Origin: Haloplanus sp. CK5-1
GTDB taxonomy: Archaea; Halobacteriota; Halobacteria; Halobacteriales; Haloferacaceae
Direction of reading: 5' to 3'
DNA: 64,000 nt
NCBI RefSeq assembly: GCF_037201915.1
Contig: NZ_CP147505.1
Coordinates: forward strand, 806,001 to 870,000
Part shown: piece after piece, positions 1 through 64,000 of the stretch
How positions within the stretch are numbered: the stretch's first letter is position 1
Layout of the letters: every line of letters begins with the position of its first letter
Notes under the pieces: model-generated
Told to the model about the DNA's origin: nothing
Database searches by the model: none
Seen by the model: the letters and a program-made list of their open reading frames with translations, nothing else
Position numbers and translations under genes: made by a program

Positions 1-684
1 AGCCCGCGCGTCCGCCGCGGCGTCGACCGTCGCGTCGCCGTACCGGGACTCGAGGCTCGCGACGAGGGCGTCGCGGACGCAGGCGCGGGCGGCCCCGCCG
101 ACGTCGGTCGCGCTCCCCGAGAACCGCGCCGGCTCGCCCGCCGGATCGCAGGCCGCGACCACCGCGTCGGTCGTCGTTCCGGGGACGCCGGTCAGCGCGA
201 GCAACGTCGCCGCCTTCGCTTCCGCGGCCACCGTCAGCAGGTTCGCGAGCGCACCCGGCGCCAGCGCACGAGTCGTCCCGACGACGACGTTGACGGTGCC
301 GGCGTGTGTGGTCCCCTCGTCGCGGTCGTCGCCCCCGCCGTCCACCGTCGTCCACTCCCTGTCCACCGGGAGCGCCGCGGGGTTCGAGACGCCGGCCGTG
401 ACGACGGCCTCGACGGGGTCGAGTCGCGCCCGCCGGGCGTGGCGCTGGTCGACTCCGGTCAACAGCGCCGGGCCGCGGGCCTCGGGGTCGAAGCCGGCCT
501 CGGCGAGTCGGTCGGCGACGTAGGCGTCGAGGTCGGTTCGGGCCCACCCCTCCGGGACGGTGCAGTTGTAGGCCGCCGGTGCGACGCTCACGCCGCCGTC
601 GGCCCCTGTCGAGAGCCACCGGGTGTCGGGGCGGCCGAGTCGACAGACGCCCGCCCGCACCTCGGCGTCGAAGATCTTGCTCAC
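1..684 (-). CDS. cbiZ: Adenosylcobinamide amidohydrolase CbiZ (3' end outside window)
   Basis: CbiZ removes the aminopropanol side chain of adenosylcobinamide to give adenosylcobyric acid, letting the cell salvage foreign corrinoids. The translated product keeps the family pattern: VTAGVSNPAAL near residue 100 and a later TVNVVVGTTRAL block, followed by the helix ALANLLTVAAEAKAATLLAL. The GTG start at 684 overlaps the TGA of the upstream cobD by 4 nt (GTGA), so translation is coupled. The frame stays open to the window edge, giving 228 codons without a stop, so the C-terminus is missing here. Its place as last gene of a cobS/cbiB/cobY operon fits a salvage role. Confidence 0.88.
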   Translation of the reverse strand, partial: MSKIFDAEVRAGVCRLGRPDTRWLSTGADGGVSVAPAAYNCTVPEGWARTDLDAYVADRLAEAGFDPEARGPALLTGVDQRHARRARLDPVEAVVTAGVSNPAALPVDREWTTVDGGGDDRDEGTTHAGTVNVVVGTTRALAPGALANLLTVAAEAKAATLLALTGVPGTTTDAVVAACDPAGEPARFSGSATDVGGAARACVRDALVASLESRYGDATVDAAADARA

Positions 685-1682
685 AGCAACGCGTCGAGGA
701 GGCGGTCGTTCTCCGCCGGGCGGCGCACGGCGACCCGGACGTGTGAATCGAGGCCTCGGAAGGTGGTGGCGTCGCGGATTGCGATACCCGCTCGCCGGGC
801 GTCGGCGACGAGGTCCTCGACCTCCGTCTCGGTCTCCAGCAGGAGGAAGGGGGCCTCCGAGGGGTGGACGTCGAACGCCCCGTCGAGGGCGTCGCGCATG
901 CGGCGGCGTTCGCGCCGGACCCGGTCGCGCGTCTCGGCGACGAACGCCGTCCGCCCGAGGCAGTAGGCACCGACCTCGGCGGCGGGCGTCGACAGCCCCC
1001 ACGCCGGCCGCGCGGCCTCGAGTCGGTCGTGCAGGTCGCCCGTCGCGGCCGCAAAGCCCATCCGGAGTCCCGGCAGGCCGAACACCTTCGTCAGCGACCG
1101 CGCGACGACGACGCCGGGTTCGCCCGCGAGCGTCGGCCGATCGGTGAAATCGAGGAAGGCCTCGTCGACGACGAGGAGGGTGTCGGCGGCGCGACACGCC
1201 TCGGCGTACGCCACGAGGTCGGCCCGCGGGTACGCGTCGCCGGTCGGGTTGTTGGGGTTGCAGACGACGACGGCCTCGTGCCCCGCGGGATCGGTTCCGA
1301 GGAGGCGGTCGTGGTCGACGAACGTCGGGTCGGCCCCCTGGAGGCGGACCTCGCGGGCGTACTCGCCGAAACTCGGCTTCGGGAGCAGGACCCTATCGGA
1401 GGCGTCGAGGGTCACTTCGAAGGCGAGGCGGAGCGCGCCGATGCCCCCGGCCGTCGGCACGACGGTCGACGGCTCACACCCCAGATACTCGCCGGCCGCG
1501 GTGCGGTACTCGGGGTAGTCGCCGTCGGGGTACCGCGTGGCCGGCCGGTGGGCCGCGTCGTAGACGTCGGCGACTCCGCTCGGTCGCTCCGGGTTCGTGT
1601 TGGCGCTGAAGTCGAGCAGCGACGGGTCCGACGCGCCCCCGTGTGGGATGCGGTCCACGTCGGGAACGGCGTCAGGGTCCAT
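681..1682 (-). CDS. cobD: L-threonine-O-3-phosphate decarboxylase CobD (PLP aminotransferase fold)
   Basis: This enzyme makes (R)-1-amino-2-propanol O-phosphate, the linker that CbiB attaches to adenosylcobyrate. The 333-residue protein is a fold-type I PLP enzyme. It has [14 protein letters not shown] for the cofactor region, [11 protein letters not shown] for the PLP aspartate, and [15 protein letters not shown] holding the Schiff-base lysine near residue 200. Histidinol-phosphate aminotransferase is the closest alternative, but the position between cobT-like and cbiZ genes decides for CobD. The open frame extends further upstream; I chose the ATG at 1682 because [20 protein letters not shown] is the typical N-terminus and lies next to the end of the upstream gene (11-nt overlap). 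Confidence 0.88.
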
Positions 1683-2661
1683 CGCCCGAATCCATGCGTT
1701 CCACCACCTCAAGCGTTGCGTCCGCGACGCCGTCGAGGACGCCGGCCCGCTCCGCGAGCAGGAGCGCACCGCCCATCCCCGCGCCCTCCTTCGCCTCGCC
1801 GGCGGCGTAGCGCGACAGCGCGTCGGGCCGCCCCTCGAACCCGGGGTCGGTGACGACCGTCTCGCAGTCGAGGTCGGCCGCCGCGCGCCGGACGTCGGTG
1901 TCGGCGGCGACGTACGTCGTCGACGCGACGGTTAGCGGCGTGGCGACCCCGGCGTGACGAACCAGCGCGACGGCGGCGATCATCTGCGTCCCGCCGCCGA
2001 GGACGACTTCGGTTCCGGATTCGAGCGCGCCGGCTGTCAGCCCGGCGACGACCGCCAGTACGGGATCACCGAGAAAACGCGCGGCGAGCTCCGGACGGTA
2101 GGCCGCCTCGCCAGGCACGAGGTCGCTCGCCTCGAACGCCGTCTCGACCACCTCCCGTTTCAGGTCGATCGGGTTCTCCGGCAGCGACGAGGAGGTGTCG
2201 AGGTCGATGCCGAGCGCCCGGCAGACGCCGAGTGCCGTCGTCGTCCCACCGGGAATCGTCTCCCCGACGACGAGTTCGTCGTCCGGCAGCGCTCGCCCGA
2301 GTTCGCGGGCGGCGACCCACGACCCCGGTGCCGTCGGCACGGGGTCGGCCTCGCGGACGTCACGCCCCGGCTTCGCTCCCACGCCGACCGTCGGCGCGCC
2401 GGTCGGTTCGGCGAGGCCGGCGTCGACGACGAGCGTCTCGAAGCCGACTCGCTCGCGGACCGCACGGGTGACGGCTGCGGGCGTCGGACACCCCGTCGGA
2501 CTCACGGGGACGACCGGAGCGCGCACCAGGTGGCCGTACTCGATCAGTTCGGCGTCGGCGCTGGGCGTGTGCGCCACGACGTCGGGATCGGCGCCGGCGG
2601 CGCTGATCCCGTCGATCCGGGCCGTCTCGGTCGTCCCCGCGACGAGGACGAACCTGGTCAC
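1672..2661 (-). CDS. cobT: CobT-like nicotinate mononucleotide-dependent phosphoribosyltransferase (archaeal type)
   Basis: The protein (329 residues from GTG 2661) belongs to the archaeal CobT-like family thought to activate the lower-ligand base by phosphoribosyl transfer from NaMN. Visible features are the start [21 protein letters not shown], the glycine-rich [14 protein letters not shown] near residue 140, and [15 protein letters not shown] near residue 230. The GTG overlaps the cobY stop by 4 nt. An ORF-start 7 codons earlier is possible, but the GTGA overlap pattern recurs in this operon. The role follows from family and operon context; lower-base specificity cannot be read from sequence. 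Confidence 0.82.
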
Positions 2662-3218
2662 ACGAGCGCCTCCGCGACCCACAGATCGGTCGGACGGTTT
2701 ACGTTCACGGCGAGTCGTGGGTCGTCGCTGACGTATATGTCGTCGTCGGTTCCGGCGACGACGTTACAGCCGGTGGGCGCGAGGGGCGGCCCCTCGTGGT
2801 CGAACGTCGTCCCGACGCTGACGCCGAGTCGACGCTTCAGGTCCACCGGCACTGCCGTCGTGAGCGAGCCGCCACCGGTCGCCGCGTCGAGCACGCGGTT
2901 CACGGGGGTCGCGGCCAGCAACGGCAGGTCGGCGGCGACGGTCAGTGTCGGTCTGTCGACGCGGTCCAGCGCCGTGGTCAGGTCGGCGACGTACCCCTCG
3001 CCGGGCGTCTCGACGACGGCTACGCCGGCCGTCCGGAGGTGGTCGCGCGTCGCCGGCGCGTGCGGCGAGACGGCCGCGTGGACGGTCCCGACCCGACTGG
3101 CTCCGAGGGCGTCCCGGACGCGGTCGACCATGGGGACGCCGCCCACCTCGACGAGGGGTTTCTCCCCCTCCACGTCGAGTCGCGTCCCCCGCCCACCACA
3201 CATCACCAGAGCGTCCAC
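2658..3218 (-). CDS. cobY: GTP:adenosylcobinamide-phosphate guanylyltransferase CobY
   Basis: CobY is the archaeal replacement for bacterial CobU. It transfers GMP to adenosylcobinamide phosphate, giving AdoCbi-GDP. The 186-residue product opens with the nucleotidyltransferase signature MCGGRGTRL (residues 6-14) followed by [16 protein letters not shown], and carries AADLPLL as the metal-binding aspartate block. I chose the GTG at 3218, which overlaps the end of cobS by 16 nt; an internal ATG at 3203 would start exactly at the signature and is less likely. No kinase domain is present, as expected for CobY. Confidence 0.88.
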
Positions 3219-3952
3219 GCGATCACCCCCGCGTGGAGCGCGGCGACCCGCCCGAGTTCGTTCGCCGCGCCCAGGGCGTCGCCCGTGACGCCGCCGAGGG
3301 CGAGCGTCGCCCACCGGCCGACGAGGAGCGCGACGGTCGGCCCCGCGAGCAGCGTCGCGACGAGCGCCGGCGTCGCTCCGGTCGGCGCGGCGAGCGCGGC
3401 GGGGACGGCCGCGGCGACGACCGGGAGGAGCGACGCGCCCCCGGCCTCTCCGACGACGGCCGACCCCAGTCCCTCGTGGCCGGGCGACCCCAGAGCCACG
3501 AGCACCGCCATCCCAACCTTGGCGCTCACCTCCGCCGCGAGGACGAGGCGGGCGGCGACCCGCGGTCCCGCGCCGGCGACGCCGAGGCCGGCGAGTGCGA
3601 GGGCGACGAGCGCGAGCCCCACCGCGAGCGCCCCGCCGACGCCGGTCCCCGGGTCCTCGAGGGCGTCGCGTCGGTCGACCGCCGTCCCGTGGACCGCGGC
3701 GGCGTCGCCCAGGTCCCCCAGTCCGTCGACGTGCGTGACGCCGGTGACGAGATACAGCGTCGCGAGGTAGCACGCGACGACCGTCGGCACGGGCACCGGG
3801 AGGGTGTGGGGGAGCGCGACGAGTGCGCCGACGACGTAGCCGGCGACGACGAAGGCGACGGGCGTCGTCCGGAAGGCGTCCCACGCGCGTTCGCCGCCGC
3901 CGACGGGGAGTCGCGTCAGGAAGGCGAGCGCCCCCCGAACCGCGGTCAACAC
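3203..3952 (-). CDS. cobS: Adenosylcobinamide-GDP ribazoletransferase CobS
   Basis: CobS is the integral membrane cobalamin-5'-phosphate synthase that joins AdoCbi-GDP to the alpha-ribazole nucleotide. The 249-residue protein starts at GTG 3952 with VLTAVRGALAFLTRLPVGGG, the conserved opening, and has THVDGLGDLGDAAA, the Asp-rich metal site, around residue 70. Several alanine/valine-rich membrane helices follow. The longer upstream open frame is Arg-rich shadow of cbiB and was discarded. It overlaps cbiB by 7 nt and cobY by 16 nt, so the three products are probably made together. Confidence 0.87.
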   Translation of the reverse strand: MLTAVRGALAFLTRLPVGGGERAWDAFRTTPVAFVVAGYVVGALVALPHTLPVPVPTVVACYLATLYLVTGVTHVDGLGDLGDAAAVHGTAVDRRDALEDPGTGVGGALAVGLALVALALAGLGVAGAGPRVAARLVLAAEVSAKVGMAVLVALGSPGHEGLGSAVVGEAGGASLLPVVAAAVPAALAAPTGATPALVATLLAGPTVALLVGRWATLALGGVTGDALGAANELGRVAALHAGVIAWTLW

Positions 3953-4848
3953 GCCGCGACCACCCCCACTGCTGCCAGCCCGAACGCCAGCCATCCGGCC
4001 CGCGAGACGACGGCGACGCCCCGGTCGGCGTCGGCCCGCGTCGGCAGATCGGGTCCCCCGTCGAGCGCGTAGGCCCCGGGCTTCGCCAGTCGAACCCCCA
4101 GCACGGCCGCGAGCGTCGCCATGGGCCACCCGGAGTTCGGCGACGACGGCTCGTCCGCGGCTCGGAGCGCGCGCAGTACCGCGCCGGGTCGCCCCCCGGC
4201 GACGGCCAGTAGGCACGCGCTGGCGCGGGCGGGTACCCACATGACGAGGTCGTCGAGGCGCGCGGGCCCCCAGCCCATCGGCTCCGACCGGTAGCCAAAG
4301 GTGGAGTCCAGCGTGTTGACGGCCTTTATCGCCGCGGCCGCGCCCGCCGCCGCGGGCAGGGAAAGGGGTGCGACCAGGGCGAACCCGGCAAGTGGGGCGA
4401 CCAGCCCGTCAGCGAGGTTCTCGGCGGCGCTCTCGACGGCCGCACTCCGCACCTCGCCGGCCGACAGGTCGGTCGTGTCTCGCCCCACGAGCGAGCGGAG
4501 GCGCTTCCGGGCGGCCGGGAGGGTCGTCCCGCTTGCGGCGACGACGGCCCGCGCCTCGTCGACGAGCATCCGCCGGCTGGTCGAGACGAAACAGACGAGG
4601 CCGGCGGTGACGGCCCCACCGACCGGGGACGCGGCGGCGGCGACGGCGACGACGATGGCGACGACGACGGCGACGAGGAGGGGAACCGAGAGCGCCGTCG
4701 CGACGCCGACGACCCGGGGGTGGCTCCACGCGCGGTCGAGCGCGCCGATCCCTCGCCCGAGCCACGCCACGGGATGCACCGAGGCGGGTGGTTCGGCGAG
4801 GAGTCGGTCGAGCCCGGCCGCGAGTGCGACGGCGACGACGGGAGTCAC
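3946..4848 (-). CDS. cbiB: Adenosylcobinamide-phosphate synthase CbiB
   Basis: CbiB is a membrane amide synthase that joins adenosylcobyrate with aminopropanol phosphate made by CobD. The 300-residue sequence shows the family marks LDRLLAEPPASVHPVAWLGR at the N-terminus, AAENLADGLVAPL, NTLDSTFGYR and the conserved SPNSGWPMATLAAVLGVRL. It has four or five hydrophobic helices. Its ATG overlaps the upstream HAD gene stop by 4 nt (ATGA), and cobS follows with a 7-nt overlap. Confidence 0.9.
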   Translation of the reverse strand: MTPVVAVALAAGLDRLLAEPPASVHPVAWLGRGIGALDRAWSHPRVVGVATALSVPLLVAVVVAIVVAVAAAASPVGGAVTAGLVCFVSTSRRMLVDEARAVVAASGTTLPAARKRLRSLVGRDTTDLSAGEVRSAAVESAAENLADGLVAPLAGFALVAPLSLPAAAGAAAAIKAVNTLDSTFGYRSEPMGWGPARLDDLVMWVPARASACLLAVAGGRPGAVLRALRAADEPSSPNSGWPMATLAAVLGVRLAKPGAYALDGGPDLPTRADADRGVAVVSRAGWLAFGLAAVGVVAAC

Positions 4849-5468
4849 GGCTCGCCCCCCAGCCGATCTCCCAGCGTGGACAGCGGCGTCTCGGTCGCGT
4901 CGACGAACCGGCCGCCGAGGGCCTCGATCCCGCCGTCGGTTTCCGGATCGTCGCCGACGTGGACCAGCGCCGAGGGGTCGACGCCGAGGTCGGCCGCGAC
5001 CGTCTCGAACGGTCGCGGGTGCGGTTTGCGGAAGCCACAGGCGGCGCTCGTGACGACGGCGTCGAACGTCCCCCTGAGATCGGCGCGGACGAGGGTCCGC
5101 GGGACGAGTTCCGGGACGCTACAGTTCGAACACAGGCCCACGGGACCGCGCTCCCTCGCGGCTTGGAGGGCGGCGTCGACCCCCTCCACGCGGCGCACGT
5201 CGGGGTCGAACGCGGCGACGACGGCGTGTCTGACGACGGTGTCGGACGCCTCGAAGCCGCGGCTCCGGAGCGCGGCGGCGACGTGCGCCGGGAGTGGGGT
5301 TTCCGCGCCGTCGGGCGTGTCGACGTGGGGCGTCCGGTAGGTCGTCGCCCACGCTTCGGGGACGGCGACGCCGCGGTCGCGAAGCTCTCTAGCGACGGCG
5401 GCCGCCGGGTCGTCGGGCGTCGATGCCGTCACGAGCGTCCCGAAGAGGTCGAAGGAGGCGGCGGTCAC
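4845..5468 (-). CDS. HAD-family phosphatase in the cobamide operon
   Basis: A 207-residue haloacid dehalogenase-like hydrolase. Motif I is SFDLFGTLV with the nucleophilic Asp at residue 7. Motif II is GLCSNCSVP, motif III lysine lies in CGFRKPHPRPF, and motif IV is HVGDDPETD. A cap domain lies between motif I and II. It is the first gene of the operon and overlaps cbiB by 4 nt. Substrate is unknown. Because the final step of the pathway needs a phosphatase acting on adenosylcobalamin 5'-phosphate and no cobZ is seen here, that job is possible but unproved. Its promoter lies in the 91-bp gap shared with the divergent gene at 5560. Confidence 0.85.
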   Translation of the reverse strand: MTAASFDLFGTLVTASTPDDPAAAVARELRDRGVAVPEAWATTYRTPHVDTPDGAETPLPAHVAAALRSRGFEASDTVVRHAVVAAFDPDVRRVEGVDAALQAARERGPVGLCSNCSVPELVPRTLVRADLRGTFDAVVTSAACGFRKPHPRPFETVAADLGVDPSALVHVGDDPETDGGIEALGGRFVDATETPLSTLGDRLGGEP

Positions 5469-5559
5469 GGTTGGCGGAGGATCGGCGCGGAGCTACTTCA
5501 CCGTCGCGGTCGGCGCGGTCCGGCCGCACGTATAAGTCGGGAGCGACGGTAGGTGTGTC

Positions 5560-6321
5560 GTGACCGTCGCCCGACTACTCGCGATCGACACGCCCGCCGA
5601 CGCCGCCGACTGGTACGCGGCCGGGCGGGCGTACACCCGCCGCGTCGCCGCCGGGATGGATTTTTCGGGCGTCGACGCCGTGGACGGCGACGCCGTCGCC
5701 GCGGCGCTCCGGACGGACCCTGCGACCCTGTCGGTGCGCGAGGCCGAGTCGGCCGTCGGTGTCCTCCTCGGTGACTCCGTCTACACCGAACCGTTCTGTG
5801 CGTGGATGCCGACGTGGTACGAACTCGCGCTCCTCCCGGCGGCGCGTCTCCTCCGCCGTCGCCTCCGACGGATCGCTCGCACCGTCGCGTCGTCGACGTC
5901 GCTGACCGTCTCGGCCCCGCGATTCTCCCGCCCGCGTGACGTCCTCGTCGCCGGTCGGTCGCCCCTCGACGGTGTCTCGGGCTTTCGCGAGCGATTCGTC
6001 CTCGCCGCGGCGGTGACTCACCTCGAGTGGTTCCGCCACGCCGCCGTCGCGGACGGCATCGACCTGCCCGCGGGGTTTCTCGCCCGGGCGCGCCGCGAGA
6101 CGGTCGACTACTACACCGGGGCGCGTCCGACGCTGTCCCCCCGGGTCCGTCGCTTCCAGCGGCTCCTCTTTTCGGACGGGGCGTGGGTCCGAGACGTCGA
6201 CGCCGCGTACGGCCTCGACAGTTGGCTGTTCGGCGGGTGGGCGCGGCTCCTCGACGCGGAGCGACGGCGACTCGCCGCCAGCGACAGACATCCGTCAGAC
6301 ACGCACGAAGGTTTGATATGA
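5560..6321 (+). CDS. Conserved-looking haloarchaeal protein of unknown function
   Basis: A 253-residue soluble protein from GTG 5560. A TATA-like stretch (TATAAG) lies about 29 nt upstream, so the message is probably leaderless. I do not recognise a family. The sequence is rich in Ala, Arg and Trp, has no signal peptide or membrane helix, and carries several paired Trp/Tyr positions (WMPTWYELALLP near residue 85, HLEWFRHAAV near 150). It faces away from the cobamide operon and ends 22 nt before cdrL, so it might be co-transcribed with it. Confidence 0.65.
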   Translation: MTVARLLAIDTPADAADWYAAGRAYTRRVAAGMDFSGVDAVDGDAVAAALRTDPATLSVREAESAVGVLLGDSVYTEPFCAWMPTWYELALLPAARLLRRRLRRIARTVASSTSLTVSAPRFSRPRDVLVAGRSPLDGVSGFRERFVLAAAVTHLEWFRHAAVADGIDLPAGFLARARRETVDYYTGARPTLSPRVRRFQRLLFSDGAWVRDVDAAYGLDSWLFGGWARLLDAERRRLAASDRHPSDTHEGLI

Positions 6322-6343
6322 GAGGGGGACGTGGCCGAGAACG

Positions 6344-6856
6344 ATGAGCAAGATCACGTTCCGCGCCGACGACGACCTCGTCGAGCGCTTGGAGGGGTTC
6401 GACGCCTCCAAGAGCGAGGTGATGCGCGACGCGTTGCGCACGTACCTCGACGGCGCGGAGCGTGAGCGGTCGTCGCCCGACCGGTCGCTGGAGGCGCTGC
6501 TCGCCGAACACGCGTTTGCGCCGCGCGACCCACCCGAGATCAACGTAAACGTCACGCTCGACGGCCAGACTGCCGATCCGTCGGACGTGTCCGTCGAACG
6601 CGACGGCGAGCCGACGACGCGTAAGACGCAGTCCGAAAACACGGCCGACGACGCGAAAACAGGGCGTAACACGTGCTCCCAATGTGGCGAAAACATGTCT
6701 TCAGAACACGTTTACTGCCCGAACTGTGGTGAGAAGTCTGCCCACCGCGTCTTCTGTGACTGCGGCGACGAACTCCGATCCGACTGGGCGTTCTGCCCGA
6801 GTTGCGGCCGCCGAACCCCCGCAGCGGACGTGTTAGACCGACGTAAACAGCCGTGA
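6344..6856 (+). CDS. cdrL: CdrL-like regulator: ribbon-helix-helix plus double zinc ribbon
   Basis: The 170-residue protein starts with a ribbon-helix-helix DNA-binding domain (ITFRADDDLVERLEGF, then KSEVMRDALRTYL, residues 3-38). After a 60-residue acidic linker come two zinc ribbons: CSQCGENM..YCPNCGEK and CDCGDEL..FCPSCGRR (residues 111-157). In Halobacterium the long RHH regulator CdrL sits just upstream of cdrS-ftsZ2 and controls that operon; the same order is seen here. Target binding is inferred. The gap to cdrS is full of TGTAAGAC motifs that are plausible operators for this protein or for CdrS. Confidence 0.82.
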   Translation: MSKITFRADDDLVERLEGFDASKSEVMRDALRTYLDGAERERSSPDRSLEALLAEHAFAPRDPPEINVNVTLDGQTADPSDVSVERDGEPTTRKTQSENTADDAKTGRNTCSQCGENMSSEHVYCPNCGEKSAHRVFCDCGDELRSDWAFCPSCGRRTPAADVLDRRKQP

Positions 6857-6885
6857 AAGTCCTGTAAACGGACGTTTCACACATC

Positions 6886-7045
6886 TGTCTTACACCTGCC
6901 GTTAGTTTTATAAGGTATTGGCCTGTTGGTATGTCTGTGTAAGACGGTCGTCTTACAGGCCAACCGACTCCGGCGGTGTCCCGTTGCCGTCGGTCGGTTT
7001 CGGCGTGTAAGACAGAACAACGGGGGTGATCCCCATCCGTCTTAC
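6886..7045 (+). promoter_or_regulatory. cdrS-ftsZ2 promoter with repeated TGTAAGAC half-sites
   Basis: The heptamer GTCTTAC or its complement occurs five times in 160 bp. One is at 6887-6893, two form a perfect inverted repeat at 6938-6957 (8-bp arms TGTAAGAC and GTCTTACA, 4-bp centre), one is at 7006-7013 and one at 7039-7045. A TATA-like TTATAA at 6908-6913 would place transcription start on the inverted repeat, a geometry that suits repression. RHH proteins often bind paired half-sites, so CdrL or CdrS binding is the natural guess. Confidence 0.7.
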
Positions 7046-7060
7046 CGGGGGAATGCAACC

Positions 7061-7243
7061 ATGGAGCGTGTGACACTACGAATTCCGAAACAGCAGATCG
7101 AGGAGGTCGAACAGATGGTGGAGACGGGAGAGTTCCCGAATCGAAGTGAAGCCATCCGGTCGGCCGTCCGCGAGATGCTTAACGAACAGAGCGAGTCCCG
7201 CGACGACAACCGCAAACGCAACCGCAGCTGGGCGAAGGTGTAG
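7061..7243 (+). CDS. cdrS: CdrS ribbon-helix-helix cell-division regulator
   Basis: A 60-residue RHH protein: beta strand [20 protein letters not shown], then [14 protein letters not shown], and a basic tail. The ATG at 7061 is chosen over longer upstream starts because the RHH domain begins there and the extra upstream stretch is the operator-rich leader. The stop is 3 nt before the ftsZ2 ATG, matching the cdrS-ftsZ2 operon known from haloarchaea, where CdrS controls division genes. It may autoregulate through the TGTAAGAC sites upstream. Confidence 0.9.
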
Positions 7244-7246
7244 ACG

Positions 7247-8416
7247 ATGCAGGGATTCGTCCAAGACGCCATCGAGCGCGAGGAGGAAGAGCAGCGCGAC
7301 GCCGACGAGGGCGACGACTTCGGCGATCCGCGGATCGTCATCGTCGGGGCCGGCGGTGCCGGGAACAACACGGTCAATCGGCTGTACAACCTCGGTGTCG
7401 ACGGCGCCGAGACCATCGCCATCAACACCGACAAACAGCACCTGAAGATGATCGAAGCCGACACCAAGATCCTCGTGGGCAAGTCGCTCACGCAGGGGCT
7501 CGGTGCCGGTGGCGACCCCTCGATGGGCGAGCGTGCGACCGAGATGGCCCAGGGGACGATCAAGGAGGTCCTCGGCGAGGCCGACCTCGTGTTCGTCACC
7601 GCCGGCATGGGCGGTGGGACCGGTACCGGTGCCGCCCCCGTCGTCTCCAAGATCGCCAAAGAGCAGGGTGCGATCGTCGTCGGCATGGTGTCGACGCCGT
7701 TCAACGTCGAGCGCGCCCGCACGGTCAAGGCCGAGGAGGGACTCGAGAAGCTCCGCGGCGAGGCCGACTCGATCATCGTCCTCGACAACAACCGCCTGCT
7801 CGATTACGTCCCCAACCTGCCGATCGGCAAGGCGTTCTCGGTGATGGACCAGATCATCGCCGAGACGGTCAAAGGGATCAGTGAAACCATCACCCAGCCC
7901 TCGCTGATCAATCTGGACTACGCGGACATGTCCACGATCATGAATCAGGGAGGCGTCGCGGTGATGCTCGTCGGCGAGACCCAGGACAAGAACAAGAGCC
8001 AAGAGGTGGTGAGCGACGCGATGAACCACCCGCTGTTGGACGTGGACTACCGCGGCGCGTCCGGTGGACTCGTCCACATCACCGGCGGCCCCGACCTCAC
8101 GCTCAAAGAGGCCGAGGGCATCGCCAACAACATCACCGAACGACTGGAGGCGAGCGCCAACGTCATCTGGGGTGCGCGCATCCAAGAGGAGTACAAGGGC
8201 AAGGTCCGCGTCATGGCCATCATGACCGGCGTCCAGAGCGCCCAGGTGCTCGGACCGTCGACCCAGCGACAGGCGGAGAAGTCCCGCAAGAGCCTCAACG
8301 GTGAGGACGTTTCGGAATTCGACGCGAGCGAGAATGTCGGTCAGGACCAGGCGTCCTGGTCGGACGGTGGTCGCGATCAGATCGACCAGCGCAACGGCGT
8401 CGACGTCGTCCGGTAG
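7247..8416 (+). CDS. ftsZ2: Cell-division GTPase FtsZ2
   Basis: A 389-residue tubulin-superfamily GTPase. It has the N-terminal acidic extension typical of FtsZ2, [13 protein letters not shown] (nucleotide loop 1), the signature [12 protein letters not shown] near residues 119-130, [15 protein letters not shown] (H7 region) and [14 protein letters not shown], whose aspartates complete the active site in the next subunit. The C-terminal domain ends [22 protein letters not shown], followed by a variable tail. FtsZ2 acts with FtsZ1 in the haloarchaeal division ring and drives constriction. It is co-transcribed with cdrS. Confidence 0.96.
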
Positions 8417-8444
8417 CGTCGCCGTCGACTCTCCTTTCGGTCCG

Positions 8445-9410
8445 TCAGACCGCTTCGATCGACTCGACGAGCCGACACTTCCTGCAGATCCGACCGCCCG
8501 TACTCGATCCACAGCGGTCGCACTCGCCGAGGTCGGTCCCGCCGTCGTCCCGGTACCGTCGTGCGGCCAGTTCGGCGAGTTCCTCGTAGCCGGCCATGAT
8601 CGAGTGGCGCGTCCCGGGGTGGTTTTCCTCCATCCCGAGCAACAGGTCCCGGATCTCCCCCCGGTAGGCCTCGCTCGCGTGTGGACACTCCGTGATGTGG
8701 GCCGGCAGGTCCGCGAGGTGGGCGTACAGCGCCACCTCCTTTTCGGGCACGTCACGCAGGGGTTTGGCCCGCGGCACGAAGTGGTCGCTCTCGGCTCGTC
8801 GGTCGAACGGTCCCAGACTCGCGTCGAAGTGTTTGGCCATCTGTTTCAGGTCGCCCTCGAAGAAGTTCATCAACGCGGTCTGTGCTTCGTCGTCGAGGTT
8901 GTGCCCCGTCAGGAGTTTGTCCGCGTCGAGTGCCTCCGCGTAGGACTCCAGCAAGTCGCGCCGGAACACACCACAGTACGCACACGCCGCCATGTCCTCG
9001 GGATCCTTCTCGACGACGTCGTCCATGCGAACCCCGAGTTCGTCCGCGTAGGACACCACCTCGTGGCGCAGGTCGCGGTCCTCAGTCAGTTCCCGACAGG
9101 CGTCGAGGCTCTCGTCGCGGTAGCCCTCGATCCCCTCGTGGATCGAGAGCGCGACCAGTTCGACCCGTGGATCGCGGCCGAACGTCTCCTCCAAGATGTG
9201 GGTGAGGACGACGCTGTCTTTCCCCCCGGAGAGTCCGACGACCCACGTCTGTGGGGTCTCCGGCGAGGCGTCCGACGGCAGCAGGCCGTCCTCGCGAATC
9301 CGCCGACGAACCCGCTTCTCGACCGACTCGCGGACGTGATCCTCACAGAGGTGAGCGCCGGAGTACGCCGCGTGCATCACCGCTTCGCGGCCGCACCTGT
9401 CGCAGTCCAT
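8445..9410 (-). CDS. ncsA: tRNA 2-thiolation protein NcsA (Ncs6/CTU1 family)
   Basis: A PP-loop ATPase that adenylates U34 of Lys/Glu/Gln tRNAs before sulfur transfer. In haloarchaea the sulfur comes from a SAMP carrier activated by UbaA, which is also encoded in this window at 54165. The 321-residue protein has a CDRC zinc pair at residues 3-6, the PP-loop SGGKDS at 61-66, CAYCGVFRRDLL with the catalytic cysteine region, GHNLDDEAQT, and a C-terminal zinc ribbon CDRC..CRKC. The ATG at 9410 is chosen because the upstream extension is Arg-rich shadow. It converges on ftsZ2 with a 28-bp gap. Confidence 0.92.
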   Translation of the reverse strand: MDCDRCGREAVMHAAYSGAHLCEDHVRESVEKRVRRRIREDGLLPSDASPETPQTWVVGLSGGKDSVVLTHILEETFGRDPRVELVALSIHEGIEGYRDESLDACRELTEDRDLRHEVVSYADELGVRMDDVVEKDPEDMAACAYCGVFRRDLLESYAEALDADKLLTGHNLDDEAQTALMNFFEGDLKQMAKHFDASLGPFDRRAESDHFVPRAKPLRDVPEKEVALYAHLADLPAHITECPHASEAYRGEIRDLLLGMEENHPGTRHSIMAGYEELAELAARRYRDDGGTDLGECDRCGSSTGGRICRKCRLVESIEAV

Positions 9411-9487
9411 CACGCGCCCTTGCCGGGCGGACGGTATCACGGTTTCGTTGGACAACCGTTTTGCCCGCCGGGACGAAAGTGAGCGTG

Positions 9488-10192
9488 ATGGATCGGGACG
9501 CCGCACTCGACCGGGCCGCCGAGATCGTCGACTGCGTGGAGCGAAGCGCCACGGACGACCCAACCGGCGCCGCCGACCGTCCGACGGCGTCCGACGCCGA
9601 TCCACCCCTCCTCCCGGTTCCCGTCCGCGAGGTGTGGGTGTACGGCGACGTCGCCCTCGGTCTCGATCCGATCGACCGCCTCGACGTGTACGTCACCAAG
9701 GACCTCCTTATGCGCGGCGACGCCGACCGCGAGGCCGAGTTCGAGGCACAGTACGGCGTCTCGGGGGTCGGCAAGAGCGTCGACGCCGACTGGGCCGCCG
9801 CCTACCCCGAACACGTCCGGGCCAACGACAACGGCCACGCCGCTCCCGAACGGTGTCTCGCCGCTCACCTCCTGGACGACGACGAACCGATCCACCTCGA
9901 AGTGTGCAACGCCTCCTTTTCGGACAACGTCACCCAGCGTCTGAAGGGAGCGATGGCCCGGGAGAACTACGAACAGATCCTCGACCCCCGCGGCGTCTGT
10001 CTGTGGGCCGACGGCCGCCGCGACGACGACGCGATGGCGAAACTCCGCGGGGGCGAACTCGCCTTCCCGACCCTGTCGGAGGCTCTGGAGATGCTGGGGC
10101 TCGACGAGGCCACCGCCGCCGAGGCCGCCGACGTGATGCGGGCGCGCCGGGCCGAGGAGACGGGGCGGACGGTCCGTGGCGACGTGGTGTAG
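9488..10192 (+). CDS. Uncharacterised haloarchaeal protein in front of the FtsZ-like gene
   Basis: A 234-residue soluble protein starting at ATG 9488; a GTG at 9479 is an alternative. The recognisable core is VREVWVYGDVALGLDPIDRLDVYVTKDLLM (about residues 42-72) followed by a conserved-looking segment with CLAAHLLDDDEPIHLEVCNASF. I do not know its function. It is divergent from ncsA with a 77-bp gap and lies 11 nt before the FtsZ-like gene at 10204, so the two are probably one transcript. Confidence 0.75.
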   Translation: MDRDAALDRAAEIVDCVERSATDDPTGAADRPTASDADPPLLPVPVREVWVYGDVALGLDPIDRLDVYVTKDLLMRGDADREAEFEAQYGVSGVGKSVDADWAAAYPEHVRANDNGHAAPERCLAAHLLDDDEPIHLEVCNASFSDNVTQRLKGAMARENYEQILDPRGVCLWADGRRDDDAMAKLRGGELAFPTLSEALEMLGLDEATAAEAADVMRARRAEETGRTVRGDVV

Positions 10193-10203
10193 TCGGTAGA
10201 CAC

Positions 10204-10986
10204 ATGCCGATCCCCGACGTCGGTCGTTCTGTGTCGGACGACACCGCGGATCCGGCGTGGACGCCCTCGGTCTCGGTCGTCGGCCTCGGCGACGCCGGCA
10301 CCGAGACGGTCGACGCGGTCACCACGCCGACGGCGACCACGTTCGCCACCGTCGACGGTCCGGACGACGCGGCCGCGGTCGCGGCCTCGGTCGCGGCCGA
10401 CGACTTCTGTTATCTCACCGGCGACGTGAGCGACCCGGCCGTCGTCGACGCGGCCGAGACGATACTGGACGCCACCGAGGGACACACCTCCTTCTTCCTC
10501 GAGGGGACGACCGACCGGCCCGAACCGATCGTCGAGGGCTGTGACTTCCTGCTCCCGATCGATCCCGACGCCGCGCCGCCCCCCGACGGTCGGGCACTCG
10601 TGGCGAGTGCGATCGTCGACTGCGCCGAGGCGATGCTCCGGCCGACCGGTCAGGATCTCGGGTACGGCGACATCCTGCTGGCGACCCGATCCGGCCGGAT
10701 CGGATCGCTTCGGGTGGCGGCGATCGGCGGTCTCCAGCATCCCCTGACCGACCGCGTCGACGTGACCGATCCGGACGGCGTGCTCCACTTCCTCTGTGGC
10801 GACGAGACCCTCTCTCACACGTTCGCCGACGTGCGGGGATCCCGCCGCTCCCGGGAGTATCCGGACGCCAACGAGTTCCTCTGGGATCGACGCATCCACG
10901 ACCGCTACGGCGACCCAGCACACGTCAAGACGATCACCACCGTCGCCGCCGACGCCGACCGTCGGGAACGGCTCCTGCGATCCTGA
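10204..10986 (+). CDS. Degenerate FtsZ/tubulin-fold protein lacking GTP-binding loops
   Basis: The 260-residue product lines up with the FtsZ2 encoded 1.8 kb away along its whole length. SVSVVGLGDAGTETVDAV matches FtsZ loop 1 ([15 protein letters not shown]). DDFCYLTGDVSDPAVVDA takes the place of the GGGTGTG signature block. CDFLLPIDPD matches the H7 entry and QDLGYGDILLATRSGRIG matches the [14 protein letters not shown] loop. GVLHFLCGDETLS, FLWDRRIHDRYGDPAHVKTITTVA matches the C-terminal domain. The glycines and catalytic aspartates needed for GTP hydrolysis are missing or altered, so it is probably a non-catalytic paralogue. The relationship is from my manual alignment and was not computed. 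Confidence 0.65.
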   Translation: MPIPDVGRSVSDDTADPAWTPSVSVVGLGDAGTETVDAVTTPTATTFATVDGPDDAAAVAASVAADDFCYLTGDVSDPAVVDAAETILDATEGHTSFFLEGTTDRPEPIVEGCDFLLPIDPDAAPPPDGRALVASAIVDCAEAMLRPTGQDLGYGDILLATRSGRIGSLRVAAIGGLQHPLTDRVDVTDPDGVLHFLCGDETLSHTFADVRGSRRSREYPDANEFLWDRRIHDRYGDPAHVKTITTVAADADRRERLLRS

Positions 10987-10991
10987 CGCCG

Positions 10992-11792
10992 TCACTCGGG
11001 GACGTGCCCGACCGTCACGTCGAAGGGCACCACCTCCGCGCGGCGGTACGTCCCCGCCCGCATCGCCGCGACCACTTCGCGACCCATCTCCCGCCACGCC
11101 GCCCGGAGGTCGTCGTACTCGTCACCGACCGCCCGCTTGAGCTCCGTCTCGTGGTCGGCCAACCCCGCTCCGGTCGCCTTCCGTGTCGCGTCCTGCAGGT
11201 CACCCTCGTCGTACGGCGGTTCGATCACCTTCCGGTGGTAGTGGCGGCGCGTCGTCACGCCGACCAGCCCCGCCGCCTCGAACGCCTCGACCGTCCGGTC
11301 GCCGAGCGCCACGTCCGTCTCGACACCCTCGAGGTACGCCTCGCGGACCCGACGCTCCAGGTCGACCTCGCGGTCGACCGTCGACTCGACGGCCACGTCC
11401 GCGTTGTCGGGTTCGACGGCGGCCACGGCGTCGGCGGCGACACGGTGGAACTCCCGGACCGCCGCGTCCGGTCGCGGCAGGTTGACGAGCAACGCCTGAC
11501 ACGCGACGAGGTCGGCCGCGCCGTCACCGAAGGGGAGCCGAGTGGCGTCACCGGCGACGACCGGCAGGCCGGTCTCCTCGCGGGCGGCGACGAGGAGTTC
11601 GGGATCGGCGTCGACGCCGATCACCTCGGCGTCGCCCGCCTCCTCGTCGAGAACGCGGGTGAACTCGCCGGAGCCACAGCCGACGTCGAGCACCCGGTCT
11701 CGGTCCGGCAGGTCCAGGGCGTCGAGTGCCGCCCGCGACGACCACAGGCCCGCCCGCGTCCGTCGGAGGTAGTCGGCCGAGAATCTGCGCAC
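10992..11792 (-). CDS. Class I SAM-dependent methyltransferase
   Basis: A 266-residue protein from GTG 11792. The Rossmann-fold SAM motif is VLDVGCGSGEFTRVL (residues about 34-48), followed by EVIGVDADPELLVAA (acidic ribose-binding residue) and GDATRLPFGDGAADLVAC, typical of UbiE/type-11 methyltransferases. The substrate cannot be told. The start is only 29 nt from the end of the upstream minus-strand nuclease gene, which suggests co-transcription. It converges with the FtsZ-like gene, leaving 5 nt between stops. Confidence 0.85.
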   Translation of the reverse strand: MRRFSADYLRRTRAGLWSSRAALDALDLPDRDRVLDVGCGSGEFTRVLDEEAGDAEVIGVDADPELLVAAREETGLPVVAGDATRLPFGDGAADLVACQALLVNLPRPDAAVREFHRVAADAVAAVEPDNADVAVESTVDREVDLERRVREAYLEGVETDVALGDRTVEAFEAAGLVGVTTRRHYHRKVIEPPYDEGDLQDATRKATGAGLADHETELKRAVGDEYDDLRAAWREMGREVVAAMRAGTYRRAEVVPFDVTVGHVPE

Positions 11793-11821
11793 GCCCCCTG
11801 TACCGCGTCGGGACTCAAAAG

Positions 11822-13069
11822 TCAGTCGTCGTGGCGGCGTGCGGCGACGGTGGCGGCCGCGACGACCGAGACGACGGTCGCCACGACCCCGAATCCCGGC
11901 GCGTCGGCGTCCGACTCGGTCCCGGTGACCGTCGGTGTGGTTCCGGCTTCGGTCCCGGCTTCGGTTTCCCGTTCCGTCGGTGACGGCGTCGGCGACGCGG
12001 TCGTCGGGTCGGCGGGAACGAGCGTCGCGACCACGCCCGCGTGGTCCGACGGCCAGAGGCGTTCGCCGTCGGCGGCGATCCGCTCCGTCGGATCGGCACC
12101 GACCCGCGTCGCGTCCGCCACACGCAGTCTATCCCCCACGAGGACGTGATCGATTCGGGCGTCGAGCGACGGGTCGGCGTTCCGCAGATCCGCCGCGTGA
12201 CAGCACGTGGCACCGACTCCGGCGTCGCCGGCGGCGTCGCCGAAGTCCGCAGTGAGGTGGTCGTACGCCGCGGTCGATCCGCCGGGACCGCTGTTGCAGT
12301 CGCCGACGAGGACGACCGGACCGGCGCGGTCGACGAGGCGGTCGCGCAGCTCCGCCGCCTGCGCCGCCCGAACCTCCGCCGACGCCGATTCGAGGTGTGT
12401 GTTGCAGAACGTGACCGCGAGGTCACCGACCGACGCCTCGACGACCTCGTACCCCCGGTCGACGGCGACCGTTCGGTCGTCCACCGACAGCGAGAGGCCG
12501 GCGTCGAAGGTGCCGGTCGTCGTCCCGTCGGTCGCGACCCGTTCGTGTGCGAGTATCAGGTCTCGGTCGGTCAGGCGCACGTCTCGGGGTTCGCCCTCGA
12601 CAGTCGCCGGCAACTGGACGTCCGCGGGTTCAGTCGTGGCGACGACGCGGTAGGGCAGGTCGCGCGCGTCGAGTGCCGACAGCAGCCGCTCCCGGAAGTC
12701 GTACCGAACGTCCGTCGCCGTCGGCGTGGTTCCGTCGCTCCGGGGGCCGCTCCGAATCAGGGCGGCCTCCTGTATCCCCACGAGGTCCGGTTCGGTCCGC
12801 GAGAGTTCGCCGGCGATGGCGTCGAGGCGACGGCCCACGCGACTCCGGTCGACAGCCGCGACGAGATCGGTCACCGCCGACTGGATCGTCTCGTCACCCG
12901 CCGCCGCCGCGAACAGGTCGAACAGGTCGCCGCCGAGATAGCAGTTGCGCGTGGCGACGGTGACCGTCCGGCGGTCCGTCCGTGCCCGCCCGCGCCCGCT
13001 TCCGACGCCCGCCAGTCCGCCGGCCCAACCTATCCCGGCGAGGACGCCGCGTCTGGTGACCCGTCTCAT
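11822..13069 (-). CDS. Secreted endonuclease/exonuclease/phosphatase-fold protein with PGF-type C-terminal anchor
   Basis: A 415-residue exported protein. The N-terminus MRRVTRRGVLAGIGWAGGLAG is a signal sequence with an RR pair. The body has DNase I-like fold marks: RNCYLGGDL, DLVGIQEAAL, CNTHLES, LVGDCNSGPGG, IDHVLV and SDHAGVVATL. Then comes a Thr/Ser/Pro-rich stretch and a C-terminal tripartite tail: PGF at about residues 388-390, a hydrophobic helix, and basic RRHDD. That is the PGF-CTERM signal processed by archaeosortase A and replaced by a lipid anchor. It may degrade nucleic acid or dephosphorylate a lipid or sugar outside the cell; the substrate is unknown. Confidence 0.85.
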   Translation of the reverse strand: MRRVTRRGVLAGIGWAGGLAGVGSGRGRARTDRRTVTVATRNCYLGGDLFDLFAAAAGDETIQSAVTDLVAAVDRSRVGRRLDAIAGELSRTEPDLVGIQEAALIRSGPRSDGTTPTATDVRYDFRERLLSALDARDLPYRVVATTEPADVQLPATVEGEPRDVRLTDRDLILAHERVATDGTTTGTFDAGLSLSVDDRTVAVDRGYEVVEASVGDLAVTFCNTHLESASAEVRAAQAAELRDRLVDRAGPVVLVGDCNSGPGGSTAAYDHLTADFGDAAGDAGVGATCCHAADLRNADPSLDARIDHVLVGDRLRVADATRVGADPTERIAADGERLWPSDHAGVVATLVPADPTTASPTPSPTERETEAGTEAGTTPTVTGTESDADAPGFGVVATVVSVVAAATVAARRHDD

Positions 13070-13109
13070 CCGCCATCCTCACCGGGTGGTTGGATCGACA
13101 CCACCGTGC

Positions 13110-13937
13110 TCACTCCCGCAGTCCGTGGACGCGGTCGACGTTCCAGGCGAACCCCTTGCCGTCCTCGGTCGGCGTCTCGAGGACGAAGGGCAGGTCCCGC
13201 AGATCGGGGTGGTTGACGATCCGGCGCATGCCGTCGACGCCGATCTCCCCCTCGCCGACGTGGGCGTGTTCGTCCTTGTTCGTCCCGCAGGCGTGTTTCG
13301 AGTCGTTGAGGTGGATGCAGTGGAGGTCGTCGACGCCGACCACGTCGTCGAACTCGGCGACGACCCGGTCGACCCCTTCGGGCGTCGAGAGGTCGTAGCC
13401 CGCCGCGAAGGCGTGAGCCGTGTCGAGACAGACGCCCAGATCGTGGTCACAGCGGTCGCGGACCGCCGCGAGGTGTTCGAACTCGCCGCCGAGTTTCGTC
13501 CCGCTCCCCGCGTCGCTCTCGACGAGGACCGTCACGCCCTCGGGGACGTCGAGTTCGTCGAGTGCGCTCGCCGCGTTGTCGAGGCCGCCCTCGACGCCCG
13601 CGCCCGTGTGCGCCCCGAGGTGGACGTTCACGTACTCGATGCCGAGTTCCTCGGCGGCGTCCACCTCACGTTGCATGCTGTCGATCGACTTCTCGCGGAG
13701 GTCCGTCTTCGGCGTACAGAGGTTGACCAGGTAGGAGGAGTGGATCACCCACGGGCCGTCGAGGTGGGCGGCGGTCCCCTCGCGGAAGGCGGCCGCCTCG
13801 TCGTCGTCGACGTTCGGGTGTTGCCAGACCTGCGGCGAGTGGGTGAAGATCTGTCCGCAGTTGCCGCCGACGTCACGCTGGTTGTCCACCGCGTTGTCGA
13901 CGCCGCCGGCGACGGATACGTGTGCTCCGACTCGCAT
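13110..13937 (-). CDS. nfo: Deoxyribonuclease IV (AP endonuclease Nfo)
   Basis: A 275-residue TIM-barrel endonuclease that cuts 5' of abasic sites in base-excision repair. Zinc-ligand motifs are visible: [71 protein letters not shown] and the final VLETPTEDG. The length is normal for the family. The ATG at 13937 is followed directly by [12 protein letters not shown], the usual start. It faces the redoxin pseudogene across an 81-bp gap. Confidence 0.95.
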
Positions 13938-14018
13938 ACCGGGCGGTCGGGGCGCGCGAGCAAAGGGGCTTCGACTCCGGGGCGAACGGTTTTGTCACCC
14001 CCCGTCGAAGGACGGTGT

Positions 14019-14550
14019 ATGGACAGGGACGGCCCGATCGAGGTCGGCGAGACGGTCCCGGACGTGACCGCGACGCTCGTCGATCCCGACGGTACCGACG
14101 AGGAGGTCTCGCTCGGCACACTCGTCGCGGATCGCCCGGTGTTGCTCAGCTTCTACACCGCGGATTTCAGCCCCGACTGCATCGACGAGTGGTGTTCGTT
14201 TCGCGACTTCGACTGGTTCTCCAGCGGCGAACACGTCCGGGTCGTCGGCTGTAGCAAGTCGAGTCCCGGTCCACCACCGGTTCATCGACTACCTCGGACT
14301 CAAGTTCCCGCTCTACTCGGACTCCGACCTCCGCGTCTCCGACGCCTTCGGCGTCACCTACCGCGCGCTCGGCGTCTCGAAGCGGTCGCGTCGCTCCTGT
14401 TTTCTCGTCGACCGGGATCTGACCGTTCGGTACCGCTGGGTCGGCGAACACTGGCTCGACCCCACGCGGGACACCCCGCCGGTCGACGAGATTCACGACA
14501 CGATCACCGAGACCCTCGATGTCGGCGAGCCGGAGACGTTCGGGTTCTAG
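14019..14550 (+). pseudogene. Peroxiredoxin-like redoxin gene with a frameshift
   Basis: Frame one (from ATG 14019) encodes MDRDGPIEVGETVPDVTATL and FSPDCIDEWCSFRDFDWF, reaching VVGCSKS near 14261. The natural continuation HHRFIDYLGLKFPLYSDSDL to the end ETFGF (stop 14548-14550) is in the next frame. The total of 532 nt is one more than a multiple of three, so one extra base near 14262-14271, or two lost bases, separates the halves. Skipping one base there gives a smooth SKSVPVHHRFIDY. Both halves look intact otherwise, so the change is recent or is an assembly error. The intact protein would be a thioredoxin-fold peroxidase of about 176 residues. Confidence 0.8.
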
Positions 14551-14599
14551 TTCGGTGTGGTCGCCGTCCCGTCTCTCACTCGCGGCCGAGTCGTCGGGT

Positions 14600-15427
14600 T
14601 CACCGTGGCCGACGCCGCGTCCACTCGACGCTCCCGTACTTCTCTTCCGCCCGCTCGCGCGCCCGAGAGAGTTCGTCGTCGGTCCACGCGCCCGGATCGG
14701 CGTCGGCCCACGCCCCGAGAGCCGCCTCGACGGTGTCGACGGCGTCCTCACGGCTCGTCTCCGTGTGTTCGTCGATCCCGGTCACCCGGTCACGGAACGT
14801 TCCGATGTCGACGTCGCCCTCGGCGAACACGGACAGGTGTCTGTCGGGGCGGACCGAGTACGTGAGCGACCCGTGCTGGACGACGGCGTCCGTGCGTCGG
14901 TGCTGGGCGTTCCCGCTCACCTTCCGTGGCCCACGTTCGCCCGACACGACCACGTCGTGTGCGGGGTGGAGTCCGCGCAGGTAGCAGGCCGGCTGGTGGA
15001 CTGCGGGTCGCCCCGACTCGGCGAACTGTGCCGGCACGCCGAGGCGGTCGAAGGCGTCCATTATCGGGGCACAGAGCTGTCGGTACGACGCCACGAGGTC
15101 GCCCGGGAGTTCCTCGTCCGGCGCGACGATCGTGTAGGAGATGTCCCCGTCCGTGTCGTGGTAGATCCCGCCGCCACCGGTCTGACGGCGCGTGACGCCG
15201 ATCCCCTCGCGCTCGCAGTAGTTCCAGTCGACGGTGTCGGGGTCTTGGTGGTACCCCAGCGAGAGCGTCGACGGCTCCCAGTGGTAGACGCGCACGGTTC
15301 GGGGGCCACCCGCGGCGGCCGTCTCCGCTGCGATCTCGTCGAGTGCCATGTTCATCGGTCCCGACCACGATTCCTCGCGGATCAGCCGCCACTCACGGTC
15401 GGCGTACGCCCCGGCGCTCGCGTCCAT
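14600..15427 (-). CDS. Lipoate-protein ligase A-family protein
   Basis: A 275-residue biotin/lipoate ligase-fold protein. The core shows LSLGYHQDPDTVDWNYCEREGIGVTRR, the glycine-rich RQTGGGGIYHD, and RKVSGNAQHRR with the conserved lysine that contacts lipoyl-AMP. The HGSLTYSV block follows. It would attach lipoate or octanoate to E2 or glycine-cleavage H proteins; which one cannot be told. The ATG at 15427 was chosen; the in-frame sequence further upstream belongs to the creatininase-family gene. Confidence 0.85.
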   Translation of the reverse strand: MDASAGAYADREWRLIREESWSGPMNMALDEIAAETAAAGGPRTVRVYHWEPSTLSLGYHQDPDTVDWNYCEREGIGVTRRQTGGGGIYHDTDGDISYTIVAPDEELPGDLVASYRQLCAPIMDAFDRLGVPAQFAESGRPAVHQPACYLRGLHPAHDVVVSGERGPRKVSGNAQHRRTDAVVQHGSLTYSVRPDRHLSVFAEGDVDIGTFRDRVTGIDEHTETSREDAVDTVEAALGAWADADPGAWTDDELSRARERAEEKYGSVEWTRRRPR

Positions 15428-15470
15428 GCACGCAGGTCGGGCCCGACGGCAAAGGGTTTCGCGGTCGGCG

Positions 15471-16274
15471 TCAGCGAGCCTGTTCGTGGAGGCGGCGGAG
15501 TACGTCCGCCACCTCGTCGACGAACACCTCGAAGAACCGCTCGCCCTTCTCGGGCGTCGCCAGTTCCGGCGTTCCGACGGCTCCGGTCTCGCTGTACGCG
15601 TCGAAGTCGGCGTACGCCGCCAGCGGCCCCGGGTGCGAGAGGTCGTCGCGCGCCCGGTCGTACGGCGAGTCCCAGGGCGTCCCCTCGGCGGCCTCCATGT
15701 CGACGAGGTCCGGACGGAGGTGGCGAAGCATCGACGTCTCCACCTCGCCCGCGTGGCCGGCACCGCCGCGGTCGCTCTCCCGTATCTCGCCGATCCGGTC
15801 TGCACCCAGATCGAAGTACGTCACGCCGAGGACGTCGGCGTCGCGGTGGGCGGCCCCGACGGTGCTCGTCGCGCTCGCGACGACGGCACCGTTGCCGCCG
15901 TGGCCGTTCAAAAAGAGCAGTCCGTCGAACCCGTTGTCCAGCACCGACGCCGCGGTGTCCTCGAGCAGCGAGAGCAGGTCACCGCCGTCGAGGCTCGCCG
16001 TCCCGCCGAAGGGCGTGTGGTGTGGGGAGTGGCCCGTCCAGAGGGGCGGTGTCACGAGCACCGGTTGCTCCGCAGCGACGCGTTCCGCCGCCGTCGTCGC
16101 GACGGCGTCGGCGAGTATCGTGTCCGTCGCTGTCGGGAGGTGGTGGCCGTGCTGTTCGAGGCTTCCGACCGGAACGACTGCCGTCGATCCCTCCCGCTCG
16201 GCCAGGTCCCGAACTGCCGGATACGGGGTCCCGGCCCATTCGACCGACGACGAGCCGATGGATTCGTACACCAT
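15471..16274 (-). CDS. Creatininase-family amidohydrolase
   Basis: A 267-residue member of the creatininase/creatinine amidohydrolase family, metal-dependent hydrolases that open cyclic amides or formamides. Family motifs are VVPVGSLEQHGHHLPTATDT (metal ligands), the stretch HTPFGGTASLDG, LFLNGHGGNGAVV and GHAGEVETSMLRHLRPDLV. The gene lies back to back with the peptide-type ABC importer cluster starting at 16461, with a 186-bp AT-rich gap between. Together with the amidase and M20 carbamoylase of that cluster this suggests catabolism of cyclic or N-substituted amides, which is inference from neighbours. Confidence 0.85.
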   Translation of the reverse strand: MVYESIGSSSVEWAGTPYPAVRDLAEREGSTAVVPVGSLEQHGHHLPTATDTILADAVATTAAERVAAEQPVLVTPPLWTGHSPHHTPFGGTASLDGGDLLSLLEDTAASVLDNGFDGLLFLNGHGGNGAVVASATSTVGAAHRDADVLGVTYFDLGADRIGEIRESDRGGAGHAGEVETSMLRHLRPDLVDMEAAEGTPWDSPYDRARDDLSHPGPLAAYADFDAYSETGAVGTPELATPEKGERFFEVFVDEVADVLRRLHEQAR

Positions 16275-16460
16275 ACCCGCGCGTACGACCGAATCACGTA
16301 AAAAGTTCTCTCCCGCAATCGCGGCACATTATTGAACGGATACAACACAAAAAACCTCGTTTATCTGATTGTTTGTGTGTTCGTATGGGGAGTGTTAAAA
16401 TGACTATACAATTAGTAATCAAGGAGAACATTTTTCCCCCCGGTCGCGTTTGCCTCCAGT

Positions 16461-17414
16461 ATGCTATCAGGGGAGTTGGTACCAACACGCGTAACACGGG
16501 CGTTCGATACCGCCCGGAACAACCACATCGTACGCAACTTCGTCAGCGGTTTGCGGATGATGCTCGGCGACCGGACGACCGCGGTGTACTTCTGGATCCT
16601 GGTCGGGATCACCATCCTCGGGATCGTCGGCCCGGCGCTCGCTCCGTACGGCATCGAAGAGACCCAGTACGACGACGAGACCGGCGAGGTGCTGTCCGCC
16701 GCACCGCCGTCACTCGATCACCCGCTCGGGACGACGTTCGCGGGGTACGACGTGCTATCGCGGCTGTTGGTGGGTGCCCGTCCGACCGTGATCACGGGCA
16801 TCCTCGGGGGTGGTCTGATACTCACCATCGGGACCTCTATCGGTATCACGGCCGGGTACGTCGGCGGCCGGACCGAGACGCTCCTGATGCGGCTGACCGA
16901 CTTCGTCTATGGCGTGCCGCTCATCCCCTTCGGCATCGTCATGATCACCTTCCTCGGGGTCGGCTTCCTCTCGTCGATCCTGGTCATCGGCCTGATCCTG
17001 TGGCGTGGCGGCGCGCGGGTGATACGCGCCCAGACGCTACAGATCAAGCAGTACCCCTTCGTGAAGGTCGCCAAAGCGACGGGGGCGAGCAGGCGGCGCA
17101 TCATCATCAAACACGTCCTCCCGAACGTGGCCCCGATGGCCATCTTCTTCCTGGCGCTCGGGGTCGGGTACGCCATCATGCTTCAGGCGAGTCTCACCTT
17201 CCTCGGCGTCGCCTCCCCGTTCACGCCGTCGTGGGGCGTCATGATCCGGAACGCGTTCAACTCCGGCTACATGTCCGAGGCGTGGTGGTGGTCGATAACG
17301 CCCGGTCTCCTGATCGGCATCACCGTGCTGTCGACGTTCATGTTCGGACGCGGGTACGAGGACCTGATCACGGCCGACGGCGAGTCGGTCGAAGCCGACG
17401 CGGTGGGTGCCTGA
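16461..17414 (+). CDS. Peptide-type ABC transporter permease (DppC family)
   Basis: A 317-residue inner permease of the dipeptide/oligopeptide/nickel class. The DppC-type start AVYFWILVGITILGIVGPALAPY is followed by HPLGTTFAGYDVLSRLLVGARPT, and the cytoplasmic coupling loop is KVAKATGASRRRIIIKHVLPNVAPM. Six hydrophobic helices are visible. It begins the operon: the two ATPases follow with 1-nt gaps, and the partner permease comes later at 19889. This order, with the permeases split, is unusual compared with dppABCDF. The leader is AT-rich and carries a TTTAT-like box. Confidence 0.9.
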   Translation: MLSGELVPTRVTRAFDTARNNHIVRNFVSGLRMMLGDRTTAVYFWILVGITILGIVGPALAPYGIEETQYDDETGEVLSAAPPSLDHPLGTTFAGYDVLSRLLVGARPTVITGILGGGLILTIGTSIGITAGYVGGRTETLLMRLTDFVYGVPLIPFGIVMITFLGVGFLSSILVIGLILWRGGARVIRAQTLQIKQYPFVKVAKATGASRRRIIIKHVLPNVAPMAIFFLALGVGYAIMLQASLTFLGVASPFTPSWGVMIRNAFNSGYMSEAWWWSITPGLLIGITVLSTFMFGRGYEDLITADGESVEADAVGA

Positions 17415-17415
17415 C

Positions 17416-18456
17416 ATGAGTCAACCACTACTCGAGGTCGACGACCTCACGATTCGGTACGAGACGGACGGTGGCGATCTCACGGCGGTGTCCGACGCCT
17501 CCTTCAGCATCGACGAAGGCGAGTTCTTCGGTCTCGCCGGCGAGTCCGGTTCCGGCAAGAGCACGACCGCGAAGGCGATCATCGGCGGGCTCGACGACAA
17601 CGGCCGGATCGACTCGGGCACCATCCGCTACCGCGGCGAGGAGATCCAAGACTTCTCCGAGGCGGAACTCAACCGGGAACTGCGCTGGAAGGAGGTCTCC
17701 TGGATCCCCCAGAGTTCGATGAACAGCCTCGACCCCCTCCAGCGCGTGAGCGAGCAGGCGATGGAGATCGGACAGGTCCACACCGACCTCTCGAACGAGG
17801 CGATCCGCGAGAAACTCAAGGAGATGTTCGACGTGGTCGGCCTCCAGCAGAGCCGGATCGACGACTACCCCCACCAGTTCTCCGGCGGGATGCAACAGCG
17901 GGCGATCATCGCACTGGCGCTGTTCTTGGAGCCAAGCCTCGTCATCGCCGACGAGCCGACGACCGCGCTCGACGTGATCATGCAGGATCAGATCTTCAAG
18001 TATCTCGACCGGATGAAGGCGGACGCCGAGACGAGCCTCCTCTTGATCACCCACGACATCAGCGTCATCTTCGAGTCGTGTGACAGCGTCGCCATCATGC
18101 ACGCCAGTCAGGTCGCCGAGCGCGGCACGACGGAGTCCGTCCACGACAACCCTCGGCATCCGTACGCGTTCCTGTTCAAGGAGGCGTTCCCGGACATCCG
18201 GGAACCGGACCGCGACCTGGAGGTGATCGAAGGCTACCCGCCCGAACTCACCGGCGAGGTGTCCAAGTGCAGTTTCGCCGACCGCTGTCCGTGGGCGGTC
18301 GAGGAGTGTCGCGAGAGCGCGCCGCCCCTCGAACCCGTCGGCGACGAGGACGCGACACACGCCGCGTCGTGTTTCCGGAGCGAGGAGGCGTACGACCTGT
18401 ACGAGCGACACGGGGCGGTCGACCCCGACGTCGCGGCCGACGGGGGTGAGGACTGA
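17416..18456 (+). CDS. Peptide-type ABC transporter ATPase (DppD family)
   Basis: A 346-residue ATPase. It has Walker A GESGSGKST near residue 40, the Q-loop SWIPQSSMNSLDPL, the signature FSGGMQQRAIIALAL and Walker B LVIADEPTTALDV, then H-loop LLITHDISVI. The C-terminal oligopeptide-transporter domain CSFADRCPWAVEECRES..ASCF is present, with the cysteines that in this family can hold an iron-sulfur cluster. The ATG at 17416 follows the permease stop after 1 nt. Confidence 0.92.
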   Translation: MSQPLLEVDDLTIRYETDGGDLTAVSDASFSIDEGEFFGLAGESGSGKSTTAKAIIGGLDDNGRIDSGTIRYRGEEIQDFSEAELNRELRWKEVSWIPQSSMNSLDPLQRVSEQAMEIGQVHTDLSNEAIREKLKEMFDVVGLQQSRIDDYPHQFSGGMQQRAIIALALFLEPSLVIADEPTTALDVIMQDQIFKYLDRMKADAETSLLLITHDISVIFESCDSVAIMHASQVAERGTTESVHDNPRHPYAFLFKEAFPDIREPDRDLEVIEGYPPELTGEVSKCSFADRCPWAVEECRESAPPLEPVGDEDATHAASCFRSEEAYDLYERHGAVDPDVAADGGED

Positions 18457-18457
18457 A

Positions 18458-19750
18458 ATGGCCGACGACGCGCCGCTCCTGGACATCCGCGACCTGGAGA
18501 AACACTTCGAGGAGAGCGCCAACGTCCTCGACATCCTCATGCGTCGGGACCCCTCGAAGATCCAGGCCGTCGACGGCGTCTCCTTCACCCTGGAACGGAA
18601 CGACTCCATCGCCGTCATCGGCGAGAGTGGCTGTGGGAAGACGACGCTGCTGTTGACGCTCATCGGTCTCCACGACATCACCGGCGGCGAGGTGATGTAC
18701 AAGGGGACGCCGATGACCGAGTTCGACGCCGACGACTGGAAGGACTACCGGAGCAACGTCCAGGTGATCTTCCAGGACCCGTTCAACTCGCTGGACCCGA
18801 AGATGACCGTCGAGGAGTCGCTGAAGGAACCGCTCCAGATTCACGACGTCGGGAACCGCGACGAGCGGATCCGCCAGGTGCTCGAGGACGTGGAACTCCG
18901 CCCGCCGGAGAAGTACCTGCGTCGCAAGCCGATGAACCTGAGCGGCGGCGAGAAACAGCGGGTCGCCATCGGCCGCGCGCTGGTGCTCGAACCCGACATC
19001 ATCCTCGCCGACGAACCGGTGTCGATGCTCGACGTGTCGACGCAGGCCTCGGTCCTCCGGATGCTGAAAGGCCTCATCGACGACTACGACGCCTCGATGA
19101 TCTACATCTCCCACGACCTCTCGACGGTGTCGTACATCTCGGAGGTGGTGAACGTGATGTACCTGGGTCGGATCGTCGAGTCGGCCCCGACCGAGAACAT
19201 CCTGGAGAACCCCAAGCATCCGTACAGCGAGGCGCTCGTCTCCGCCATCCCGGTCCCGGACCCCCACCACGACCGGTCCCGGACGGAGATGTCCGGCGCG
19301 CCGCGCGATCCGATCGACCTCGGCGAGGGCTGTCGGTTCCGGGATCGGTGTCCGAAGGTGATCCCGCCCGACGACATCGACGTGAATCAGGCGGCCTATC
19401 GGGAGGTGATGGCGTTCCGGGAGGCGCTGGAACGGGGCGACCTCCCGCTGGACCGCATCCGGAACGGACTCGACGCCTCGGACGAGGCGGCGTTCGCGGC
19501 CGCCATCCGCGACGAGTACTTCTCGGCGGAGTTGCGCGGCGAGAACGAGGCGACGGTCGAGGCCGCCCTCGACGACGTCGCCGGCGGCGACCTCGACGCG
19601 GCGGCGGACCGCCTCCGAACGCGGTTCGAGAGCGTCTGCGAGCAGACCCCACGCTCCATAGAGGACGAGACTGACTGGCACGTCGCCTGCCACCAGTACT
19701 ACGACCACGACCGGCGGACCACAGAGGATCATGCACCCACGACAGACTGA
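18458..19750 (+). CDS. Peptide-type ABC transporter ATPase (DppF family) with C-terminal insert
   Basis: The second ATPase, 430 residues. Walker A is GESGCGKTT, the Q-loop VIFQDPFNSLDPKMT, the signature LSGGEKQRVAIGRAL, and Walker B IILADEPVSMLDV. The Cys-rich tail is split: CRFRDRCPKVIPP is followed by about 90 acidic, Ala-rich residues before the closing FESVCEQ..HVACHQ, whereas the usual tail is short. This longer form makes it about 100 residues larger than DppF of bacteria. It starts 1 nt after the upstream ATPase and is followed by a 138-bp gap without a gene. Confidence 0.9.
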   Translation: MADDAPLLDIRDLEKHFEESANVLDILMRRDPSKIQAVDGVSFTLERNDSIAVIGESGCGKTTLLLTLIGLHDITGGEVMYKGTPMTEFDADDWKDYRSNVQVIFQDPFNSLDPKMTVEESLKEPLQIHDVGNRDERIRQVLEDVELRPPEKYLRRKPMNLSGGEKQRVAIGRALVLEPDIILADEPVSMLDVSTQASVLRMLKGLIDDYDASMIYISHDLSTVSYISEVVNVMYLGRIVESAPTENILENPKHPYSEALVSAIPVPDPHHDRSRTEMSGAPRDPIDLGEGCRFRDRCPKVIPPDDIDVNQAAYREVMAFREALERGDLPLDRIRNGLDASDEAAFAAAIRDEYFSAELRGENEATVEAALDDVAGGDLDAAADRLRTRFESVCEQTPRSIEDETDWHVACHQYYDHDRRTTEDHAPTTD

Positions 19751-19888
19751 GTCCCGACGCCGACGGCTCGGGTCCCGTCCCGGACACGGGGCACGGACGG
19801 CGGTCGACGGACGCCGTGACGGACAGGTACGGAGCGCGACGACCACGGCCGGGGACGGCCGTCAGTTCGGCCGGGAGGTGAGTCGCCC

Positions 19889-20872
19889 GTGTCGTCGATG
19901 AAGCGGTACGTCGTCGTCCGAGGCCTCCAGACCGTCTTCACGCTGTGGCTGGTCCTGACGGCGCTGTTCGTCATGTTCCGGTCGATGCCGGGCGACTTCA
20001 CCTCGCAGATGGCCGTCTCCGGGGCCAGTCAGGAGTCCCTCGCCGCGCTCCGCGCACAGTGGGGACTCGACGAACCCCTCTACGTCCAGTACTGGCGGTA
20101 CATCACGAACCTCGCGCAGGGCAACCTCGGCGAGTCGCCGGTCTACCGCGTCCCCGTCTGGGAGTTCGTGAAGATGCGCATCTTCAACACGTTCATCCTC
20201 GTCGCGCCGGCGATGACGTTCACGTACATCCTGGGCGCGCTGATCGGCACTATCGCGGGGAGCAAGCGGGGAAGCCGCCTCGAGAAACTGGGCCTGATCC
20301 CCGTCATCGGCGCTGGCTCCTTCCCCGCCTTCTTCATCTCCATCGTCTTGGTCGTCGTGTTCGCCAGTTGGCTCAACATCTTCCCGACCTCGGGGATGCT
20401 GTCGGCCGGCGGGAGCGAGGCCGGGACGTGGTGGGGACCGTACGTCACGCCCGACTTCGGCATCCACTACGTCCTCCCCTTCGTCGCCGTCGTCTGTCGG
20501 TACCTGTTCATCCCCTCGCTGATCATGCGGACCAGCGTCGTCGAGGTGATGGGCCAGGACCACACCGAGTACCACCGTCTGACCGGCCTGCCGGTCGGCA
20601 AGCGCCTCCGTCACGTCGCCAAACACGCCAGCCTCCCGGTGATCACCATCTACCCCGTCTCGCTCGCGCGCGCGCTCGGCGGTCTCGTGTTGATCGAAAC
20701 CGTGTTCAACTGGCCGGGCATCGGCTTCACGCTCGTCGAGGCGGTACTGGGTCGGGACTACCCCGTCGTCCAGTTCGTCTTCTTCCTCGTCGCCGCGTTC
20801 GTCATCATCTCGAATTTCTTGATCGACCTGTTATACGGAGTTATTGACCCGAGAATACGGGTCGAAGACTGA
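19889..20872 (+). CDS. Peptide-type ABC transporter permease (DppB family)
   Basis: A 327-residue permease from GTG 19889; ATG 19898 is also possible. The N-terminal YVVVRGLQTVFTLWLVLTALFVMFRSMPGD is the DppB-type first helix with the RxxPGDP-like end, followed by LRAQWGLDEPLYVQYWRYITNLAQGNLG. The coupling loop is YHRLTGLPVGKRLRHVAKHASLPV, and ETVFNWPGIGFTLVEAVLGRDYPVVQ is the conserved C-terminal region. It pairs with the permease at 16461. The solute-binding protein gene follows after 99 bp with its own AT-rich promoter. Confidence 0.92.
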   Translation: MSSMKRYVVVRGLQTVFTLWLVLTALFVMFRSMPGDFTSQMAVSGASQESLAALRAQWGLDEPLYVQYWRYITNLAQGNLGESPVYRVPVWEFVKMRIFNTFILVAPAMTFTYILGALIGTIAGSKRGSRLEKLGLIPVIGAGSFPAFFISIVLVVVFASWLNIFPTSGMLSAGGSEAGTWWGPYVTPDFGIHYVLPFVAVVCRYLFIPSLIMRTSVVEVMGQDHTEYHRLTGLPVGKRLRHVAKHASLPVITIYPVSLARALGGLVLIETVFNWPGIGFTLVEAVLGRDYPVVQFVFFLVAAFVIISNFLIDLLYGVIDPRIRVED

Positions 20873-20971
20873 TATAGTAACAAATATTTAGTTTTCCACG
20901 GATTATAATTCGTTATCTGTCCATTCTACTCGGCGACAGTTTTATGTTCGTCGGCTTTAGTTCTCTGGTGT

Positions 20972-22765
20972 ATGTCAGCAAATGACGGAGCCAGTGGCGG
21001 TGTCGACCGTCGCTCGGTGCTGAAAGCGATCGGTGTAGCGGGCGCGACGGGCCTCGCCGGTTGTGGCGGCGGTGGCGGTGGCGGCGGTGGCGGTGACCTC
21101 GGGGAGCGGGTGTCGACGCTCCAGATGGAGTACTGGTCGGACTACGGCGGCTTCACGACCACACAGGAGCAGATGGCCCCGATCATCTCGGACGGGGTCG
21201 AAGAGATCGGCGTCGGCATGGAAGTCGTCCCGGTGAGCATCACCACGCAACTCTCCCAGATGGCCAACGACACGAACCGGGAGAACAACATCTCCTTCAC
21301 GTGGTGGGTGCCGGCGGCCGACCGCCTCGACCCGCAGGAACTGCTGAACAACATGCGCCTCGACTGGGCGGGCGCGAACGGGAAGAGCAACTACTCGAAC
21401 TACGCGGACTGCGAGTACACGCGGCTGCTCCTCGAACAGACGACCGCGGAGTCCCAGGAGGCACGCGAGGAGGGGATCCACGAGACCATCGCACGGATGG
21501 CCGAGGACTGCGCCATCGGCAACCTCGCGCCGGTCGCCAACATCGGCGCGTACCGGACGGACATGGTCGACATGGGCGGCATCGGCAACGGCGGGATCGC
21601 CCGCTCGAACGCCGAGTGGGCGTTCAAGTCCAGCACCACGAGCGGCGACGACATGATCGTGGCGATCAACCCCATCGCCACGGAGACGTCGAACTGGCTG
21701 ACCCACTCCGCCTCGATGCCGGAGGCGATGTGGCAGCACATGATCAACTCGCCGATCCACAAGTACAACGAGAACTTCGAGTTGACGGAACTGCTCGGCT
21801 CGGTCGAGGTCGTCAACTCCCAGGAGATATTGGTCGAACTGTTCGACGACGCTCAGTTCTCCAACGACGACCCCGTGACCTCCGAGGACGTGAAGTTCAC
21901 GTTCGAGCAGATCAAACGCGGCGGCGAGGCCGGCGCGTACCCCGGTGCCGCGCCAGTTCCCTACGACAGCATCGAGACGCCGGACGAGAAGACGGTCCGG
22001 TTTAAATTCACGGAGCCGTACATCCCCTTCGCTCGCACGACGCTGATGCGGTGGGGGATCCTCCACAAGGATTCCTTCGAGGAGGCCGGCGCGGTCGAGA
22101 ACCCCGGCGGCGCGCAGTTCGAGACGCCCATCGTCTCCTCGGGCCCGCTCGAGGTGACCGAACTCCAGCGCGGCCAGCGCGTCGTCACCGAACCCCACGA
22201 CGGCCACCCCACCTACGAGGCCAGTCAGCCCGTCGTCTTCGAGGCCTACCGCAACGAGGAGACGATGATCAACGCCCTCCAGGCCGGCGAGTGTATGATC
22301 ACGCCGGAGATCTCGCCGCCGAGCGCCCAGCGCGTCAACAACCAGTTCGAGAACGCCGAGGCGGAGTTCGCGGCGACGCACACGGCGTACAACCTGCAGT
22401 ACGTCTGTCACACCGCGCCGTGCAAGTTCACGGAGTTCCGGAAGGCGGTCGCGGCGACGGTCAACCGCCAGAAGATGATCGACGTGGCGCTGGCCGGACG
22501 GGTCGACCCCGAGATGTACCCCACGTACATCTCCCAGAACCACCCGATGTTCCCGCCGGAGGACATGCTCTACAAGCAGGCCGAGGACCCGACCGGCAAC
22601 CCCGACATGGCCCGGCAGATGCTCGAAGAGGAGGGCTGGGGTTGGGACAACAACGACAACCTCCACTACCCGCCGGACGCGGACCTCGACCCCCTGTGGC
22701 CCCAGGGCGAGGTGCCGTCCGCCGAGCAGTTCCCCTGCATCGAGGAACTGGGTCTCGACCCGTAG
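20972..22765 (+). CDS. Tat-exported lipoprotein, peptide-type solute-binding protein with apparently permuted domains
   Basis: A 597-residue binding lipoprotein. The signal DRRSVLKAIGVAGATGLAGC has a twin arginine and a lipobox cysteine near residue 31, then a glycine run. The order of the SBP_bac_5 parts is unusual. Residues about 45-205 (EIGVGMEVVPVSITTQLSQM, NYSNYADCEYTRLLLEQTTA, LAPVANIGAYRT) resemble the normal C-terminal part. Residues about 225-590 (MIVAINPIATETSNW, LFDDAQFSNDDPVTSEDV, FREAV-like FRKAVAATVNRQKMIDVALAG, MARQMLEEEGW) resemble the normal N-terminal and middle parts. It is made from its own promoter after the permease gene; ligand unknown. Confidence 0.88.
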   Translation: MSANDGASGGVDRRSVLKAIGVAGATGLAGCGGGGGGGGGGDLGERVSTLQMEYWSDYGGFTTTQEQMAPIISDGVEEIGVGMEVVPVSITTQLSQMANDTNRENNISFTWWVPAADRLDPQELLNNMRLDWAGANGKSNYSNYADCEYTRLLLEQTTAESQEAREEGIHETIARMAEDCAIGNLAPVANIGAYRTDMVDMGGIGNGGIARSNAEWAFKSSTTSGDDMIVAINPIATETSNWLTHSASMPEAMWQHMINSPIHKYNENFELTELLGSVEVVNSQEILVELFDDAQFSNDDPVTSEDVKFTFEQIKRGGEAGAYPGAAPVPYDSIETPDEKTVRFKFTEPYIPFARTTLMRWGILHKDSFEEAGAVENPGGAQFETPIVSSGPLEVTELQRGQRVVTEPHDGHPTYEASQPVVFEAYRNEETMINALQAGECMITPEISPPSAQRVNNQFENAEAEFAATHTAYNLQYVCHTAPCKFTEFRKAVAATVNRQKMIDVALAGRVDPEMYPTYISQNHPMFPPEDMLYKQAEDPTGNPDMARQMLEEEGWGWDNNDNLHYPPDADLDPLWPQGEVPSAEQFPCIEELGLDP

Positions 22766-22780
22766 TCTCCCCCGAGCCAG

Positions 22781-22786
22781 TTTTTT
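22781..22786 (+). terminator. Oligo-T terminator after the binding-protein gene
   Basis: A run of six T residues 16 nt after the stop of the binding-protein gene and before the amidase. Archaeal termination commonly needs only such a T-run. It probably limits read-through into the amidase gene. Confidence 0.5.
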
Positions 22787-22839
22787 CGGCGACGCGACGA
22801 CTGCGCCAGCCTGAAGAGCCCTGGCCGTGAGAGGGGGCT

Positions 22840-24345
22840 ATGCGACACCTCACCGAGGCAGAACTGATCGCACTCGGCGAGCGGTTCGGGATCGACGTCG
22901 ACGACGCCAGAGCGGCGGCGCTCACCGAGACGGTCAACGCGATGCTCGACGACCTCGACGCACTCGACGACCTCGCCATCGTCGACGACGCGCCGTCGCC
23001 GACGGGTGCGCCGGCCGGCGAGCGCACCTGGGCCGACCCCGCCGAGGACCCCCACGGTGCCGTCGCCGTCGACTGTACGGTCCCCCCGTCGGCCGACGGC
23101 CACCTCGACGGCGTCGACGTCGGCATCAAGGACGTCGTCGCCGTCGCCGGCGTCCCGATGCGGTGTGGTTCGGCGACCATGCGCGGGTTCGTCCCGGCGC
23201 GGGACGCGACGGTCGTCGACCGCCTCCGGGCGGCGGGGGCGACGGTCACCGCCAAGACGGCCTGCGACGAGTTCGCCGGGAGCGCCCGCGGGACGACCGG
23301 CCACGGCGCGCCGATCACCAACCCCCACGACGACGGCCGGACCGCCGGTGGCTCCTCCGGCGGCAGCGCGGCGGCGGTGGCGGCCGACCGCGTCGACGCC
23401 GCCCTCGGCACCGACACCGGCGGCTCCGTCCGCATCCCCGCCTCGTTCTGTGGCGTCGTCGGCTACAAGCCCACTTACGGACTGGTACCGCTCACCGGCG
23501 TCGTCGAGAACACGTACACGCAGGACCACGTCGGGACGTTCACCGACACTGTCGCGGACGCCGCGGCGCTCCTCGAAGCGATGGCGGGTCCCGACGACGC
23601 CGACCCCGCGAGCCTGGCCGCGGCCGGCCGGAGTTCGTACCGCGCCGGCGGCTACCGGGACGCCGTCGACGCCCCGCCCGCCCCCGAAGACCTCCGGATC
23701 GGCCTCCTCGACGAGGGACTTGGCGACGGTGTCGCCGACCGGGTCGTCGACGCCACGGCGGCCGCCGCCGACCGTCTCGACGACGCGGGCGCGGCCGTCC
23801 GGTCGGTGTCGGTCGAGTCGTTCCACGCCGGCCGCCCGATCAAGAACGCGCTGAGTTTCGTCGAACTCGCGACCCACTGGCGCGACGGGGCCGCGCCGTA
23901 CCGCCGTGGCGGCGTCGACGAGACGCTCCAGACCGGGTTCGCGCGGGCACGCGCCGCCGCCAGCGGCGAACTGAGCGACTTCTACACGAGCAAACTGCTC
24001 GCGGGGGCCCAGGTCGTCGACGCCCACGACGGCCGGCCGTACGTCCGCGCACAGGCCGCCCGCGAGCGACTCCGCGAGGCGTTCGGGTCGGCGCTCGACG
24101 GCGTCGACGCCCTCCTCCTGCCGACGATGCCCGACGTCGCACCACCGATCGACGACGTCGCCGACTGGGAGTACGACTACGCGCGAAACACGCGCGCGGC
24201 GAACGTGACTCGCCTGCCCGCGGTGACCCTCCCCAACGGGACGGCGGACGGTCTCCCCGTGGGCCTCCAACTGATGGGTGCCGGCTTCGACGACGCGCAC
24301 CTCCTCGCGACCGCCGACCGGGTCGCGTCGACGCTCGGCGACTGA
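22840..24345 (+). CDS. Amidase-signature hydrolase
   Basis: A 501-residue member of the amidase signature family with the Ser-cisSer-Lys catalytic set: lysine in VGIKDVVAVAG, cis-serine and glycine-rich loop in GGSSGGSAAAVAAD, and the nucleophile region DTGGSVRIPASFCGVVGYKPTYG. The ending VTLPNGTADGLPVGLQLMG is also typical. GatA is an alternative in this superfamily, but the sequence starts without a GatA-like context and stands beside a transporter, a thioredoxin-like protein and a carbamoylase. A role in cleaving imported amides is inferred. Confidence 0.87.
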   Translation: MRHLTEAELIALGERFGIDVDDARAAALTETVNAMLDDLDALDDLAIVDDAPSPTGAPAGERTWADPAEDPHGAVAVDCTVPPSADGHLDGVDVGIKDVVAVAGVPMRCGSATMRGFVPARDATVVDRLRAAGATVTAKTACDEFAGSARGTTGHGAPITNPHDDGRTAGGSSGGSAAAVAADRVDAALGTDTGGSVRIPASFCGVVGYKPTYGLVPLTGVVENTYTQDHVGTFTDTVADAAALLEAMAGPDDADPASLAAAGRSSYRAGGYRDAVDAPPAPEDLRIGLLDEGLGDGVADRVVDATAAAADRLDDAGAAVRSVSVESFHAGRPIKNALSFVELATHWRDGAAPYRRGGVDETLQTGFARARAAASGELSDFYTSKLLAGAQVVDAHDGRPYVRAQAARERLREAFGSALDGVDALLLPTMPDVAPPIDDVADWEYDYARNTRAANVTRLPAVTLPNGTADGLPVGLQLMGAGFDDAHLLATADRVASTLGD

Positions 24346-24386
24346 ACGGGCGCACGCTTTATCACTCCGAAGCGGAAGGTGATGGT

Positions 24387-25082
24387 ATGTCAGCTACCGA
24401 CGCGGTCGAGCGACTCGTCGAACGCGACGTATTCCGGACCGACGGCGCGGACGAACTGCAGGTCGCGGACCCGTTCCGGGAGACCGTCGAGGCACACCGG
24501 GCGACGCTCTCCGATCACGACTCGGCCGACCGGCCGGAGGCCGTCGGCGACCTGTTGGGCGACCCCGAGACGGCGAGTGCCCTGGCGGCCGCCGAGGTGT
24601 CGGACCCCGACTTCCTGGCGCGCTACGTCGCCCTCCGGGAGCGGGACGACGACCTCTCGGCGACGCAGGCCTCGACCCTCGCCGTCGTCCTCGGACAGTT
24701 CGAGACCGGCCGCCCGCGGGACGAGAGCGCACCCGAGGCGTTCCTGTCGGTCGACGGCGAGGACCTCCTGCGCCTCGTCGCGCTCCACGACCGGTGTGTC
24801 GTCTACGCGTGGCGCGAGGACTGCCCGCCCTGCGAGACGATCAAGGCGGACTTCGACGAGTTGTTCGCCGACGGGCCGCCGGGCGACGTCCTCCCACTCG
24901 CGGTGTACGGCCCGGACTGTCCGCAACTGCTTGACCGGGAGTTCGACGTGAGCGTCGCGCCGACCCTCCTCTTTACGCTCCACGGCGACGTCGACTCCCG
25001 GTACGTCGGCGCGCCGACGACGGAGGGGCTCCGGGCGGAGATACAGACGCTCCGGGAGCGTACGCTGCCGTCGGCGGAGTGA
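24387..25082 (+). CDS. Thioredoxin-domain protein with N-terminal extension
   Basis: A 231-residue protein. The last 100 residues form a thioredoxin-like domain: VVYAWREDCPPCETIKADFDELF holds a CPPC redox pair, and VSVAPTLLFTLHGDVDSRYVG gives the cis-proline region. The first 125 residues are acidic and helical with no family that I recognise. A TTTAT box lies about 28 nt before the ATG, so the message is probably leaderless. It lies between the amidase and the carbamoylase genes and may serve their redox state, but that is only context. Confidence 0.8.
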   Translation: MSATDAVERLVERDVFRTDGADELQVADPFRETVEAHRATLSDHDSADRPEAVGDLLGDPETASALAAAEVSDPDFLARYVALRERDDDLSATQASTLAVVLGQFETGRPRDESAPEAFLSVDGEDLLRLVALHDRCVVYAWREDCPPCETIKADFDELFADGPPGDVLPLAVYGPDCPQLLDREFDVSVAPTLLFTLHGDVDSRYVGAPTTEGLRAEIQTLRERTLPSAE

Positions 25083-25132
25083 CCGTCGTCCCCATCGCGG
25101 AGATTTAAGCCCCCGACGGCCGTGGGTCGGTC

Positions 25133-26371
25133 ATGCGCGTCGATATCGACCGCGACCGACTCGTGGACACGATGCAAGAGCAGGCGGACATCGGTGGCAC
25201 CGAGGGTGGCGGCCTCCACCGTCTCGCGCTCTCCGACGCCGACGCCGAGGCCCGCGACTGGTTCGTCGACCGCGCGAGCGACGCGGGCCTCGAGGTCCGC
25301 GTCGACGCCTTCGGAAACACCTTCGCTCGCCGGGCGGGGGCCGACCCCGACGCCGCCCCGGTGCTCGTCGGGTCCCACCTCGACTCCCAACCCTACGGCG
25401 GCATCTACGACGGTGCGCTCGGCGTCGTCGCCGGACTGGAGTTCGTCCGGACGCTGAACGACCGGGAGATCGAGACCTGCCGCCCGGTCGAGGTGGTCAA
25501 CTGGACCAACGAGGAGGGATCGCGCTTCCAGCCGGCGATGCAGGGCAGCGGCGTCTGGGCCGGCGCACACGACATCGACGAGGAGTACGAGAAGACCGAC
25601 GCCGACAGAACTCGACTCCTCGACGAACTCGAACGGATCGGTTACCGCGGCGACGAACCCGCGGAGCCACGCGAACCCTACCACGCGTACCTCGAACTCC
25701 ACCCCGAGCAGGGGCCGTATCTGGAGGAGACGGGCGCGGACGTGGGCATCGTCACCGGCATCGTCGGGCTTCGGTGGGCGGAGGTCACGCTCCACGGGCA
25801 GGCCAACCACACCGGGACGACGCCGATGGACTACCGGGAGGACGCCCTCGTCGCGGCCGCGGACGTCGTGACCGCGATCCGGCGGCTCCCGGGGACGCTC
25901 GGGGAGCGAACCGTCGCGACGGTCGGGTCGCTGAACGTCCAGCCCGACTCGGTCAACATCGTCCCCGAGACGGTGACGTTCACGACGGACATCCGCGACC
26001 CCGACGAGGCCGTCCTCGATACGGGCGTCACGCGGATGGAGGCGGAGGTGGCCGCCGCCGCCGACCGCGAGGGCGTCGAATACGACATCGAACACACGAT
26101 GGCATCCCCGGCGGTCGACTTCCCGGACCGGCCGGTCGAGGCCGTCGCCGACGCCGTCGACGCCCTCGACTACGACGGCCGCCGGATGGTGAGCGGCGCG
26201 GGCCACGACGCCACGCACACGGCGTCGGTCTGTGACACCGCGATGGTCTTCTCCGTCAGCGAGGACGGCAAGAGCCACACCGAAGACGAGTTCACGAGTT
26301 GGCCGGACTGCTACCGGTCGGCGAACGTCCTGGCGAACGCGGCGCTGGACCTCGCCGGACGTGTCGACTGA
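25133..26371 (+). CDS. M20-family N-carbamoyl-L-amino acid hydrolase/ureidohydrolase (HyuC/AllC-like)
   Basis: A 412-residue binuclear metallohydrolase. Metal ligands and family motifs are VGSHLDSQPYGGIYDGALGVV, VVNWTNEEGSRFQPAMQGSGV, the stretch LELHPEQGPYLE, GQANHTGTTPMDYREDAL (dimer-interface substrate site) and GAGHDATHTASV, ending GKSHTEDEFTSWPDC. This pattern is that of amidase/hydantoinase/carbamoylase enzymes rather than peptidases. Candidate substrates are N-carbamoyl amino acids, ureidoglycolate or allantoate. It closes the importer-amidase region and has a TTTAA box about 26 nt before its ATG. Confidence 0.88.
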   Translation: MRVDIDRDRLVDTMQEQADIGGTEGGGLHRLALSDADAEARDWFVDRASDAGLEVRVDAFGNTFARRAGADPDAAPVLVGSHLDSQPYGGIYDGALGVVAGLEFVRTLNDREIETCRPVEVVNWTNEEGSRFQPAMQGSGVWAGAHDIDEEYEKTDADRTRLLDELERIGYRGDEPAEPREPYHAYLELHPEQGPYLEETGADVGIVTGIVGLRWAEVTLHGQANHTGTTPMDYREDALVAAADVVTAIRRLPGTLGERTVATVGSLNVQPDSVNIVPETVTFTTDIRDPDEAVLDTGVTRMEAEVAAAADREGVEYDIEHTMASPAVDFPDRPVEAVADAVDALDYDGRRMVSGAGHDATHTASVCDTAMVFSVSEDGKSHTEDEFTSWPDCYRSANVLANAALDLAGRVD

Positions 26372-26482
26372 GCGGGGTGAGCGTCGTTCGGGTCGGCGAC
26401 GCGACCGATCGGACTGACCCGATCGGCGATCCATCCGCCCGGCCGACCGGGCGGAGCGGTCGGTGGTCGGCGGCGACCCCGA

Positions 26483-27463
26483 TCAGGCCGACTCCGCGTC
26501 CAACGTTTCCGGACGGTACTCGCCGAGCAGTGACTCGACTGCCCGCCAGTCGACCGGCGGGACGTGATCGGCGAGCGCGGCCTCGAAGTCGGCCAGCCGG
26601 TCGCCGTAGCGGTCCCGCCACCCGACCGCCGGTTCCCCGTCGAAGCGGTCGTCGATCGACTGCCATCGGTCGTCGAGGCTCGTCAGACGGTCGTCGAGGG
26701 CGGCGAGGCCCTCGGCGTCGACGGCCCCGTGGGCGTCGTCCGGGTCGGGGTCGGGCCAGGCCCGGAGGTCGTCGACTTCGGCACGGAGGTCGTCGAGCAG
26801 GAGCCGGGCTACCCGGTGTCTGAGGGCGGTGTCGAACCCGACGGCCGCGGGCTCGACGTCCGCATCCACGTCCCCGGCTGCGAGCGCGTCGAGGGTCCCC
26901 GCCACGCCGTCGATGACGTCCGCCACTGCGTCGGCGTCGTCGTCGAGGGCGTCCAGCCGCCGGTCGGGGGTCCGGATCCACGCCTCGAACTCCTCGGCGT
27001 CGACGCCGAGTTTGTCCGCAGTGTGCTGGGCCGAGTTGGCCGCGGCGGTGAGCCGACGGATCTCGAGGGCCGTCTCGTAGATAGCGCCGGGCTCGTTCGC
27101 GAGGTCGACGACCGACTGGAGTCGGTCACCGAGGTCGTCGACGCGGGACGCGACTGCGGCGTGGCGCTCCTCGAAGTCGTCGAGACGCTCGGCCACGCCG
27201 TCGAGGTGATCGACCGCGGCGGCGGCCTCGCGAGCGTCGTCGATCAGCATCCCGGCGTTCTCCACCCGAGTCTCGGGGGTGGATACCACCTTCGAGACGT
27301 GGGCGAGCGCGTCGTCGACCGCGTCGCGACGAACCTCCCCTTCCTCGGTAACTCGTTTCAGCGCCGCCCGAACCGCGTCGGGGTCGTCGCCGGTCCGGGC
27401 GACGACGCCGTCCACGGCCGCGTCCAGCGACAGCCCGTCGAGCGAGTCGTCGTGGTCGGTCAC
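26483..27463 (-). CDS. Coiled-coil protein of the haloarchaeal 'halo transducer' type
   Basis: A 326-residue, very acidic, mostly helical protein. The first 60 residues (LDAAVDGVVARTGDDPDAVRAALKRVTEEGEVRRDAVDDAL) look like a small helical domain, then long heptad-like stretches follow. There is no membrane segment or HAMP domain. It resembles proteins often labelled halo transducer in haloarchaea, whose function is not established. It is divergent from pstS, sharing a 158-bp promoter region. Confidence 0.7.
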   Translation of the reverse strand: MTDHDDSLDGLSLDAAVDGVVARTGDDPDAVRAALKRVTEEGEVRRDAVDDALAHVSKVVSTPETRVENAGMLIDDAREAAAAVDHLDGVAERLDDFEERHAAVASRVDDLGDRLQSVVDLANEPGAIYETALEIRRLTAAANSAQHTADKLGVDAEEFEAWIRTPDRRLDALDDDADAVADVIDGVAGTLDALAAGDVDADVEPAAVGFDTALRHRVARLLLDDLRAEVDDLRAWPDPDPDDAHGAVDAEGLAALDDRLTSLDDRWQSIDDRFDGEPAVGWRDRYGDRLADFEAALADHVPPVDWRAVESLLGEYRPETLDAESA

Positions 27464-27528
27464 GGGGCCCAGTTTCGTCGAGGCGGCGTTATAATTTCCG
27501 TCTCGACGCCGGTTAGAACTATTTTGTC

Positions 27529-27588
27529 ATATATAGTGCTACGTGCCTCTCATCGGTGCCCCGTAGTGCCAACTACCCCTCATATAAA
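27529..27588 (+). promoter_or_regulatory. Probable tandem pst operon promoters
   Basis: Two TATA-like stretches, CATATATA at 27529-27536 and ATATAAA at 27582-27588, precede the pstS ATG at 27622. The second would give a leader of about 10 nt. Between them GTGCC occurs at 27543, 27556 and 27566. Haloarchaeal pst operons are known to use two promoters under phosphate starvation, which fits; the actual start sites are not known. Confidence 0.5.
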
Positions 27589-27621
27589 CGATCTTTATTG
27601 GAACTCCGCGACTCTCGGGTG

Positions 27622-28869
27622 ATGTCTGACAACAGCGGAGATCAGCACGACCGGTTTTCACGGCGGGGGTTCATCACAGCGACTGGCGCCGCCGGCATCG
27701 CCGGCCTGGCCGGCTGTGGCGGGCAGTCTGGCGGCGACGGCGGGGATGGCGGCGACGGCGGGGATGGCGGCGACGGTGGCGACGGCGGGTCCGATCCCAC
27801 TGCGACCGAATCCGAGTCCGACGGGGGCAGCGACGACGGCCTGAACACCTCGCTGCTCAACGCCGAGGGCTCCTCGACCGTCTATCCCATTTCGAACACG
27901 GGCAGTTCCTACTGGAACTCCAACGCACCGCCGAGCGACGGCGAGTACTGGGGGTCGAACTCGGACAGCACCGTCCCCGGCTGGAGCCAACTCGGCGAGC
28001 CGGACATGCTCATCGCGGACTACTTCGCCTCGAAGTTCGGCTTCGAGCCGACCGAGCAGCGCTCCAGTCCGCCGTTCCCGACGACGGTCGGCCTGAGTCA
28101 CTCGGGGACCGGCTGTGAGGCCGTCGCGGAGGGCCTGGTCGACATCGGCAACTCCTCGGGACCGATCACGGCAGAACTCGGCTGGAGCGAGGAAGAGGCC
28201 CAGAACAGGGTCGTCGACAACGTCGTCGGCCGCGACGGCCAGCCGGTCGTCGTCAGTTCGGACGTCGTCGACGCCGGCGTCACCCAACTGACCGGCGAGC
28301 AGGTCCGCGGCATCTACCAGGACGAGATCACCAACTGGAGTCAGATCGAGGGGATCGACTACGACCAGGAGATCTACGCCATCGGCCGCGCAGAGGGCTC
28401 CGGGACGGACACCTCGTTCCGCCTGAACATGCTGGGCGGTGCCGACGCCGCGATGCCGGGCGTCGACACCCGCTTCGGGCAGAACCAGCAGGTCGCACAG
28501 GCCGTCTCTCAAAACGAGGGCTCCATCGCGTACATGGCGCTCGCGTTCACGAGCGAGACGGTCACCCCGATCGGTATCGAATTCGAAGGCACGCTCTACG
28601 AACCGGACCGCGACGCGGAGAACACCATCTTCGACAGCGCCTACCCCCTCAACCGCGACCTCCACATGTACACGCTGATCGAGGACTCCAACCCGAACGG
28701 CGGCGGGTACGACGCGCGCGAGGCCGCGTTCGTCAACATGTTCCTCAACGAGTTCGGGCAGACCATCTTCGTGGAGGGGAACAACTACATCCCACTGCCG
28801 ACGAGCGACCTGGAGGCAATGAAGGAGCAGGTGTCGCCGCTCGCCACCGAAGACCTCGTCATGCCCTGA
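27622..28869 (+). CDS. pstS: Phosphate-binding lipoprotein PstS
   Basis: A 415-residue lipoprotein with Tat-type signal SRRGFITATGAAGIAGLAGC (lipobox cysteine about residue 33). A six-fold GDG repeat linker (27720-27790) joins it to the binding domain. The PstS core shows GSSTVYPI, TGCEAVAEGLVDIGNSSGPIT, VVSSDVVDAGVTQLTGEQVRGIYQDEITNW and GRAEGSGTDTSFRLNMLG, the Ser/Arg/Gly residues that hold phosphate. The ATG at 27622 is preferred to upstream ATGs because the signal starts there. First gene of pstSCAB-phoU. Confidence 0.93.
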   Translation: MSDNSGDQHDRFSRRGFITATGAAGIAGLAGCGGQSGGDGGDGGDGGDGGDGGDGGSDPTATESESDGGSDDGLNTSLLNAEGSSTVYPISNTGSSYWNSNAPPSDGEYWGSNSDSTVPGWSQLGEPDMLIADYFASKFGFEPTEQRSSPPFPTTVGLSHSGTGCEAVAEGLVDIGNSSGPITAELGWSEEEAQNRVVDNVVGRDGQPVVVSSDVVDAGVTQLTGEQVRGIYQDEITNWSQIEGIDYDQEIYAIGRAEGSGTDTSFRLNMLGGADAAMPGVDTRFGQNQQVAQAVSQNEGSIAYMALAFTSETVTPIGIEFEGTLYEPDRDAENTIFDSAYPLNRDLHMYTLIEDSNPNGGGYDAREAAFVNMFLNEFGQTIFVEGNNYIPLPTSDLEAMKEQVSPLATEDLVMP

Positions 28870-28962
28870 TCCGGCGACCCGTCCGGATCGGCTCGCCGTC
28901 CGCGACTACCCACCGTCCATTTCTATGACACCTCCCAACCCGACACACCTCGCACACGCAAC

Positions 28963-30090
28963 ATGACAGCAGCAACACGTAGCGAACGACTGAACGCGGC
29001 CGCCGAACGGCAGGTTCAGCGGGTTCGCGATTTCGTCGACGACACCGAACCCGCGGCGCTGGTCGTCGTCACGATCATCGCCCTCTCCCTGCTGATGGCC
29101 TTCGTCGGGTTCCTCGCGGTGTCGAACCTGACGGTCCTGCCCTTTGCCGCCTTCGTCGCGGCGACGGGGTACGGCTGGGTGCGACACCAAGAGGAGACGG
29201 CGCTGGTGGTGACGCTGACGATGACCGTCTCGACCCTGTTGATCCTCGGGCTGATCGTCGTGTTCATCTTCCGTGAGGCGGTCCCGGTCCTCCAGTACGA
29301 GAGCGCGACCGTGTTCGGCGTGAGCGTGCCGGGGCTTCGGATGTTCGTCGAATCCAACTGGGACGCGGTGTCGCCGCCGATCCGGTACTCGATGGTACCG
29401 ATGATCCACGGGACGGTGATGGTGACCGTCGTCGCAACGGCCGTCGCCGGGCCGCTTGGCGTCGCCGCCGCGCTCTTCCTCTCGGAGATCGCACCCGACA
29501 TCGTCCGGGAGTTCGTCAAGCCGGGCGTCGAAATCCTCGCCGGCATCCCCTCCATCGTCTACGGCTTCATCGGCTTCACGATCCTCAGCCCGTGGGCGTC
29601 GGACCAGTTCCAGACCACCGGCCAGGGGAGTTACCTCTTCGTCGGCATCGTCGTCGGGTTGATGGCGCTCCCGACGGTCGTCTCCGTCGCCGAGGACGCT
29701 CTCAGTAGCGTCCCCGAGTCGATGAAGAGCGGATCGCTCGCCGTCGGGACGACCGACTGGCAGACCATGACCTCGATCACCCTTCCCGCGGCGTTCTCCG
29801 GCGTCTCCGCCGCGGTCCTCCTCGGCGTCGGACGCGCCATCGGGGAGACGATGGCCGCGACGGTCATGTTACGTGGCGTCCCGCGGCTCACAGAGCCGCT
29901 GGTAAACGTCTTCTACGGCATGGAGACGCTCACGTCGCTCATCGCCCGCAACTACGGCGAGGCGGACGGCCTCCAGATGGACGCCCTGTTCGTCGCCGGC
30001 GTGATCCTCTTCATCACCGTGCTCGTCATCTCGGTCGGCGCACAGTACATCGAGTGGCGGATGCGTAGCAAGCTCGGAGGTGAAGCCTGA
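28963..30090 (+). CDS. pstC: Phosphate ABC transporter permease PstC
   Basis: A 375-residue permease. It has an N-terminal soluble part, then hydrophobic helices; conserved regions are SMVPMIHGTVMVTVVATAVAGPLGVAAALFLSE, VEILAGIPSIVYGFIG, and the coupling loop VPESMKSGSLAVGTTDWQTM. GRAIGETMAATVMLRG carries the conserved PstC residues. The stop overlaps the pstA start by 1 nt (TGATG). Confidence 0.93.
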   Translation: MTAATRSERLNAAAERQVQRVRDFVDDTEPAALVVVTIIALSLLMAFVGFLAVSNLTVLPFAAFVAATGYGWVRHQEETALVVTLTMTVSTLLILGLIVVFIFREAVPVLQYESATVFGVSVPGLRMFVESNWDAVSPPIRYSMVPMIHGTVMVTVVATAVAGPLGVAAALFLSEIAPDIVREFVKPGVEILAGIPSIVYGFIGFTILSPWASDQFQTTGQGSYLFVGIVVGLMALPTVVSVAEDALSSVPESMKSGSLAVGTTDWQTMTSITLPAAFSGVSAAVLLGVGRAIGETMAATVMLRGVPRLTEPLVNVFYGMETLTSLIARNYGEADGLQMDALFVAGVILFITVLVISVGAQYIEWRMRSKLGGEA

Positions 30091-31703
30091 TGGCGGGCGC
30101 GACCCGGTCGCGGCTCGTTGAGGGCGACACGACGGCGACCGACGCGGTTGCCGGCGCGACGGTCGGCCTCTCGGCGGTCCTGTTCGCGCTCGCGGTGGCC
30201 GCGATGTTCGAGTGGGTGAGTCTCACCGGCACTGTCGTCGGTCTGCCGACGGTGACGGTACTCGGTGGGTTGTTGATCGGCCTCGGCATCGCGGTGTCCC
30301 TCTTCGGCCTCGGCTCGCGGTTCGGCTACGTCGAGACCGAACCCGACGCGAGCGCCGGCCTGGTCGCGAGCGTCGGCGCGGCGATGCCGTGGTTCGTCAT
30401 CGGCGGCGGCGTCGTCTCGGGGACGCTCGGGCTCGGCACCGCCGCCGGCGTCGTCGGGAGCGTCCTCGTCGGCGGCTTGGCGTTCGTCGGGACCGCCGTC
30501 CCCCGCGAGGACGTGGGCTCGACGGTTCCCCTCGGCGTCCTGCTCACGTTCGTCGGGACCGTCTTCCTCACCGGGACGATCGGTCCGGAGTGGCTGTGGG
30601 ACCTCGGCTGGGAGCAGCAGGCCTCGATCACGGCCGAGTTCCTCGTCCCGATTGCGACGCTGTTTTGCGCCCTCTACGGCGGTTGGGCCGCCGCGAAGGC
30701 CTACGGACGGTTCGGCGCGCGCGGCCGCCACATGGGCGCGTACGTCCTCGTCTACCTCAACGCGATGTCCATCGTCGCCTTCCTGTTCATCCTCATCGCC
30801 TTCGTCGTCGTCCAGGGGATCACCGGCCTGCTCTACGGCGTCCAGGTCGGTGCCGGAGTCGGCCCGCAAGTGTTCGGGTCGTTCGAGTTGCCGGTGTACG
30901 TCCCGTTCGTGATGAACGGCGTCGCGCTCCTGAACGACTTCCAGGGGGTCCTCCCGGCGATCGTGGGGACGATCTGGCTGGTCATCGGCGCGGTGCTGTT
31001 CGCGGTGCCGCTGGGCGTCGGCGCGGCGGTCTTCCTCACCGAGTACGCCGAACGCGGCCGGTTCACTCAGGCCGTCGAGGTGGCGACCAACGGCCTCTGG
31101 AGCACGCCGAGCATCGTCTTCGGGCTGTTCGGGTACGCCTTCCTCATCCCGCGCTTTGGCAACGGGAAGTCGTTGCTGGCCGGGATGCTCACGCTCGGGT
31201 TCATGCTCCTGCCGCTGGTGCTCATCACGAGTCGCGAGGCGATGCTCTCGGTGCCCGACGAGTACCGCGACGCGAGCGCGGCGCTCGGCGTGCCGAAGTG
31301 GCAGACGATCCGGAGCGTCGTCCTCCCGGCCGCGCTTCCGGGCGTCATGACGGGGGTCATCCTCGGCGTCGGCCGGATCGCAGGCGAGACGGCACCGATC
31401 CTGCTGACGATGGCGGGCGGGACGTTCGTCCCCGGGGGACAGACGGTCGACGTCATCGGCGGCTTCGAGTTCACCGGCTCGCCGCCCTTCGTCGCCAACC
31501 CCGAACTCCTGCAGGCGACGTCCGCACTCCCTTACCAGCTGTACGCCCTCATCACCGCGGGCGTCGGTCTGGGGAGTAACGTCGCCGACCCCGACGGGTT
31601 CCGGTGGGCGACGGCGCTCGTCCTGCTTCTCGTCGTCCTCTCCTTTTACGCGATCGGCATCGGCGCGCGATACTACTTCCGACAGCGACTCAGGTACGAA
31701 TAA
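30090..31703 (+). CDS. pstA: Phosphate ABC transporter permease PstA, extended
   Basis: At 537 residues this is about twice the usual PstA. The first 230 residues contain five or more extra hydrophobic helices of unknown role. The C-terminal half is a normal Pst[71 protein letters not shown] and [14 protein letters not shown]. Extended PstA is common in haloarchaea. Start ATG 30090 shares a base with the pstC stop. Confidence 0.92.
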
Positions 31704-31705
31704 CG

Positions 31706-32635
31706 ATGAGCGATTCACAGCAGACTCAAAGTCAGACCCGGACGGAGACCAGGACGACGGGCAGCGACCAGCCCCTCGAAACCACCAGCGGCGAGACGGT
31801 CGAGGAGACCAAAGACGAGTGGGTCGAGTACGACTTCCAAGGGACGGCGAAGATGGTCGCCGAGGACCTCGACGTGTACTACGGCGACGACCACGCCCTG
31901 AAGGAGGTCTCGATGGAGATCCCCGAGCAGAGCGTCACCGCGCTCATCGGTCCCTCGGGGTGTGGAAAGTCGACGTATCTCCGCTGTCTCAACCGGATGA
32001 ACGACCGGATCAGCGCCGCCCGCGTCGAGGGGTCGGTCCAACTCGACGGGAAGGAGGTCTATCAGGACGGCATCAACCTGGTGGAACTCCGCAAACGGGT
32101 CGGCATGGTGTTCCAGTCACCGAACCCGTTCCCGAAGTCGATCCGGGACAACATCTCCTACGGGCCGCGGAAACACGGCGACATCGACACCGGGTTGCTG
32201 GCCCGAGTGCTCGGCCGTGACGACGACGAAGCGGAGCGCGAACTCGTCGAGCGGGCGCTCAAACAGGCCGCACTCTGGGACGAGGTACACGACCGGCTGG
32301 ACGACAACGCCCTCGGCCTCTCGGGCGGCCAGCAACAGCGGCTCTGTATCGCCCGGTGTCTGTCCGTCGATCCCGAGGTCATCCTGATGGACGAGCCTGC
32401 GTCGGCGCTCGACCCCATCGCCACCGCGAAGATCGAGGACCTCATCGACGACCTCGCGGAGGAGTACACGGTCGTCATCGTCACCCACAACATGCAACAG
32501 GCCGCACGCATCTCGGACCAGACCGCCGTGTTCCTCACCGGTGGTAAACTCGTCGAGTACGACGAGACGGACAAGATCTTCGAGAACCCCGAGAGCCAGC
32601 GCGTCGAGGACTACATCACCGGCAAGTTCGGATAA
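31706..32635 (+). CDS. pstB: Phosphate ABC transporter ATPase PstB
   Basis: A 309-residue ATPase. A 45-residue polar N-terminal tail precedes the domain. Walker [10 protein letters not shown] is at residues 82-90, the Q-loop [13 protein letters not shown], the signature [15 protein letters not shown] and Walker [36 protein letters not shown] is the usual PstB ending. The ATG lies 2 nt after the pstA stop. Confidence 0.95.
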
Positions 32636-32637
32636 CC

Positions 32638-33312
32638 GTGCCCCGAGACGAGTTCCAACAGTCGATCGCCGACCTGCGCGCCGAGGTGCTGTCGATGAGC
32701 GACCTCGTCGGCGACCGACTCGACCGCGCCCTGACCGCCCTGGAGACCGTCGACGAGGCGACCGCCCAGGAGGTGATCGACGGCGACGACGCCGTCGACC
32801 GCCGGTATCTGGAGTTGGAGTCGACGTGTATCCAGTTGATCGCCCAACAACAGCCCGTCGCGGGTGACCTCCGCGTCGTCGCCGCCTCGTTCAAGATCAT
32901 CACCGACCTGGAGCGCGTCGCCGACCTCGCGGTCAACCTCGCACAGTACACCCTCGAGGCGGATCGCAAGCGCTTCGAGCAGGTCGACCTCTCGGCGATC
33001 GGCGACCTCGCCTGCGCGATGCTCGACGACGCGATGACCGCCTACCGCACCGAGGACGCGGCGCTCTGTCGCGAGGTGGCGGCCCGTGACGACGAACTCG
33101 ACTCCCTGTGTCAGCGCTCGAGCGAGCGGGTCGTTCGGGAACTCATCGAGGGCGAGGCCGAGGACGGCGACGCCTGGACGGTCGAACGGCTACTGGACGA
33201 CGTCTCGCGGCTCCTGCTCATCGTCCGTGATCTGGAACGCGTCGGGGATCACGCGGTCAACGTCGCCGCCCGCACCCTGTACATGGTCGAAAGCGACCCG
33301 GAACTCGTCTGA
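32638..33312 (+). CDS. phoU: Phosphate transport regulator PhoU
   Basis: A 224-residue helical protein made of two PhoU three-helix repeats. Each has the E/DxxxD metal-binding pattern: ITDLERVADLAVNLAQYT near residue 95 and VRDLERVGDHAVNVAARTLYMV near 205. It starts with GTG 2 nt after pstB. PhoU restrains Pst transport when phosphate is plentiful. Confidence 0.93.
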   Translation: MPRDEFQQSIADLRAEVLSMSDLVGDRLDRALTALETVDEATAQEVIDGDDAVDRRYLELESTCIQLIAQQQPVAGDLRVVAASFKIITDLERVADLAVNLAQYTLEADRKRFEQVDLSAIGDLACAMLDDAMTAYRTEDAALCREVAARDDELDSLCQRSSERVVRELIEGEAEDGDAWTVERLLDDVSRLLLIVRDLERVGDHAVNVAARTLYMVESDPELV

Positions 33313-33313
33313 C

Positions 33314-34312
33314 ATGGAGACACGCAAACTCCAGAAGGTCGGCGGCTCGACGTACTCGGTGTCGCTCCCCAAGGAGTGGGCGACCGACCACCATCTCGAA
33401 GCCGGGATGCCGATCCACCTCTATCCCCACGCCGACGGCTCGCTCGTCGTCCGGAGCGTCGAACAGGACGGCGGCCCCCTCGCCTCGACGGAGGTTCGGC
33501 TCCCCCGAGTCGACGACGACGCGATCCGGTGCTCGCTCGCTGCCGCCTACGCCGTCGGGTACGACGCCGTCACGCTCGTGGCCCCGGACGGTGCGTCGTT
33601 CGACGGCGACGACTACCGCCTCGTCCGGCGGCTGACGGAGTCGACCCTCGGGCTGTCGGTCGTCGAGGAGGACGCGGACCGGATCACCGTCGAGAGCCTG
33701 CTCGACGCCTCGGAGCTCTCGATCCGACAGTCGGTGACCCAACTCCGGTTCACCGCGCTCTCGATGCACCGGACCGCGGTCGACGCCTTCCCCGACGGCG
33801 ACGCGGCCGACCTCGACCGCCGCGACGACGGTGCGGACAGATTGCTGGGCGTGGTGACCCGCCACCTCAACCGCTCGCTCGTCGACTTCGGCGAGGTCGA
33901 CCGCCTCGACGTCCCCCGGACGTCGCTGTTCGACCACTACCTCACGGCCCGGGAACTCGAACGGGTCGCGGATCACGCGGTTCGGATCGGCTCGCTCGCC
34001 GCCCGCGTCGACGATCCGCCGCCTGCGGACGTCTTGGACGAGGTGGACGCGCTCGCGGATGCGTCGCGGGCCGTCGTCGAGACGGCGACGAAAGCGATCC
34101 TCGACGGGTCGCGCGACGACGCCCACGAGGCGCTGATCCGGCGTGACCGGGTCCTCGACGACCTCGACGCGTTCGATACGGCGCTGTTGGAGCGGTCTCC
34201 CCCCGCCGGATACGTCCTCTCGCGGGTGGTCTCGACGCTCGCCCGAACTGCCGAGTGTGGCGGAACCGTCGCGACGGTCGCGCTCCGGTCGAGCGCCCGT
34301 CCCGACGACTGA
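33314..34312 (+). CDS. AbrB/SpoVT-PhoU fusion phosphate regulator
   Basis: A 332-residue protein with an AbrB/SpoVT DNA-binding domain (METRKLQKVGGSTYSVSLPKEWATDHHLEAGMPIHLY, residues 1-50) fused to a PhoU-like helical domain (ARELERVADHAVRIG at about 215-230 is the metal-site motif). Such archaeal fusions are thought to be transcription factors sensing phosphate status. It starts 1 nt after phoU, so the operon encodes both a transport-level and a probable transcription-level regulator and may control itself. Confidence 0.88.
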   Translation: METRKLQKVGGSTYSVSLPKEWATDHHLEAGMPIHLYPHADGSLVVRSVEQDGGPLASTEVRLPRVDDDAIRCSLAAAYAVGYDAVTLVAPDGASFDGDDYRLVRRLTESTLGLSVVEEDADRITVESLLDASELSIRQSVTQLRFTALSMHRTAVDAFPDGDAADLDRRDDGADRLLGVVTRHLNRSLVDFGEVDRLDVPRTSLFDHYLTARELERVADHAVRIGSLAARVDDPPPADVLDEVDALADASRAVVETATKAILDGSRDDAHEALIRRDRVLDDLDAFDTALLERSPPAGYVLSRVVSTLARTAECGGTVATVALRSSARPDD

Positions 34313-34444
34313 TGGGGTTCAAAGCCTCTGGCGATCGAACTGCCGAGATGCCGCCGGTTACGGCAGGTGGCGACATCCGACCCACGGCGAACACGTCGTC
34401 CGTCCCGCGTGGCGTTCGAACAAAGCCCAGTCGCACCGCCCGGC

Positions 34445-34597
34445 TCAGTCCAGATTCGAGAGTGCCTCGTCGACGTCGAACGCGTCCGTCGTCTCCGACC
34501 CTTCCTCGCCGCGGTCGACCGTCTCCTCTTGGTCTTCGTCTATTTCGACTTCCGGGCCCTCCTCCTCTGTGAACTCCGTGTTGACTCCCCACGGCAT
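34445..34597 (-). CDS. Small highly acidic protein (50 residues)
   Basis: A complete ATG-to-TGA frame encodes MPWGVNTEFTEEEGPEVEID and ends DVDEALSNLD. Twenty of its 50 residues are Asp or Glu and there are no lysines. The codon choice matches neighbouring real genes. It resembles the small acidic proteins common in haloarchaeal genomes, whose functions are unknown. It is convergent with the AbrB-PhoU gene. Confidence 0.6.
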   Translation of the reverse strand: MPWGVNTEFTEEEGPEVEIDEDQEETVDRGEEGSETTDAFDVDEALSNLD

Positions 34598-34941
34598 GTT
34601 ACCGGTCCTCCGTGCGCTCGGCGGGTCTCGTCATACTCTCCTTACCCGCCCGGTCGGTATATCGGTTTGGGTGTGACGCCACATTTTTCGTAGATGGGGA
34701 AGCTACAAACGAGAATGACTACTTATATTGTGACTTGTTAATAGGGAAATTGAAGATCGACTCGTACCGTGTATTAGTTCAGCATACTCGTCGCGGAACG
34801 TTTCGAGATTCCCACATCGTAGAAGTACTTCGTCTTCAGCATGAACCGTTCGGTGACTGCATAGCCTGTATAGCGAAAACGTCATTTCGAGTCGTCACGC
34901 CCCACATTCGACCAGTCTCGGAGTAACCAGACAGTATTACT
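34598..34941. other. AT-richer stretch without a supported gene
   Basis: This 344-bp stretch drops in GC content compared with the pst operon and marks the left border of the accessory region. Two short open frames exist on opposite strands, but neither has haloarchaeal codon bias or a recognisable motif. I see no RNA gene in it. Confidence 0.5.
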
Positions 34942-35023
34942 ATAGTAGCGTTTGGAACTGTTTGCACACCTGATCGCCAGACTGCATGCGATCAGGTGTG
35001 CGATGACTTACAAAGGCTACTAT
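34942..35023 (+). mobile_element. 82-bp miniature inverted-repeat element, copy 1
   Basis: Ends are ATAGTAGC and GCTACTAT. Inside, GCACACCTGATCG and CGATCAGGTGTGC form a second 13-bp inverted repeat around a short loop, so the whole element can fold into a long hairpin. It is the exact reverse complement of copy 2 at 37943-38024 over all 82 bp. It ends 10 bp after the stop of the disrupted DUF7344-like gene. It is too short to code and the mobilising transposase is not identified. Confidence 0.85.
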
Positions 35024-35531
35024 CGCTCCGCACTACATTTCCTCTACGAGTTCACGGGGAGGTTCCACGTCCGTCGGCGTCGAGGCGCTTCCGACAAGCG
35101 TCCGCCGGTCCCGGAGGGTGTGCACACAACCGACGAGCGTGAACCCCGCGGCGACGAACAGGGCGTATCCGAACCCACCCACGTACGAGAACGGCGCGAA
35201 CCCGAGCGCGGCGACCGCTACCAACGCCGAGAACACGGCTCCCAACGCGAGATAGAACTGGCTCCAAGGGATGTCGTCCTGCGGCACCACGTCGAGGTAG
35301 ACGTCGAACGTCCGGAGATCCCCCGTCATGGTGATCGTCCCACGGTCCTTGTCGTAGACAACGGCCCCCACCCGGTCCATCATCGGCAGGTGCGTCTGAT
35401 GGAGACCGGTGTACACCCGCTTGCGCTGTTTCGGCGTCACGGCCCGGCGGTCGATGCGGTTCTCCCACGCCGCGATCTGCTCGGAGAGGTCGCGGATCGT
35501 CACCGAGTCGTCCACCTGCCGCAGGTAGTGA

Positions 35532-36653
35532 TAGTGATTAAGGAAGTTATTTACTGTTAGACGTAGTGGGGTCGATAATGGGGCAGTTCGACGAGATCAC
35601 GCTTGAGGAACTCTACGACCTCAAAGAGCAGATAGACGAGGGTAAGCCGCGAGAACGTGTTCTCGCGGCGATCGGGCGCAAGCAGGGCGATCAAATCGAT
35701 ACCTTGGCTGACCGCCATGGAGTCGTCGAAAAAACGATCCGCAACTGGCTCGATCGGTTCGAGGAAACACCGATCGAGCAAGCTCCCTACGATGCTCCTC
35801 GACCAGGAGGCCCAGCAAAGATCGAGGGAGAAGAGCGGGAACAGCTGTTCGAACAGTTGCAACAGCCGCCAACCGAACTCGGCTACGACCAGCAAGCGTG
35901 GTCAGCGAAGCTCCTTCTTCACCACGTCAAACAGGAGTACGACGTCGAATACCACGAGAACTACGCCTACGAGTTATTGAGAGAGGCCGGGCTGTCCTTG
36001 CGGACAGCACGGCCTCAACACCACGAGGCCGACCCCGAGGAGAAGGCCGAGTTCCAAGACACAGTCGAAAAAAACGGCCCGAACTGAGCGAGAAAACCGT
36101 CGTTGTCGTCGATCAATTCACCAAGCACGTTGGAACCGTCCAGCGGCGTGGCTGGTACCCAATCGGTTCAAATCCGACGATAGAGACTGCAACGTCCTGG
36201 AAGTCGGTGACAGTGCTTGGCGCTGTCACCGATAACGGTGATAGCCTCTTCTGCTGGACGGAAGAGAACTTGACCAGGTTCCACGGAATTCGGTTGTTAG
36301 AAGCGTTGAAAGACGAGTTCGGTGAGGAATTAGTGGTGTTTCTGGACCGAGCGGGCTACTTCTATGCGAGGGATCTCTGGGAGCACGTCAGCGGTGAGCG
36401 CGAGACCGAAACTGTCGGAGACAGTTCGGTCTCGTGCGTGCGCGGGGACAATCTCGAAGTGTGGTATTTCCCGTCAAAGCTACCCGAATTGAACGCCGTC
36501 GAAGGGTGCTGGGATCAGCTCCAGGAGTGGTTCAAATACCGCCTTATCCCAGATCTCTCGACGCTGAAAGACTCCATTACACGAGGATTGAGCGCAATCA
36601 CCGAACCAAATATCTGGCCGTATCTTACCGGTAAAGATCCGACTTAATCACTA
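35532..36653 (+). mobile_element. IS630-family insertion sequence, 1122 bp
   Basis: The element is bounded by an 11-bp perfect inverted repeat TAGTGATTAAG (35532-35542) and CTTAATCACTA (36643-36653), flanked on both sides by TGA (35529-35531 and 36654-36656). It holds one transposase read from two overlapping frames. IS630 members normally duplicate TA, and TA is also found at both ends. However, only removal of a 3-bp TGA duplication restores the reading frame of the host gene. The perfect repeats and intact frames suggest recent insertion. Confidence 0.88.
35578..36647 (+). CDS. IS630-family transposase made by -1 frameshifting
   Basis: Frame A (35578-36087) encodes the N-terminal helix-turn-helix region (IGRKQGDQIDTLADRHGVVEKTIRNWLDRF) and the linker domain. 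The catalytic part is in the -1 frame ending at 36647: TVVVVDQFTKHVG (first Asp), LVVFLDRAGYF (second Asp), and LPELNAVEGCWDQLQEWFKY (final Glu), a DDE arrangement. The frames overlap at the heptamer A AAA AAC (36069-36075), which is in phase with frame A and 10 nt before its stop at 36085. The full product would be about 355 residues. Confidence 0.88.
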
Positions 36654-36965
36654 TGAAGGGTATACCGACGCCGCCGACTGCTCAGCGTGTCGAAAACTAC
36701 CTCTGTCGTCAGGTGCGTCTCGTCCGATAGTCTCCCCTTACCGGCTGTGGTTCCGAAGTCCGTTATCTGTGCCCCCGTCTTCATATTCGTGTATCTTCAC
36801 CCATGTATAAAAATCTATATGACGATTTATGAACTTAACTAACAGTACCTTACCTCACGGATCAGCCGCCGCTCCTCGATCAGATGGCCATCGTGTGTGG
36901 TTTGTTCGGCCCCGACGGGTGATACGGTTCTCATACCTATGATTACTGACTACATACGTTGAACG

Positions 36966-37781
36966 ATGATTCGGCACTACACTACGGACGTACTGACAGG
37001 CCTTCGTCGACCGGAGTACACCGGCGAGAACCGGTGTCTGCCCTGCACCGTGATCAACCTCGTCCTCGCGGCGGCACTGGCCGCTGCGGCGGCGCTCGTA
37101 TCTCTCCCACTGGGGGTCGCTGTCGTAGTCGGGTCGCTCGCGAGCATCTACCTCCGAGGGTATCTGGTGCCCGGGACGCCCGAACTCACGAAGCGGTACC
37201 TCCCCGAACGCGTCCTCGGGTGGTTCGGGAAGGCCGACACCCTAGGTCCCGCCGCGGATATCGATTTCGACGCGGTGGCCTTCCTAAACCGCGCGGCAGT
37301 CGTCGTCGACACCGGTGACGACGTCGCCCTCGCACCGACCTTCGAGCGCCGTCTCGACGCCGCCGCGCTCGCCCTCGACACCGAGGCGGCCATGACCGCC
37401 GCCTCGGCCGACCTGCTCGACGTCGACCCGGAGCGGGTGTCCTTTGCCAGCGACAGCGGGTCGTGGCGGGTCTTGGTCGACGGATCGATACTCGGGCGGT
37501 GGGAGTCGAAGGTGGCGTTCGTCGCCGACCTCGCCGCCCACCGCACGCTCTCGGGGTGGACCGACGACTGGGCGTCGGTCCCGGGGGCTGCCCGCGGCCG
37601 GACGCTCTTGGCGGTCCGCGCCTGCCTCGACACGTGTCCAACGTGTGCGGGCGATATCCGGCTCGGGACCGAAACGGTACGCTCGTGTTGTCGCGAGTAC
37701 GAAGTCGTCGCAGCCACCTGTTCCGGCTGCGACGCCCGGCTCTTCGAGACCGACGCACGGGGCCTCGCCGCCGTGGAGTGA
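36966..37781 (+). CDS. Two-helix membrane protein with C-terminal zinc-binding region
   Basis: A 271-residue protein. Residues 1-25 hold CLPCTVIN just before two close membrane helices (LVLAAALAAAAALVSLPLGVAVVVGSLASIYL). A soluble domain follows, and the last 60 residues carry CPTCAG, SCC and CSGC, which could bind one or two zinc ions. I know similar haloarchaeal proteins but no function. It lies between the two inverted 82-bp elements. Confidence 0.75.
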   Translation: MIRHYTTDVLTGLRRPEYTGENRCLPCTVINLVLAAALAAAAALVSLPLGVAVVVGSLASIYLRGYLVPGTPELTKRYLPERVLGWFGKADTLGPAADIDFDAVAFLNRAAVVVDTGDDVALAPTFERRLDAAALALDTEAAMTAASADLLDVDPERVSFASDSGSWRVLVDGSILGRWESKVAFVADLAAHRTLSGWTDDWASVPGAARGRTLLAVRACLDTCPTCAGDIRLGTETVRSCCREYEVVAATCSGCDARLFETDARGLAAVE

Positions 37782-37942
37782 CACCGTCGGCGACACCTAC
37801 GTGGGGGATGTCCGATACCACAGGGCGTCGAACCCCGTCACGCGAGCGTCGCCGACGACACGATTTCGAGCGAGTCACACACACGACCCGGGGACGGCGG
37901 ACTCGGGAGTCAGTGAATGGCTAACTCGACAGACACAGGAGT

Positions 37943-38024
37943 ATAGTAGCCTTTGTAAGTCATCGCACACCTGATCGCATGCAGTCTGGCGATCAGGTGT
38001 GCAAACAGTTCCAAACGCTACTAT
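37943..38024 (-). mobile_element. 82-bp miniature inverted-repeat element, copy 2
   Basis: Identical to copy 1 at every position, in opposite orientation. The two copies flank 2919 bp holding the IS-broken regulator and the membrane protein at 36966. Copy 2 ends 23 bp after the stop of the intact DUF7344-like gene, just as copy 1 follows the stop of the broken one. Confidence 0.88.
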
Positions 38025-38046
38025 ATTTTCGACGGGACGCCCGTCT

Positions 38047-38589
38047 TCAGAAGAGCTTGGCACGGAGCCGCGCGAGCCGTCCCCGCGCCCCGATCCGTGA
38101 GGCCATCAGTTGGTACGCCGTCGAGACGGCAAAGCAGACGAGGAACCAGGTCGCCGGAACGAGTGGGTCGACGGCGGCGAAGCCGGGTACCGAGGCCAGC
38201 GACGCGACGGTCGCGAACAGCCCCACGACGCCCAAGACGCGGTAGTACTCGCCCCATGTTACGCCCACGCGGGTGGTGACATCCATATACCGCCCGAGGT
38301 GTCTCGCTTCCGGACGGGCGGACACCACTTTCCGATCGGGATCGTAGACGACGAGCCCGAGGCCGTCCATCTTCGGGAGGTGGGTCTGGTGGAGCGCGTT
38401 GTAGACGCTCTCACGGAGCGCCCGCGGTGCAGGGCGCTGTCCGGACTCGGCCGCGGCGATCCGCTCGGACAGTTCACGCAGCGAAAGCGCCTCCGATTGG
38501 GTCCACAGTTCGGCGAGCGCCTCCCGCCGGCGCGCGTTACTCAGGACGTGATACACCTCCACCTCCGACAGGACGGCCCGCTGGAACAT
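38047..38589 (-). CDS. DUF7344-like winged-helix/membrane regulator, intact
   Basis: A 180-residue paralogue of the gene split by the IS. The N-terminal domain VYHVLSNARRREALAELW..LSLRELSERIAAAES..VYNALHQTHLPKMDGLGLVVYDPDRKVV has a winged-helix character. Two membrane helices follow (VVGLFATVASLASVPGFAAVDPL, VPATWFLVCFAVSTAYQLM). The ATG at 38589 has a GGAGG ribosome site. It is divergent from the surface cluster across a 358-bp region carrying the CGGTACG array, so it is a good candidate regulator of that cluster. Confidence 0.78.
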   Translation of the reverse strand: MFQRAVLSEVEVYHVLSNARRREALAELWTQSEALSLRELSERIAAAESGQRPAPRALRESVYNALHQTHLPKMDGLGLVVYDPDRKVVSARPEARHLGRYMDVTTRVGVTWGEYYRVLGVVGLFATVASLASVPGFAAVDPLVPATWFLVCFAVSTAYQLMASRIGARGRLARLRAKLF

Positions 38590-38691
38590 CACCTCCTCCG
38601 ACGGGTTCTTGGGGCATAGCTATGGGCCGACTGCCGTTCCGTGCCACACGGAACGCTCACCGTACAGAACCCGAACCGAGCCGTTCTCGAT

Positions 38692-38784
38692 CGGTACGTC
38701 GACCGGACTAACCGGTACGCACTCCGGATCCTACCGGTACGCACGCACACCTGTTCCGGTACGAACACAGTACGCGGCGGTACG
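38692..38784 (+). promoter_or_regulatory. Array of five CGGTACG motifs at two-helical-turn spacing
   Basis: CGGTACG begins at 38692, 38713, 38735, 38757 and 38778: spacings 21, 22, 22 and 21 bp. All face the same side of the DNA helix. The core GTAC is palindromic; flanking bases favour CCGGTACGNAC. An isolated CCGTAC is at 38660. The array ends about 38 bp before the TATA box of the surface cluster and lies between it and the divergent DUF7344-like gene, so it may serve either promoter. Confidence 0.75.
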
Positions 38785-38821
38785 GACCCCGTATCCGACG
38801 GCCGAATCAGGCAACGAGACC

Positions 38822-38829
38822 CTATAAAA
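38822..38829 (+). promoter_or_regulatory. TATA box of the surface-protein cluster
   Basis: CTATAAAA at 38822-38829 would start transcription near 38850, leaving a leader of about 98 nt. The leader has a possible hairpin (TACCCC at 38873, GGGGTA at 38888) and a GGAGG ribosome site 9 nt before the ATG at 38948. The TATA box follows the CGGTACG array directly. Confidence 0.6.
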
Positions 38830-38947
38830 AGCCGTTTTAGGGGCTCTAACGCCTGAATCAGCGCATAGGTAATACCCCCCCGGATGTGGGGTACTTTGTC
38901 CCGAGACGACCAGTGGCGGTTCCACGGTCCGACGGGAGGACAAACCA

Positions 38948-39964
38948 ATGACGCACGACAACGACCCCAAACTGTACAGCCTCTCACGCCGCAAGATGCT
39001 CGCCGGCCTCGGTGCCGTCGGCTTCGCTTCCGCGGGCGCCGGTCTCGGTACGAGCGCGTTGTTCAGCGACCAGGAGACGTTTGAGGACAACACGATCACG
39101 GCGGGCACCCTCGATATGACGGTCAGCGCGACGCAGGTCGCGAACAGCTCCGACGCGCTTGGGGAGATCTACTACGAAAACCTCGGCCTTCAGGCCACGA
39201 TCGGTGCATCGCCCGGTGACGGCGACGGCGTCCGGCTGCAGGCCGACGACGTCAAGCCCGGCGACTGGGTGATCTACTGCTTCGAGATCGACGTCGAGGA
39301 CAACCCCGGGTACGTGACGATCCACGCGGACAACCTCCTCGAGAGCGGCGGGGCCAACCCCGAACCGGAGCAGGAAGCGGAAGGCAACAGCAGCAACAGC
39401 GCCGACCTCGGCGAGGCGCTGCTCGTGACCCACTGGGGCACGTTCAACGGAACTGACCCGACCTATGACGGCAGCGGCAACGTCACGAACGCGGGGACGA
39501 TCGCCGGCAACTCGCGCCTCGACCTCGAGGATCTCGACAGCACGACCAACGTTGCCGGCGGCATCGCACAAGGGGCGTACGGCGTGCCCGCACTCGACGG
39601 GACGGCGACAGTCGGCTCGACCCCCGTCGAGTACACCACCCTGCGGGAGTTCGTCGAGACCTACGACACCGATCCCACGAGCGCGCCGTTCAACAACACC
39701 CAGGACCCGCCGAACAGCTCCGGCGTCCTCATCCGCAACGACACGGCCGGCGGCTCGCCAGCACCGGCTCTCCAAGTCGGCGGCTCGAACACCGGACTCG
39801 GCTCCGGCACGTTCACCTACTACATGCTGATCGAGCTCCCCTTCGACGTCGGTAACGAGGTCCAAGGCGACAGCGTCCAGTTCGACCTCGGCTGGAGCAC
39901 CGAACAGGTCCGCAACAACGGCGACCCACGGAGTGGCATCACGTTCAACAATTCGACCTCGTAG
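38948..39964 (+). CDS. TasA/camelysin-like surface protein with SipW-type signal
   Basis: A 338-residue secreted protein. The signal SLSRRKMLAGLGAVGFASAGAGLGTSALFSDQETFEDNTITAGTLDM has the SipW-type cleavage region ALFSD followed by the conserved first strand. The end QGDSVQFDLGWSTEQVRNN matches the last strand of the TasA family. Two cysteine-poor Asn/Ser-rich loops lie between. TasA-like proteins build extracellular fibres by passing the N-terminal strand to the next subunit. No VWA domain is present, so it is the best candidate for the main fibre subunit. First gene after the regulated promoter. Confidence 0.78.
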   Translation: MTHDNDPKLYSLSRRKMLAGLGAVGFASAGAGLGTSALFSDQETFEDNTITAGTLDMTVSATQVANSSDALGEIYYENLGLQATIGASPGDGDGVRLQADDVKPGDWVIYCFEIDVEDNPGYVTIHADNLLESGGANPEPEQEAEGNSSNSADLGEALLVTHWGTFNGTDPTYDGSGNVTNAGTIAGNSRLDLEDLDSTTNVAGGIAQGAYGVPALDGTATVGSTPVEYTTLREFVETYDTDPTSAPFNNTQDPPNSSGVLIRNDTAGGSPAPALQVGGSNTGLGSGTFTYYMLIELPFDVGNEVQGDSVQFDLGWSTEQVRNNGDPRSGITFNNSTS

Positions 39965-39996
39965 GGCGTTCGACGCCACCCGACACCCATTCGGAG

Positions 39997-40027
39997 CACG
40001 ACACACGCGTTCTCGCGTGCAGTCGTG
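39997..40027 (+). other. Strong intercistronic hairpin
   Basis: CACGAC (39997-40002) pairs with GTCGTG (40022-40027), and inside it CACGCG pairs with CGCGTG around a TTCT loop. It lies 33 bp after the first surface gene and may slow or end transcription, or protect the upstream mRNA so that the first gene is expressed more than the rest. Confidence 0.5.
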
Positions 40028-40038
40028 GCACGATCCCT

Positions 40039-40120
40039 ATAGTAGCCTTTGTAAGTCATCACACACCTGATCGCATGACTGCGTTCGATCAGGTGTGCGG
40101 ACAGTTACAAACGCTACTAT
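40039..40120 (-). mobile_element. 82-bp miniature inverted-repeat element, copy 3
   Basis: Same length and ends as copies 1 and 2. It differs from copy 2 mainly in the hairpin loop (about 40076-40086) and at a few single bases. It sits between the first and second surface genes, inside a spacer whose flanks otherwise resemble the spacers of the next genes, so it was probably inserted after the gene tandem formed. Confidence 0.83.
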
Positions 40121-40160
40121 AGCCCGGCACTCACGCGGTGCTCGCTCGACGGTCGTGAAA

Positions 40161-40200
40161 CGGCGGTTCGACTCCGCCGGTGGGCTTCCCCCAGTGGGGA
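40161..40200 (+). promoter_or_regulatory. Conserved leader stem-loops, copy 1
   Basis: CGGCGG-TTCGACT-CCGCCG (40161-40179) is a 6-bp stem with a 7-nt loop shaped like a tRNA T-loop. It is followed by TCCCC-CAGT-GGGGA (40187-40200). The same pair occurs before the gene at 42296, with a compensating base-pair change. It ends 47 nt before the start codon at 40248. Confidence 0.6.
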
Positions 40201-40247
40201 CTGGACTCGTCTCGGCGACGGTCCCACCCGAACGAGGGAGACAGACC

Positions 40248-42158
40248 ATGACAGAACACGAATTCGACCTCTCACGGCGGAAGGTGCTCGGCGCGATCGG
40301 AGCCATCGGTGCGGCGTCAGCCGGCGCCGGCTTCGGCACGAGCGCCCTATTCAGCGATCAGGAGACGTTCGAGGACAACCGACTCGTCGCCGGCGAACTC
40401 GACCTCACAATGGACTGGGAGGAGCACTACTCTTTCCCCCAGATATACGAGGCGTTCGACGATCCGGCGGCCGGCCTCGACGTCCGAACGGAAGAACCGA
40501 ACGTTCCGGACCTGTACCAGCGGTATCCTGCGGGCGCGACCGACGGAACCGACGGCGACGGTTCGATCTGGGTCAACAGGGAGGATGTCCCGACGTATAT
40601 GGACAACACCGCTATCGACTCGTTCCCGGATGCCGGGAACGACGGGACGGCGGAGTTCCCGGTCGAGGAGATGGCCGAAAACGGGACGCGCGCCTGTGAA
40701 CTGTTGGCCAACGTCGGCGGCGAGAGCGGCGGCCTCTCGAACTTCGGCGCAGAGACCGTCGGCCGAACCGACAACGAAGACACCCGTCTCGACGCCGGCG
40801 AGGGAGCGCCGCTCATCAATCTCCACGACGTCAAACCCGGGGACTTCGGCGAGGTTACGTTCAGTATTCACCTCTGCAGCGACCCGGGAAACCCCGGCTA
40901 CGTCTGGATGAACATGCCCGGCGGCCTCACCGATCACGAGAACGACGTGACCGAACCGGAGGCGGCCGCCCCCGGCGAAGACGATCTGCCGGGTGACGCG
41001 GAGACGAGCGGCGAGCTCGCGGAGAACATCGAGACCGCGCTGTGGTACGACACGGACTGCGATAACCTCCCGGACGATGGGGGACAGCCGATCGATCTCA
41101 TCGCGCTCGCCGACGTCTCCGGGTCGATAGACCCCCCCGAGATGGACGACATCGAGGACGGGGCGAACGCCTTCGTCGAGGAGCTTCCGACCGACGGAAC
41201 CGTCGAGGCGGGGTTCATCACCTTCGCCGGTCCGGGCGAAGGATCCGCTTCCGGCGTGACCGTCCAGCTGGACCTCGGGCCGATCGATCCGTTCTTCCAG
41301 AACGACGACCCGACCCAGCCGGGCGACATCGGGCAATTCCTCCCCGAGAGCGGGAACGGAAGCACGCCGATGCCGGCAGCCCTCGACGTCGCACGCCAGA
41401 TCCTCAACGCGGAAGCGCGCCCGAACGCCCGGAAAGTGATCCTGCTCGTCACCGACGGCGGCCCCGACTACCCGGACGTCACCTACGAGGCGACGACCGG
41501 GACGGACACGTACACGGTCCCCTCGCAGTATGTCGACGCCGGAACCAACGACGGGACGAGCTCGAATGAGGAGCAGGACCAGACCGCCGACGTCGCCGAC
41601 AGCATCGACGACGACGAGATTGCGATCTTCACCGTCGCGGTCGGCGGGACGGGGGTGAATTCGATCTTCGAGGGGCCACAGACGCTGGGCTCGTTCCTCG
41701 AGAACCGGATCGCGACCTCCCCGAACGAGGCCTTCGACGCGACCGTCGCCAACGGCAACGGCGGCAACCTCGAGGGGATCGCCCAGACGATCGGGAACCG
41801 GATCTCCACGCTGGCCAGCACCGGGAACGCGGAGAAGATCGTGTTCCGGGGCACCCTCGAGGAACTCGAAACCGCGTTCGGGACCACAGAGCATGGGATC
41901 CCGCTCGATGCCGACGGTGACCCGTCGTTCGACGAGTTCGCCGATGACGCAGAGACCGACCCGCGTCGGGACTGCTTCCTCGCCGGGGCGACGTACTGCT
42001 TCGGGTTCTCGTGGTGGCTCCCGCTGGACGTCGGCAACGAAGTCCAGTCGGATTCGGTCACCTTCGATCTGGGCTTCTACACCGAACAGTGCCGGAACAA
42101 CGACGGTGGCGGCGGGCAGCCAGTCACACCGACGGCTGGTGGCGACACGGGACAGTAA
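40248..42158 (+). CDS. TasA-like surface protein with inserted VWA domain (1)
   Basis: A 636-residue secreted protein. The signal DLSRRKVLGAIGAIGAASAG..GTSALFSDQETFEDNRLVAGELDL is SipW-type. A first beta domain with LINLHDVKPGDFGEVTFSIHLC follows. A VWA domain occupies about residues 282-500: IDLIALADVSGSIDPPEM gives the MIDAS DxSGS, STPMPAALDVA the threonine and VTDGGPDYPDV the last aspartate. The end CFGFSWWLPLDVGNEVQSDSVTFDLGFYTEQCRNN returns to the TasA last strand. Thus the VWA sits in a loop of the fibre-type domain and could act as adhesin or metal-dependent binder. Its start has a GGGAG ribosome site. Confidence 0.82.
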   Translation: MTEHEFDLSRRKVLGAIGAIGAASAGAGFGTSALFSDQETFEDNRLVAGELDLTMDWEEHYSFPQIYEAFDDPAAGLDVRTEEPNVPDLYQRYPAGATDGTDGDGSIWVNREDVPTYMDNTAIDSFPDAGNDGTAEFPVEEMAENGTRACELLANVGGESGGLSNFGAETVGRTDNEDTRLDAGEGAPLINLHDVKPGDFGEVTFSIHLCSDPGNPGYVWMNMPGGLTDHENDVTEPEAAAPGEDDLPGDAETSGELAENIETALWYDTDCDNLPDDGGQPIDLIALADVSGSIDPPEMDDIEDGANAFVEELPTDGTVEAGFITFAGPGEGSASGVTVQLDLGPIDPFFQNDDPTQPGDIGQFLPESGNGSTPMPAALDVARQILNAEARPNARKVILLVTDGGPDYPDVTYEATTGTDTYTVPSQYVDAGTNDGTSSNEEQDQTADVADSIDDDEIAIFTVAVGGTGVNSIFEGPQTLGSFLENRIATSPNEAFDATVANGNGGNLEGIAQTIGNRISTLASTGNAEKIVFRGTLEELETAFGTTEHGIPLDADGDPSFDEFADDAETDPRRDCFLAGATYCFGFSWWLPLDVGNEVQSDSVTFDLGFYTEQCRNNDGGGGQPVTPTAGGDTGQ

Positions 42159-42217
42159 CCGATCACCGCTCTCTCCCATTCGGATCCGACCCGCGCCGCG
42201 CGGATCGGACGGCCGCC

Positions 42218-42258
42218 CGACGGTTCGAAGCCGTCGATGGGCTTCCCCAAGACGGGGA
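42218..42258 (+). promoter_or_regulatory. Conserved leader stem-loops, copy 2
   Basis: CGACGG-TTCGAAG-CCGTCG (42218-42236) matches copy 1 except that one G-C pair is replaced by A-T on both sides, a compensating change. TCCCC-AAGAC-GGGGA (42244-42258) gives the second hairpin. The ATG at 42296 is 37 nt further. The block upstream (from 42177, CATTCGGATCCGAC) is also shared with the next spacer. Confidence 0.6.
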
Positions 42259-42295
42259 CCGACCGTCGTGCGACGGTCACACACGAGGAAAACCA

Positions 42296-43987
42296 ATGAA
42301 AGACTACGAATTCGACCTCTCCCGACGCAAGGTCCTCGGCGCGATCGGTGCTATCGGCGCGGCGTCAGCGGGCGCCGGCCTCGGCACGAGCGCGCTGTTC
42401 AGCGACCAGGAAACGTTCGAAGACAACCGACTCGTCGCGGGCGAACTCGATCTCAAGATGGACTGGGAGGAACACTACTCCTTCCCGCAGTACTACGGGT
42501 TCGACGATCCGACGGCCGGGCTGGATGTCACCCGATCCGAACCCACAGACACGACCGACTACGCCGCGCTCCCCGATCCGTCGAACCCGCTCGTCTGGGT
42601 CCACAACGACGACCTCAACGCGTATATGGACAACACTGCGATCGAGGCCTACCCGGACGTGGACGACGACGGGATTCAGGATCCCTTCAGAATGGACGGG
42701 GTCGGCGACTTCTGTACCGACGGCGCCGACCTTAACGGCGGGCTCGATCCCTTCGGCGACGGTGCCTTCCGAACCAACAACGTCGATACCTATACACCCG
42801 AGACGGAGACGATCGAACCGCTCGTCAACCTCTCGGACGTCAAACCGGGCGATTTCGGGGAGCTCACCCTCAGTCTCCACCTCTGTGACAACCCGGGATA
42901 CATCTGGATGAACGGCGGTCTCGTCGAGGCCCGCGAGAGCGGCATCACCGAAGCCGAGAGCGACTCCAGCGACGCTGGCCCCGCAGATGAGGTCGTGACC
43001 GATCTCACCGAGAGCGACGGCGTCGAACTCCTCGACGAAATCCAGACCGTCGCCTGGTACGACGGCGACTGCGACAACGTCCTCGACGGCAGCCGGGAAG
43101 CCACCGGAGGCGAATTCGCAGACGTCGTCATCGTGATGGACGTCTCCGGCTCGATGGACGGCGAACTCGCCGACGCGCAGGCCGGCGCGAACGAACTCGT
43201 CGCGGCCCTCGGGCCGAACGACCAGGTCGGACTCGTGTCCTTCTCCAGTTCCTCACCGAGCACGTCGTCCTCATCGCTCGATGTCGGACTGACGAGCAAC
43301 CACAACGACGTTTCGACGGCCATCAACGGCCTCTCCGCCGGTGGCGGGACGAATATCGAAGCCGCGATCGAACGAGCACATGACGAACTCACAGTCGCCG
43401 ATATCTTCACCGAGTACACCGAGAGCGGGAGCGCCCGCCCCGGCGCACGGCAGATTATGGTCTTCCTCGGCGACGGCTCGGAGAACGCCGGAACGGACGT
43501 GACTGATTCGGGTAACGAGGACCCCGTCCAAGAGGCCTCCAACGCGAAGGCGGACGGCATCGAGATCTTCACCATCGCATACGGTACGAGCGCGCCGAGC
43601 CTCTCGGATCTGGCGAGCGACCCGAACAATCCGCCCGAGAGCCCAGAGTCCCAGTACGCATTCGGGGCGACGACGGAGGACGTCGAGACCGTCTTCCGGA
43701 ACATCGGCGGGACCGTCAGCAGCGGCGGCGAGGAGGTCTTCCACCAAGGATCGCTCCGCGACCTCCTGCTCAGGCTCGAAGACGGTGACGGGATCCCACT
43801 CGACGGCGACATCGAGACCGAGGGCCGGTCCTGTTTCGCCGGCCTTCAGACTCACTGTGTCGGACTCGCGTGGTGGATCCCCACCGAGGTCGAGAACCAG
43901 ATCCAGTCGGACTCGGTCAGCTTCGACGTCGGGTTCTACGCCGAGCAGTGCCGGAACAACGAGCAGACCCCGGAGGCGGAAGTCTGA
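42296..43987 (+). CDS. TasA-like surface protein with inserted VWA domain (2)
   Basis: A 563-residue paralogue of the previous gene. Residues 1-66 are nearly identical (DLSRRKVLGAIGAIGAASAG, FSDQETFEDNRLVAGELDLK). The beta domain has LVNLSDVKPGDFGELTLSLHLC. The VWA domain spans about residues 275-455: VVIVMDVSGSMDGELADAQ, GGGTNIEAAIERA and MVFLGDGSENAG form a complete MIDAS. The end CVGLAWWIPTEVENQIQSDSVSFDVGFYAEQCRNN closes the TasA fold. The pair clearly arose by tandem duplication that included the leader. Confidence 0.83.
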   Translation: MKDYEFDLSRRKVLGAIGAIGAASAGAGLGTSALFSDQETFEDNRLVAGELDLKMDWEEHYSFPQYYGFDDPTAGLDVTRSEPTDTTDYAALPDPSNPLVWVHNDDLNAYMDNTAIEAYPDVDDDGIQDPFRMDGVGDFCTDGADLNGGLDPFGDGAFRTNNVDTYTPETETIEPLVNLSDVKPGDFGELTLSLHLCDNPGYIWMNGGLVEARESGITEAESDSSDAGPADEVVTDLTESDGVELLDEIQTVAWYDGDCDNVLDGSREATGGEFADVVIVMDVSGSMDGELADAQAGANELVAALGPNDQVGLVSFSSSSPSTSSSSLDVGLTSNHNDVSTAINGLSAGGGTNIEAAIERAHDELTVADIFTEYTESGSARPGARQIMVFLGDGSENAGTDVTDSGNEDPVQEASNAKADGIEIFTIAYGTSAPSLSDLASDPNNPPESPESQYAFGATTEDVETVFRNIGGTVSSGGEEVFHQGSLRDLLLRLEDGDGIPLDGDIETEGRSCFAGLQTHCVGLAWWIPTEVENQIQSDSVSFDVGFYAEQCRNNEQTPEAEV

Positions 43988-44086
43988 GTTACTGACCCAC
44001 CTCCGGCTCGCAGAACAACTGGTTCGACCACGAACACGGACCCACTCGGATCCGACGCGTCGCGTCCGCGACTTCGGCGGCCGAGA

Positions 44087-44105
44087 CGGCGGTTCGACGC
44101 CGCCG
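44087..44105 (+). promoter_or_regulatory. Conserved leader stem-loop, copy 3
   Basis: CGGCGG-TTCGACG-CCGCCG repeats the first stem-loop of copies 1 and 2. The second hairpin is not kept here; GGTGGGCC..CACCCC follows instead. The block at 44042-44060 (CACTCGGATCCGACGCG) matches the spacer before 42296. The ATG of the pseudogene is 22 nt further. Confidence 0.55.
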
Positions 44106-44127
44106 GTGGGCCTTCACGAACACCCCA

Positions 44128-44580
44128 ATGAAAAAACACCTCTTCTGACGACGGATACTCACGGCCGCGGCAGGCGCAGGCCTCATCGCAGTCGGTGCTG
44201 CGCCGGCCCGAGCGGCCGCCGGCCTCGCGCCACTGGAACTGAACCAGACCGCTCAGATCCAGTCGGGCGACTCGCTGCCAGCTGTCGCGCTCGACTGGCG
44301 CGAGACGGTCAATGTGGCCGTCGTCGAGGACACTGATCTGGCTACGGTCTCGATCGAGGTAACTGGCGGGGCCGGCGTCGTCGTCGTCGACGAGGCGGTG
44401 TTGCCCGGCGATACCGGCGCCGTCACCCTGCGCGCGACCCTCGTCGAAGACGGCGACTCGCTCCAGAACGCCGAGCTGGCGCTCCACCTCGCGCTAACGG
44501 CGACCGCTGAGAACGGAACGACCGAGCCCGAGCGGCGCACCCTTAGGCGAGCGGCGAACTCGACTGCCACCGACAACTGA
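44128..44580 (+). pseudogene. Small secreted protein with in-frame TGA in its signal peptide
   Basis: From ATG 44128 the frame reads MKKHLF, then TGA (44146-44148), then RRILTAAAGAGLIAVGAAPARAAAGLAPL and on to a stop at 44578-44580 (151 codons). The part after the stop is a clear signal peptide plus a small beta domain (VSIEVTGGAGVVVVDEAV, LQNAELALHLALTATAENG). There is no other start codon before 44314. A TCA-to-TGA change would explain it (F-S-RRIL as in the neighbours). It keeps the conserved leader, so it lost function recently or the base call is wrong. Confidence 0.7.
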
Positions 44581-44810
44581 CACCGACCCCGGTGGCTGCC
44601 GCCGCCGCTCCCGCAGCGCGCCCCGCGCCGCCGCGGTCGGCCGCTCGGGCCGGCACCATCGTCCCGGTAACGACGCCATGCCGCGGAGTACGGGCGTCGT
44701 ATCGGTTGTGCAGCCGACCCATACCTATGCCCTCCGATGTCGTATCGCCCACAGAACACGGATCGGATGCCCGATCCACCCACCGACCCGGCGTATCCGG
44801 GACAACTCAC

Positions 44811-45623
44811 ATGACACTCACACGTCGAGAACTGTTGATGGGAATCGGAGCCGGTGCGATCGGTGTCGGGGGACTCTCCCTCCGTCGGCGCACACCCCCC
44901 TTCTCTCAGTACACCTATGCCGCACCGGAGGACGACACCGACGACCGGCGGCTCCGTGTCGCTTGGTACGAAACATACAACGGCGGTTTCGTCGCGAACC
45001 ACGCCGGAACGAACGATAGCCTCGACACGACGCTCGATCCCGATAGCGGGCCCGAATACGTCGAGGAGGCGACCTTCGTGACTGACGCGACCGGCCCGGT
45101 TCTCTCCGTGGGGAACGTCCTCCCCCGAGACACGGGCACGCTGGTCGTCGGCCTCGAAGTAGTCGACGGTAGCGACGCGGAAGCGCTCGATGTGTGGTTC
45201 CGCGCGTCGCTGACTGACGACGGTGAAAACGGCGTGAACGGGCCCGAACGGGCCGCCGGCGACACCACGGACGACGACGGCGAACTCGACGAAGTCGCTG
45301 TCGTCGAGGTGTGGCTCGACGGCTCGCCGCTGGGGGGCTGCAACGGCACGAAGGAGTTCGACGAGACGCTCGAATCGCCGCTCGTCGCTCCCGCCCCCTT
45401 CGCCGATGCGTTCGCGCCGACAGCCGATGCTGGTGACGCCGAGGGACTACTCGCGCTGGATTGCATTCCACCGGGGTCGTTGCGGTGCGTCGCGCTCCGG
45501 TGGGAGATCCCGGCCGAAACGGGGAACCAAGCCCAAGGCGACTCCCTCGGCTTCGAGTTCGCGTTCGGCGGCGGCCCCTGCGACGGCGACAGCCCCTTCA
45601 CCGTCGGGGGGACACAACGATGA
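44811..45623 (+). CDS. TasA-like surface protein (270 residues)
   Basis: The N-terminus MTLTRRELLMGIGAGAIGVGG is a Tat-type or SipW-type signal. It lacks the typical FSD after it and has PPFSQYTYA instead. The body has LRVAWYETYNGGFVANH, ending CIPPGSLRCVALRWEIPAETGNQAQGDSLGFEFAFGG, the TasA last-strand motif. Two cysteine pairs may form disulfides. The 230-bp gap before it holds no gene that I can support. Its stop overlaps the next start (ATGA), the first of four overlaps that bind 44811-48948 into one unit. Confidence 0.7.
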   Translation: MTLTRRELLMGIGAGAIGVGGLSLRRRTPPFSQYTYAAPEDDTDDRRLRVAWYETYNGGFVANHAGTNDSLDTTLDPDSGPEYVEEATFVTDATGPVLSVGNVLPRDTGTLVVGLEVVDGSDAEALDVWFRASLTDDGENGVNGPERAAGDTTDDDGELDEVAVVEVWLDGSPLGGCNGTKEFDETLESPLVAPAPFADAFAPTADAGDAEGLLALDCIPPGSLRCVALRWEIPAETGNQAQGDSLGFEFAFGGGPCDGDSPFTVGGTQR

Positions 45624-46912
45624 TCCTGAGCCGACGCCGCGTGCTGGCAGCGCTGGCCGCGGCTGGTGGCGCAGGCGCGCTCGCGGGGACCGGAACCGCC
45701 GCGGTGTTTCGAGACAGCGAGCGCTCTCGCGCGTCGATCACGGCCGGTACCGTCGACCTAGTCGTCGAGTACGAACTCCTGACCGGCCCCGGTACGGGCG
45801 GCCCCGGCAGCAGCGGCACCGTCGACGGCCCCCGCATCACGCTCCCGGTTGATTCACTCGCCCCCAATGACGACGCCGGGAGTATGCTCCTCACGTTCGC
45901 GCTCCCACAACGGGGTGACGCCATCAACAACCCCGCTGCGCTGTGGCTCGCGACCGACTGCCCCGTGCCCGAGGCGACAGGGCTGGGGGAGGCGATCCGG
46001 GTAACGCTGTCGTACGCCGACTGCGAGTCGGGGACGCCGCTTTCCCGGATCGTCAGCGGTTCGCTCCGGGAGGTCGCCGACGACCTCCGTGACGGTCGCC
46101 GTGTCGACAGCGACCCGACGACCACCGAGCCCGACTGCTTGGTGGAGGAGGTCTGCCTGCTCGTCGAGTACGAACTCGCCGGCTACGTGGGGACCGAAAC
46201 GGTCGACTTTCCGTTGTGGTTCGCGGCGGTCCAGTGCCGGCACGCCACCCCGACGAACCCTTTCGCCGGCATCGACGCCGACCCGTGTCCCCCCGGCGAC
46301 CCCTGCACGTGTTGCCGGACGCTCGGCAAACTGGAACTCGACTCCGGCACCCAGCCCGGGATCGACGATAGCTACGTCGAGCCCGGAACCTACGTCTTCA
46401 CCGATGGCGATACCGACTACGGCCTGGAGATCTACGACACCGCGGACAAAGACGCCGGCACCGAGACCGTCGGCGTCGCCTTCCGGCTCGTGCACCTCGT
46501 CGGCGACGCCGTCCCGAGCCTCTGTACGGTGGCCATCAAGAACGGCCCCGGGTTCGAGCAGTACGACCGCGACGACGACACGCTCGCCGACACCGCCGGA
46601 CTTCCCGGCAGCGACGCCGACGGGCTCGTCTACGCGCCGGACGGGAGCGCGATCAGCCACGTCACGGTCTGCGTCTGCACCACCGAGCCGGAGGCGGACT
46701 GTCCCGGGTGTACGGATCCCTCGTTCACGAACTCCGGCTCCGGCGGCCCGAGCGGGGACGACGATGCTGACAGAGACGAGCGCGAACCGAGTGGGGACGC
46801 CGACGGATCCACCGGTAGACTGGGTGGCCGCGGTGGCACCGAGCCCGACGGTTCCGACGACCCCGCCGGACGCAGCGGTCCGTCGGCGGCTCCGCCCGGA
46901 GGTGACCGATGA
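45620..46912 (+). CDS. Cys-rich TasA-like surface protein (430 residues)
   Basis: The signal MILSRRRVLAALAAAGGAGALAGTGTAAVFRDSERSRASITAGTVDLVVEYEL has the SipW pattern (AVFRDSE.. then the first strand). The TasA-like domain ends VGTETVDFPLWFAAVQCRHA near residue 215. A second domain follows with CPPGDPCTCC at its start, GTYVFTDGDTDYGLEIYD and CVCTTEPEADCPGC, and then a disordered Asp/Gly/Ser tail. The extra Cys-rich domain may cap or anchor a fibre. It overlaps both neighbours by 4 nt. Confidence 0.72.
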   Translation: MILSRRRVLAALAAAGGAGALAGTGTAAVFRDSERSRASITAGTVDLVVEYELLTGPGTGGPGSSGTVDGPRITLPVDSLAPNDDAGSMLLTFALPQRGDAINNPAALWLATDCPVPEATGLGEAIRVTLSYADCESGTPLSRIVSGSLREVADDLRDGRRVDSDPTTTEPDCLVEEVCLLVEYELAGYVGTETVDFPLWFAAVQCRHATPTNPFAGIDADPCPPGDPCTCCRTLGKLELDSGTQPGIDDSYVEPGTYVFTDGDTDYGLEIYDTADKDAGTETVGVAFRLVHLVGDAVPSLCTVAIKNGPGFEQYDRDDDTLADTAGLPGSDADGLVYAPDGSAISHVTVCVCTTEPEADCPGCTDPSFTNSGSGGPSGDDDADRDEREPSGDADGSTGRLGGRGGTEPDGSDDPAGRSGPSAAPPGGDR

Positions 46913-47838
46913 CCCGGCTCCCGACGCCGTCACTCCCGAGCGCCAGACAGTTGCTCGCGATGATCGTCCTGCTCGCGGCAGTCTCGCCGTTCGTGGTCTT
47001 CGCCGTCCCGCAAGTGATCGGGGCCGACGAGGGGTTCGTCGTCCTCTCAGGGAGTATGGAACCGGCGCTGTCGACCGGTGATGTCGTGATTGTTGATGCC
47101 TCCGCGCCCGTGACGGTTGGCGACATTATCACCTACCGGACTGGCGCCGACGGCGTCCCGACGACCCACCGCGTCATCGGCGTGCAAGACGGCGAATACG
47201 AGACGAAGGGTGACGCGAACGGGAACGCCGACTCGGGCTTGGTCGGCTCCGAGGCGATCATCGGACGGGTCGTCCTCGCGATCCCCGTCATCGGCCACGT
47301 GATCCTGTGGGCGAACACGCCCGTGGGATACGTCACGCTGGTCGTCGGCCCGCTGGTGTTGCTCGGCGCGAACGAACTCTTCGCGTGGGCTCGGCGGGAG
47401 CCGACCGGAAGCGAACGCGAGGATCCAGCGTCCGAACAGGGATCGTCACCGGACCCGGACACGGCGGACGGCGACGCGACCGCAGACGACTGGGGGGTCC
47501 CGGAGGCTACGGTATCGGAGGTCAACGGCGGGCTGCAACCCACCCGGTCTGCCACGGTCGCCGCGGTCGATTTAAAGCTCACGCTCTTGGCGATGGGAGC
47601 GTTGTGCACGTACGCAGGGTGGAACGTGTACCGCGAGTTCTCCCTGACCGCAGCGCCGACCCCGATTTCGGTCGGGGCGCTGACGGCGGGCTTCCTCGGC
47701 CTCCTGTTCGCAGGGTCGGTGACGGTGACCGCATGGCGGGCGGCCCGCGCATCGCGCTCCGAACCGTCCGCTACGAGCACCGACTCGGTCCCCGCTCTGA
47801 CGGACGGCAGCGGGGGGGCGGAGGCGGACGATGAGTGA
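46909..47838 (+). CDS. SipW-like type I signal peptidase
   Basis: A 309-residue membrane peptidase of the archaeal/ER Ser-His type. Ser49 lies in VVLSGSMEPALSTGDVVIV, His87 in TTHRVIGV and Asp102 in TKGDANGNAD. The first membrane helix is at residues 14-36 and others at about 118-155, with a disordered acidic linker and two more helices at the C-terminus (about 220-270). In Bacillus SipW processes TasA and TapA and is encoded beside them. Its place inside this cluster of SipW-type substrates makes the same role likely here. Confidence 0.87.
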   Translation: MTRLPTPSLPSARQLLAMIVLLAAVSPFVVFAVPQVIGADEGFVVLSGSMEPALSTGDVVIVDASAPVTVGDIITYRTGADGVPTTHRVIGVQDGEYETKGDANGNADSGLVGSEAIIGRVVLAIPVIGHVILWANTPVGYVTLVVGPLVLLGANELFAWARREPTGSEREDPASEQGSSPDPDTADGDATADDWGVPEATVSEVNGGLQPTRSATVAAVDLKLTLLAMGALCTYAGWNVYREFSLTAAPTPISVGALTAGFLGLLFAGSVTVTAWRAARASRSEPSATSTDSVPALTDGSGGAEADDE

Positions 47839-48808
47839 AATGCTCGCCTTCATCTGCGCGCTGTTTGTCGTGTTCGCCTCGACAACCGCCGGCGTGTCGG
47901 TCGCGCTGCTGTCGGATGAGGAGTCGGTTTCGATCGGCTTCAGCGCCGATGTTCCGAACCCGGACGCAGTCGCGCTCGACGGCGATCCGGAGGCTACGTT
48001 GGACGCTGCAAGCGATGGACTAACGGCCAGCGTCGACTCGAATGATACCTCTCGGAACGCGACGGGAGAACCCCCAAGATCCGACGGGAACAGTTCGTCC
48101 AGTTTCAGCGGGACTCAGGACGGGAACGCCACGACTGCAGTCGACGAGAGCGACGGGAACGTCACCGACGACAACTCGGGGTCGCCTGTGTCCACCCCAC
48201 AAGACGATGGATCGGAGTCGACCGACGACGCGTCCGACGAGGACGTGGATGACGAACGGACCGATTCGGTCGAATCCGATGACAACGGCGACGCGTCCAC
48301 CGATGGCAGGGATTCATCGGCCGACGGAGAGGGATCATCTGAAAAAGCTGACTCCACGTCTGAGTCCGACGGCGGGTCCGACGATAGTGGCTCGTCTGAG
48401 TCCGACGGCGGGTCCGACGATAGTGGCTCGTCTGAGTCCGACGGCGGGTCCGACGATAGTGGCTCGTCTGAGTCCGACGGCGGGTCCGACGATAGTGGCT
48501 CGTCAGGGTCCACCGACAGTGGCTCGTCTGAGTCCGACGGTGGGTCCGACGATAGTGGCTCGTCTGAGTCCGACGGCGGGTCCGACGATAGTGGCTCGTC
48601 TGAGTCCGACGGTGGGTCCGATTCTAACGGATCTGGCTCCGACGGTGGCTCCGACGGTGGATCCGATGGTGGCTCCGACGGTGGCTCCGATAGTGGCTCC
48701 GACGGTGGATCCGATGGTGGATCCGATGGTGGCTCCGACGGTGGCTCCGATTCTAACGGGTCTGGATCCACGAACGACAGCTCGTCCGACGACTCCGGTA
48801 CCACCTGA
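47831..48808 (+). CDS. Acidic Ser-Asp-Gly repeat protein with SipW-type N-terminus
   Basis: A 325-residue protein. The N-terminus MLAFICALFVVFASTTAGVSVALLSDEESVSIGFSAD is a membrane segment ending in the ALLSD-type site seen in the other cluster proteins. The rest is disordered: a Thr/Ser/Asp-rich part, then twelve-residue repeats SESDGGSDDSGS and shorter SDGG repeats. There is no folded domain and no lysine-rich part. It could be a stalk, a glycosylated spacer or a fibre accessory like TapA. It overlaps the peptidase gene by 8 nt. Confidence 0.75.
   Translation: MSEMLAFICALFVVFASTTAGVSVALLSDEESVSIGFSADVPNPDAVALDGDPEATLDAASDGLTASVDSNDTSRNATGEPPRSDGNSSSSFSGTQDGNATTAVDESDGNVTDDNSGSPVSTPQDDGSESTDDASDEDVDDERTDSVESDDNGDASTDGRDSSADGEGSSEKADSTSESDGGSDDSGSSESDGGSDDSGSSESDGGSDDSGSSESDGGSDDSGSSGSTDSGSSESDGGSDDSGSSESDGGSDDSGSSESDGGSDSNGSGSDGGSDGGSDGGSDGGSDSGSDGGSDGGSDGGSDGGSDSNGSGSTNDSSSDDSGTT
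48359..48755 (+). repeat. In-frame 36-bp and 12-15-bp tandem repeats
   Basis: Four 36-bp units (48359-48502), a 24-bp variant, two more 36-bp units (48527-48598) and one variant unit lead into many 12-15-bp units coding SDGG. All are multiples of three, so gain or loss of units keeps the frame and changes only the length of the stalk. The units are almost identical at DNA level, which points to recent slippage. Confidence 0.9.
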
Positions 48809-48948
48809 TGGTGCCCGGCAGAACGAGTCGAGGATCTCTCCGCCTCCCCGGGACAGCCCGTGACGCCCACAGGCGGAATGTCCTCGTGATCCTCATCTAT
48901 CTCTTCGTGTTCATTCTGCTCGTCGGCGTCGTTGTCGCGTTCCTGTGA
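48808..48948 (+). CDS. 46-residue single-pass membrane protein closing the cluster
   Basis: ATG 48808 shares its A with the upstream TGA. The frame encodes MVPGRTSRGSLRLPG, a basic stretch, and one membrane helix VLVILIYLFVFILLVGVVVAFL ending at the stop. The positive-inside pattern puts the N-terminus in the cytoplasm. The start-stop overlap suggests real coupled translation. Function is unknown; an accessory role to the signal peptidase is possible. Confidence 0.6.
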   Translation: MVPGRTSRGSLRLPGTARDAHRRNVLVILIYLFVFILLVGVVVAFL

Positions 48949-49055
48949 TTCCGAGACGGTCAGTGTGTCTACAGAGACACAGCGAGATCTATTCGTGTAT
49001 TTGACACTCCTAACGCTTGGGATTCCTCCGCGTTCACGCGGAGGAGGATGTCAGT

Positions 49056-49232
49056 ATGAACGGCGAAGCGGCCGAGACTATCGGTATCACGCGGAACCTC
49101 ACCGAGCGGGTCAAACAGCAACGACGGCTCCGGAGCCAGAAAGAACAACTCGACGAGTTCGCAAGCGCGGTGTCTCACGACCTGCGGAATATGGATGTCC
49201 CACGCTCGTTGATACCGTCGAGAATTCGGTAG
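49056..49232 (+). pseudogene. Histidine-kinase fragment
   Basis: ITRNLTERVKQQRRLRSQKEQLDEFASAVSHDLRN is the end of a PAS domain and the HisKA dimerisation helix with the phospho-acceptor His. The sequence then runs into unrelated residues and stops at 49232. No ATPase domain follows, so only about 40 residues of the kinase remain. Confidence 0.7.
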
Positions 49233-49265
49233 AGTGTCTTGAATCGGCTGTAATCCTCCAGCAGT

Positions 49266-49475
49266 TCACATACTGGTATTCGGGTCAACAACGTTCTCGC
49301 GGAGTTGCTTGACGGTGCACTTGGCGATGCAGGTTTTCCCCGCCCCCGACGGCCCGTACAGGAACGATAGCTCGGGGCGGCTATCGGTCATGATCGGCCG
49401 CAATGTATCTGAGAGGTGGCTCACCTCGGCGGATCGGTGTTTCACCTCCCGATGAATGAACTCAGCTTGTAACAC
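49266..49475 (-). pseudogene. Orc1/Cdc6 replication-initiator fragment
   Basis: [53 protein letters not shown] is the N-terminal part of a haloarchaeal Orc1/Cdc6 protein including Walker A GPSGAGKT. The frame ends at 49266, about 70 residues in; the rest of the AAA+ domain and the winged helix are absent. No start codon lies in the usual position. It abuts the kinase fragment, so two deletions or a recombination junction lie here. Confidence 0.72.
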
Positions 49476-49502
49476 GCAAGCATTGGTAATCGTATGTAGT
49501 CA

Positions 49503-49544
49503 TTCGGAAACTATTCGGATAAACGGAAGGGGGTAGTTTCCGAA
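49503..49544. repeat. 11-bp inverted repeat with G-run, possible origin-box remnant
   Basis: TTCGGAAACTA (49503-49513) and TAGTTTCCGAA (49534-49544) are perfect inverted repeats separated by 20 bp ending in GGGGG. Haloarchaeal origin recognition boxes combine a TTCC/GGAAAC dyad with a G-run and lie beside orc1 genes, as this lies beside an orc1 fragment. The similarity is partial. Confidence 0.4.
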
Positions 49545-49662
49545 TTTTCCGAGAACTGTCTTCAACTGTTACCTCAACGGCTTCAGAACTAACCTATCAG
49601 TATCTTTTGATTTGTAGAAATTCATCTACTGAAGCTCTGTGACGCCGCCCCGGGCAGTTTTG

Positions 49663-49672
49663 TATCGCGATA
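49663..49672. promoter_or_regulatory. TATCGCGATA palindrome upstream of rio2
   Basis: A perfect 10-bp palindrome 57 bp before the rio2 start codon, next to a TTTAT box at 49678. The same palindrome or its core occurs at 51444 and twice before ubaA. Confidence 0.5.
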
Positions 49673-49728
49673 TACGATTTATCCGGGCGACGCGGGGGGC
49701 TTTTGTCCCTCGCGCGCGGAGTCGAGGT

Positions 49729-50649
49729 ATGGTCGAAAACGTCGCCGGCGTGGTCGCCGAACTCGAACCCGAGGATTTCTACCTCCTCTCTGGCGTCGAG
49801 CAGGGGATGCGGTTCAGCGAGTGGGTCAACCGGGAGAAACTCCCCGACTACGCGGGGCTGACGGCCGAGGAAGTGGACTACCGGCTGGACCGGTGTATGA
49901 AACGCGACCTGATCGAGCGCCGGACGATCCAGTACGAGGGGTACCAGCTCTCCTTCGAGGGGTACGATGCACTCGCCCTCCACACGTTCGCGGAGCGCGA
50001 CACCGTCGAGGGGATGGGGTCGTCGCTCGGCGTCGGGAAGGAGAGCGACGTGTACGAGGTGCGGTCGTACCGCCCGCTCGCCCTGAAGTTCCACCGCGAG
50101 GGGTACACCAACTTCCGGGAGGTCAACCGCGAACGCGAGTACACCGCCGACCACCACCACGTCTCCTGGCTCTACACCGCGCGCAAGGCGGCCGAGGCCG
50201 AGTACGACGCTCTGGAGACGCTCTACCCCGACGTGTCGGTGCCCCAGCCCGTCGACCACAACCGCCACGCTGTCCTGATGGCGAAGTTCGACGGCGTCGA
50301 ACTCGCGCGATCGAAACTCGACGACGACGGCGTCCTCCCGGTCGTCGACCTCGTCCTCAGGGAGGCCGCCACCGCCTACGACGCCGGACTGGTCCACGCC
50401 GATCTCAGCGAACACAACGTCGCCGTCTCGGAGTCCGGCGTCACCATCTTCGACTGGCCCCAGTCGGTGTCGACGGACCACGCGAACGCCGACGAACTGC
50501 TCGAACGGGACGTCGACAACCTGATCGGGTTCTTCGAGCGCAAGTACCCCGCCGTCGTCCCCGACGTCGATACGGCCGCCGTCGCGGAGGCCGTCACCGA
50601 CGGCGAGTTCGAGACGATCCGCGCGTTCGCGACGAGTCGAAGTTCTTAA
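49729..50649 (+). CDS. rio2: RIO2-family serine protein kinase
   Basis: A 306-residue atypical kinase. The N-terminal winged helix spans residues 1-85 (LEPEDFYLLSGVEQGMRFSEWVNREKL). The kinase domain has the nucleotide loop SSLGVGKESDVYEV, ALKFHREGYTNFREV, catalytic loop GLVHADLSEHNVAV and metal-binding FDWPQSV. RIO2 acts in late 40S/30S maturation. The ATG at 49729 was chosen because the domain begins there. The ribosomal protein L15e gene follows, a fitting neighbour. Confidence 0.93.
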   Translation: MVENVAGVVAELEPEDFYLLSGVEQGMRFSEWVNREKLPDYAGLTAEEVDYRLDRCMKRDLIERRTIQYEGYQLSFEGYDALALHTFAERDTVEGMGSSLGVGKESDVYEVRSYRPLALKFHREGYTNFREVNREREYTADHHHVSWLYTARKAAEAEYDALETLYPDVSVPQPVDHNRHAVLMAKFDGVELARSKLDDDGVLPVVDLVLREAATAYDAGLVHADLSEHNVAVSESGVTIFDWPQSVSTDHANADELLERDVDNLIGFFERKYPAVVPDVDTAAVAEAVTDGEFETIRAFATSRSS

Positions 50650-50779
50650 GCGCAGTCGGGGGGTAGACGCGACAACTCGCTGGTAGACGGGCCTCCAGCG
50701 GGCACCCGATTCGTCGGGACGACATGTGGCCCGCCGGCGTCGCCGGCGGGGCTGAATCGCAAGCGCCCGTGGACAACCC

Positions 50780-51370
50780 ATGGCACGAAGCTTCTACTCG
50801 CACATCCGAGAGGCGTGGCGGGACCCCGACGACGGGGACCTCGCCGAACTGCAGTGGCAACGAAAACAGGAGTGGCGCGACCAGGGCGCCATCGAACGGA
50901 TCGAGCGTCCGACCCGCCTCGACAAGGCTCGCAACCTCGGCTACAAGGCCAAACAGGGCATCGTCGTGGCTCGCACCGCCGTCCGCAAGGGGGGGGCCCG
51001 CAAGCGCCGGTTCAAGGCCGGTCGCCGCTCGAAGCGTCAGGGCGTCAATCGGATCGGTCGCCGTAAGAGTATCCAGCGCATCGCCGAGGAGCGCACGTCG
51101 CGGAAGTACCCCAACCTCCGCGTACTCAACTCCTACTGGGTCGGGGAAGACGGCTCCCAGAAGTGGCACGAAGTGATCCTCGTCGACCCCCACCACCCGG
51201 CCATCGAGGCCGACGACGACCTGAACTGGATCTGTGACGACTCTCACAAGGGTCGGGCGTTCCGCGGGCAGACGAGCGCCGGCCAGAAGGGTCGCGGCCA
51301 GCGAAAGCGCGGGAAGGGTACGGAACACACCCGACCCAGCATCGGCGGCGACCGGCGTCGCGGCAAGTAA
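50780..51370 (+). CDS. rpl15e: 50S ribosomal protein L15e
   Basis: A 196-residue basic protein starting [16 protein letters not shown], with the conserved [36 protein letters not shown] block and [31 protein letters not shown]. It is the eukaryote/archaea-specific L15e of the large subunit. Length is normal. The 130-bp leader is GC-rich with no clear TATA box. Confidence 0.97.
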
Positions 51371-51730
51371 CTCCCTTCGCGGTTCTTCTTCGGTTTCACG
51401 TCGATCAGCTCCCGTGCCGTCGGTCGCGCACTGATAAACTGTATATCGCGATACAGAAGGCGGCACTCGTCGATACCCCCACCGGATTTCGACGACGAAC
51501 TGCGTCGTCGGTCGGGCACGGGATCGAACCGCAGCCCGGTGTCGCCGATCGGGACTGCTGTGGTCTCGTCTGCGTGGTGTGTTATACTACACCGGATCTC
51601 GGTGTGGATGCTTCGTTTTTCGGATTCGCCACTAAACTACCAGCAAACCCTTTGTAGTCGGAGTGACGACGGCCTTTCATGCTACATAGGACCATCGAAA
51701 CGGTGTGGCGGACGGAGGGGGACACGTAAC
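51371..51730. other. Gap between rpl15e and the oxidoreductase, with one palindrome
   Basis: This 360-bp stretch has no gene that I can support. It contains the TATCGCGATA palindrome at 51444-51453, flanked by CTG and CAG, and an AT-richer part near 51590-51660 that probably holds the promoter of the oxidoreductase gene. Confidence 0.5.
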
Positions 51731-53596
51731 GTGTCCGACCTCCCACCAGTCTACGGCGGGCGAGTTCTGCACGTCCATCTCGACGACGGGACCCACGAGA
51801 TCGAGTCGATCGACCCCGCGGACGCTAGGCGGTTCCTCGGCGGCAACGGCTTCGCGGCGAAGGCAGTCCACGAGAGCGTGCCCGTCGACGCCGATCCGTT
51901 CGATCCCGAGAACGTCCTCGCCTTCACCGTCGGCCCGATGAACGGCACGCCGTTCCAATCGACGAGTCGTGGCGTCGTCGGGTTCGTCAGTCCGCAGACG
52001 AACGGCTTCTTCGACAGCACGTTCGGCGGCACGTTCCCCCGGGCTCAAAAGACGACCGGGTTCGAGTCGGTCGTCCTCCACGGATCGGCCGACGACCTCT
52101 CGTACGTCCACGTCGACGAGGACGGTGCCGAAGTGGTCTCCGCGGCCGATCTCTCGGGACTCGACACCTACGAGACGTGCGCCGAGGTGGAGTCTCGAGC
52201 GGTCGAACACGCCGACGCCGACGCCGAGGACGTCCACGTCATCGCCGCCGGTCCGGCCGGCGAGAACTTGGTGCGCTTTGCCTGTCTCCTCCACGACTCC
52301 GAGATGCGCGAGGGGGTCGCCGGCCGCGGCGGCGCGGGCGCGGTGCTGGGGTCGAAAAACGTCAAGGCGGTCGCGATAGAGGAGGGTGACTTCCGGCCCG
52401 ACCCCGTCGCAGACGGTGACCTCCGCGAGTTGGCCGGCGGTCGGATGGGGCCCCTGATGGCCGAGACGGAGATGCTCCAAGACTACGGCACGAGTGGGCT
52501 GGTCAACCCGATCAACGAGATGGGGAAACTCGGCCGGCGGAACAACCGGGTCGAACAGGCTCCCGACGAGGACGCCGAGGCCATCAGCGGCGAACGCCTC
52601 CGCGAGGAGTACGTCACCGAAGACACGACGTGTGCCAACTGTGCCGTGGCGTGTGGCAAACACGTCACCGTCGAGGGCGAGGGGATCACCGAGGCGAAGA
52701 TTCCGGAGTTCGAGAGCCTCTTTGCCACCGCGACGATGACCGACGTCTTCGACATCGAGCGAGTGATGGAGGCCAACGACCGCTGTGATCGGCTGGGGAT
52801 GGACACCATCTCGTGGGGCGTCACCGTCGCCTTCGCCCGCGAGTGTCACGACGAGGGACTGCTGTCCGACGACGACTCCCCGCACCTCGGATTCGGCGAC
52901 GCCGACGGACTGGTCGAACTCGCCCGGCAAACGGCTCACCGTGAGGGCTTCGGCGACCGGCTCGCGGAGGGGTCGTTCCGGTTGGCGGCCGACTTGGACG
53001 ACGAGGCCGAGCGCTACCTCCACGGAGTCAAGGGTCTGGAGTTCGCGGCCCACTCCCCGCGGGGGTTGAAGGGGATGAGTATCGGCTACGCCACCGCGAC
53101 GCGTGGCGGCTCTCACCACGACACCCGCCCGACACTCCAGTACGACGGCGAACACGACGAGACGACCGAGGGGACACCCGAGTTCGCCGCCCGGACCCAG
53201 CATTTCACCGCGCTGGGCGACTCGCTCACCCAGTGCCGGTTCGTCAGCGAGGGCGGGTGGGGCAAGCGCGTCACCGACCGCTACCGTGATGCGATCAACG
53301 CCGCGACGGGGTGGGACCTCTCCACCGACGAGGTCGAACGGATCGGCGAACGGGTCTACAACCTCGAACGCCTCATCAACGTCGAACGCGGGGTCGCGCG
53401 CCGCGAGACCGACACGCTCTCCCACCGCGTCATGCACGAACCGATCCCTGACGGCCCGGCCGAGGGGATGTACTGTCCGCCCGAGGAACTCGACGCGATG
53501 CTCGACGAGTACTACGCGTTCCGCGGCTGGGACGACGACGGCGTACCCACGGCGGAGCGGCTCGACGCCCTCGGGATGGCGGAGTTGGCGGACTGA
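51731..53596 (+). CDS. Aldehyde ferredoxin oxidoreductase-family tungsten enzyme
   Basis: A 621-residue enzyme from GTG 51731. The N-terminal AOR domain has YGGRVLHVHLDDGTHEIESI and RRFLGGNGFAAKAV, then GPMNGTPFQSTSRGVVGFVSPQT for tungstopterin binding. The iron-sulfur ligands are CANCAVACGKHV, with the fourth cysteine later. GMDTISWGVTVAFAREC and HGVKGLEFAAHSPRGLKGMSIGYATATRGGSHHDTRP are the conserved core. It oxidises an aldehyde to acid with ferredoxin as acceptor; the substrate is unknown. Confidence 0.9.
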   Translation: MSDLPPVYGGRVLHVHLDDGTHEIESIDPADARRFLGGNGFAAKAVHESVPVDADPFDPENVLAFTVGPMNGTPFQSTSRGVVGFVSPQTNGFFDSTFGGTFPRAQKTTGFESVVLHGSADDLSYVHVDEDGAEVVSAADLSGLDTYETCAEVESRAVEHADADAEDVHVIAAGPAGENLVRFACLLHDSEMREGVAGRGGAGAVLGSKNVKAVAIEEGDFRPDPVADGDLRELAGGRMGPLMAETEMLQDYGTSGLVNPINEMGKLGRRNNRVEQAPDEDAEAISGERLREEYVTEDTTCANCAVACGKHVTVEGEGITEAKIPEFESLFATATMTDVFDIERVMEANDRCDRLGMDTISWGVTVAFARECHDEGLLSDDDSPHLGFGDADGLVELARQTAHREGFGDRLAEGSFRLAADLDDEAERYLHGVKGLEFAAHSPRGLKGMSIGYATATRGGSHHDTRPTLQYDGEHDETTEGTPEFAARTQHFTALGDSLTQCRFVSEGGWGKRVTDRYRDAINAATGWDLSTDEVERIGERVYNLERLINVERGVARRETDTLSHRVMHEPIPDGPAEGMYCPPEELDAMLDEYYAFRGWDDDGVPTAERLDALGMAELAD

Positions 53597-53602
53597 GTTC
53601 GG

Positions 53603-53998
53603 CTACGTCCCCGCCTGCCGATACCCCGCTGCGACCCACGCGCCGACCGCGACGACGGCGGCGACGACGACGAACGCCCAGAACGCCGTCCACGCCGCGG
53701 CGCCGACGCTCCCCGATCGGACGCCGACGACCACGCCCGCGAGGCCGGCGGCGGCGAACGGTAGCAGGAACGGGAGGTCGGTCCACTCCCCGCCCGTGTT
53801 GTGGTACTCGACGGCGTATCCCCAGACGCTACCGGCGGTGAACTGGAACACGAGGAGTCCGAACAGCCCCGAGACGACCGCGCTGAGCACCGATCGGGTC
53901 GTGATACTCCCGGTGCGCAGGAGGACGACCGTCGTTCCGACGAGGAAGACGAGGACCATCAGGGCGTGCCAGGGTCGAAGTCGATCTTGGAGGGCCAT
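53603..53998 (-). CDS. Four-helix membrane protein of unknown function
   Basis: A 131-residue protein with four hydrophobic segments (LMVLVFLVGTTVVLL, VLSAVVSGLFGLLVF, FLLPFAAAGLAGVVVGV, AFWAFVVVAAVVAVGAWVAAG). The ATG at 53998 is chosen; the frame runs on upstream as shadow. No family is recognised. It is convergent with the oxidoreductase gene, with 6 nt between stops. Confidence 0.7.
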   Translation of the reverse strand: MALQDRLRPWHALMVLVFLVGTTVVLLRTGSITTRSVLSAVVSGLFGLLVFQFTAGSVWGYAVEYHNTGGEWTDLPFLLPFAAAGLAGVVVGVRSGSVGAAAWTAFWAFVVVAAVVAVGAWVAAGYRQAGT

Positions 53999-54070
53999 AC
54001 GCGCCCTTCGACTGCCCGACCCAAGAACGTACGCTTCGCGTGGTCCGCGCTCGTGGCGGTTCGGGGCCGA

Positions 54071-54091
54071 TATCGCGATTCGATATCGCGA
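54071..54091. promoter_or_regulatory. Tandem TATCGCGA sites upstream of ubaA
   Basis: TATCGCGA occurs at 54071-54078 and 54084-54091, 13 bp apart, about 75-90 bp before the ubaA ATG. Same motif as at 49663 and 51444. Confidence 0.5.
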
Positions 54092-54164
54092 CATTCCATT
54101 TACGAGTGTGGGCGGCTCGTCCGGACGACACGGATTTATCCATCCGCGCCTCCGAAAGAAGAAT

Positions 54165-54977
54165 ATGAGTGGGCTCTCGCTCGACGCCACGCAACTGGAT
54201 CGCTACTCCCGGCACATCATCATGGACGAGGTCGGTCCCGAGGGGCAGAAGCGACTACTGGATTCGAGCGCCCTCGTCGTCGGTGCGGGGGGACTGGGCG
54301 CGCCCGTCATCCAGTATCTCGCGGCCGCGGGCGTCGGCCGGATCGGGATCGTCGACGACGACGTCGTCGAGCGGTCGAACTTGCAGCGGCAGGTGATCCA
54401 CGGCGACGCCGACGTGGGCCGTCCCAAAGTCGAGAGCGCACGCGACTTCGTCGCGACGCTCAACCCCGACGTCGACGTCGACATCTACGAGACGCGACTC
54501 GACCGGACGAACGCCGACATCGTCGAGGGCCACGACGTGATCGTCGACGCTTCCGACAACTTTCCGACGCGCTATCTGGTCAACGACACCGCTCGCCTCG
54601 CCGGGATTCCGGTCTCCCACGGCGCTATCTACAAGTTCGAGGGACAGGTCACGACGCTCCACCCCGACGGGCCCTGCTACCGGTGTCTGTTCCGCGAAGC
54701 CCCCGAACCGGGGACCGTTCCCGACTGCGCGACGACGGGCGTCCTCGGCGTACTCCCCGGTACTGTCGGCTGCATCCAGGCGACCGAGGCCGTGAAAGTT
54801 CTCCTCGACGCCGGCGATCCCCTCGTCGGGCGGATGCTCTTCTACGACGCGATGGACATGAGTTTCGAGACGGTGCCCTACGCCGAGGATCCGGGCTGTC
54901 CGGTGTGTGGCGAGGACCCCATCGAGACCATCGACGACATCGAATACACCGACGGCTGTGCGATCAGCGCGGACTGA
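54165..54977 (+). CDS. ubaA: E1-like SAMP-activating enzyme UbaA (ThiF/MoeB/HesA family)
   Basis: A 270-residue adenylating enzyme. The start LDATQLDRYSRHIIMDEVGPEGQKRLL is typical. The ATP site is VVGAGGLGAPVIQYLAAAGVGRIGIVDDDVVERSNLQRQ. CYRCLF and CPVCGE hold the zinc, and VPDCATTGVLG carries the catalytic cysteine. In haloarchaea UbaA activates ubiquitin-like SAMPs for protein conjugation, tRNA thiolation and molybdopterin synthesis. NcsA at 8445 and the tungstopterin enzyme upstream are functionally connected. A TTTAT box lies about 30 nt before the ATG. Confidence 0.92.
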   Translation: MSGLSLDATQLDRYSRHIIMDEVGPEGQKRLLDSSALVVGAGGLGAPVIQYLAAAGVGRIGIVDDDVVERSNLQRQVIHGDADVGRPKVESARDFVATLNPDVDVDIYETRLDRTNADIVEGHDVIVDASDNFPTRYLVNDTARLAGIPVSHGAIYKFEGQVTTLHPDGPCYRCLFREAPEPGTVPDCATTGVLGVLPGTVGCIQATEAVKVLLDAGDPLVGRMLFYDAMDMSFETVPYAEDPGCPVCGEDPIETIDDIEYTDGCAISAD

Positions 54978-55093
54978 GACGCCGTCTCTCGTCCTCGTCA
55001 CACCACGCCGTCGACGACGGCCGGAACTGATCCGTCCCCGTCCGATGGGGGGAACGAAATCCTTTAGCGCCCGCGCGGACGAACTCGGGACGC

Positions 55094-55166
55094 GGGACCG
55101 TGGGTTAGCCTGGTATACTTCGGGCCTTGGGTGCCCGTGACCCCGGTTCGAATCCGGGCGGTCCCA
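55094..55166 (+). tRNA. tRNA-Pro (anticodon TGG)
   Basis: The 73-nt sequence folds as a standard cloverleaf. The acceptor stem is GGGACCG with CGGTCCC and discriminator A. The anticodon arm CGGGC-CTTGGGT-GCCCG reads TGG at positions 34-36. The T-arm is CCCGG-TTCGAAT-CCGGG. No CCA is encoded and no intron is seen. A CTTTA box upstream and a T-run downstream agree with a transcription unit. Confidence 0.93.
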
Positions 55167-55173
55167 CTCCTAC

Positions 55174-55178
55174 TTTTT
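55174..55178 (+). terminator. T-run terminator after tRNA-Pro
   Basis: Five T residues start 8 nt after the tRNA, the usual archaeal termination signal for a short RNA gene. Confidence 0.5.
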
Positions 55179-55351
55179 GCTCGGTCGCTGCGCTCCCTCG
55201 CAAAAACGTGGTGAAAAACCGCGGGGTAAGATTCGAATCAGCGAGCGACGCGAGCGGAGCGACCGTGGTTCGCAATCCGGGCGCCCCATACCGTTATCGG
55301 GGCGAAACACCAGCCGGCGAGCACCCGCTTAACTCGGGGAGGTGAGCGGCC

Positions 55352-55477
55352 GTGAGCCGGACCGAACGTCCGTCCGACTCCTACCCGCTCGCCGTCTGCT
55401 ACTACTGCGGCCTACCGATCCCCCGTGACGGACGCGAAGACTGTCCGGCGCGGCACGAAGGGAGGTGTCGGCCGTGA
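55352..55477 (+). CDS. Small zinc-finger protein (41 residues)
   Basis: GTG 55352 to TGA 55477 encodes a protein with CYYCGLPIP and later CPARHEGRC, four possible zinc ligands. The stop overlaps the next GTG by 4 nt. Such tiny CxxC proteins are common in haloarchaeal integrated elements next to tRNA genes. No known family. Confidence 0.5.
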   Translation: MSRTERPSDSYPLAVCYYCGLPIPRDGREDCPARHEGRCRP

Positions 55478-55590
55478 CGCTCGTCTGCGAGTGTGGGTCA
55501 CCGGCGATCGAGATCGTCGACGCGACCGACCCCGAAGACGACGACGGGCGACCGGCCGGTAGCCATGTGACCCGAGTAGGTGGGAGGTGA
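55474..55590 (+). CDS. Small acidic CxC protein (38 residues)
   Basis: GTG 55474 overlaps the previous stop (GTGA). The product VTLVCECGSPAIEIVDATDP.. has a CxC pair and an acidic middle. It is very short; the overlap with the upstream frame is the main support. Confidence 0.4.
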   Translation: MTLVCECGSPAIEIVDATDPEDDDGRPAGSHVTRVGGR

Positions 55591-55915
55591 CGAGAGAGCA
55601 AGACTGGTAGACGCCTTCGGGGTCGACTGCGGTCTCCGTCTCACCGTCGGGAATTGCGGCCCAATCAGCCTGTGGTGTCGGCAGATCGAACAAAATTTCG
55701 CACCTCATCCAAGCGAGAGCGTACGTTTGGGCACAGAGACCTCACTCGCGTTCCGACCGGGCCAGAATGAGACTACATCGAAACACACGAATCCGATCGC
55801 CGGATCGGTGCCCTATCAGTCGACCCCCCAGGGGGTTCGGAGATTATTTGAGGTCGACGGAAATTACTTGAACTAAGCAGCAGATATCGGGCCTGTGTGC
55901 CCGAAATCGGGCATG
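55591..55915. other. Stretch without a supported gene, before the CRISPR-like unit
   Basis: Open frames exist on both strands but lack haloarchaeal codon bias and motifs. The last 90 bp are AT-richer, and TCGGGC-CTGTGT-GCCCGA (55887-55904) forms a hairpin 11 bp before the first repeat. This part could be a remnant of a CRISPR leader or of a small RNA gene. Confidence 0.45.
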
Positions 55916-56010
55916 GTTACAGATGGGCCCTTGTGGGGTCGAAGCCTCCCCGGCGTCGACGTTTCCGGGCTACCCGAGTCGTCACAGACGGACCCTTGTG
56001 GGGTCGCAGC
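55916..56010 (+). CRISPR. Degenerate repeat-spacer-repeat unit (mini-CRISPR)
   Basis: Two 30-bp repeats (55916-55945 and 55981-56010) flank a 35-bp spacer (55946-55980). They share 26 of 30 positions, differing at repeat positions 3, 9, 12 and 27. Both contain CCCTTGTGGGG in the middle and end in AGC, closely resembling the type I-B repeats of haloarchaea such as Haloferax, which are also 30 bp. Spacer length is normal for haloarchaea. No cas gene is in the window. It is either the remains of an array or a dedicated guide-RNA gene of the CreA/CreR type. Confidence 0.65.
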
Positions 56011-56041
56011 CGACTGAAAGACCCTCGACGCCGACGGTCGC

Positions 56042-56152
56042 CTACCCGAAAAACGGGAGCAGGCGGGTGGCGACGAACCAGATCACGGCTCCCACGACGG
56101 CCAGGAGCGTGAGCACGCTTATCAAATCTCCGATCAGTTTGACGGGGTCCAT
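56042..56152 (-). CDS. 36-residue single-pass membrane protein
   Basis: ATG 56152 to TAG 56042 encodes MDPVKLIGDLISVLTLLAVVGAVIWFVATRLLPFFG, written here as one helix with short polar ends. A TTATAT box lies about 25 nt upstream on this strand, supporting expression as a leaderless message. No known family. Confidence 0.55.
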   Translation of the reverse strand: MDPVKLIGDLISVLTLLAVVGAVIWFVATRLLPFFG

Positions 56153-56276
56153 ACGCGGGCGAACTTCCGGATATAAGATAACTGTTGGGGGAGGTACCGG
56201 GAACGACATCGACCGCCGGTCTTGGCGCGTGACCGTGGACGAAAACTGATATGGTCCTCTCTCGACTCCCACAACC

Positions 56277-56462
56277 ATGCGCTCGCTCATAGAACGAATC
56301 CCGTGGTGGGGGTACGGCGTCGTCGGCGTCCTCTATCTCGTCGCCATCGGCTACCGGCTGTTCGGGGGGTCGTCGCTCTCCCTGCCCGGACTGGTGCTCC
56401 GTCTCGTCGTCGCGTGGTGGCTCGTGTTGGTGAGCTATCTGAAGTACTACGATTACGTCTGA
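56277..56462 (+). CDS. 61-residue membrane protein
   Basis: Two hydrophobic helices are visible: WWGYGVVGVLYLVAIGYRLF and LPGLVLRLVVAWWLVLVSYL. It is divergent from the 36-residue membrane protein. Codon bias fits. Function is unknown. The 277 bp after it hold no gene, but end in the tandem 9-mers. Confidence 0.6.
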   Translation: MRSLIERIPWWGYGVVGVLYLVAIGYRLFGGSSLSLPGLVLRLVVAWWLVLVSYLKYYDYV

Positions 56463-56672
56463 TTTCGTTTCGCGGTGCTGTCCGCCGCGGATCGCACTCT
56501 CTCCACGACGGATACCGCACACGCCACGGAGCGGCGTCCCCCAGGCGACCGTCGCCCGGTCGAGGCACCCCCGCCGACCCGTGGCGCGCCGTCCGGCCGT
56601 CGTCTCCTCCCCCCGTACACCGCCGCGGCGGTGTACAGACATCCGTTCCGACGGCGAGTAGTTAAGGATTTT

Positions 56673-56708
56673 ACCGTTACTATCGTTACTACTGTTACTA
56701 CCGTTACT
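56673..56708 (+). repeat. Four tandem 9-bp units upstream of the CARF-like regulator
   Basis: ACCGTTACT, ATCGTTACT, ACTGTTACT and ACCGTTACT follow each other without gaps. They end 31 bp before the start codon at 56740 and just after a TTAAGG/ATTTTA AT-rich box. The constant part is GTTACT. Placement suggests an operator or a slippage-prone spacer in the promoter of the regulator. Confidence 0.7.
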
Positions 56709-56739
56709 TAATTGCGCTCGGCGCTCGACGGTCCGCTCG

Positions 56740-57513
56740 ATGAACGTCGCGGAGCGCGTCCACGTGATGCCCCTCGGATTCGAACACGACCGCATCGTCG
56801 AACCCGCGATGGAGTACCGCGCCGACCGGGTCGTCCTGCTGGACTGGTTGGCCGCCGACGTCGAGCGCCCCGACTACCACGACGACGTGGTGGCGGATCT
56901 GGAGGCCGCCGGCGTCGAGGTCGACCGTCGGGACTGCAACCTCTTCGACCTGTACGACTCCATCGGCGTCATCGCGGAGATCGTGACCGCGGAGGCACGA
57001 CCGGCCGACGACGCCGACCTCGGTAACGAGGTGTACGTCAACCTCGCGACCGGAAGTAAGATCACCGCAATCGCGGGCATGATCGCGTGCATGGTCACCG
57101 GCGAGGCGCGGCCGTACTACGTCCGCGCCGAACGGTACGCCTCCGGCACGGAGCCGGTGGGGTACGGGATGGAGGTCGCGATCGATCTCCCGACCTACCC
57201 GATGGAGCGACCGGACCGCCAGCAGATCGCCGTCCTCGACCACGTCGTCGAGGAGGGGCCACGGTCGAAACGGGAGTTGATCCGGTTCGGTGCCGAGCGC
57301 GACCTCCCGTTCGTCCGGGACTGCGACCGTCCGTTCGACGCGTCGGGGAAGCCGACCAAGCAGTCCTACGCGCGCCTCCGCCGGCACGTCGTCGATCCAC
57401 TCGTCGACCGTGGGTTCGTCGCTGTCGACGCCGTCGGGACGACCCGTCGCGTGCGGGCGACGGAGGACGGCCACAACGCCCGGACCGCCTTCGGCTACGT
57501 CCTCGACGCGTGA
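56740..57513 (+). CDS. CARF-like winged-helix regulator (DUF6293/HFX_2341 type)
   Basis: A 257-residue protein. The N-terminal 150 residues have a Rossmann-like fold of the CARF type: RVHVMPLGFEHDRIVEPAM and VYVNLATGSKITAIAGMIACMV, whose NxxTGSK resembles the nucleotide-binding motif of CARF proteins. The C-terminal part (QQIAVLDHVVEEGPRSKRELIRFGAE.., YARLRRHVVDPLVDRGFVAV) is a winged helix. CARF domains bind cyclic oligoadenylates in CRISPR immunity. Here the gene lies 730 bp after the CRISPR-like unit. Whether this family binds such ligands is not known to me. Confidence 0.78.
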   Translation: MNVAERVHVMPLGFEHDRIVEPAMEYRADRVVLLDWLAADVERPDYHDDVVADLEAAGVEVDRRDCNLFDLYDSIGVIAEIVTAEARPADDADLGNEVYVNLATGSKITAIAGMIACMVTGEARPYYVRAERYASGTEPVGYGMEVAIDLPTYPMERPDRQQIAVLDHVVEEGPRSKRELIRFGAERDLPFVRDCDRPFDASGKPTKQSYARLRRHVVDPLVDRGFVAVDAVGTTRRVRATEDGHNARTAFGYVLDA

Positions 57514-57520
57514 GGCGTGC

Positions 57521-57880
57521 CTACGGGTCGAGGCGGTCGAGTAACTGTTGGAGCCGGTCGTCCGACTCGAACCGCTCCACGAGCGTCTCGGGATCGCAGT
57601 CCAGGTCGTACGCCGGTCGTCCCTTCCCGACGGGCGAGCGGTCGTCCGTCTCGGCGGTGTCGACGAGGCCGGCCGCGTCGAGTTCGTTGAGCGCGCGCGT
57701 CACCTCCGCCTCGGAGACGCTCCCCACCACGTCGCCGTCGATCGCCTCGGCCTGCTCGTCGCAGACGCGGGCGATTCGCCCGGCGTGTGCGGGTGCCTCT
57801 CCTCGGGTCGAGAGGGAGCCGACGCCGATCAGGGTGAGTCGCTGCACGAGGGTCGTCGAGTCGAGTGAGCCGTCGGCCAT
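57521..57880 (-). CDS. Small winged-helix-like protein (119 residues)
   Basis: ATG 57880 is chosen because the upstream frame is not protein-like. TTLVQRLTLIGVGSLSTRGEAPAHAGRIARVCDEQ and VSEAEVTRALNELDAAGLVDTAE give helix-turn-helix and recognition-helix-like parts, followed by a strand region KGRPAYDLDCDPETLVERF. It is convergent with the CARF-like gene (7 nt between stops). Probably DNA-binding, role unknown. Confidence 0.65.
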   Translation of the reverse strand: MADGSLDSTTLVQRLTLIGVGSLSTRGEAPAHAGRIARVCDEQAEAIDGDVVGSVSEAEVTRALNELDAAGLVDTAETDDRSPVGKGRPAYDLDCDPETLVERFESDDRLQQLLDRLDP

Positions 57881-57918
57881 ACTCCACCCTCGTCGCCCCG
57901 ACCACAAAATCGTACCCC

Positions 57919-58671
57919 TCACTTCGGGTCGTCGCGTAGCGACCCCGCGGCTCGGTACACCATCCGCATCGGGAGGTCCGTCGGATCACGCTCCGGTTCG
58001 GACGGGAGCGTCCGCAGGTCGCCGGGGCCAGGACGGGCCGTATAGCCCAGAACGACGGCGTCGAGGACGTCGTCGACGCCGACGTCCTCGCCGCCGGTCG
58101 CCTCCGCCGCCGACTGGACGACCGGTGGTGCGTCGCGGTCGAACTCGGCGAGCGTGCGCATCCGCTCGGCGTACCCCGCGGCCGTCCGCTTCGAGTAGTG
58201 CAGGGGCTCGCCCGCGAACGCCCGGAAGCACACCTCCGGGTGGGCCTCGGCGACCACGTCCCGTGCTTCCGGCAGTTCTTGGAGCAGTTCGTCCACGGCT
58301 GCGATGTCGTCGCTGATTGCGAACGCCTGTTTCGTCAGGCTCTTGCCGCTCTTTCGCTCGTTGACCCGCTTGGCCGCTGGGTAGCGTCGCTTGCGCGTCG
58401 CCTCCCGAACCGGCGGCGTGAACACGGCCCGCCGGCGCGGCCCCAGTACCTCCCGAGCCAGCCTGTCACAGGTCCGTTCGGTAGATCCATCCTCGACGAG
58501 ACCGATCGGCACGTCGAGCAGGATGCGGTCGGCGCGCTCCTCGTACTCCAGCCAGAGGTCGCCCACCTCTGCGAACACCGTCGCGTGGTCGAACCCCTCG
58601 GCGTCGAACGCGACGGCGACCCACGAGCCCGACGCGACGTCGGCGCCAACGTACAGCGGATCGTCGCTCAT
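57919..58671 (-). CDS. DUF429-family protein (RNase H-like fold)
   Basis: A 250-residue protein. YVGADVASGSWVAVAF is the first strand pair with the conserved Asp, ILLDVPIGLVEDGSTERTCDRLARE the second motif, and VVAEAHPEVCFRAFAG and DVLDAVVLGYTA complete the RNase H-like core of DUF429. Function is not established for this family. ATG 58671 is preferred to the GTG just before it. It overlaps nothing and lies 38 bp after the small winged-helix gene start. Confidence 0.85.
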   Translation of the reverse strand: MSDDPLYVGADVASGSWVAVAFDAEGFDHATVFAEVGDLWLEYEERADRILLDVPIGLVEDGSTERTCDRLAREVLGPRRRAVFTPPVREATRKRRYPAAKRVNERKSGKSLTKQAFAISDDIAAVDELLQELPEARDVVAEAHPEVCFRAFAGEPLHYSKRTAAGYAERMRTLAEFDRDAPPVVQSAAEATGGEDVGVDDVLDAVVLGYTARPGPGDLRTLPSEPERDPTDLPMRMVYRAAGSLRDDPK

Positions 58672-58710
58672 CACGCACTACCAGACGGTGCACACGAAAA
58701 AGTTCGCCGC

Positions 58711-60336
58711 TCACCACGAGAGCCGGAGGCGCACGCCGTCTTGGTACGTCGAGTCGAGGGTCGCCCGCCAGCCGTGCACCTCGGCGAGCGTCCGGACCAG
58801 CGGGAGTGCGGTCCCGGACACGTCGGCCGACACGGCGTCGGCGTAGTCGAAGTACCGGTCCGGATCGCCCTCCAGTGGCTCACCGTCGTCGGTGATCGTG
58901 ATCCCGTCCGGTCGGCGGGCGACGACCACCGACGACGCGCCGTTGTCGACGGCGAACTCGAAGGTACGCGCAAAGAGGAGCCGGAAGCGTGCGGGATCCG
59001 CCTCGATCGATCCGTCACCCTCGACGGTGAGGTCGACGTCGGGCGACCCCTCCGTTTCCCAGGCGTCCGTCACCGCCTCGCGGAAGTCGAGTTCGACGGC
59101 GTCGGCCATCGTCTGTCCGTACTGTGCGACCGTCGCGAAGTCGTTCATCAGCTGTGTCGTCCGGTCGGTCGTCGACGTCGCCGTCCGCAGCGCGTCCCGG
59201 GCGTCGTCGACGTCACCGCTGCCGAGTTGCTCCGTCGCCCACCGGACGTTGCCGCGGATGATCATCACCGCGTTCCGGAGTTCGTGGCGCATCCCCTCCG
59301 AGAGGTCCTCGAGTTGCTGGTTGTGGCGCTCGAGTTCCCGCCGTTGTCGTTCGATTCGGGTCACGTCCGAGAGGACGACGATCCGGCCCAGCGACCCCTG
59401 TCCGATCTCGAACGCGTTGTCGCTCACCACGTAGTGGCGACGGTCGCCGTCGACGTCCACGTCGACGACGTCCCGGTCGTCGTCGTCGTCGAGCGCCTCT
59501 GCGATCTCCGGCACGGCGGTCACCGGATCGCCGACGGCGCCGTCAAGGGCGGGAAACAGCCGACGGGCCGCGTGATTGTACTCGCGAATCCGGCCGTCGT
59601 CGTCCAGAAAGATCGTCGCGCCCTCGACCCCTTCGGTGAGTTGTACCGCGAAGAAGCGATCCTCGAAGACGAACAGGACGCCGACGGCGAACGCCGCCAC
59701 GCCGAGGGGGGCGTGGATCATGTCGATCAACAGCGGTGTCGCGTAGCCGACGATGTCGAGGACGACCGGTGCGCCGGCCAACCCGACGAGGACGGCAAGC
59801 GGCGTCGCGTCGTACTCGGCGTCGGCGAACGCCTCGAAGAGGGCGAACATCCCCACGGTGGCCAGCGCGTACGACAGCCCCGTCACCACCCAGTGGAACA
59901 TTCCCTGCTGGATCGCCAGATGGTCGAACGGCGTCGAGACGAATCCGGTCGTGAAGTAGAGGTGGTGGATGGGGTTGGTGACCTTCACGGCGACGACGCC
60001 GAGATACAGCGCGACCCCGGCCCACCGGTATGCAGTCCGCCGGTGGTACGTCCGGCCGGTGTACGCCGAACAGAAGTAGAGCCAGGCGAAGACGGTGCTG
60101 AACCCGAGGATCAGCCCGAACAGGTAGACCGCCGTCTTCAGAGCCTCGGCCGGCAGGACGAGGAGTGCGGCGTGGCTGGCGGCCCAGCCGCCACTCGTCG
60201 CGAGGAGGACGACCAGTCCGCGCCGCGTCTCGGCGTCCTCCACGTCGCGGGCGCGGACGACGCCGGCGGCACAGCTGACGGTGGCGGCGACGAACACCAG
60301 TGCGTATCCGGTCGCGGGCGACACTCCGACTGGCAC
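58711..60336 (-). CDS. Sensor histidine kinase with N-terminal 7TM domain and PAS
   Basis: A 541-residue kinase. Seven membrane helices fill residues 1-230 (histidine kinase 7TM type, with VTNPIHHLYFTTGF). A PAS domain covers about 235-335 (GATIFLDDDGRIREYNHAARRLFP). The HisKA helix has GMRHELRNAVMIIRGNV with the phospho-acceptor His. The ATPase domain is atypical: the N-box reads LFARTFEFAVDNGASS and the G1 box TITDDGEPLEGD, so ATP binding may be weak. No response regulator is beside it, as usual in haloarchaea. Confidence 0.88.
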   Translation of the reverse strand: MPVGVSPATGYALVFVAATVSCAAGVVRARDVEDAETRRGLVVLLATSGGWAASHAALLVLPAEALKTAVYLFGLILGFSTVFAWLYFCSAYTGRTYHRRTAYRWAGVALYLGVVAVKVTNPIHHLYFTTGFVSTPFDHLAIQQGMFHWVVTGLSYALATVGMFALFEAFADAEYDATPLAVLVGLAGAPVVLDIVGYATPLLIDMIHAPLGVAAFAVGVLFVFEDRFFAVQLTEGVEGATIFLDDDGRIREYNHAARRLFPALDGAVGDPVTAVPEIAEALDDDDDRDVVDVDVDGDRRHYVVSDNAFEIGQGSLGRIVVLSDVTRIERQRRELERHNQQLEDLSEGMRHELRNAVMIIRGNVRWATEQLGSGDVDDARDALRTATSTTDRTTQLMNDFATVAQYGQTMADAVELDFREAVTDAWETEGSPDVDLTVEGDGSIEADPARFRLLFARTFEFAVDNGASSVVVARRPDGITITDDGEPLEGDPDRYFDYADAVSADVSGTALPLVRTLAEVHGWRATLDSTYQDGVRLRLSW

Positions 60337-60456
60337 TCCGAAACTGGTAGCGACCGCCGCCTAACCAAAGCTTCGGTTCGGTCGCGCTGCGACCGGCCCC
60401 GTGTGCCGGCGACTCACGGAAGTCTTATCTGTGGACGGGGCCTTCGCTAGAGTGCA

Positions 60457-60651
60457 ATGGCAACTGGTACGGTCGATTTCTTCAACGACACTGGCGGTTA
60501 CGGCTTTATCGAGACTGAGGACGCGGACGACGACGTGTTCTTCCACATGGAGGACGTGGGCGGCCCGGACCTCGAAGAGGGACAGGAACTAGAGTTCGAA
60601 ATCGAGGACTCCCCCAAGGGTCCGCGCGCGACGAACGTCGTTCGCCTGTAA
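60457..60651 (+). CDS. cspA: Cold-shock domain protein CspA
   Basis: A 64-residue OB-fold RNA-binding protein: GTVDFFNDTGGYGFIETEDADDDVFFHMEDVGG contains RNP1 (GYGFIE) and RNP2 (VFFHM), and the ending GPRATNVVRL is typical. It acts as an RNA chaperone. A CTTATC box lies about 33 nt before the ATG. Confidence 0.95.
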   Translation: MATGTVDFFNDTGGYGFIETEDADDDVFFHMEDVGGPDLEEGQELEFEIEDSPKGPRATNVVRL

Positions 60652-60687
60652 GGTTCGCCTTCGGGCGACGCGTTCCCGACGTCCACG

Positions 60688-60693
60688 TTTTTT
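60688..60693 (+). terminator. T-run terminator after cspA
   Basis: Six T residues 37 nt after the cspA stop, preceded by a GC-rich stretch. Confidence 0.5.
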
Positions 60694-60806
60694 GTACCGG
60701 CTCCCGTCGACCAGCGGCGGCGCTCCACTCGGGTTCTCAGCGGTGAGAACCCGAACCACATGTTGAAATCCCCCGGCCACTACACTCCGACGAGGCACAC
60801 CGCTCC

Positions 60807-62396
60807 ATGGGACCGACAGCCGTCAGAGCCGCGGTCGCACTCCTCGTCCTCGTCCTCGTCGTCCCCCCGATCACCGGGGTCGGCGGGACGGCCGTCGGTC
60901 AGACACCCCCCGAGATCACCGTCTCGGTCGACGGGTCGACGGTCGCCGACGGGGACGACACGCTGGTCGAGTCCGATCCGACCGTCGACGTCTCGGTCGA
61001 GGCCGACGATCGGATCTCCGTCGTCTCCGTCCGCGTCGACGGGACGACCCGTAGCCAGTACACACCCAACGCCACCTCGTTCGAGGAGTCGTTCGACCTC
61101 GCCCTCCGGAGCGGCGAGCACACCCTCGACGTCGTCGTCGAGGCCGGCGGCACCACGACCACCCACTCGATCACGGTGACGAAAGACGACCAGCGGCCGT
61201 ACGTCCGCTACACCTCGCCGTTCGAGACCGAACTGTACGCCCCGCCTCCGGAGGTGGTGACGGTGAACACGTCGCGGATCACGCTCGCGGGCAACTTCAG
61301 CGACGTGAGCGGCGTTACGCACCTCCGCATCCTCCGAACCACCACGTACGCGGTCGGGACGGCGACCCGGACCGATCGGGACGTCTACGAGCAGTCGGAA
61401 CTCAACGGTTCGTTCGAACAGTCCATCTTTCTTGGCGTCGGCCGCAACAACGTCACCGCTTGGTACTACGACGAGCTGGGGCACCCCCGAATACACCGAC
61501 TGGATATCACCGTCGAGGACACCGCCCCGCCGACGCTGTCGAACCTGACCGCGGTCCGGACGTCGCCGTCGGAACTCCGAATCCACGGTAATGCCACCGA
61601 CAACGGCCAGATTCGGAGCGTCACGCTCCGCTCCGAAGACGGCCCCGACTCGGCGTATCTGGTCGATCCGTCGCTGGAAAAGCCCGACCCGACGCGGCGG
61701 TCGGTCACGTTCGGGACGAACGTCTCCCTCTCCCCCGGTGTCACTGCCGTCGTCGTCAACGCCACCGACACGGCGGGGAACTCCGTCGAGCGGACCGTCA
61801 CCGTCCGGCGGAACGTCGACCCCGAACTCAGCCTCGACCCCGACGCCACCCGGTTCGAGAACGCGAGTTCCGTCGCCGTCTCGGGTCGGGCGACCGACGG
61901 CGAAGTCGTCAGTGCGACCGTCGAGACGGTCGATCCATCGTCCGGCGAGGTGATCGACATCGCGTCGCTCCACGACGGCGCCGTTACGACCGACCTCCGC
62001 TTCGACCGTCGCCTCGACGCCCCCGACGGCCGGAACGTGACGGTTCGCCTCCGCGTCATCGACTCCGCCGGGACGGAACACGTCACCTCGCTCGATCGCA
62101 CGCTGGTCGTCGAGACGGCGACGCCCGCGTCGACCCCGCGGCCGACGGCGACGCCGAACCCCAGCACCGCGTCCTCGACCCCGCAGCCACCGACCGTGAC
62201 GCCAACTCCCGTCCCGGACACGGACGACTCGGGAGTGACCGTTCCGCTGATCGGTGTGACGGTTCCCGTCCCGTCGGTCCTGGGCGCGTCGGTGTCGCTC
62301 CCGATCCCCGTCGTCGGACCGATCGACCTCCCGTTGGTCCCGGTCGCAGTCGTCGCCTTGGTCGGCCTCGGCGCCGTGGGGCGGGCCCGCGGCTAG
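60807..62396 (+). CDS. Secreted, C-terminally anchored protein with Ig-like domains
   Basis: A 529-residue protein. A Sec-type signal covers residues 1-31 (AVALLVLVLVVPPITGVGGTAVG). Four or five beta-sandwich domains follow, shown by repeated endings such as HSITVTKDDQRPYV, RLDITVEDTAPPTLSNLTA and SVERTVTVRRNVDPEL. A Thr/Pro-rich stalk (about 435-470) leads to a last hydrophobic helix and RARG at the end. No PGF motif is seen. Many N-x-S/T sites suggest glycosylation. Function is unknown; an adhesin or envelope protein is likely. Confidence 0.8.
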   Translation: MGPTAVRAAVALLVLVLVVPPITGVGGTAVGQTPPEITVSVDGSTVADGDDTLVESDPTVDVSVEADDRISVVSVRVDGTTRSQYTPNATSFEESFDLALRSGEHTLDVVVEAGGTTTTHSITVTKDDQRPYVRYTSPFETELYAPPPEVVTVNTSRITLAGNFSDVSGVTHLRILRTTTYAVGTATRTDRDVYEQSELNGSFEQSIFLGVGRNNVTAWYYDELGHPRIHRLDITVEDTAPPTLSNLTAVRTSPSELRIHGNATDNGQIRSVTLRSEDGPDSAYLVDPSLEKPDPTRRSVTFGTNVSLSPGVTAVVVNATDTAGNSVERTVTVRRNVDPELSLDPDATRFENASSVAVSGRATDGEVVSATVETVDPSSGEVIDIASLHDGAVTTDLRFDRRLDAPDGRNVTVRLRVIDSAGTEHVTSLDRTLVVETATPASTPRPTATPNPSTASSTPQPPTVTPTPVPDTDDSGVTVPLIGVTVPVPSVLGASVSLPIPVVGPIDLPLVPVAVVALVGLGAVGRARG

Positions 62397-62472
62397 GCAC
62401 CGGCCGAGGGGGTTTTATGTCATCGTATCATACACTTCGCGAGGTGATTCCATCTCCGCCGACACTCCGCCC

Positions 62473-63048
62473 GTGACCACGCTCCACGTGACGGACGCCC
62501 GGACGACGATCCGTGCCCAGCAGTGCGCCCACGCGACACCCCGGTCCTTGGACGACGATCCGGACGTGGTCGTCGTCGCACTGGCCGGATCGCCGGCCGC
62601 GTGGCTGGCACAGTGGGACGGCATCGCTTTCGACGGCGGCGGTCGGGCGACCGTGGTCGTCCAGGAGGCGGTCGACTGGGTCGCCGGCCGGCCCCGGGAA
62701 CGCATCGACCGCGCCGCTCCGTCCGGAACCGACGTGGCCGTCAAGACGGTCGACTCCGTCGGCAACCTCACCGACCTCGGCGTCACGCTGGTGGAGGAAC
62801 TGGACGCGTACCGAACCGCCGACTCCCCGACCACGCTCTGTTTCCAGTCGCTGACGGTCCTCCTCCAGTGGTCGGATGTGGACACCGTGTACAAGTTTCT
62901 CCACACGCTCCTGGGACATCTGGACGGTGACGCGTCCGACACCCCGGACGCGACGGCGCACTTCCACCTCCACGGGCGCGCCCACGAACCCGACACCGTC
63001 GATCGGTTGCGCCCGCTGTTCGACCGTGTCCGCCACGACCCCGCGTGA
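62473..63048 (+). CDS. DUF7504-like haloarchaeal protein
   Basis: A 191-residue soluble protein from GTG 62473. The part LCFQSLTVLLQWSDVDTVYKFLHTLLGHL with AHFHLHGRAHEPDTVDRLRPLFDRV resembles DUF7504 proteins, which look like RecA/KaiC-fold relatives without a working Walker A. It often occurs near signal transduction genes. Function is unknown. Confidence 0.7.
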   Translation: MTTLHVTDARTTIRAQQCAHATPRSLDDDPDVVVVALAGSPAAWLAQWDGIAFDGGGRATVVVQEAVDWVAGRPRERIDRAAPSGTDVAVKTVDSVGNLTDLGVTLVEELDAYRTADSPTTLCFQSLTVLLQWSDVDTVYKFLHTLLGHLDGDASDTPDATAHFHLHGRAHEPDTVDRLRPLFDRVRHDPA

Positions 63049-63058
63049 GCCACACGGC

Positions 63059-63295
63059 CTACACGAGCGCCACGTAGCCGAAGTAACAGCCCGCCGCGAG
63101 ACAGCCGACGCCGAGTGCTTGCACCACCCGTCGCCAGCGTGTCGGTGCCGCCCCGTTCGCGCCGTACTCGCCCCGCCCGTCGTGGGGTCGACGTCCGGCG
63201 GTGTGGACGCGAACGACGGCGTCGGGGGCGACGAGACAGACGACCCCGACGAGGACGCCGAGGACGGCCGCCAGCAGCGTCCGAACGTCGACCAT
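63059..63295 (-). CDS. Small two-helix membrane protein downstream of htpX
   Basis: A 78-residue protein with helices LLAAVLGVLVGVVCLVAPDAVVRV and VVQALGVGCLAAGCYFGYVALV separated by a basic loop. Its ATG at 63295 follows the htpX stop with no gap, so it is co-transcribed with the protease. Function is unknown. Confidence 0.72.
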   Translation of the reverse strand: MVDVRTLLAAVLGVLVGVVCLVAPDAVVRVHTAGRRPHDGRGEYGANGAAPTRWRRVVQALGVGCLAAGCYFGYVALV

Positions 63296-64000
63296 CTACG
63301 CCCGCAGGCGTTCGATCCGCTTCTCGACCGGTGGGTGCGTCGCGAACAGGCGGGCGAGGCCGCTCCCGTCGCCGAAGATACACAGCGCGTTCACCTGGTC
63401 GTCGACTTCGGTGTCACCGCGCTGGGCGCTCCGGCTGATCTTCTCCAGCGCGCGAGCGAGGGGTTCGCCGCCGCCGATCTCGTCGGCGGCGTCGGCGTCG
63501 GCGACGTACTCGCGGTACCGCGAGATGGCGAAGACGAACACCATCACCAGCATCTGGGTGATCTGTCCGACGACGATGGCGAGGAAGAAGTCAGCGAGGT
63601 CGTTGTCGCCGGTCAGTAGGACGGCCCACTGGGCGACGATGGCGACGATGGAGGCGACGCCCTGCCCGAGCACCATCATCACCACGTCGCGGTTGCGGAT
63701 GTGGGCGAGTTCGTGGGCCAACACGCCCTCGACCTCGTCGGGGTCGAGCGTCCGCAGGAGTTCCTGGCTCACGACGACGGTTCCCGCACCCTTGCGCCCG
63801 ACGGCGAAGGCGTTGGGGACGCCCATTCGAGCGATCATGAGGCGGGGCTTGTCGATCCCCATGTCGCGTGAGAGCGACTCGACGCGGTGGTGAATCTCCT
63901 GGTACTGGTTTTCGGGGAGGTCCTCGGCCCCGACGCTCCGGAGCGCCATCCACTTGCCGAGTTTGTACTGGACGCCGACGAAGGCGATGCTGCCGACGAT
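63296..64000 (-). CDS. htpX: Membrane zinc metalloprotease HtpX (5' end outside window)
   Basis: The frame is open to the window edge, giving 234 residues of the C-terminal part. The zinc site is GVLAHELAHIRNRDVV (HExxH), and the third ligand Glu lies in SRYREYVADADAA. ATHPPVEKRIERLRA is the usual ending. HtpX degrades damaged membrane proteins. The N-terminal membrane helices lie beyond the window. Confidence 0.93.
   Translation of the reverse strand: MVGSIAFVGVQYKLGKWMALRSVGAEDLPENQYQEIHHRVESLSRDMGIDKPRLMIARMGVPNAFAVGRKGAGTVVVSQELLRTLDPDEVEGVLAHELAHIRNRDVVMMVLGQGVASIVAIVAQWAVLLTGDNDLADFFLAIVVGQITQMLVMVFVFAISRYREYVADADAADEIGGGEPLARALEKISRSAQRGDTEVDDQVNALCIFGDGSGLARLFATHPPVEKRIERLRA

Follow-up and report, generated by a model that had tools for sequence, protein, structure and literature searches.

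Does the open reading frame that lies a short way beyond ftsZ2 in Haloplanus sp. CK5-1 encode a relative of FtsZ, and does its position carry meaning for cell division? An earlier note on this DNA had described the product as a pseudo-GTPase of the FtsZ family that could regulate FtsZ1/FtsZ2 assembly, and had given weight to its place near ftsZ2. The window referred to below is the whole stretch of DNA that was analysed, 64,000 nt in length. The locus comprises the following features.

7061 to 7243, plus strand: cdrS-like ribbon-helix-helix gene (ORF), upstream of ftsZ2
7247 to 8416, plus strand: ftsZ2, intact, with GGGTGTG and NLDYAD (Pfam PF00091 and PF12327; TIGR00065)
9488 to 10192, plus strand: DUF7095 gene (Pfam PF23378, E 1.3e-109), conserved across the genus (12 of 12 genomes)
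10204 to 10986, plus strand: coding sequence of a predicted FtsZ2-derived pseudo-GTPase, 260 aa (ORF, family alignment, FtsZ2 homology)
10992 to 11792, minus strand: gene resembling SAM-methyltransferases by sequence, convergent, which adjoins DUF7095 directly in 10 congeners

By ORF calling the reading frame of interest is intact and starts with ATG, and its base composition is coding-like (GC 0.706, GC3 0.866). It takes the place of the intergenic region, separated by 11 bp from the DUF7095 gene and by 5 bp from the methyltransferase gene, and co-transcription with DUF7095 is possible. Both ftsZ1 and ftsZ2 of the host are intact; the link between cdrS and ftsZ2 has been described (PMC7439475).

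Within the genus the ftsZ2/ncsA/DUF7095 block is kept in 11 of 11 congeners, with an ncsA-like gene and the ftsZ2 region beside DUF7095, and 10 of the 11 have the methyltransferase gene immediately after DUF7095, ~100-250 bp away. The window gene is absent from the site in all 11 congeners, as judged in 10 from the adjacency of the flanking genes and in the remaining one (G002) from the lack of any family match genome-wide. At two of these loci (L058 and L063) an IS-like sequence begins at the DUF7095 stop codon, the very spot occupied by the window gene; it resembles an IS200/IS605 end. The window gene is, judging from these comparisons, an insertion at a permissive site between the DUF7095 and methyltransferase genes. 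Because it is missing at the site in every congener, its proximity to ftsZ2 is a coincidence and not a conserved association, and the meaning earlier read into this neighbourhood falls away.

Relationship to FtsZ2

No Pfam or NCBIfam model matches the candidate even at E 10, TIGR00065, PF00091 and PF12327 included; none of the ten family members is matched by the tubulin/FtsZ Pfam models, and PHROGs holds no family for the candidate. The relationship emerges from a profile made of the ten family sequences only, with no FtsZ included. This profile scores FtsZ2 at 18.9-23.0 bits, far above the best of ~300 unrelated proteins (2.6 bits), the one FtsZ1 compared (5.0 bits) and CetZ (at most 5.8 bits). 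The profile search that had been proposed as a check on FtsZ kinship thus favours FtsZ2 and not CetZ. Across the phylum, a genome search with the family profile matches FtsZ in 16 other genomes at E 2.4e-5 to 6.6e-4; the non-family matches at E <= 0.001 are ORFs of 366-438 aa, all aligned over the same profile span, and each of the seven inspected is a genuine FtsZ. FtsZ2 in genome G039 is matched at E 3.8e-4 in a single-sequence search, and when 40 relatives are searched at lower stringency, the top two non-family matches are FtsZ2 (E ~0.005). The direct two-sequence comparison of the window protein with the window FtsZ2 gives E 0.004, suggestive at most. In the profile-profile comparison the score is 30.5, and none of 200 column-shuffled controls scores above 26.3. 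A search of the PDB returns an FtsZ chain as its top match, a weak one (E 0.05); the Zbm binding protein, a marginal PDB match at E 0.09-0.16, was treated as chance.

Identity of the family to FtsZ is 12-17% in the multiple alignment. Collinearity with FtsZ is found over H7, T7 and the C-terminal domain, and the earlier observation that the FtsZ blocks follow one another in the right order is borne out. At the level of sequence, these comparisons show common descent of the window protein and FtsZ2. AlphaFold2 gave a pLDDT of 38.6 with the candidate and one relative only, and of 35.8 in a deliberately biased rerun with the C-terminal half of FtsZ2 added; since neither run yielded a confident model, we infer the tubulin/FtsZ fold from homology. 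The following landmarks can be placed on the gene.

10282 to 10311, plus strand: T1-like glycine motif GLGDAGTETV, its three glycines invariant in the family
10405 to 10425, plus strand: S4 strand FCYLTGD (LVFVTAG in FtsZ2), with T2/T3 deleted before it and the T4 GGGTGTG missing after it
10654 to 10674, plus strand: T7 loop DLGYGDI (NLDYADM in FtsZ2), the first catalytic Asp replaced by Gly (G153) and the second (D156) kept
10873 to 10944, plus strand: C-terminal S9-S10 block EFLWDRRIHDRYGDPAHVKTITTV, carrying many family-invariant residues

Set against archaeal FtsZ2, for example that at 7247-8416 of the window, the protein is collinear in the T1 glycines (GLGDAG, all three retained), S4, H7, T7 and S7 to S10, and shares an IW(G/D)xRIxxxY motif in S9-S10, whereas it lacks a stretch of ~55-60 residues with T2 and T3, the T4 tubulin signature GGGTGTG, T6, part of H8, the first T7 Asp and the FtsZ2-like C-terminal peptide. 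The absence of GGGTGTG, correctly noted before for the window protein, extends to all aligned family members, and the loss of T2, T3, T4 and T6 is common to every one of them. Because T3, T4 and T6 are lost, loss of GTP binding is predicted. The catalytic aspartates, earlier described as gone, are gone only in part: the first T7 Asp is Gly in all members, but the second acidic residue is retained, as Asp in nine of ten members and as Glu in G505.

The family hallmark, LWDxR...RY....H.K, falls in the S9-S10 region. Many of the best-conserved residues (W19, the D and R of WDxR, R234, H240 and K242) are not signature residues of FtsZ. The window copy holds 27 of the 27 residues invariant in the ten-member alignment and lacks a C-terminal tail that is present in four island members. 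The predicted product is a heavily reduced FtsZ2 relative without the GTP-binding loops.

Distribution and genomic setting of the family

By profile search the family is carried by eight of ~520 haloarchaeal genomes. Its members, 31-40% identical to the window protein, are found in the congener G003, in Haloferax sp. Q22 (two copies), on plasmid pCBA1220-02 of Halarchaeum sp. CBA1220, and in G170, G463, G385, G490 and G505. Some genomes hold second copies, and fragments occur in G463, G490 and G209. The family resides mostly in low-GC islands or on the plasmid, the relatives' islands and plasmid being away from ftsZ2, and five of the surrounding regions have a GC content of 0.50-0.57. A poly-gamma-glutamate-hydrolase-like protein is a recurrent neighbour (6 genomes), and there is no consistent division gene among the neighbours. 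No integrases or element ends were identified at the family loci, and searches of viral contigs and phage records yielded no relative.

The distribution is that of accessory genes carried as cargo by plasmids and integrated elements. The family is a small, rare and undescribed haloarchaeal one that, as its genomic settings indicate, has spread horizontally via mobile DNA. The claim of novelty stands: Pfam and NCBIfam hold no model for the family, and the papers searched contain no description of it, of an FtsZ-derived protein without a GTP site or of an FtsZ-derived inhibitor of FtsZ. Very probably the window gene belongs to an FtsZ2-derived family that lost the nucleotide-binding half, was spread by mobile DNA and was inserted at the window site.

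Two members (L045:7782-8924 and L047:8358-9482) carry ~130 additional aa at the N terminus, a domain that looks helical from its sequence; for one of the two it was checked against Pfam and had no match there. In G463, a protein at L051:3423-5228 joins a protein kinase domain to domains 2 and 3 of EF-Tu/EF1A, the GTPase domain being absent; the kinase portion is similar to PD-T4-6 defence kinases.

Possible functions

FtsZ regulators in archaea are few. Because the family resembles FtsZ2 specifically, the earlier suggestion of a regulator of FtsZ1/FtsZ2 is plausible. The protein would no longer bind GTP and would no longer self-polymerise. What it kept, namely H7, the T7 loop with one Asp and the C-terminal domain, would make up a large part of the face with which one FtsZ subunit meets the GTP pocket of its neighbour, and this retained face would most likely bind the exposed GTP face of FtsZ2. 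Once bound, the protein would be a one-sided cap or filament poison that could not be elongated and could not bring GTP hydrolysis to completion, and division would be slowed or arrested. On islands, an element or a defence module would hold division in this manner during replication or response, and the chromosomal copy in the window would represent a domesticated or leftover form.

Capping of FtsZ2 is favoured, as a leading guess from homology, because the similarity is FtsZ2-specific and the T7 Asp is kept. Against it counts the docking face itself, which is incomplete in the window protein, as H8, beside T7, is shortened. The missing C-terminal tail and FtsZ2-like C-terminal peptide of the window copy, and the lack of a recurring division gene among the family's neighbours, weigh on the same side. 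Since H8 is shortened and the conserved residues are strongly family-specific, there is room for a different partner. The proposed origin and the capping mechanism, taken together, have somewhat less than an even chance. A mobile element may use the gene as a tool against host cell division. The wider proposal that haloarchaeal mobile elements use an FtsZ2-derived pseudo-GTPase as a dominant-negative subunit, or as a bait for attackers of FtsZ2, is tentative and rather doubtful. If FtsZ2 is bound, the FtsZ1/FtsZ2 division ring could be probed with a naturally occurring dominant-negative protein, and mobile elements would be building division inhibitors from the host's own cytoskeleton; were the dominant-negative reading true, a tubulin-superfamily pseudo-GTPase would be acting as a division regulator.

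In bacteria, inhibition of FtsZ by phage and toxin proteins is well documented (PMC13423816, PMC3961180, PMC5624674). T7 Gp0.4, lambda Kil, DicB and CbtA are like the window family in being carried on mobile DNA or toxin modules and in acting on FtsZ, the proposed target of the window family; they differ in being small and not FtsZ-derived, and their action on FtsZ has been shown, whereas that of the window family is deduced.

The many top-conserved residues outside the FtsZ signature would also fit a repurposed pseudoenzyme without FtsZ contact, for instance one with a role alongside the calcineurin-like phosphoesterases. Genes for the latter are recurrent, being adjacent to the family member in G463, G385 and the Halarchaeum plasmid and nearby in G505 and Haloferax sp. 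Q22; yet two dissimilar types are involved, their strand varies, and they are lacking both around the window gene and in the G003 region analysed. Such a role gives no obvious reason for the kept T7 acidic residue, and we consider it fairly unlikely.

Defence-type genes adjoin some members, with an Mrr endonuclease and an AbiJ N-terminal-domain-like gene near that of G003 and an ApeA N-terminal domain near that of G490; by sequence, the AbiJ-N-terminal-like protein recurs in three genomes. The family could accordingly be defence-island cargo, a sensor or decoy whose FtsZ2-like surface mimics the host protein and catches or detects viral FtsZ-binding inhibitors. In its favour, a complex of FtsZ with a phage protein is known to set off immunity in bacteria (PMC13423816). 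Against it, the family has no PADLOC model match and no constant effector partner, and no defence gene lies in the immediate block around the window copy. We also know of no haloarchaeal virus inhibitors of FtsZ2, and a sensor or decoy is unlikely, more so than a repurposed pseudoenzyme.

That the window copy is a non-functional remnant, the decaying passenger of an old insertion, would agree with the fragments in three genomes, with its lack of the tail that some relatives have and with the lack of element genes around it, but is very improbable given the intact ORF, the full set of invariant residues despite the low identity to relatives, and a host-like codon-position composition that fits either a donor of high GC or a long stay in which no stop codon arose.

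Other tubulin-superfamily proteins

CetZ shares with the window family a tubulin-superfamily origin and the glycine-rich first loop, and differs in showing no significant similarity past the first glycine motif; no full-length similarity was found by hhalign (16-19 columns) or HMM (<=5.8 bits). A survey of the archaeal tubulin superfamily describes non-canonical members with a patchy distribution (PMC9856176), and the portion of it consulted has nothing matching the window family. The FtsZ-like giant proteins of the Tubulin_2 family (PF13809) are likewise non-canonical tubulin-superfamily proteins in archaea, but exceed 1,100 aa, have a recognisable tubulin GTPase motif and form a family separate from the window protein. 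One giant tubulin-superfamily protein that matches Tubulin_2 is encoded in G463 (L044:15489-18983), 5.4 kb from a family member. In the genome of the window itself (G000), two ORFs of giant size with weak tubulin matches are present at L007 and L008; the giants are ~1,160-1,175 aa.

A conserved protein of ~236 aa, confined to one genus (L050:7313-8023 in G134; also G198 and G093), is weakly related to the first half of the family. These proteins (L023) were rejected as family members, as they match the first half only and themselves have no FtsZ match; they could be another degenerate relative. Their gene lies downstream of that for a 629-aa protein resembling PIN-domain ATPases.

Follow-up and report, generated by a model that had tools for sequence, protein, structure and literature searches.

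Between a DUF7344 gene and the divergently oriented first gene of a SipW-type surface cluster lies a phased array of inverted-repeat units, which keeps a fixed register to the promoter core of the surface genes, is unique in its genome, is conserved in relatives and is associated with one DUF7344 clade. We consider it fairly probable that the array serves as an operator to which dimers of the adjoining, divergently encoded and membrane-tethered DUF7344 regulator bind cooperatively; this regulator would most likely activate the SipW/TasA-like cluster and regulate its own gene. The window analyzed here (64,000 nucleotides) spans bases 806001-870000 of a haloarchaeal genome that comprises 3.24 Mb in a single contig, and the features discussed are collected in Table 1.

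Table 1. Genes, promoter elements and putative operator units around the array (positions in the window).
Feature	Position	Strand	Basis or remark
DUF7344 protein, proposed array binder	38050..38592	-	PF24035, E 3.4e-26; AlphaFold2 model; hydropathy; fold comparison
DUF7344-gene TATA-like element CATAGCTATG	38615..38624	-	~25-35 bp upstream of start; seen in ortholog regions
Upstream palindrome	38649..38667	.	CGGAACG-ctcac-CGTACAG; DUF7344 side; in register, 215 bp (20.0 turns) from SipW-gene core
Operator unit 5 (distal), putative	38692..38710	+	CGGTACG-tcgac-CGGACTA; 172 bp (16 turns) upstream of promoter core
Operator unit 4, putative	38713..38731	+	CGGTACG-cactc-CGGATCC; 151 bp (14 turns) upstream of core
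Operator unit 3, putative	38735..38753	+	CGGTACG-cacgc-ACACCTG; right half a poor match; 129 bp (12 turns) upstream of core
Operator unit 2, putative	38757..38775	+	CGGTACG-aacac-AGTACGC; 107 bp (10 turns) upstream of core
Operator unit 1 (proximal), putative	38778..38796	+	CGGTACG-gaccc-CGTATCC; 86 bp (8 turns) upstream of core
SipW-gene promoter core CATAGGTAATACCC	38864..38877	+	84 bp upstream of ATG; conserved in orthologs
SipW-type gene, first of surface cluster	38948..39964	+	SipW-dependent-type signal peptide TIGR04088; camelysin-like PF12389
Exported VWA-domain protein with SipW-type signal peptide	40242..42158	+	Profile matches
Second exported VWA-domain protein with SipW-type signal peptide	42296..43987	+	Profile matches
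Signal peptidase I, archaeal/SipW-like	46909..47838	+	TIGR02228, E 2.6e-24; NF046067, E 5e-21, below cut-off

The Array and Its Repeat Unit

The initial annotation described five CGGTACG sites, and re-reading of the sequence places all five on the + strand at the starts of units 5 to 1, with start-to-start spacings of 21, 22, 22 and 21 bp. The extent of the array had been understated, as a weaker upstream palindrome in the same register and weaker right half-sites, each 12 bp after the start of the left half-site, are also present. Randomly occurring CGGTACG at similar density across the genome, which the annotation had named as evidence against its own claim, was examined by window count, genome scan and simulation and does not account for the array. 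The window contains 23 copies against 22.6 expected, i.e., without overall enrichment. Among 300 order-4 Markov windows the longest run at 21/22-bp spacing was one copy in 296 and two in 4, and at least three phased copies occurred in none (0/300). The genome as a whole holds one further pair at 21/22-bp spacing, within a coding gene, and the five-copy array is unique in the 3.24 Mb. An origin by random density was therefore rejected: the number of copies is average, the phased run exceptional.

A column profile of 59 aligned units shows CGGTAYG at positions 0-6 and an inverted second half, CGKAC, at +12 to +16, with little information between them. The unit is a 19-bp imperfect inverted repeat, CGGTAYG-N5-CGKACnn, that recurs every 21.5 bp and has a strong left and a weak right half; unit 3 is poor because of its right half (ACACCTG). 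This inverted-repeat form fits the dimeric regulator that had been suggested. Since each 21.5-bp unit holds one 19-bp inverted repeat, successive dimers would lie two turns apart on one face of the DNA, and the one-face phasing put forward earlier agrees with both the two-turn repeat and the register to the core kept in relatives.

Conservation and Register to the Promoter Core

The same array is found beside homologous clusters in related genomes, a check that the initial annotation had named. The closest relatives of the DUF7344 protein (57-86% identity) are encoded in Halobellus, Haloglomus, Halonotius, Halorientalis and other genomes of the same family, and their gene is divergent to a SipW-type gene wherever the contig extends far enough. 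In the main clade, nine sequences (from Halobellus, Haloglomus, Halonotius and further relatives) carry 5-7 CGGTAYG-like units, 21-22 bp apart, between this divergent pair, and autocorrelation of the nine ortholog regions gives peaks at 21, 22, 43, 64/65, 87 and 107 bp, with z up to 22.

Measured to the core CAT[AG]GGTAA, the units start at 86-87, 107-108, 128-130, 150-152, 171-173, 193-195 and 214-216 bp, distances that equal 8, 10, 12 ... 20 turns of 10.75 bp. For 40 exact sites in 9 sequences, the mean resultant length at 10.75 bp reaches 0.94, and 10.79 bp is the period that fits best; a Rayleigh test restricted to one site per sequence gives p ~4e-4. As the sequences are related, and the register and periodicity statistics count them partly as independent, this p is a guide only. 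The register is maintained despite divergence of the DNA in between: the 42-bp stretch that separates array and core keeps its length at a mean ungapped identity of 48% (26-88%), and the proximal unit stays at 86-87 bp. Halorientalis relatives have fewer units, at other whole-turn positions, and in Halobellus rufus the sites at 87/97/108 bp from the core form single-turn steps. Several orthologs carry CGGCACG-N5-CGTACCG or a similar sequence at the position of the upstream palindrome near the DUF7344 gene, which in those relatives having one lies ~18, 20, 22 or 24 turns from the core, so that length changes on the DUF7344 side come in whole units. The palindrome in the window is possibly an autoregulatory operator for the DUF7344 gene.

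A strict search for triple arrays in 170 genomes of the family and 392 of the order (overlapping sets) placed the arrays whose spacers have clearly diverged at this locus, in 7 genomes. The remaining matches resembled simple tandem repeats, their spacers being alike or identical. One match in another genome, consisting of perfect 22-bp CGGTACG repeats, was discarded as an ordinary tandem repeat on account of its other gene context and identical spacers. Among the 40 relatives searched, exact arrays were not found in the same genus, where the regulators belong to a sister clade with other motifs.

The motif follows the regulator clade. The count of CGGTAYG in the intergenic region tracks the identity of the DUF7344 protein to that of the window: at 57% or more there are 1-6 exact sites and below this mostly 0, an association with p 5e-11 when related sequences are counted separately. 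The sister clade of same-genus relatives is without CGGTAYG; its two CCRTAG-N6-CTAYGG-like units lie 44 and 65 bp from the core, 21 bp apart and thus with the same phasing as the CGGTAYG array. A third DUF7344 clade has GTTAAY-type repeats that are less clear, and in DUF7344/SipW pairs farther removed the autocorrelation signals, at 10, 12 and 32 bp, were only weak. On the sequences compared, arrays are thus established only for the window clade and this sister clade A. In the protein, the segment before the long fourth helix varies by clade (PAPRAL, PPPARV, PPPSNI) next to nearly invariant adjoining residues, which would fit a change in specificity. The covariation of motif and regulator clade need not reflect binding, as common ancestry of the entire intergenic region could produce it too.

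The DUF7344 Protein

The divergent neighbor had been called a DUF7344-like winged-helix/membrane gene, a description borne out by its family match and predicted structure. The protein matches PF24035 with 91.8 bits (gathering cut-off 27.8) over profile positions 1-76 of 76. An AlphaFold2 model from a 64-sequence alignment (mean pLDDT 88.6, pTM 0.71) has helices at residues 10-17, 20-31, 38-50 and 57-77, a two-stranded wing at 81-92 and a linking helix at 94-103, followed by two long helices that start at 113 and 144 and are both marked by hydropathy as membrane-spanning candidates. The predicted layout is a winged helix at approximately residues 10-92 with transmembrane helices at ~113-132 and ~144-165.

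Foldseek alone gave no significant match to the model. VIA-align of the Foldseek top 1000 ranked haloarchaeal RosR first, among many MarR/ArsR-type winged helices (6qfd, Z 10.4; 6qua and 6ez1, Z 10.1, rmsd 2.4-2.5 Å over 81-83 residues). With Z near 10 for this fold, the comparison supports a winged helix for the modeled domain but does not assign it to any one family, and the DUF7344 profile, run against the sequences of solved structures (PDB), matched none of them up to E 1. DUF7344 genes are common across the haloarchaea and numerous within single genomes; the genome studied here has eight DUF7344-type matches. No mention of DUF7344 was found in the open-access literature searched.

A second DUF7344 gene in the window (35033-35515, -) lacks the N-terminal part of the winged helix and is abutted by transposase ORFs (HTH_33, DDE_3; 35566-36647, +), and therefore looks truncated by insertion. 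Two MITE-like elements of 84 nt with terminal inverted repeats (TATAGTAGC...GCTACTATA), at 37942-38025 and 40038-40121, flank the block formed by the first DUF7344 gene, the array and the first SipW gene. Genome-wide, their left end is present 28 times, and one more end copy is located at 35003-35024, beside the second DUF7344 gene.

The Surface Cluster and the Divergent Promoters

As in SipW-dependent export clusters, TIGR04088 scores above its cut-off in four proteins, the camelysin-like protein, the two VWA-domain proteins and a fourth SipW-type protein, and the signal peptidase belongs to TIGR02228. Against NF046067, the Bacillus SipW equivalog, this peptidase scores 75 bits, with a cut-off of 190. 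By these profile matches the cluster resembles a SipW/TasA-type export system, and its products may form filaments.

Right after the signal peptidase gene, an ORF (47831-48808, +) contains 36-bp tandem repeats at 48357-48621 that encode a Ser/Asp/Gly-rich low-complexity protein. The product of 36966-37781 (+) matches no family and has a CxPCT conserved near its N-terminus; its relatives also adjoin sister-clade DUF7344 genes, and it is possibly a component of the cluster.

The SipW-gene core CATAGGTAATACCC is the sole exact copy in its genome. On the other side, CATAGCTATG would by its position act as the TATA element of the DUF7344 gene, whose transcript is probably leaderless. The elements of the two divergent genes have a common TATA-like core, CATAGSTAW. 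In the sister clade its reverse complement, ATTACCTATG, is located at an equivalent distance from the gene start, suggesting that the core element may be near-palindromic.

Proposed Mechanism and Alternatives

We propose that DUF7344 dimers, tethered to the membrane, would bind the units cooperatively. The bound dimers would line one face of the helix, at a rotational position fixed relative to the core promoter of the SipW-type surface operon, and would activate the SipW/TasA-like cluster, while the in-register palindrome on the DUF7344 side would mediate autoregulation. Several weak half-sites combined with anchoring in the membrane could result in a steep, threshold-like response. We infer DUF7344 as the binder, dimers as the bound form, activation over repression, and the signal. 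From what is known of archaeal promoters, activation seems likelier than repression since all units are located upstream of both core promoters. Direct contact with the core is not obvious, as the proximal unit ends 67 bp upstream of it; typical archaeal activators sit nearer.

Alternatively, DUF7344 might be a repressor whose dimers spread or loop and so keep the two divergent promoters silent up to their release by a membrane signal. The array is flanked by the two promoters and the upstream palindrome, in array register, would suit looping or a spread complex; however, neither core promoter is overlapped by any unit, although binding over the TATA or start-site region is the usual mode of archaeal repressors, and we regard repression as unlikely. 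The array could also be a real operator that serves another trans-acting regulator encoded elsewhere, with DUF7344 a merely linked component of the cluster. Any of the eight DUF7344-type matches in the genome might bind, and the tie between DUF7344 and the array is drawn from sequence comparison, but the uniqueness of the array in the genome, its recurrence between this divergent pair in the examined relatives and the change of motif with the DUF7344 clade make another regulator improbable. That the array is a tandemly duplicated 21-22-bp repeat, phased by the duplication mechanism and without regulatory function, would agree with the variation of the distal unit number in whole units and with the perfect 21-22-bp tandem repeats with CGGTACG elsewhere in haloarchaeal genomes, but is very hard to reconcile with half-sites kept while spacers diverged, with a proximal unit at 86-87 bp from the core even in diverged sequences, and with single- or odd-turn steps (Halobellus rufus, 87/97/108; Halorientalis) that duplication of units would not produce.

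Comparison With Known Systems

In Sulfolobus acidocaldarius, ArnR and ArnR1 are membrane-bound one-component regulators of surface structures, and ArnR recognizes two TCGAC-N5-GTCGA boxes that are both required for binding (PMC6396743). ArnR and the proposed DUF7344 system have in common a membrane-bound HTH regulator, a surface-filament target promoter and inverted-repeat boxes with a 5-bp spacer, and the CGGTAYG-N5-CGKAC units upstream of the core follow an ArnR-like operator layout in letters different from TCGAC-N5-GTCGA. In contrast to the two boxes described there for ArnR, 5-7 phased units are present here, and instead of the putative HAMP and the sensing domain of ArnR, the DUF7344 protein has two hydrophobic helices only. 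The likeness to ArnR-type regulation of surface genes would be functional only.

EarA of Methanococcus maripaludis is a winged-helix activator with four TACATA sites at the fla operon (PMC6396743, PMC13286277). As in the proposal made here, a wHTH activator of an archaeon is paired with several short sites ahead of the promoter for a surface structure; the EarA motif is different, and neither a membrane part nor a 21-bp phased inverted-repeat array is reported in the available portions of these sources. RosR of Halobacterium salinarum (PDB 6qfd, 6qua, 6ez1), the best structural match, is a haloarchaeal wHTH protein with solved DNA complexes, but shares 10-12% identity over the aligned part, and its chains of 110-116 residues lack the two hydrophobic helices. 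Transmembrane transcription regulators (PMC10269533) consist of a DNA-binding domain fused to membrane segments and act from the membrane; with a DNA-binding fold and transmembrane segments the DUF7344 protein would by prediction belong to this class, which is functional and not one homologous family.

On the side of the target genes, the cluster shares with the Bacillus SipW/TasA matrix fibers a dedicated SipW-like signal peptidase, SipW-type signal peptides and a camelysin-like exported protein. It differs in being archaeal, in its VWA-domain proteins, in a signal peptidase below the SipW equivalog cut-off and in the type of regulator. Nothing on phased haloarchaeal arrays was found in the literature searched. 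Phased arrays and membrane-bound regulators are already known; their combination with a conserved 5-7-unit lattice is new.

Implications

A broader reading, tentative and in our view rather doubtful, is that the DUF7344 proteins of haloarchaea form a large family of regulators tethered to the membrane, in which every clade has its own operator array on a promoter-fixed 10.75-bp lattice. The version with 5-7 units would then act, organized from the membrane, as a switch of unusual cooperativity, and possibly a bistable one, for SipW/TasA-like surface structures. For one DUF7344 clade, the array supplies a predicted target on the DNA together with the build of its unit and its register to the promoter, which makes binding, cooperativity and membrane tethering directly testable. 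If true, the proposed mechanism would show the control of a SipW/TasA-type surface cluster by an archaeal membrane protein, and would offer a clean natural case in which to study how helical phasing and cooperativity act at a promoter in archaea.

Follow-up and report, generated by a model that had tools for sequence, protein, structure and literature searches.

The window analysed here is a 64,000-nt stretch of Haloplanus sp. CK5-1 (NZ_CP147505.1, positions 806,001-870,000 of the forward strand; assembly GCF_037201915.1), and all coordinates below are positions in it. A338, V1, V2, C270, D430, the signal peptidase and the Ser/Asp/Gly-rich protein are encoded by open reading frames of the plus strand, all with codon usage of the coding type. 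The features of the locus are as follows.

38047..38589, minus strand: divergent DUF7344 winged-helix-type regulator (PF24035, E 3.4e-26; same place in most relatives' loci)
38948..39964, plus strand: A338, TasA/camelysin-like subunit, first gene, without tRNA-like leader (PF12389, TIGR04088, model nearest TasA)
40037..40122, no strand: MITE, an 86-nt palindrome between A338 and V1, outside the system (genome copies)
40143..40188, plus strand: t-element of V1, T-arm 40162-40178 (covariance model R2, 52.8 bits, E 2.5e-9)
40248..42158 (ATG start), plus strand: V1, SipW-signal TasA-like protein with VWA/MIDAS insert (PF00092, TIGR04088)
42203..42245, plus strand: t-element of V2, T-arm 42219-42235 (R2, 28.1 bits, E 8.9e-4)
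42296..43987 (ATG start), plus strand: V2, SipW-signal TasA-like protein with VWA/MIDAS insert (PF00092; model pLDDT 82.8)
44063..44114, plus strand: t-element of the decayed subunit gene psi, T-arm 44088-44104 (R2, 40.7 bits, E 1.3e-6)
44128..44580, plus strand: psi, what is left of a C270-type subunit gene (an intact Halobellus clavatus gene matches it at 78% over 130 aa)
about 44811..45623, plus strand: C270, subunit whose N-terminus is Tat-like and whose last strand carries the TasA-like motif NQAQGDSLGFEFAF (54% to the same-position gene of the relative locus L079)
45620..46912, plus strand: D430, SipW-signal protein immediately 5' of the peptidase (TIGR04088, 22.2 bits, cut-off 19)
46909..47838, plus strand: Sec11/SipW-type Ser-His-Asp signal peptidase (TIGR02228, 2.6e-24; PDB SEC11A, 1.2e-9)
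47831..48808, plus strand: Ser/Asp/Gly-rich protein with a single N-terminal membrane segment (from its sequence; similarly placed SDG-rich proteins in several loci)
48808..48948, plus strand: 46-codon open reading frame with one membrane segment, doubtful gene

The psi gene carries a TGA at codon 7, inside its SRR motif, and its C-terminal half is gone. The MITE has 28 genome copies, 12 of them identical, and could separate transcription units. Both had been overlooked in the original prediction, as had the tRNA-like leaders of V1, V2 and psi. The C270, D430, peptidase and Ser/Asp/Gly genes overlap successively by 4-8 nt, which makes translational coupling plausible. The coupling once proposed for the peptidase, the Ser/Asp/Gly protein and the 46-residue protein is thus plausible as far as the second of these genes; the third may be no gene at all, because its coding score is weak and no relatives were found.

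TasA-like subunits, display domains and signal peptidase

Five proteins had been credited with SipW-type N-termini. Four of them, A338 (33.8 bits), V1, V2 and D430, pass the SipW-type signal model TIGR04088, whereas C270 has no match to it and starts with a Tat-like RR N-terminus. With PF12389, A338 scores 25.4 bits over a cut-off of 22.5, and V1, V2 and D430 fall under the cut-off. The common last-strand motif claimed for the same proteins is likewise only partly shared: N..Q.DS..F...F is present in V1, V2 and C270, but A338 has W replacing the last F and D430 has no clean copy, and the accompanying EQ[CV]RNN occurs only in A338, V1 and V2. Among relatives, the last-strand motif was found in 85 of the 197 SipW-signal proteins, versus 0 in shuffles.

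A TasA relationship of the subunits is supported by the predicted structure of A338, which lies closest to TasA. Foldseek gave a single PDB match under E 1e-3, to the TasA fibre 8aur (E 6e-4). In VIA-align, three TasA structures rank 1 to 3 with Z 7.5-7.8 (8aur, Z 7.7) and the next unrelated row reaches 5.9; the best of them, 5of2, aligns over 160 residues at 4.2 A with a Z of 7.8, which falls in a range that the tool describes as usual among unrelated folds, for a model of moderate quality (pLDDT 72.6). The likeness rests on the lead of TasA over the other rows, taken with the sequence signals. The Sulfolobus thread and the Pyrobaculum bundling pili were recovered at Z 4.8-4.9. When the A7 profile was compared with PDB sequences, the top two matches were the archaeal AbpX (E 0.04) and TasA, both sub-threshold. 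A single-sequence PDB search with A338 had returned weak laccase matches only and was superseded by these profile and fold searches. In the A338 model, confidence is low for the N-terminal donor segment.

V1 and V2 were expected to hold complete VWA/MIDAS domains, and both do: PF00092 was matched with E 2.6e-8 in V1 and E 4.3e-19 in V2, and the DxSxS metal site (DVSGS) lies at positions 289 and 282, respectively. In agreement with the proposed insertion into a loop of the fold, the V2 model places the VWA domain between strands of a TasA-like sandwich, although the V2 fold search was crowded by VWA matches and gave no separate test of the TasA-like part. The nearest structure to the VWA part of V2 is the type V pilus tip protein Mfa5 (Z 23.6, 181 aligned, 2.2 A), which fits a role as adhesin.

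The co-encoded signal peptidase matches TIGR02228 with 85.9 bits (cut-off 51.85), and the Ser (SGSM 47), His (THRV 86) and Asp (KGD 100) expected from the original reading are in place. It is related to Bacillus SipW but is not its equivalog, with 75.1 bits against NF046067 and a cut-off of 190.

Relatives of the VWA-SipW type were found in 124 of 391 Halobacteria genomes, representing 43 of 86 genera. A contig scan with V2 gave only three haloarchaeal loci and unrelated VWA proteins, and whole-genome searches were far more productive. Most of 44 loci show the order divergent DUF7344 regulator, SipW/TasA-like genes, C270-like gene, D430-like gene and signal peptidase; dozens of loci have the SipW/Sec11-type peptidase in this order, and so do named records (plasmids) of Halorubrum, Haloarcula and Halomontanus. 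The gene order is thus conserved in other haloarchaea. A literature search restricted to papers outside subscription found none on haloarchaeal SipW/TasA systems.

tRNA-like leaders of the subunit genes

The most unusual feature of the locus is its tRNA-like leaders. V1, V2 and psi are each immediately preceded by an element made of an acceptor helix and a T-arm with a TTCGANY loop. For the acceptor of the V2 element, the sequence offers an alternative pairing of CCCAT (about 42175) with ATGGG, which may be a compensatory change. Since a first MAFFT alignment misplaced the acceptor strand, the covariance model was seeded with leaders of equal length. The first model, R1, was built from 8 leaders of other genomes only; in the Haloplanus sp. 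CK5-1 genome it found the operon leaders and two equal matches (E 1.7e-5) adjoining 5S rRNA genes, one of which was checked with Rfam. The second, R2, gave 89 matches in 22 genomes: 46 lie 56-113 nt 5' of a SipW signal, 15 border directly on 5S, a further 14 fall within the clusters and 14 elsewhere. Across the leaders, 95.1% of cells are paired, with 53 double changes (0/500 shuffles). Rfam, at gathering and relaxed thresholds, assigned no known family to the leaders and gave weak chance-level matches only. A complete tRNA gene in the V2 leader was considered and rejected: the plus strand has no Rfam tRNA match, and the tRNA-Arg called by ARAGORN at 42188-42258, overlapping the palindromic V2 leader, is on the opposite strand.

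The elements are specific for subunit genes. In the 44 loci they precede 83 of 197 SipW-signal genes and 5 of 29 C-like genes (shuffled mean 0.02), and none of the 579 regulator, peptidase or other genes. By position, they were found before 79 of 123 internal subunit genes with a gap of at least 60 nt, 6 of 38 first genes and 0 of 34 peptidase genes. The difference between internal and first genes gives a Fisher p of 1.8e-7, a value that overstates independence since the sequences are related. The rule has exceptions on both sides, as some internal subunit genes have no element and six first genes have one, and no element was found in the compact version of the cluster in Haloarcula halophila.

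Proposed model, alternatives and known systems

We consider it moderately probable, taking the explanation as a whole, that the locus specifies an extracellular fibre or adhesin complex of the TasA family with its own peptidase, whose transcript is cut at t-elements between the subunit genes. A338-type subunits would be exported, probably via Tat because a twin-arginine motif occurs in most family members, and the co-encoded Sec11/SipW-like peptidase would remove the SipW-type signal. The freed N-terminal segment could then complement the incomplete beta-sandwich of the next subunit, with V1 and V2 as same-fold subunits displaying a metal-dependent VWA adhesion domain at the tip or side. The divergent DUF7344 protein is likely the operon regulator. 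We know of no filament, cleavage product or phenotype for this system.

Alternatively, the products could be single anchored or secreted camelysin-like adhesins that form no polymer, the VWA proteins acting alone and the peptidase just releasing them. Inserts that differ among loci (VWA, Laminin_B, beta-helix) and stand-alone VWA-SipW genes outside clusters (L063, L069, L071) would suit such proteins, but each operon has several paralogues of one fold, with an N-terminal segment and a last strand that are conserved as they are in TasA, whose protomer interface holds its most conserved residues (PMC10151520). These points argue for a polymer, and we regard single adhesins as somewhat unlikely.

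Concerning the leaders, the polycistronic RNA would carry t-elements, minimal tRNA mimics structurally like the 5S one, before operon-internal subunit genes. Haloferax t-elements are cleaved by RNase P and tRNase Z (PMC4326828, PMC4946936), and these enzymes probably cut here too, a "tRNA punctuation" between subunit genes that would leave on each cut subunit mRNA a short 5' end with a small hairpin and the ribosome site. We give about even chances to such punctuation of cellular mRNA in surface-fibre operons of the SipW/TasA and DUF1102-like types, giving each subunit an mRNA of its own with a defined 5' end and setting the ratios. Against cleavage stands that Hoelzle et al. in 2012 reportedly proposed 47 further tRNA-like elements for H. 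volcanii, those tested being uncut in vitro. An uncut leader acting in translational control, with the tRNA-like fold or a protein binding its T-arm and elbow governing a ribosome-site hairpin 5' of the start codon, seems unlikely to us. The distance from element to start codon is fixed and short in most loci, a hairpin of at least 4 bp follows within 28 nt in 90 of 96 elements, and the yjdF riboswitch is a precedent for a tRNA-like fold controlling translation (PMC9142559); however, the same structure is known to serve in processing where it precedes 5S rRNA, the bias towards internal rather than first genes suits processing better, and no ligand or pairing switch was identified.

Processing of the subunits themselves by the general signal peptidase, with the co-encoded enzyme serving only D430 or another substrate, is in our view distinctly unlikely. 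The genome has two further signal peptidase matches and VWA-SipW genes without a neighbouring peptidase also occur, yet the cluster includes a peptidase in most loci and the co-encoded enzyme is the best TIGR02228 match of its genome. Finally, tRNA 3' halves are common integration sites and the operon holds a genuine MITE, but an origin of the elements as remnant tRNA genes, integrase attachment sites or mobile repeats, placed in gaps by chance, is disfavoured as very improbable by their strict orientation and position, their compensatory changes, their absence from the other genes of the loci, and a pattern search of the Haloplanus sp. CK5-1 genome that yielded only one leader and the two 5S elements.

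The proposed fibre with its own peptidase and punctuated transcript can be set beside several known systems. With Bacillus tapA-sipW-tasA and sipW-calY (TasA, camelysin PF12389) the locus shares SipW-type signals, an ER-type signal peptidase in the operon, a TasA-like beta-sandwich and a conserved N-terminal segment and last strand; unlike them it is archaeal, with RR (Tat-like) signals, many paralogues, VWA or other display domains within the fold, and tRNA-like RNA leaders. If the model is correct, a haloarchaeal TasA-type fibre or matrix that displays integrin-like domains and is matured by an enzyme of its own would connect the biofilm fibres of bacteria with those of archaea. Pyrobaculum bundling pili (AbpA/AbpX) and Sulfolobus threads (Saci_0406) are archaeal donor-strand fibres, similar through the AbpX profile match and the fold scores given above; t-elements are not known there, and we know of no description of VWA subunits or of a SipW-type signal and peptidase cluster in them. 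VWA-tipped pili, of the Mfa5 type V tip and the SpaC sortase pilus tip, also carry VWA/MIDAS on a pilus-type subunit, Mfa5 being the nearest solved VWA, but their scaffolds and assembly are unrelated. Probable tRNA-shaped processing sites before individual subunit genes form a layout that, to our knowledge, occurs nowhere else. They would explain a purpose of t-elements beyond 5S rRNA, and offer a simple model, open to testing, of how the stoichiometry of a surface structure with many subunits could be set by tRNA processing enzymes. Like the Haloferax 5S rRNA t-element, the operon elements combine acceptor helix and TTCGANY T-arm, fit the same covariance model and have a 3' end abutting the downstream RNA; unlike it, they belong to the mRNA leaders of subunit genes and often have a variable stretch added in the middle and a hairpin after them.

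Gene content, fold and conservation of the cluster

The window belongs to a haloarchaeal genome on a single contig of 3.24 Mb. The cluster genes on the + strand are, in order, A338, V1, V2, the broken gene psi, C270, D430 and the genes for a signal peptidase and for a protein rich in Ser, Asp and Gly. Searches with Pfam/NCBIfam assigned camelysin (PF12389) to A338, VWA to both V1 and V2, and TIGR04088 SipW-type signals to A338, V1, V2 and D430, and the enzyme is an archaeal signal peptidase I by profile. From these ORFs and domains, the original observation of SipW-signal proteins, two of them with VWA domains, and a linked signal peptidase was right in substance. Of the five SipW N-termini that it counted, four were recovered; C270 gave no SipW match in this search, despite carrying the shared last-strand motif. 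A 46-codon ORF, taken for a small membrane protein, is doubtful as a gene.

The fold was modelled for A338 from a family alignment with 20 relatives (mean pLDDT 72.6). Foldseek returned the TasA fibre as the sole PDB match below 1e-3, and re-alignment placed three TasA entries on top (Z 7.5-7.8, unrelated rows at most 5.9), a Z below 8 being by itself not decisive according to the tool's own note. This ranking is supported by a PDB profile search (177,635 sequences) in which archaeal AbpX and TasA were the two best matches, both sub-threshold, the TasA alignment spanning the KPGD strand and the last strand. Among known structures the predicted A338 fold is nearest to TasA, as had been proposed. 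In the V2 model (pLDDT 82.8) the outer strands follow the same order as in A338, and the VWA domain (about 238-445 of the mature model) follows the fifth strand and precedes the final two, consistent with its predicted insertion in a loop of the fold. The structure closest to this domain is Mfa5, a type V pilus tip protein.

Of 391 Halobacteria genomes, 124 encode V2-like proteins (43 of 86 genera). One gene order was common to most of 44 relatives' loci, in which genes had been called by a simple method based on codon usage: a divergent DUF7344 regulator, one to five SipW-signal genes, C270-like and D430-like genes and the peptidase, the relative order of the last two varying. A Ser/Asp/Gly-rich gene is sometimes present, and SipW proteins of other loci carry Laminin_B or beta-helix regions. 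The cluster is also found on annotated plasmids of Halorubrum ezzemoulense, Haloarcula halophila and Halomontanus rarus. Since 172 of 197 SipW-signal proteins contain an (S/T/N)RR motif, export via Tat is likely.

Rearrangement and neighbouring features

That the cluster in the window is undergoing rearrangement is evident from two features, a MITE lying between two subunit genes and a decayed subunit gene:

40037-40122, MITE, 86-nt near-perfect palindrome CTATAGTAGC ... GCTACTATAG, between A338 and V1, inside the operon
44128-44580, + strand, psi, remnant of a subunit gene; codon 7, within the SRR motif, is a nonsense codon, and the C-terminal half is missing

The MITE has 28 genome copies, 12 of them identical; further copies in the window lie at about 34940-35023 and 37942-38025. 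The psi stop codon may be a sequencing error. Halobellus clavatus (L035) has an intact relative, and psi retains its tRNA-like leader.

Elsewhere in the window, two ORFs at 35578-36647 resemble transposase halves (helix-turn-helix, then DDE-like) and recur near 2.94 Mb of the genome. An eL15 ribosomal protein leader (RF03144, 50705-50763) is directly 5' of an ORF at 50780, and two Rfam CRISPR-DR24 matches, two copies only, lie about 65 nt apart (55916-56010), near a tRNA-Pro at 55094. Outside the window (G000:C1:2870600-2874121), two DUF1102 genes precede the genome's second TIGR02228 signal peptidase by about 1-3 kb and may belong to a parallel surface system that has a dedicated peptidase.

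tRNA-like elements upstream of subunit genes

A repeat search revealed that V1, V2 and psi are each preceded by a conserved 39-nt stretch. In relatives, this t-element comprises a T-arm with a 5-bp stem and a TTCGANY loop, adjoining an acceptor-like helix, typically ACCCAC paired with GTGGGT; its middle part is 9 to about 65 nt long, and a GC hairpin usually (90/96) adjoins the start codon after it. The first GG of the middle starts at offset 2-4 in 73 of 80 elements, a position that might allow a D-loop-like contact with the T-loop. On the covariation score the elements lay above each of 500 shuffles and every slid control, a result qualified by the fitting of the alignment to the model. A tRNA-Arg called by ARAGORN (42188-42258, - strand) is a spurious call on the leader of V2, which is palindromic.

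Placement was scored by a motif test that did not rely on the covariance model. Elements precede 83 of 197 SipW-signal genes, 5 of 29 C-like genes and none of 579 other genes of the same loci (0.02 in shuffled upstream regions). Among operon-internal subunit genes whose upstream gap can hold an element, 79 of 123 have one, compared with just 6 of 38 first genes and none of the 34 peptidase genes; the p-value of this comparison is only indicative because the sequences are related. Such a distribution would be expected of intercistronic processing sites.

A covariance model built from eight leaders, all from other genomes, recovered in this genome the operon leaders, one weak T-arm-only match and two identical matches, each abutting one of two 5S rRNA genes. 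In Haloferax, the 5S t-element is known to be cut by tRNase Z and RNase P (PMC4326828). Across 22 genomes, 75 of 89 matches fell at SipW genes, their clusters or 5S, and at least 7 of the other 14 lie before secreted proteins with RR signals, several of them DUF1102-like. With 5S elements included, 62 of 116 sampled genomes contain the element. At five loci (L090, L091, L093, L094, L096), t-elements stand in separate operons before secreted proteins with RR signals that belong or come close to DUF1102 (GAFTSVxADR motif).

Proposed mechanism and known systems

We propose that the operon transcript would be cut at the t-elements, and that the subunits would be exported, processed by the peptidase of the cluster and joined through strand complementation, the VWA subunits supplying metal-dependent adhesion. 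In H. volcanii, tRNA-like elements were reportedly predicted genome-wide in 2012, those tested being uncut in vitro; we therefore give tRNA punctuation of the transcript about an even chance. In the accessible literature we found neither a haloarchaeal SipW/TasA/VWA operon nor any mRNA leader with a t-element described. TasA-type fibres of archaea, VWA domains at pilus tips and the t-element of 5S rRNA are each already known separately.
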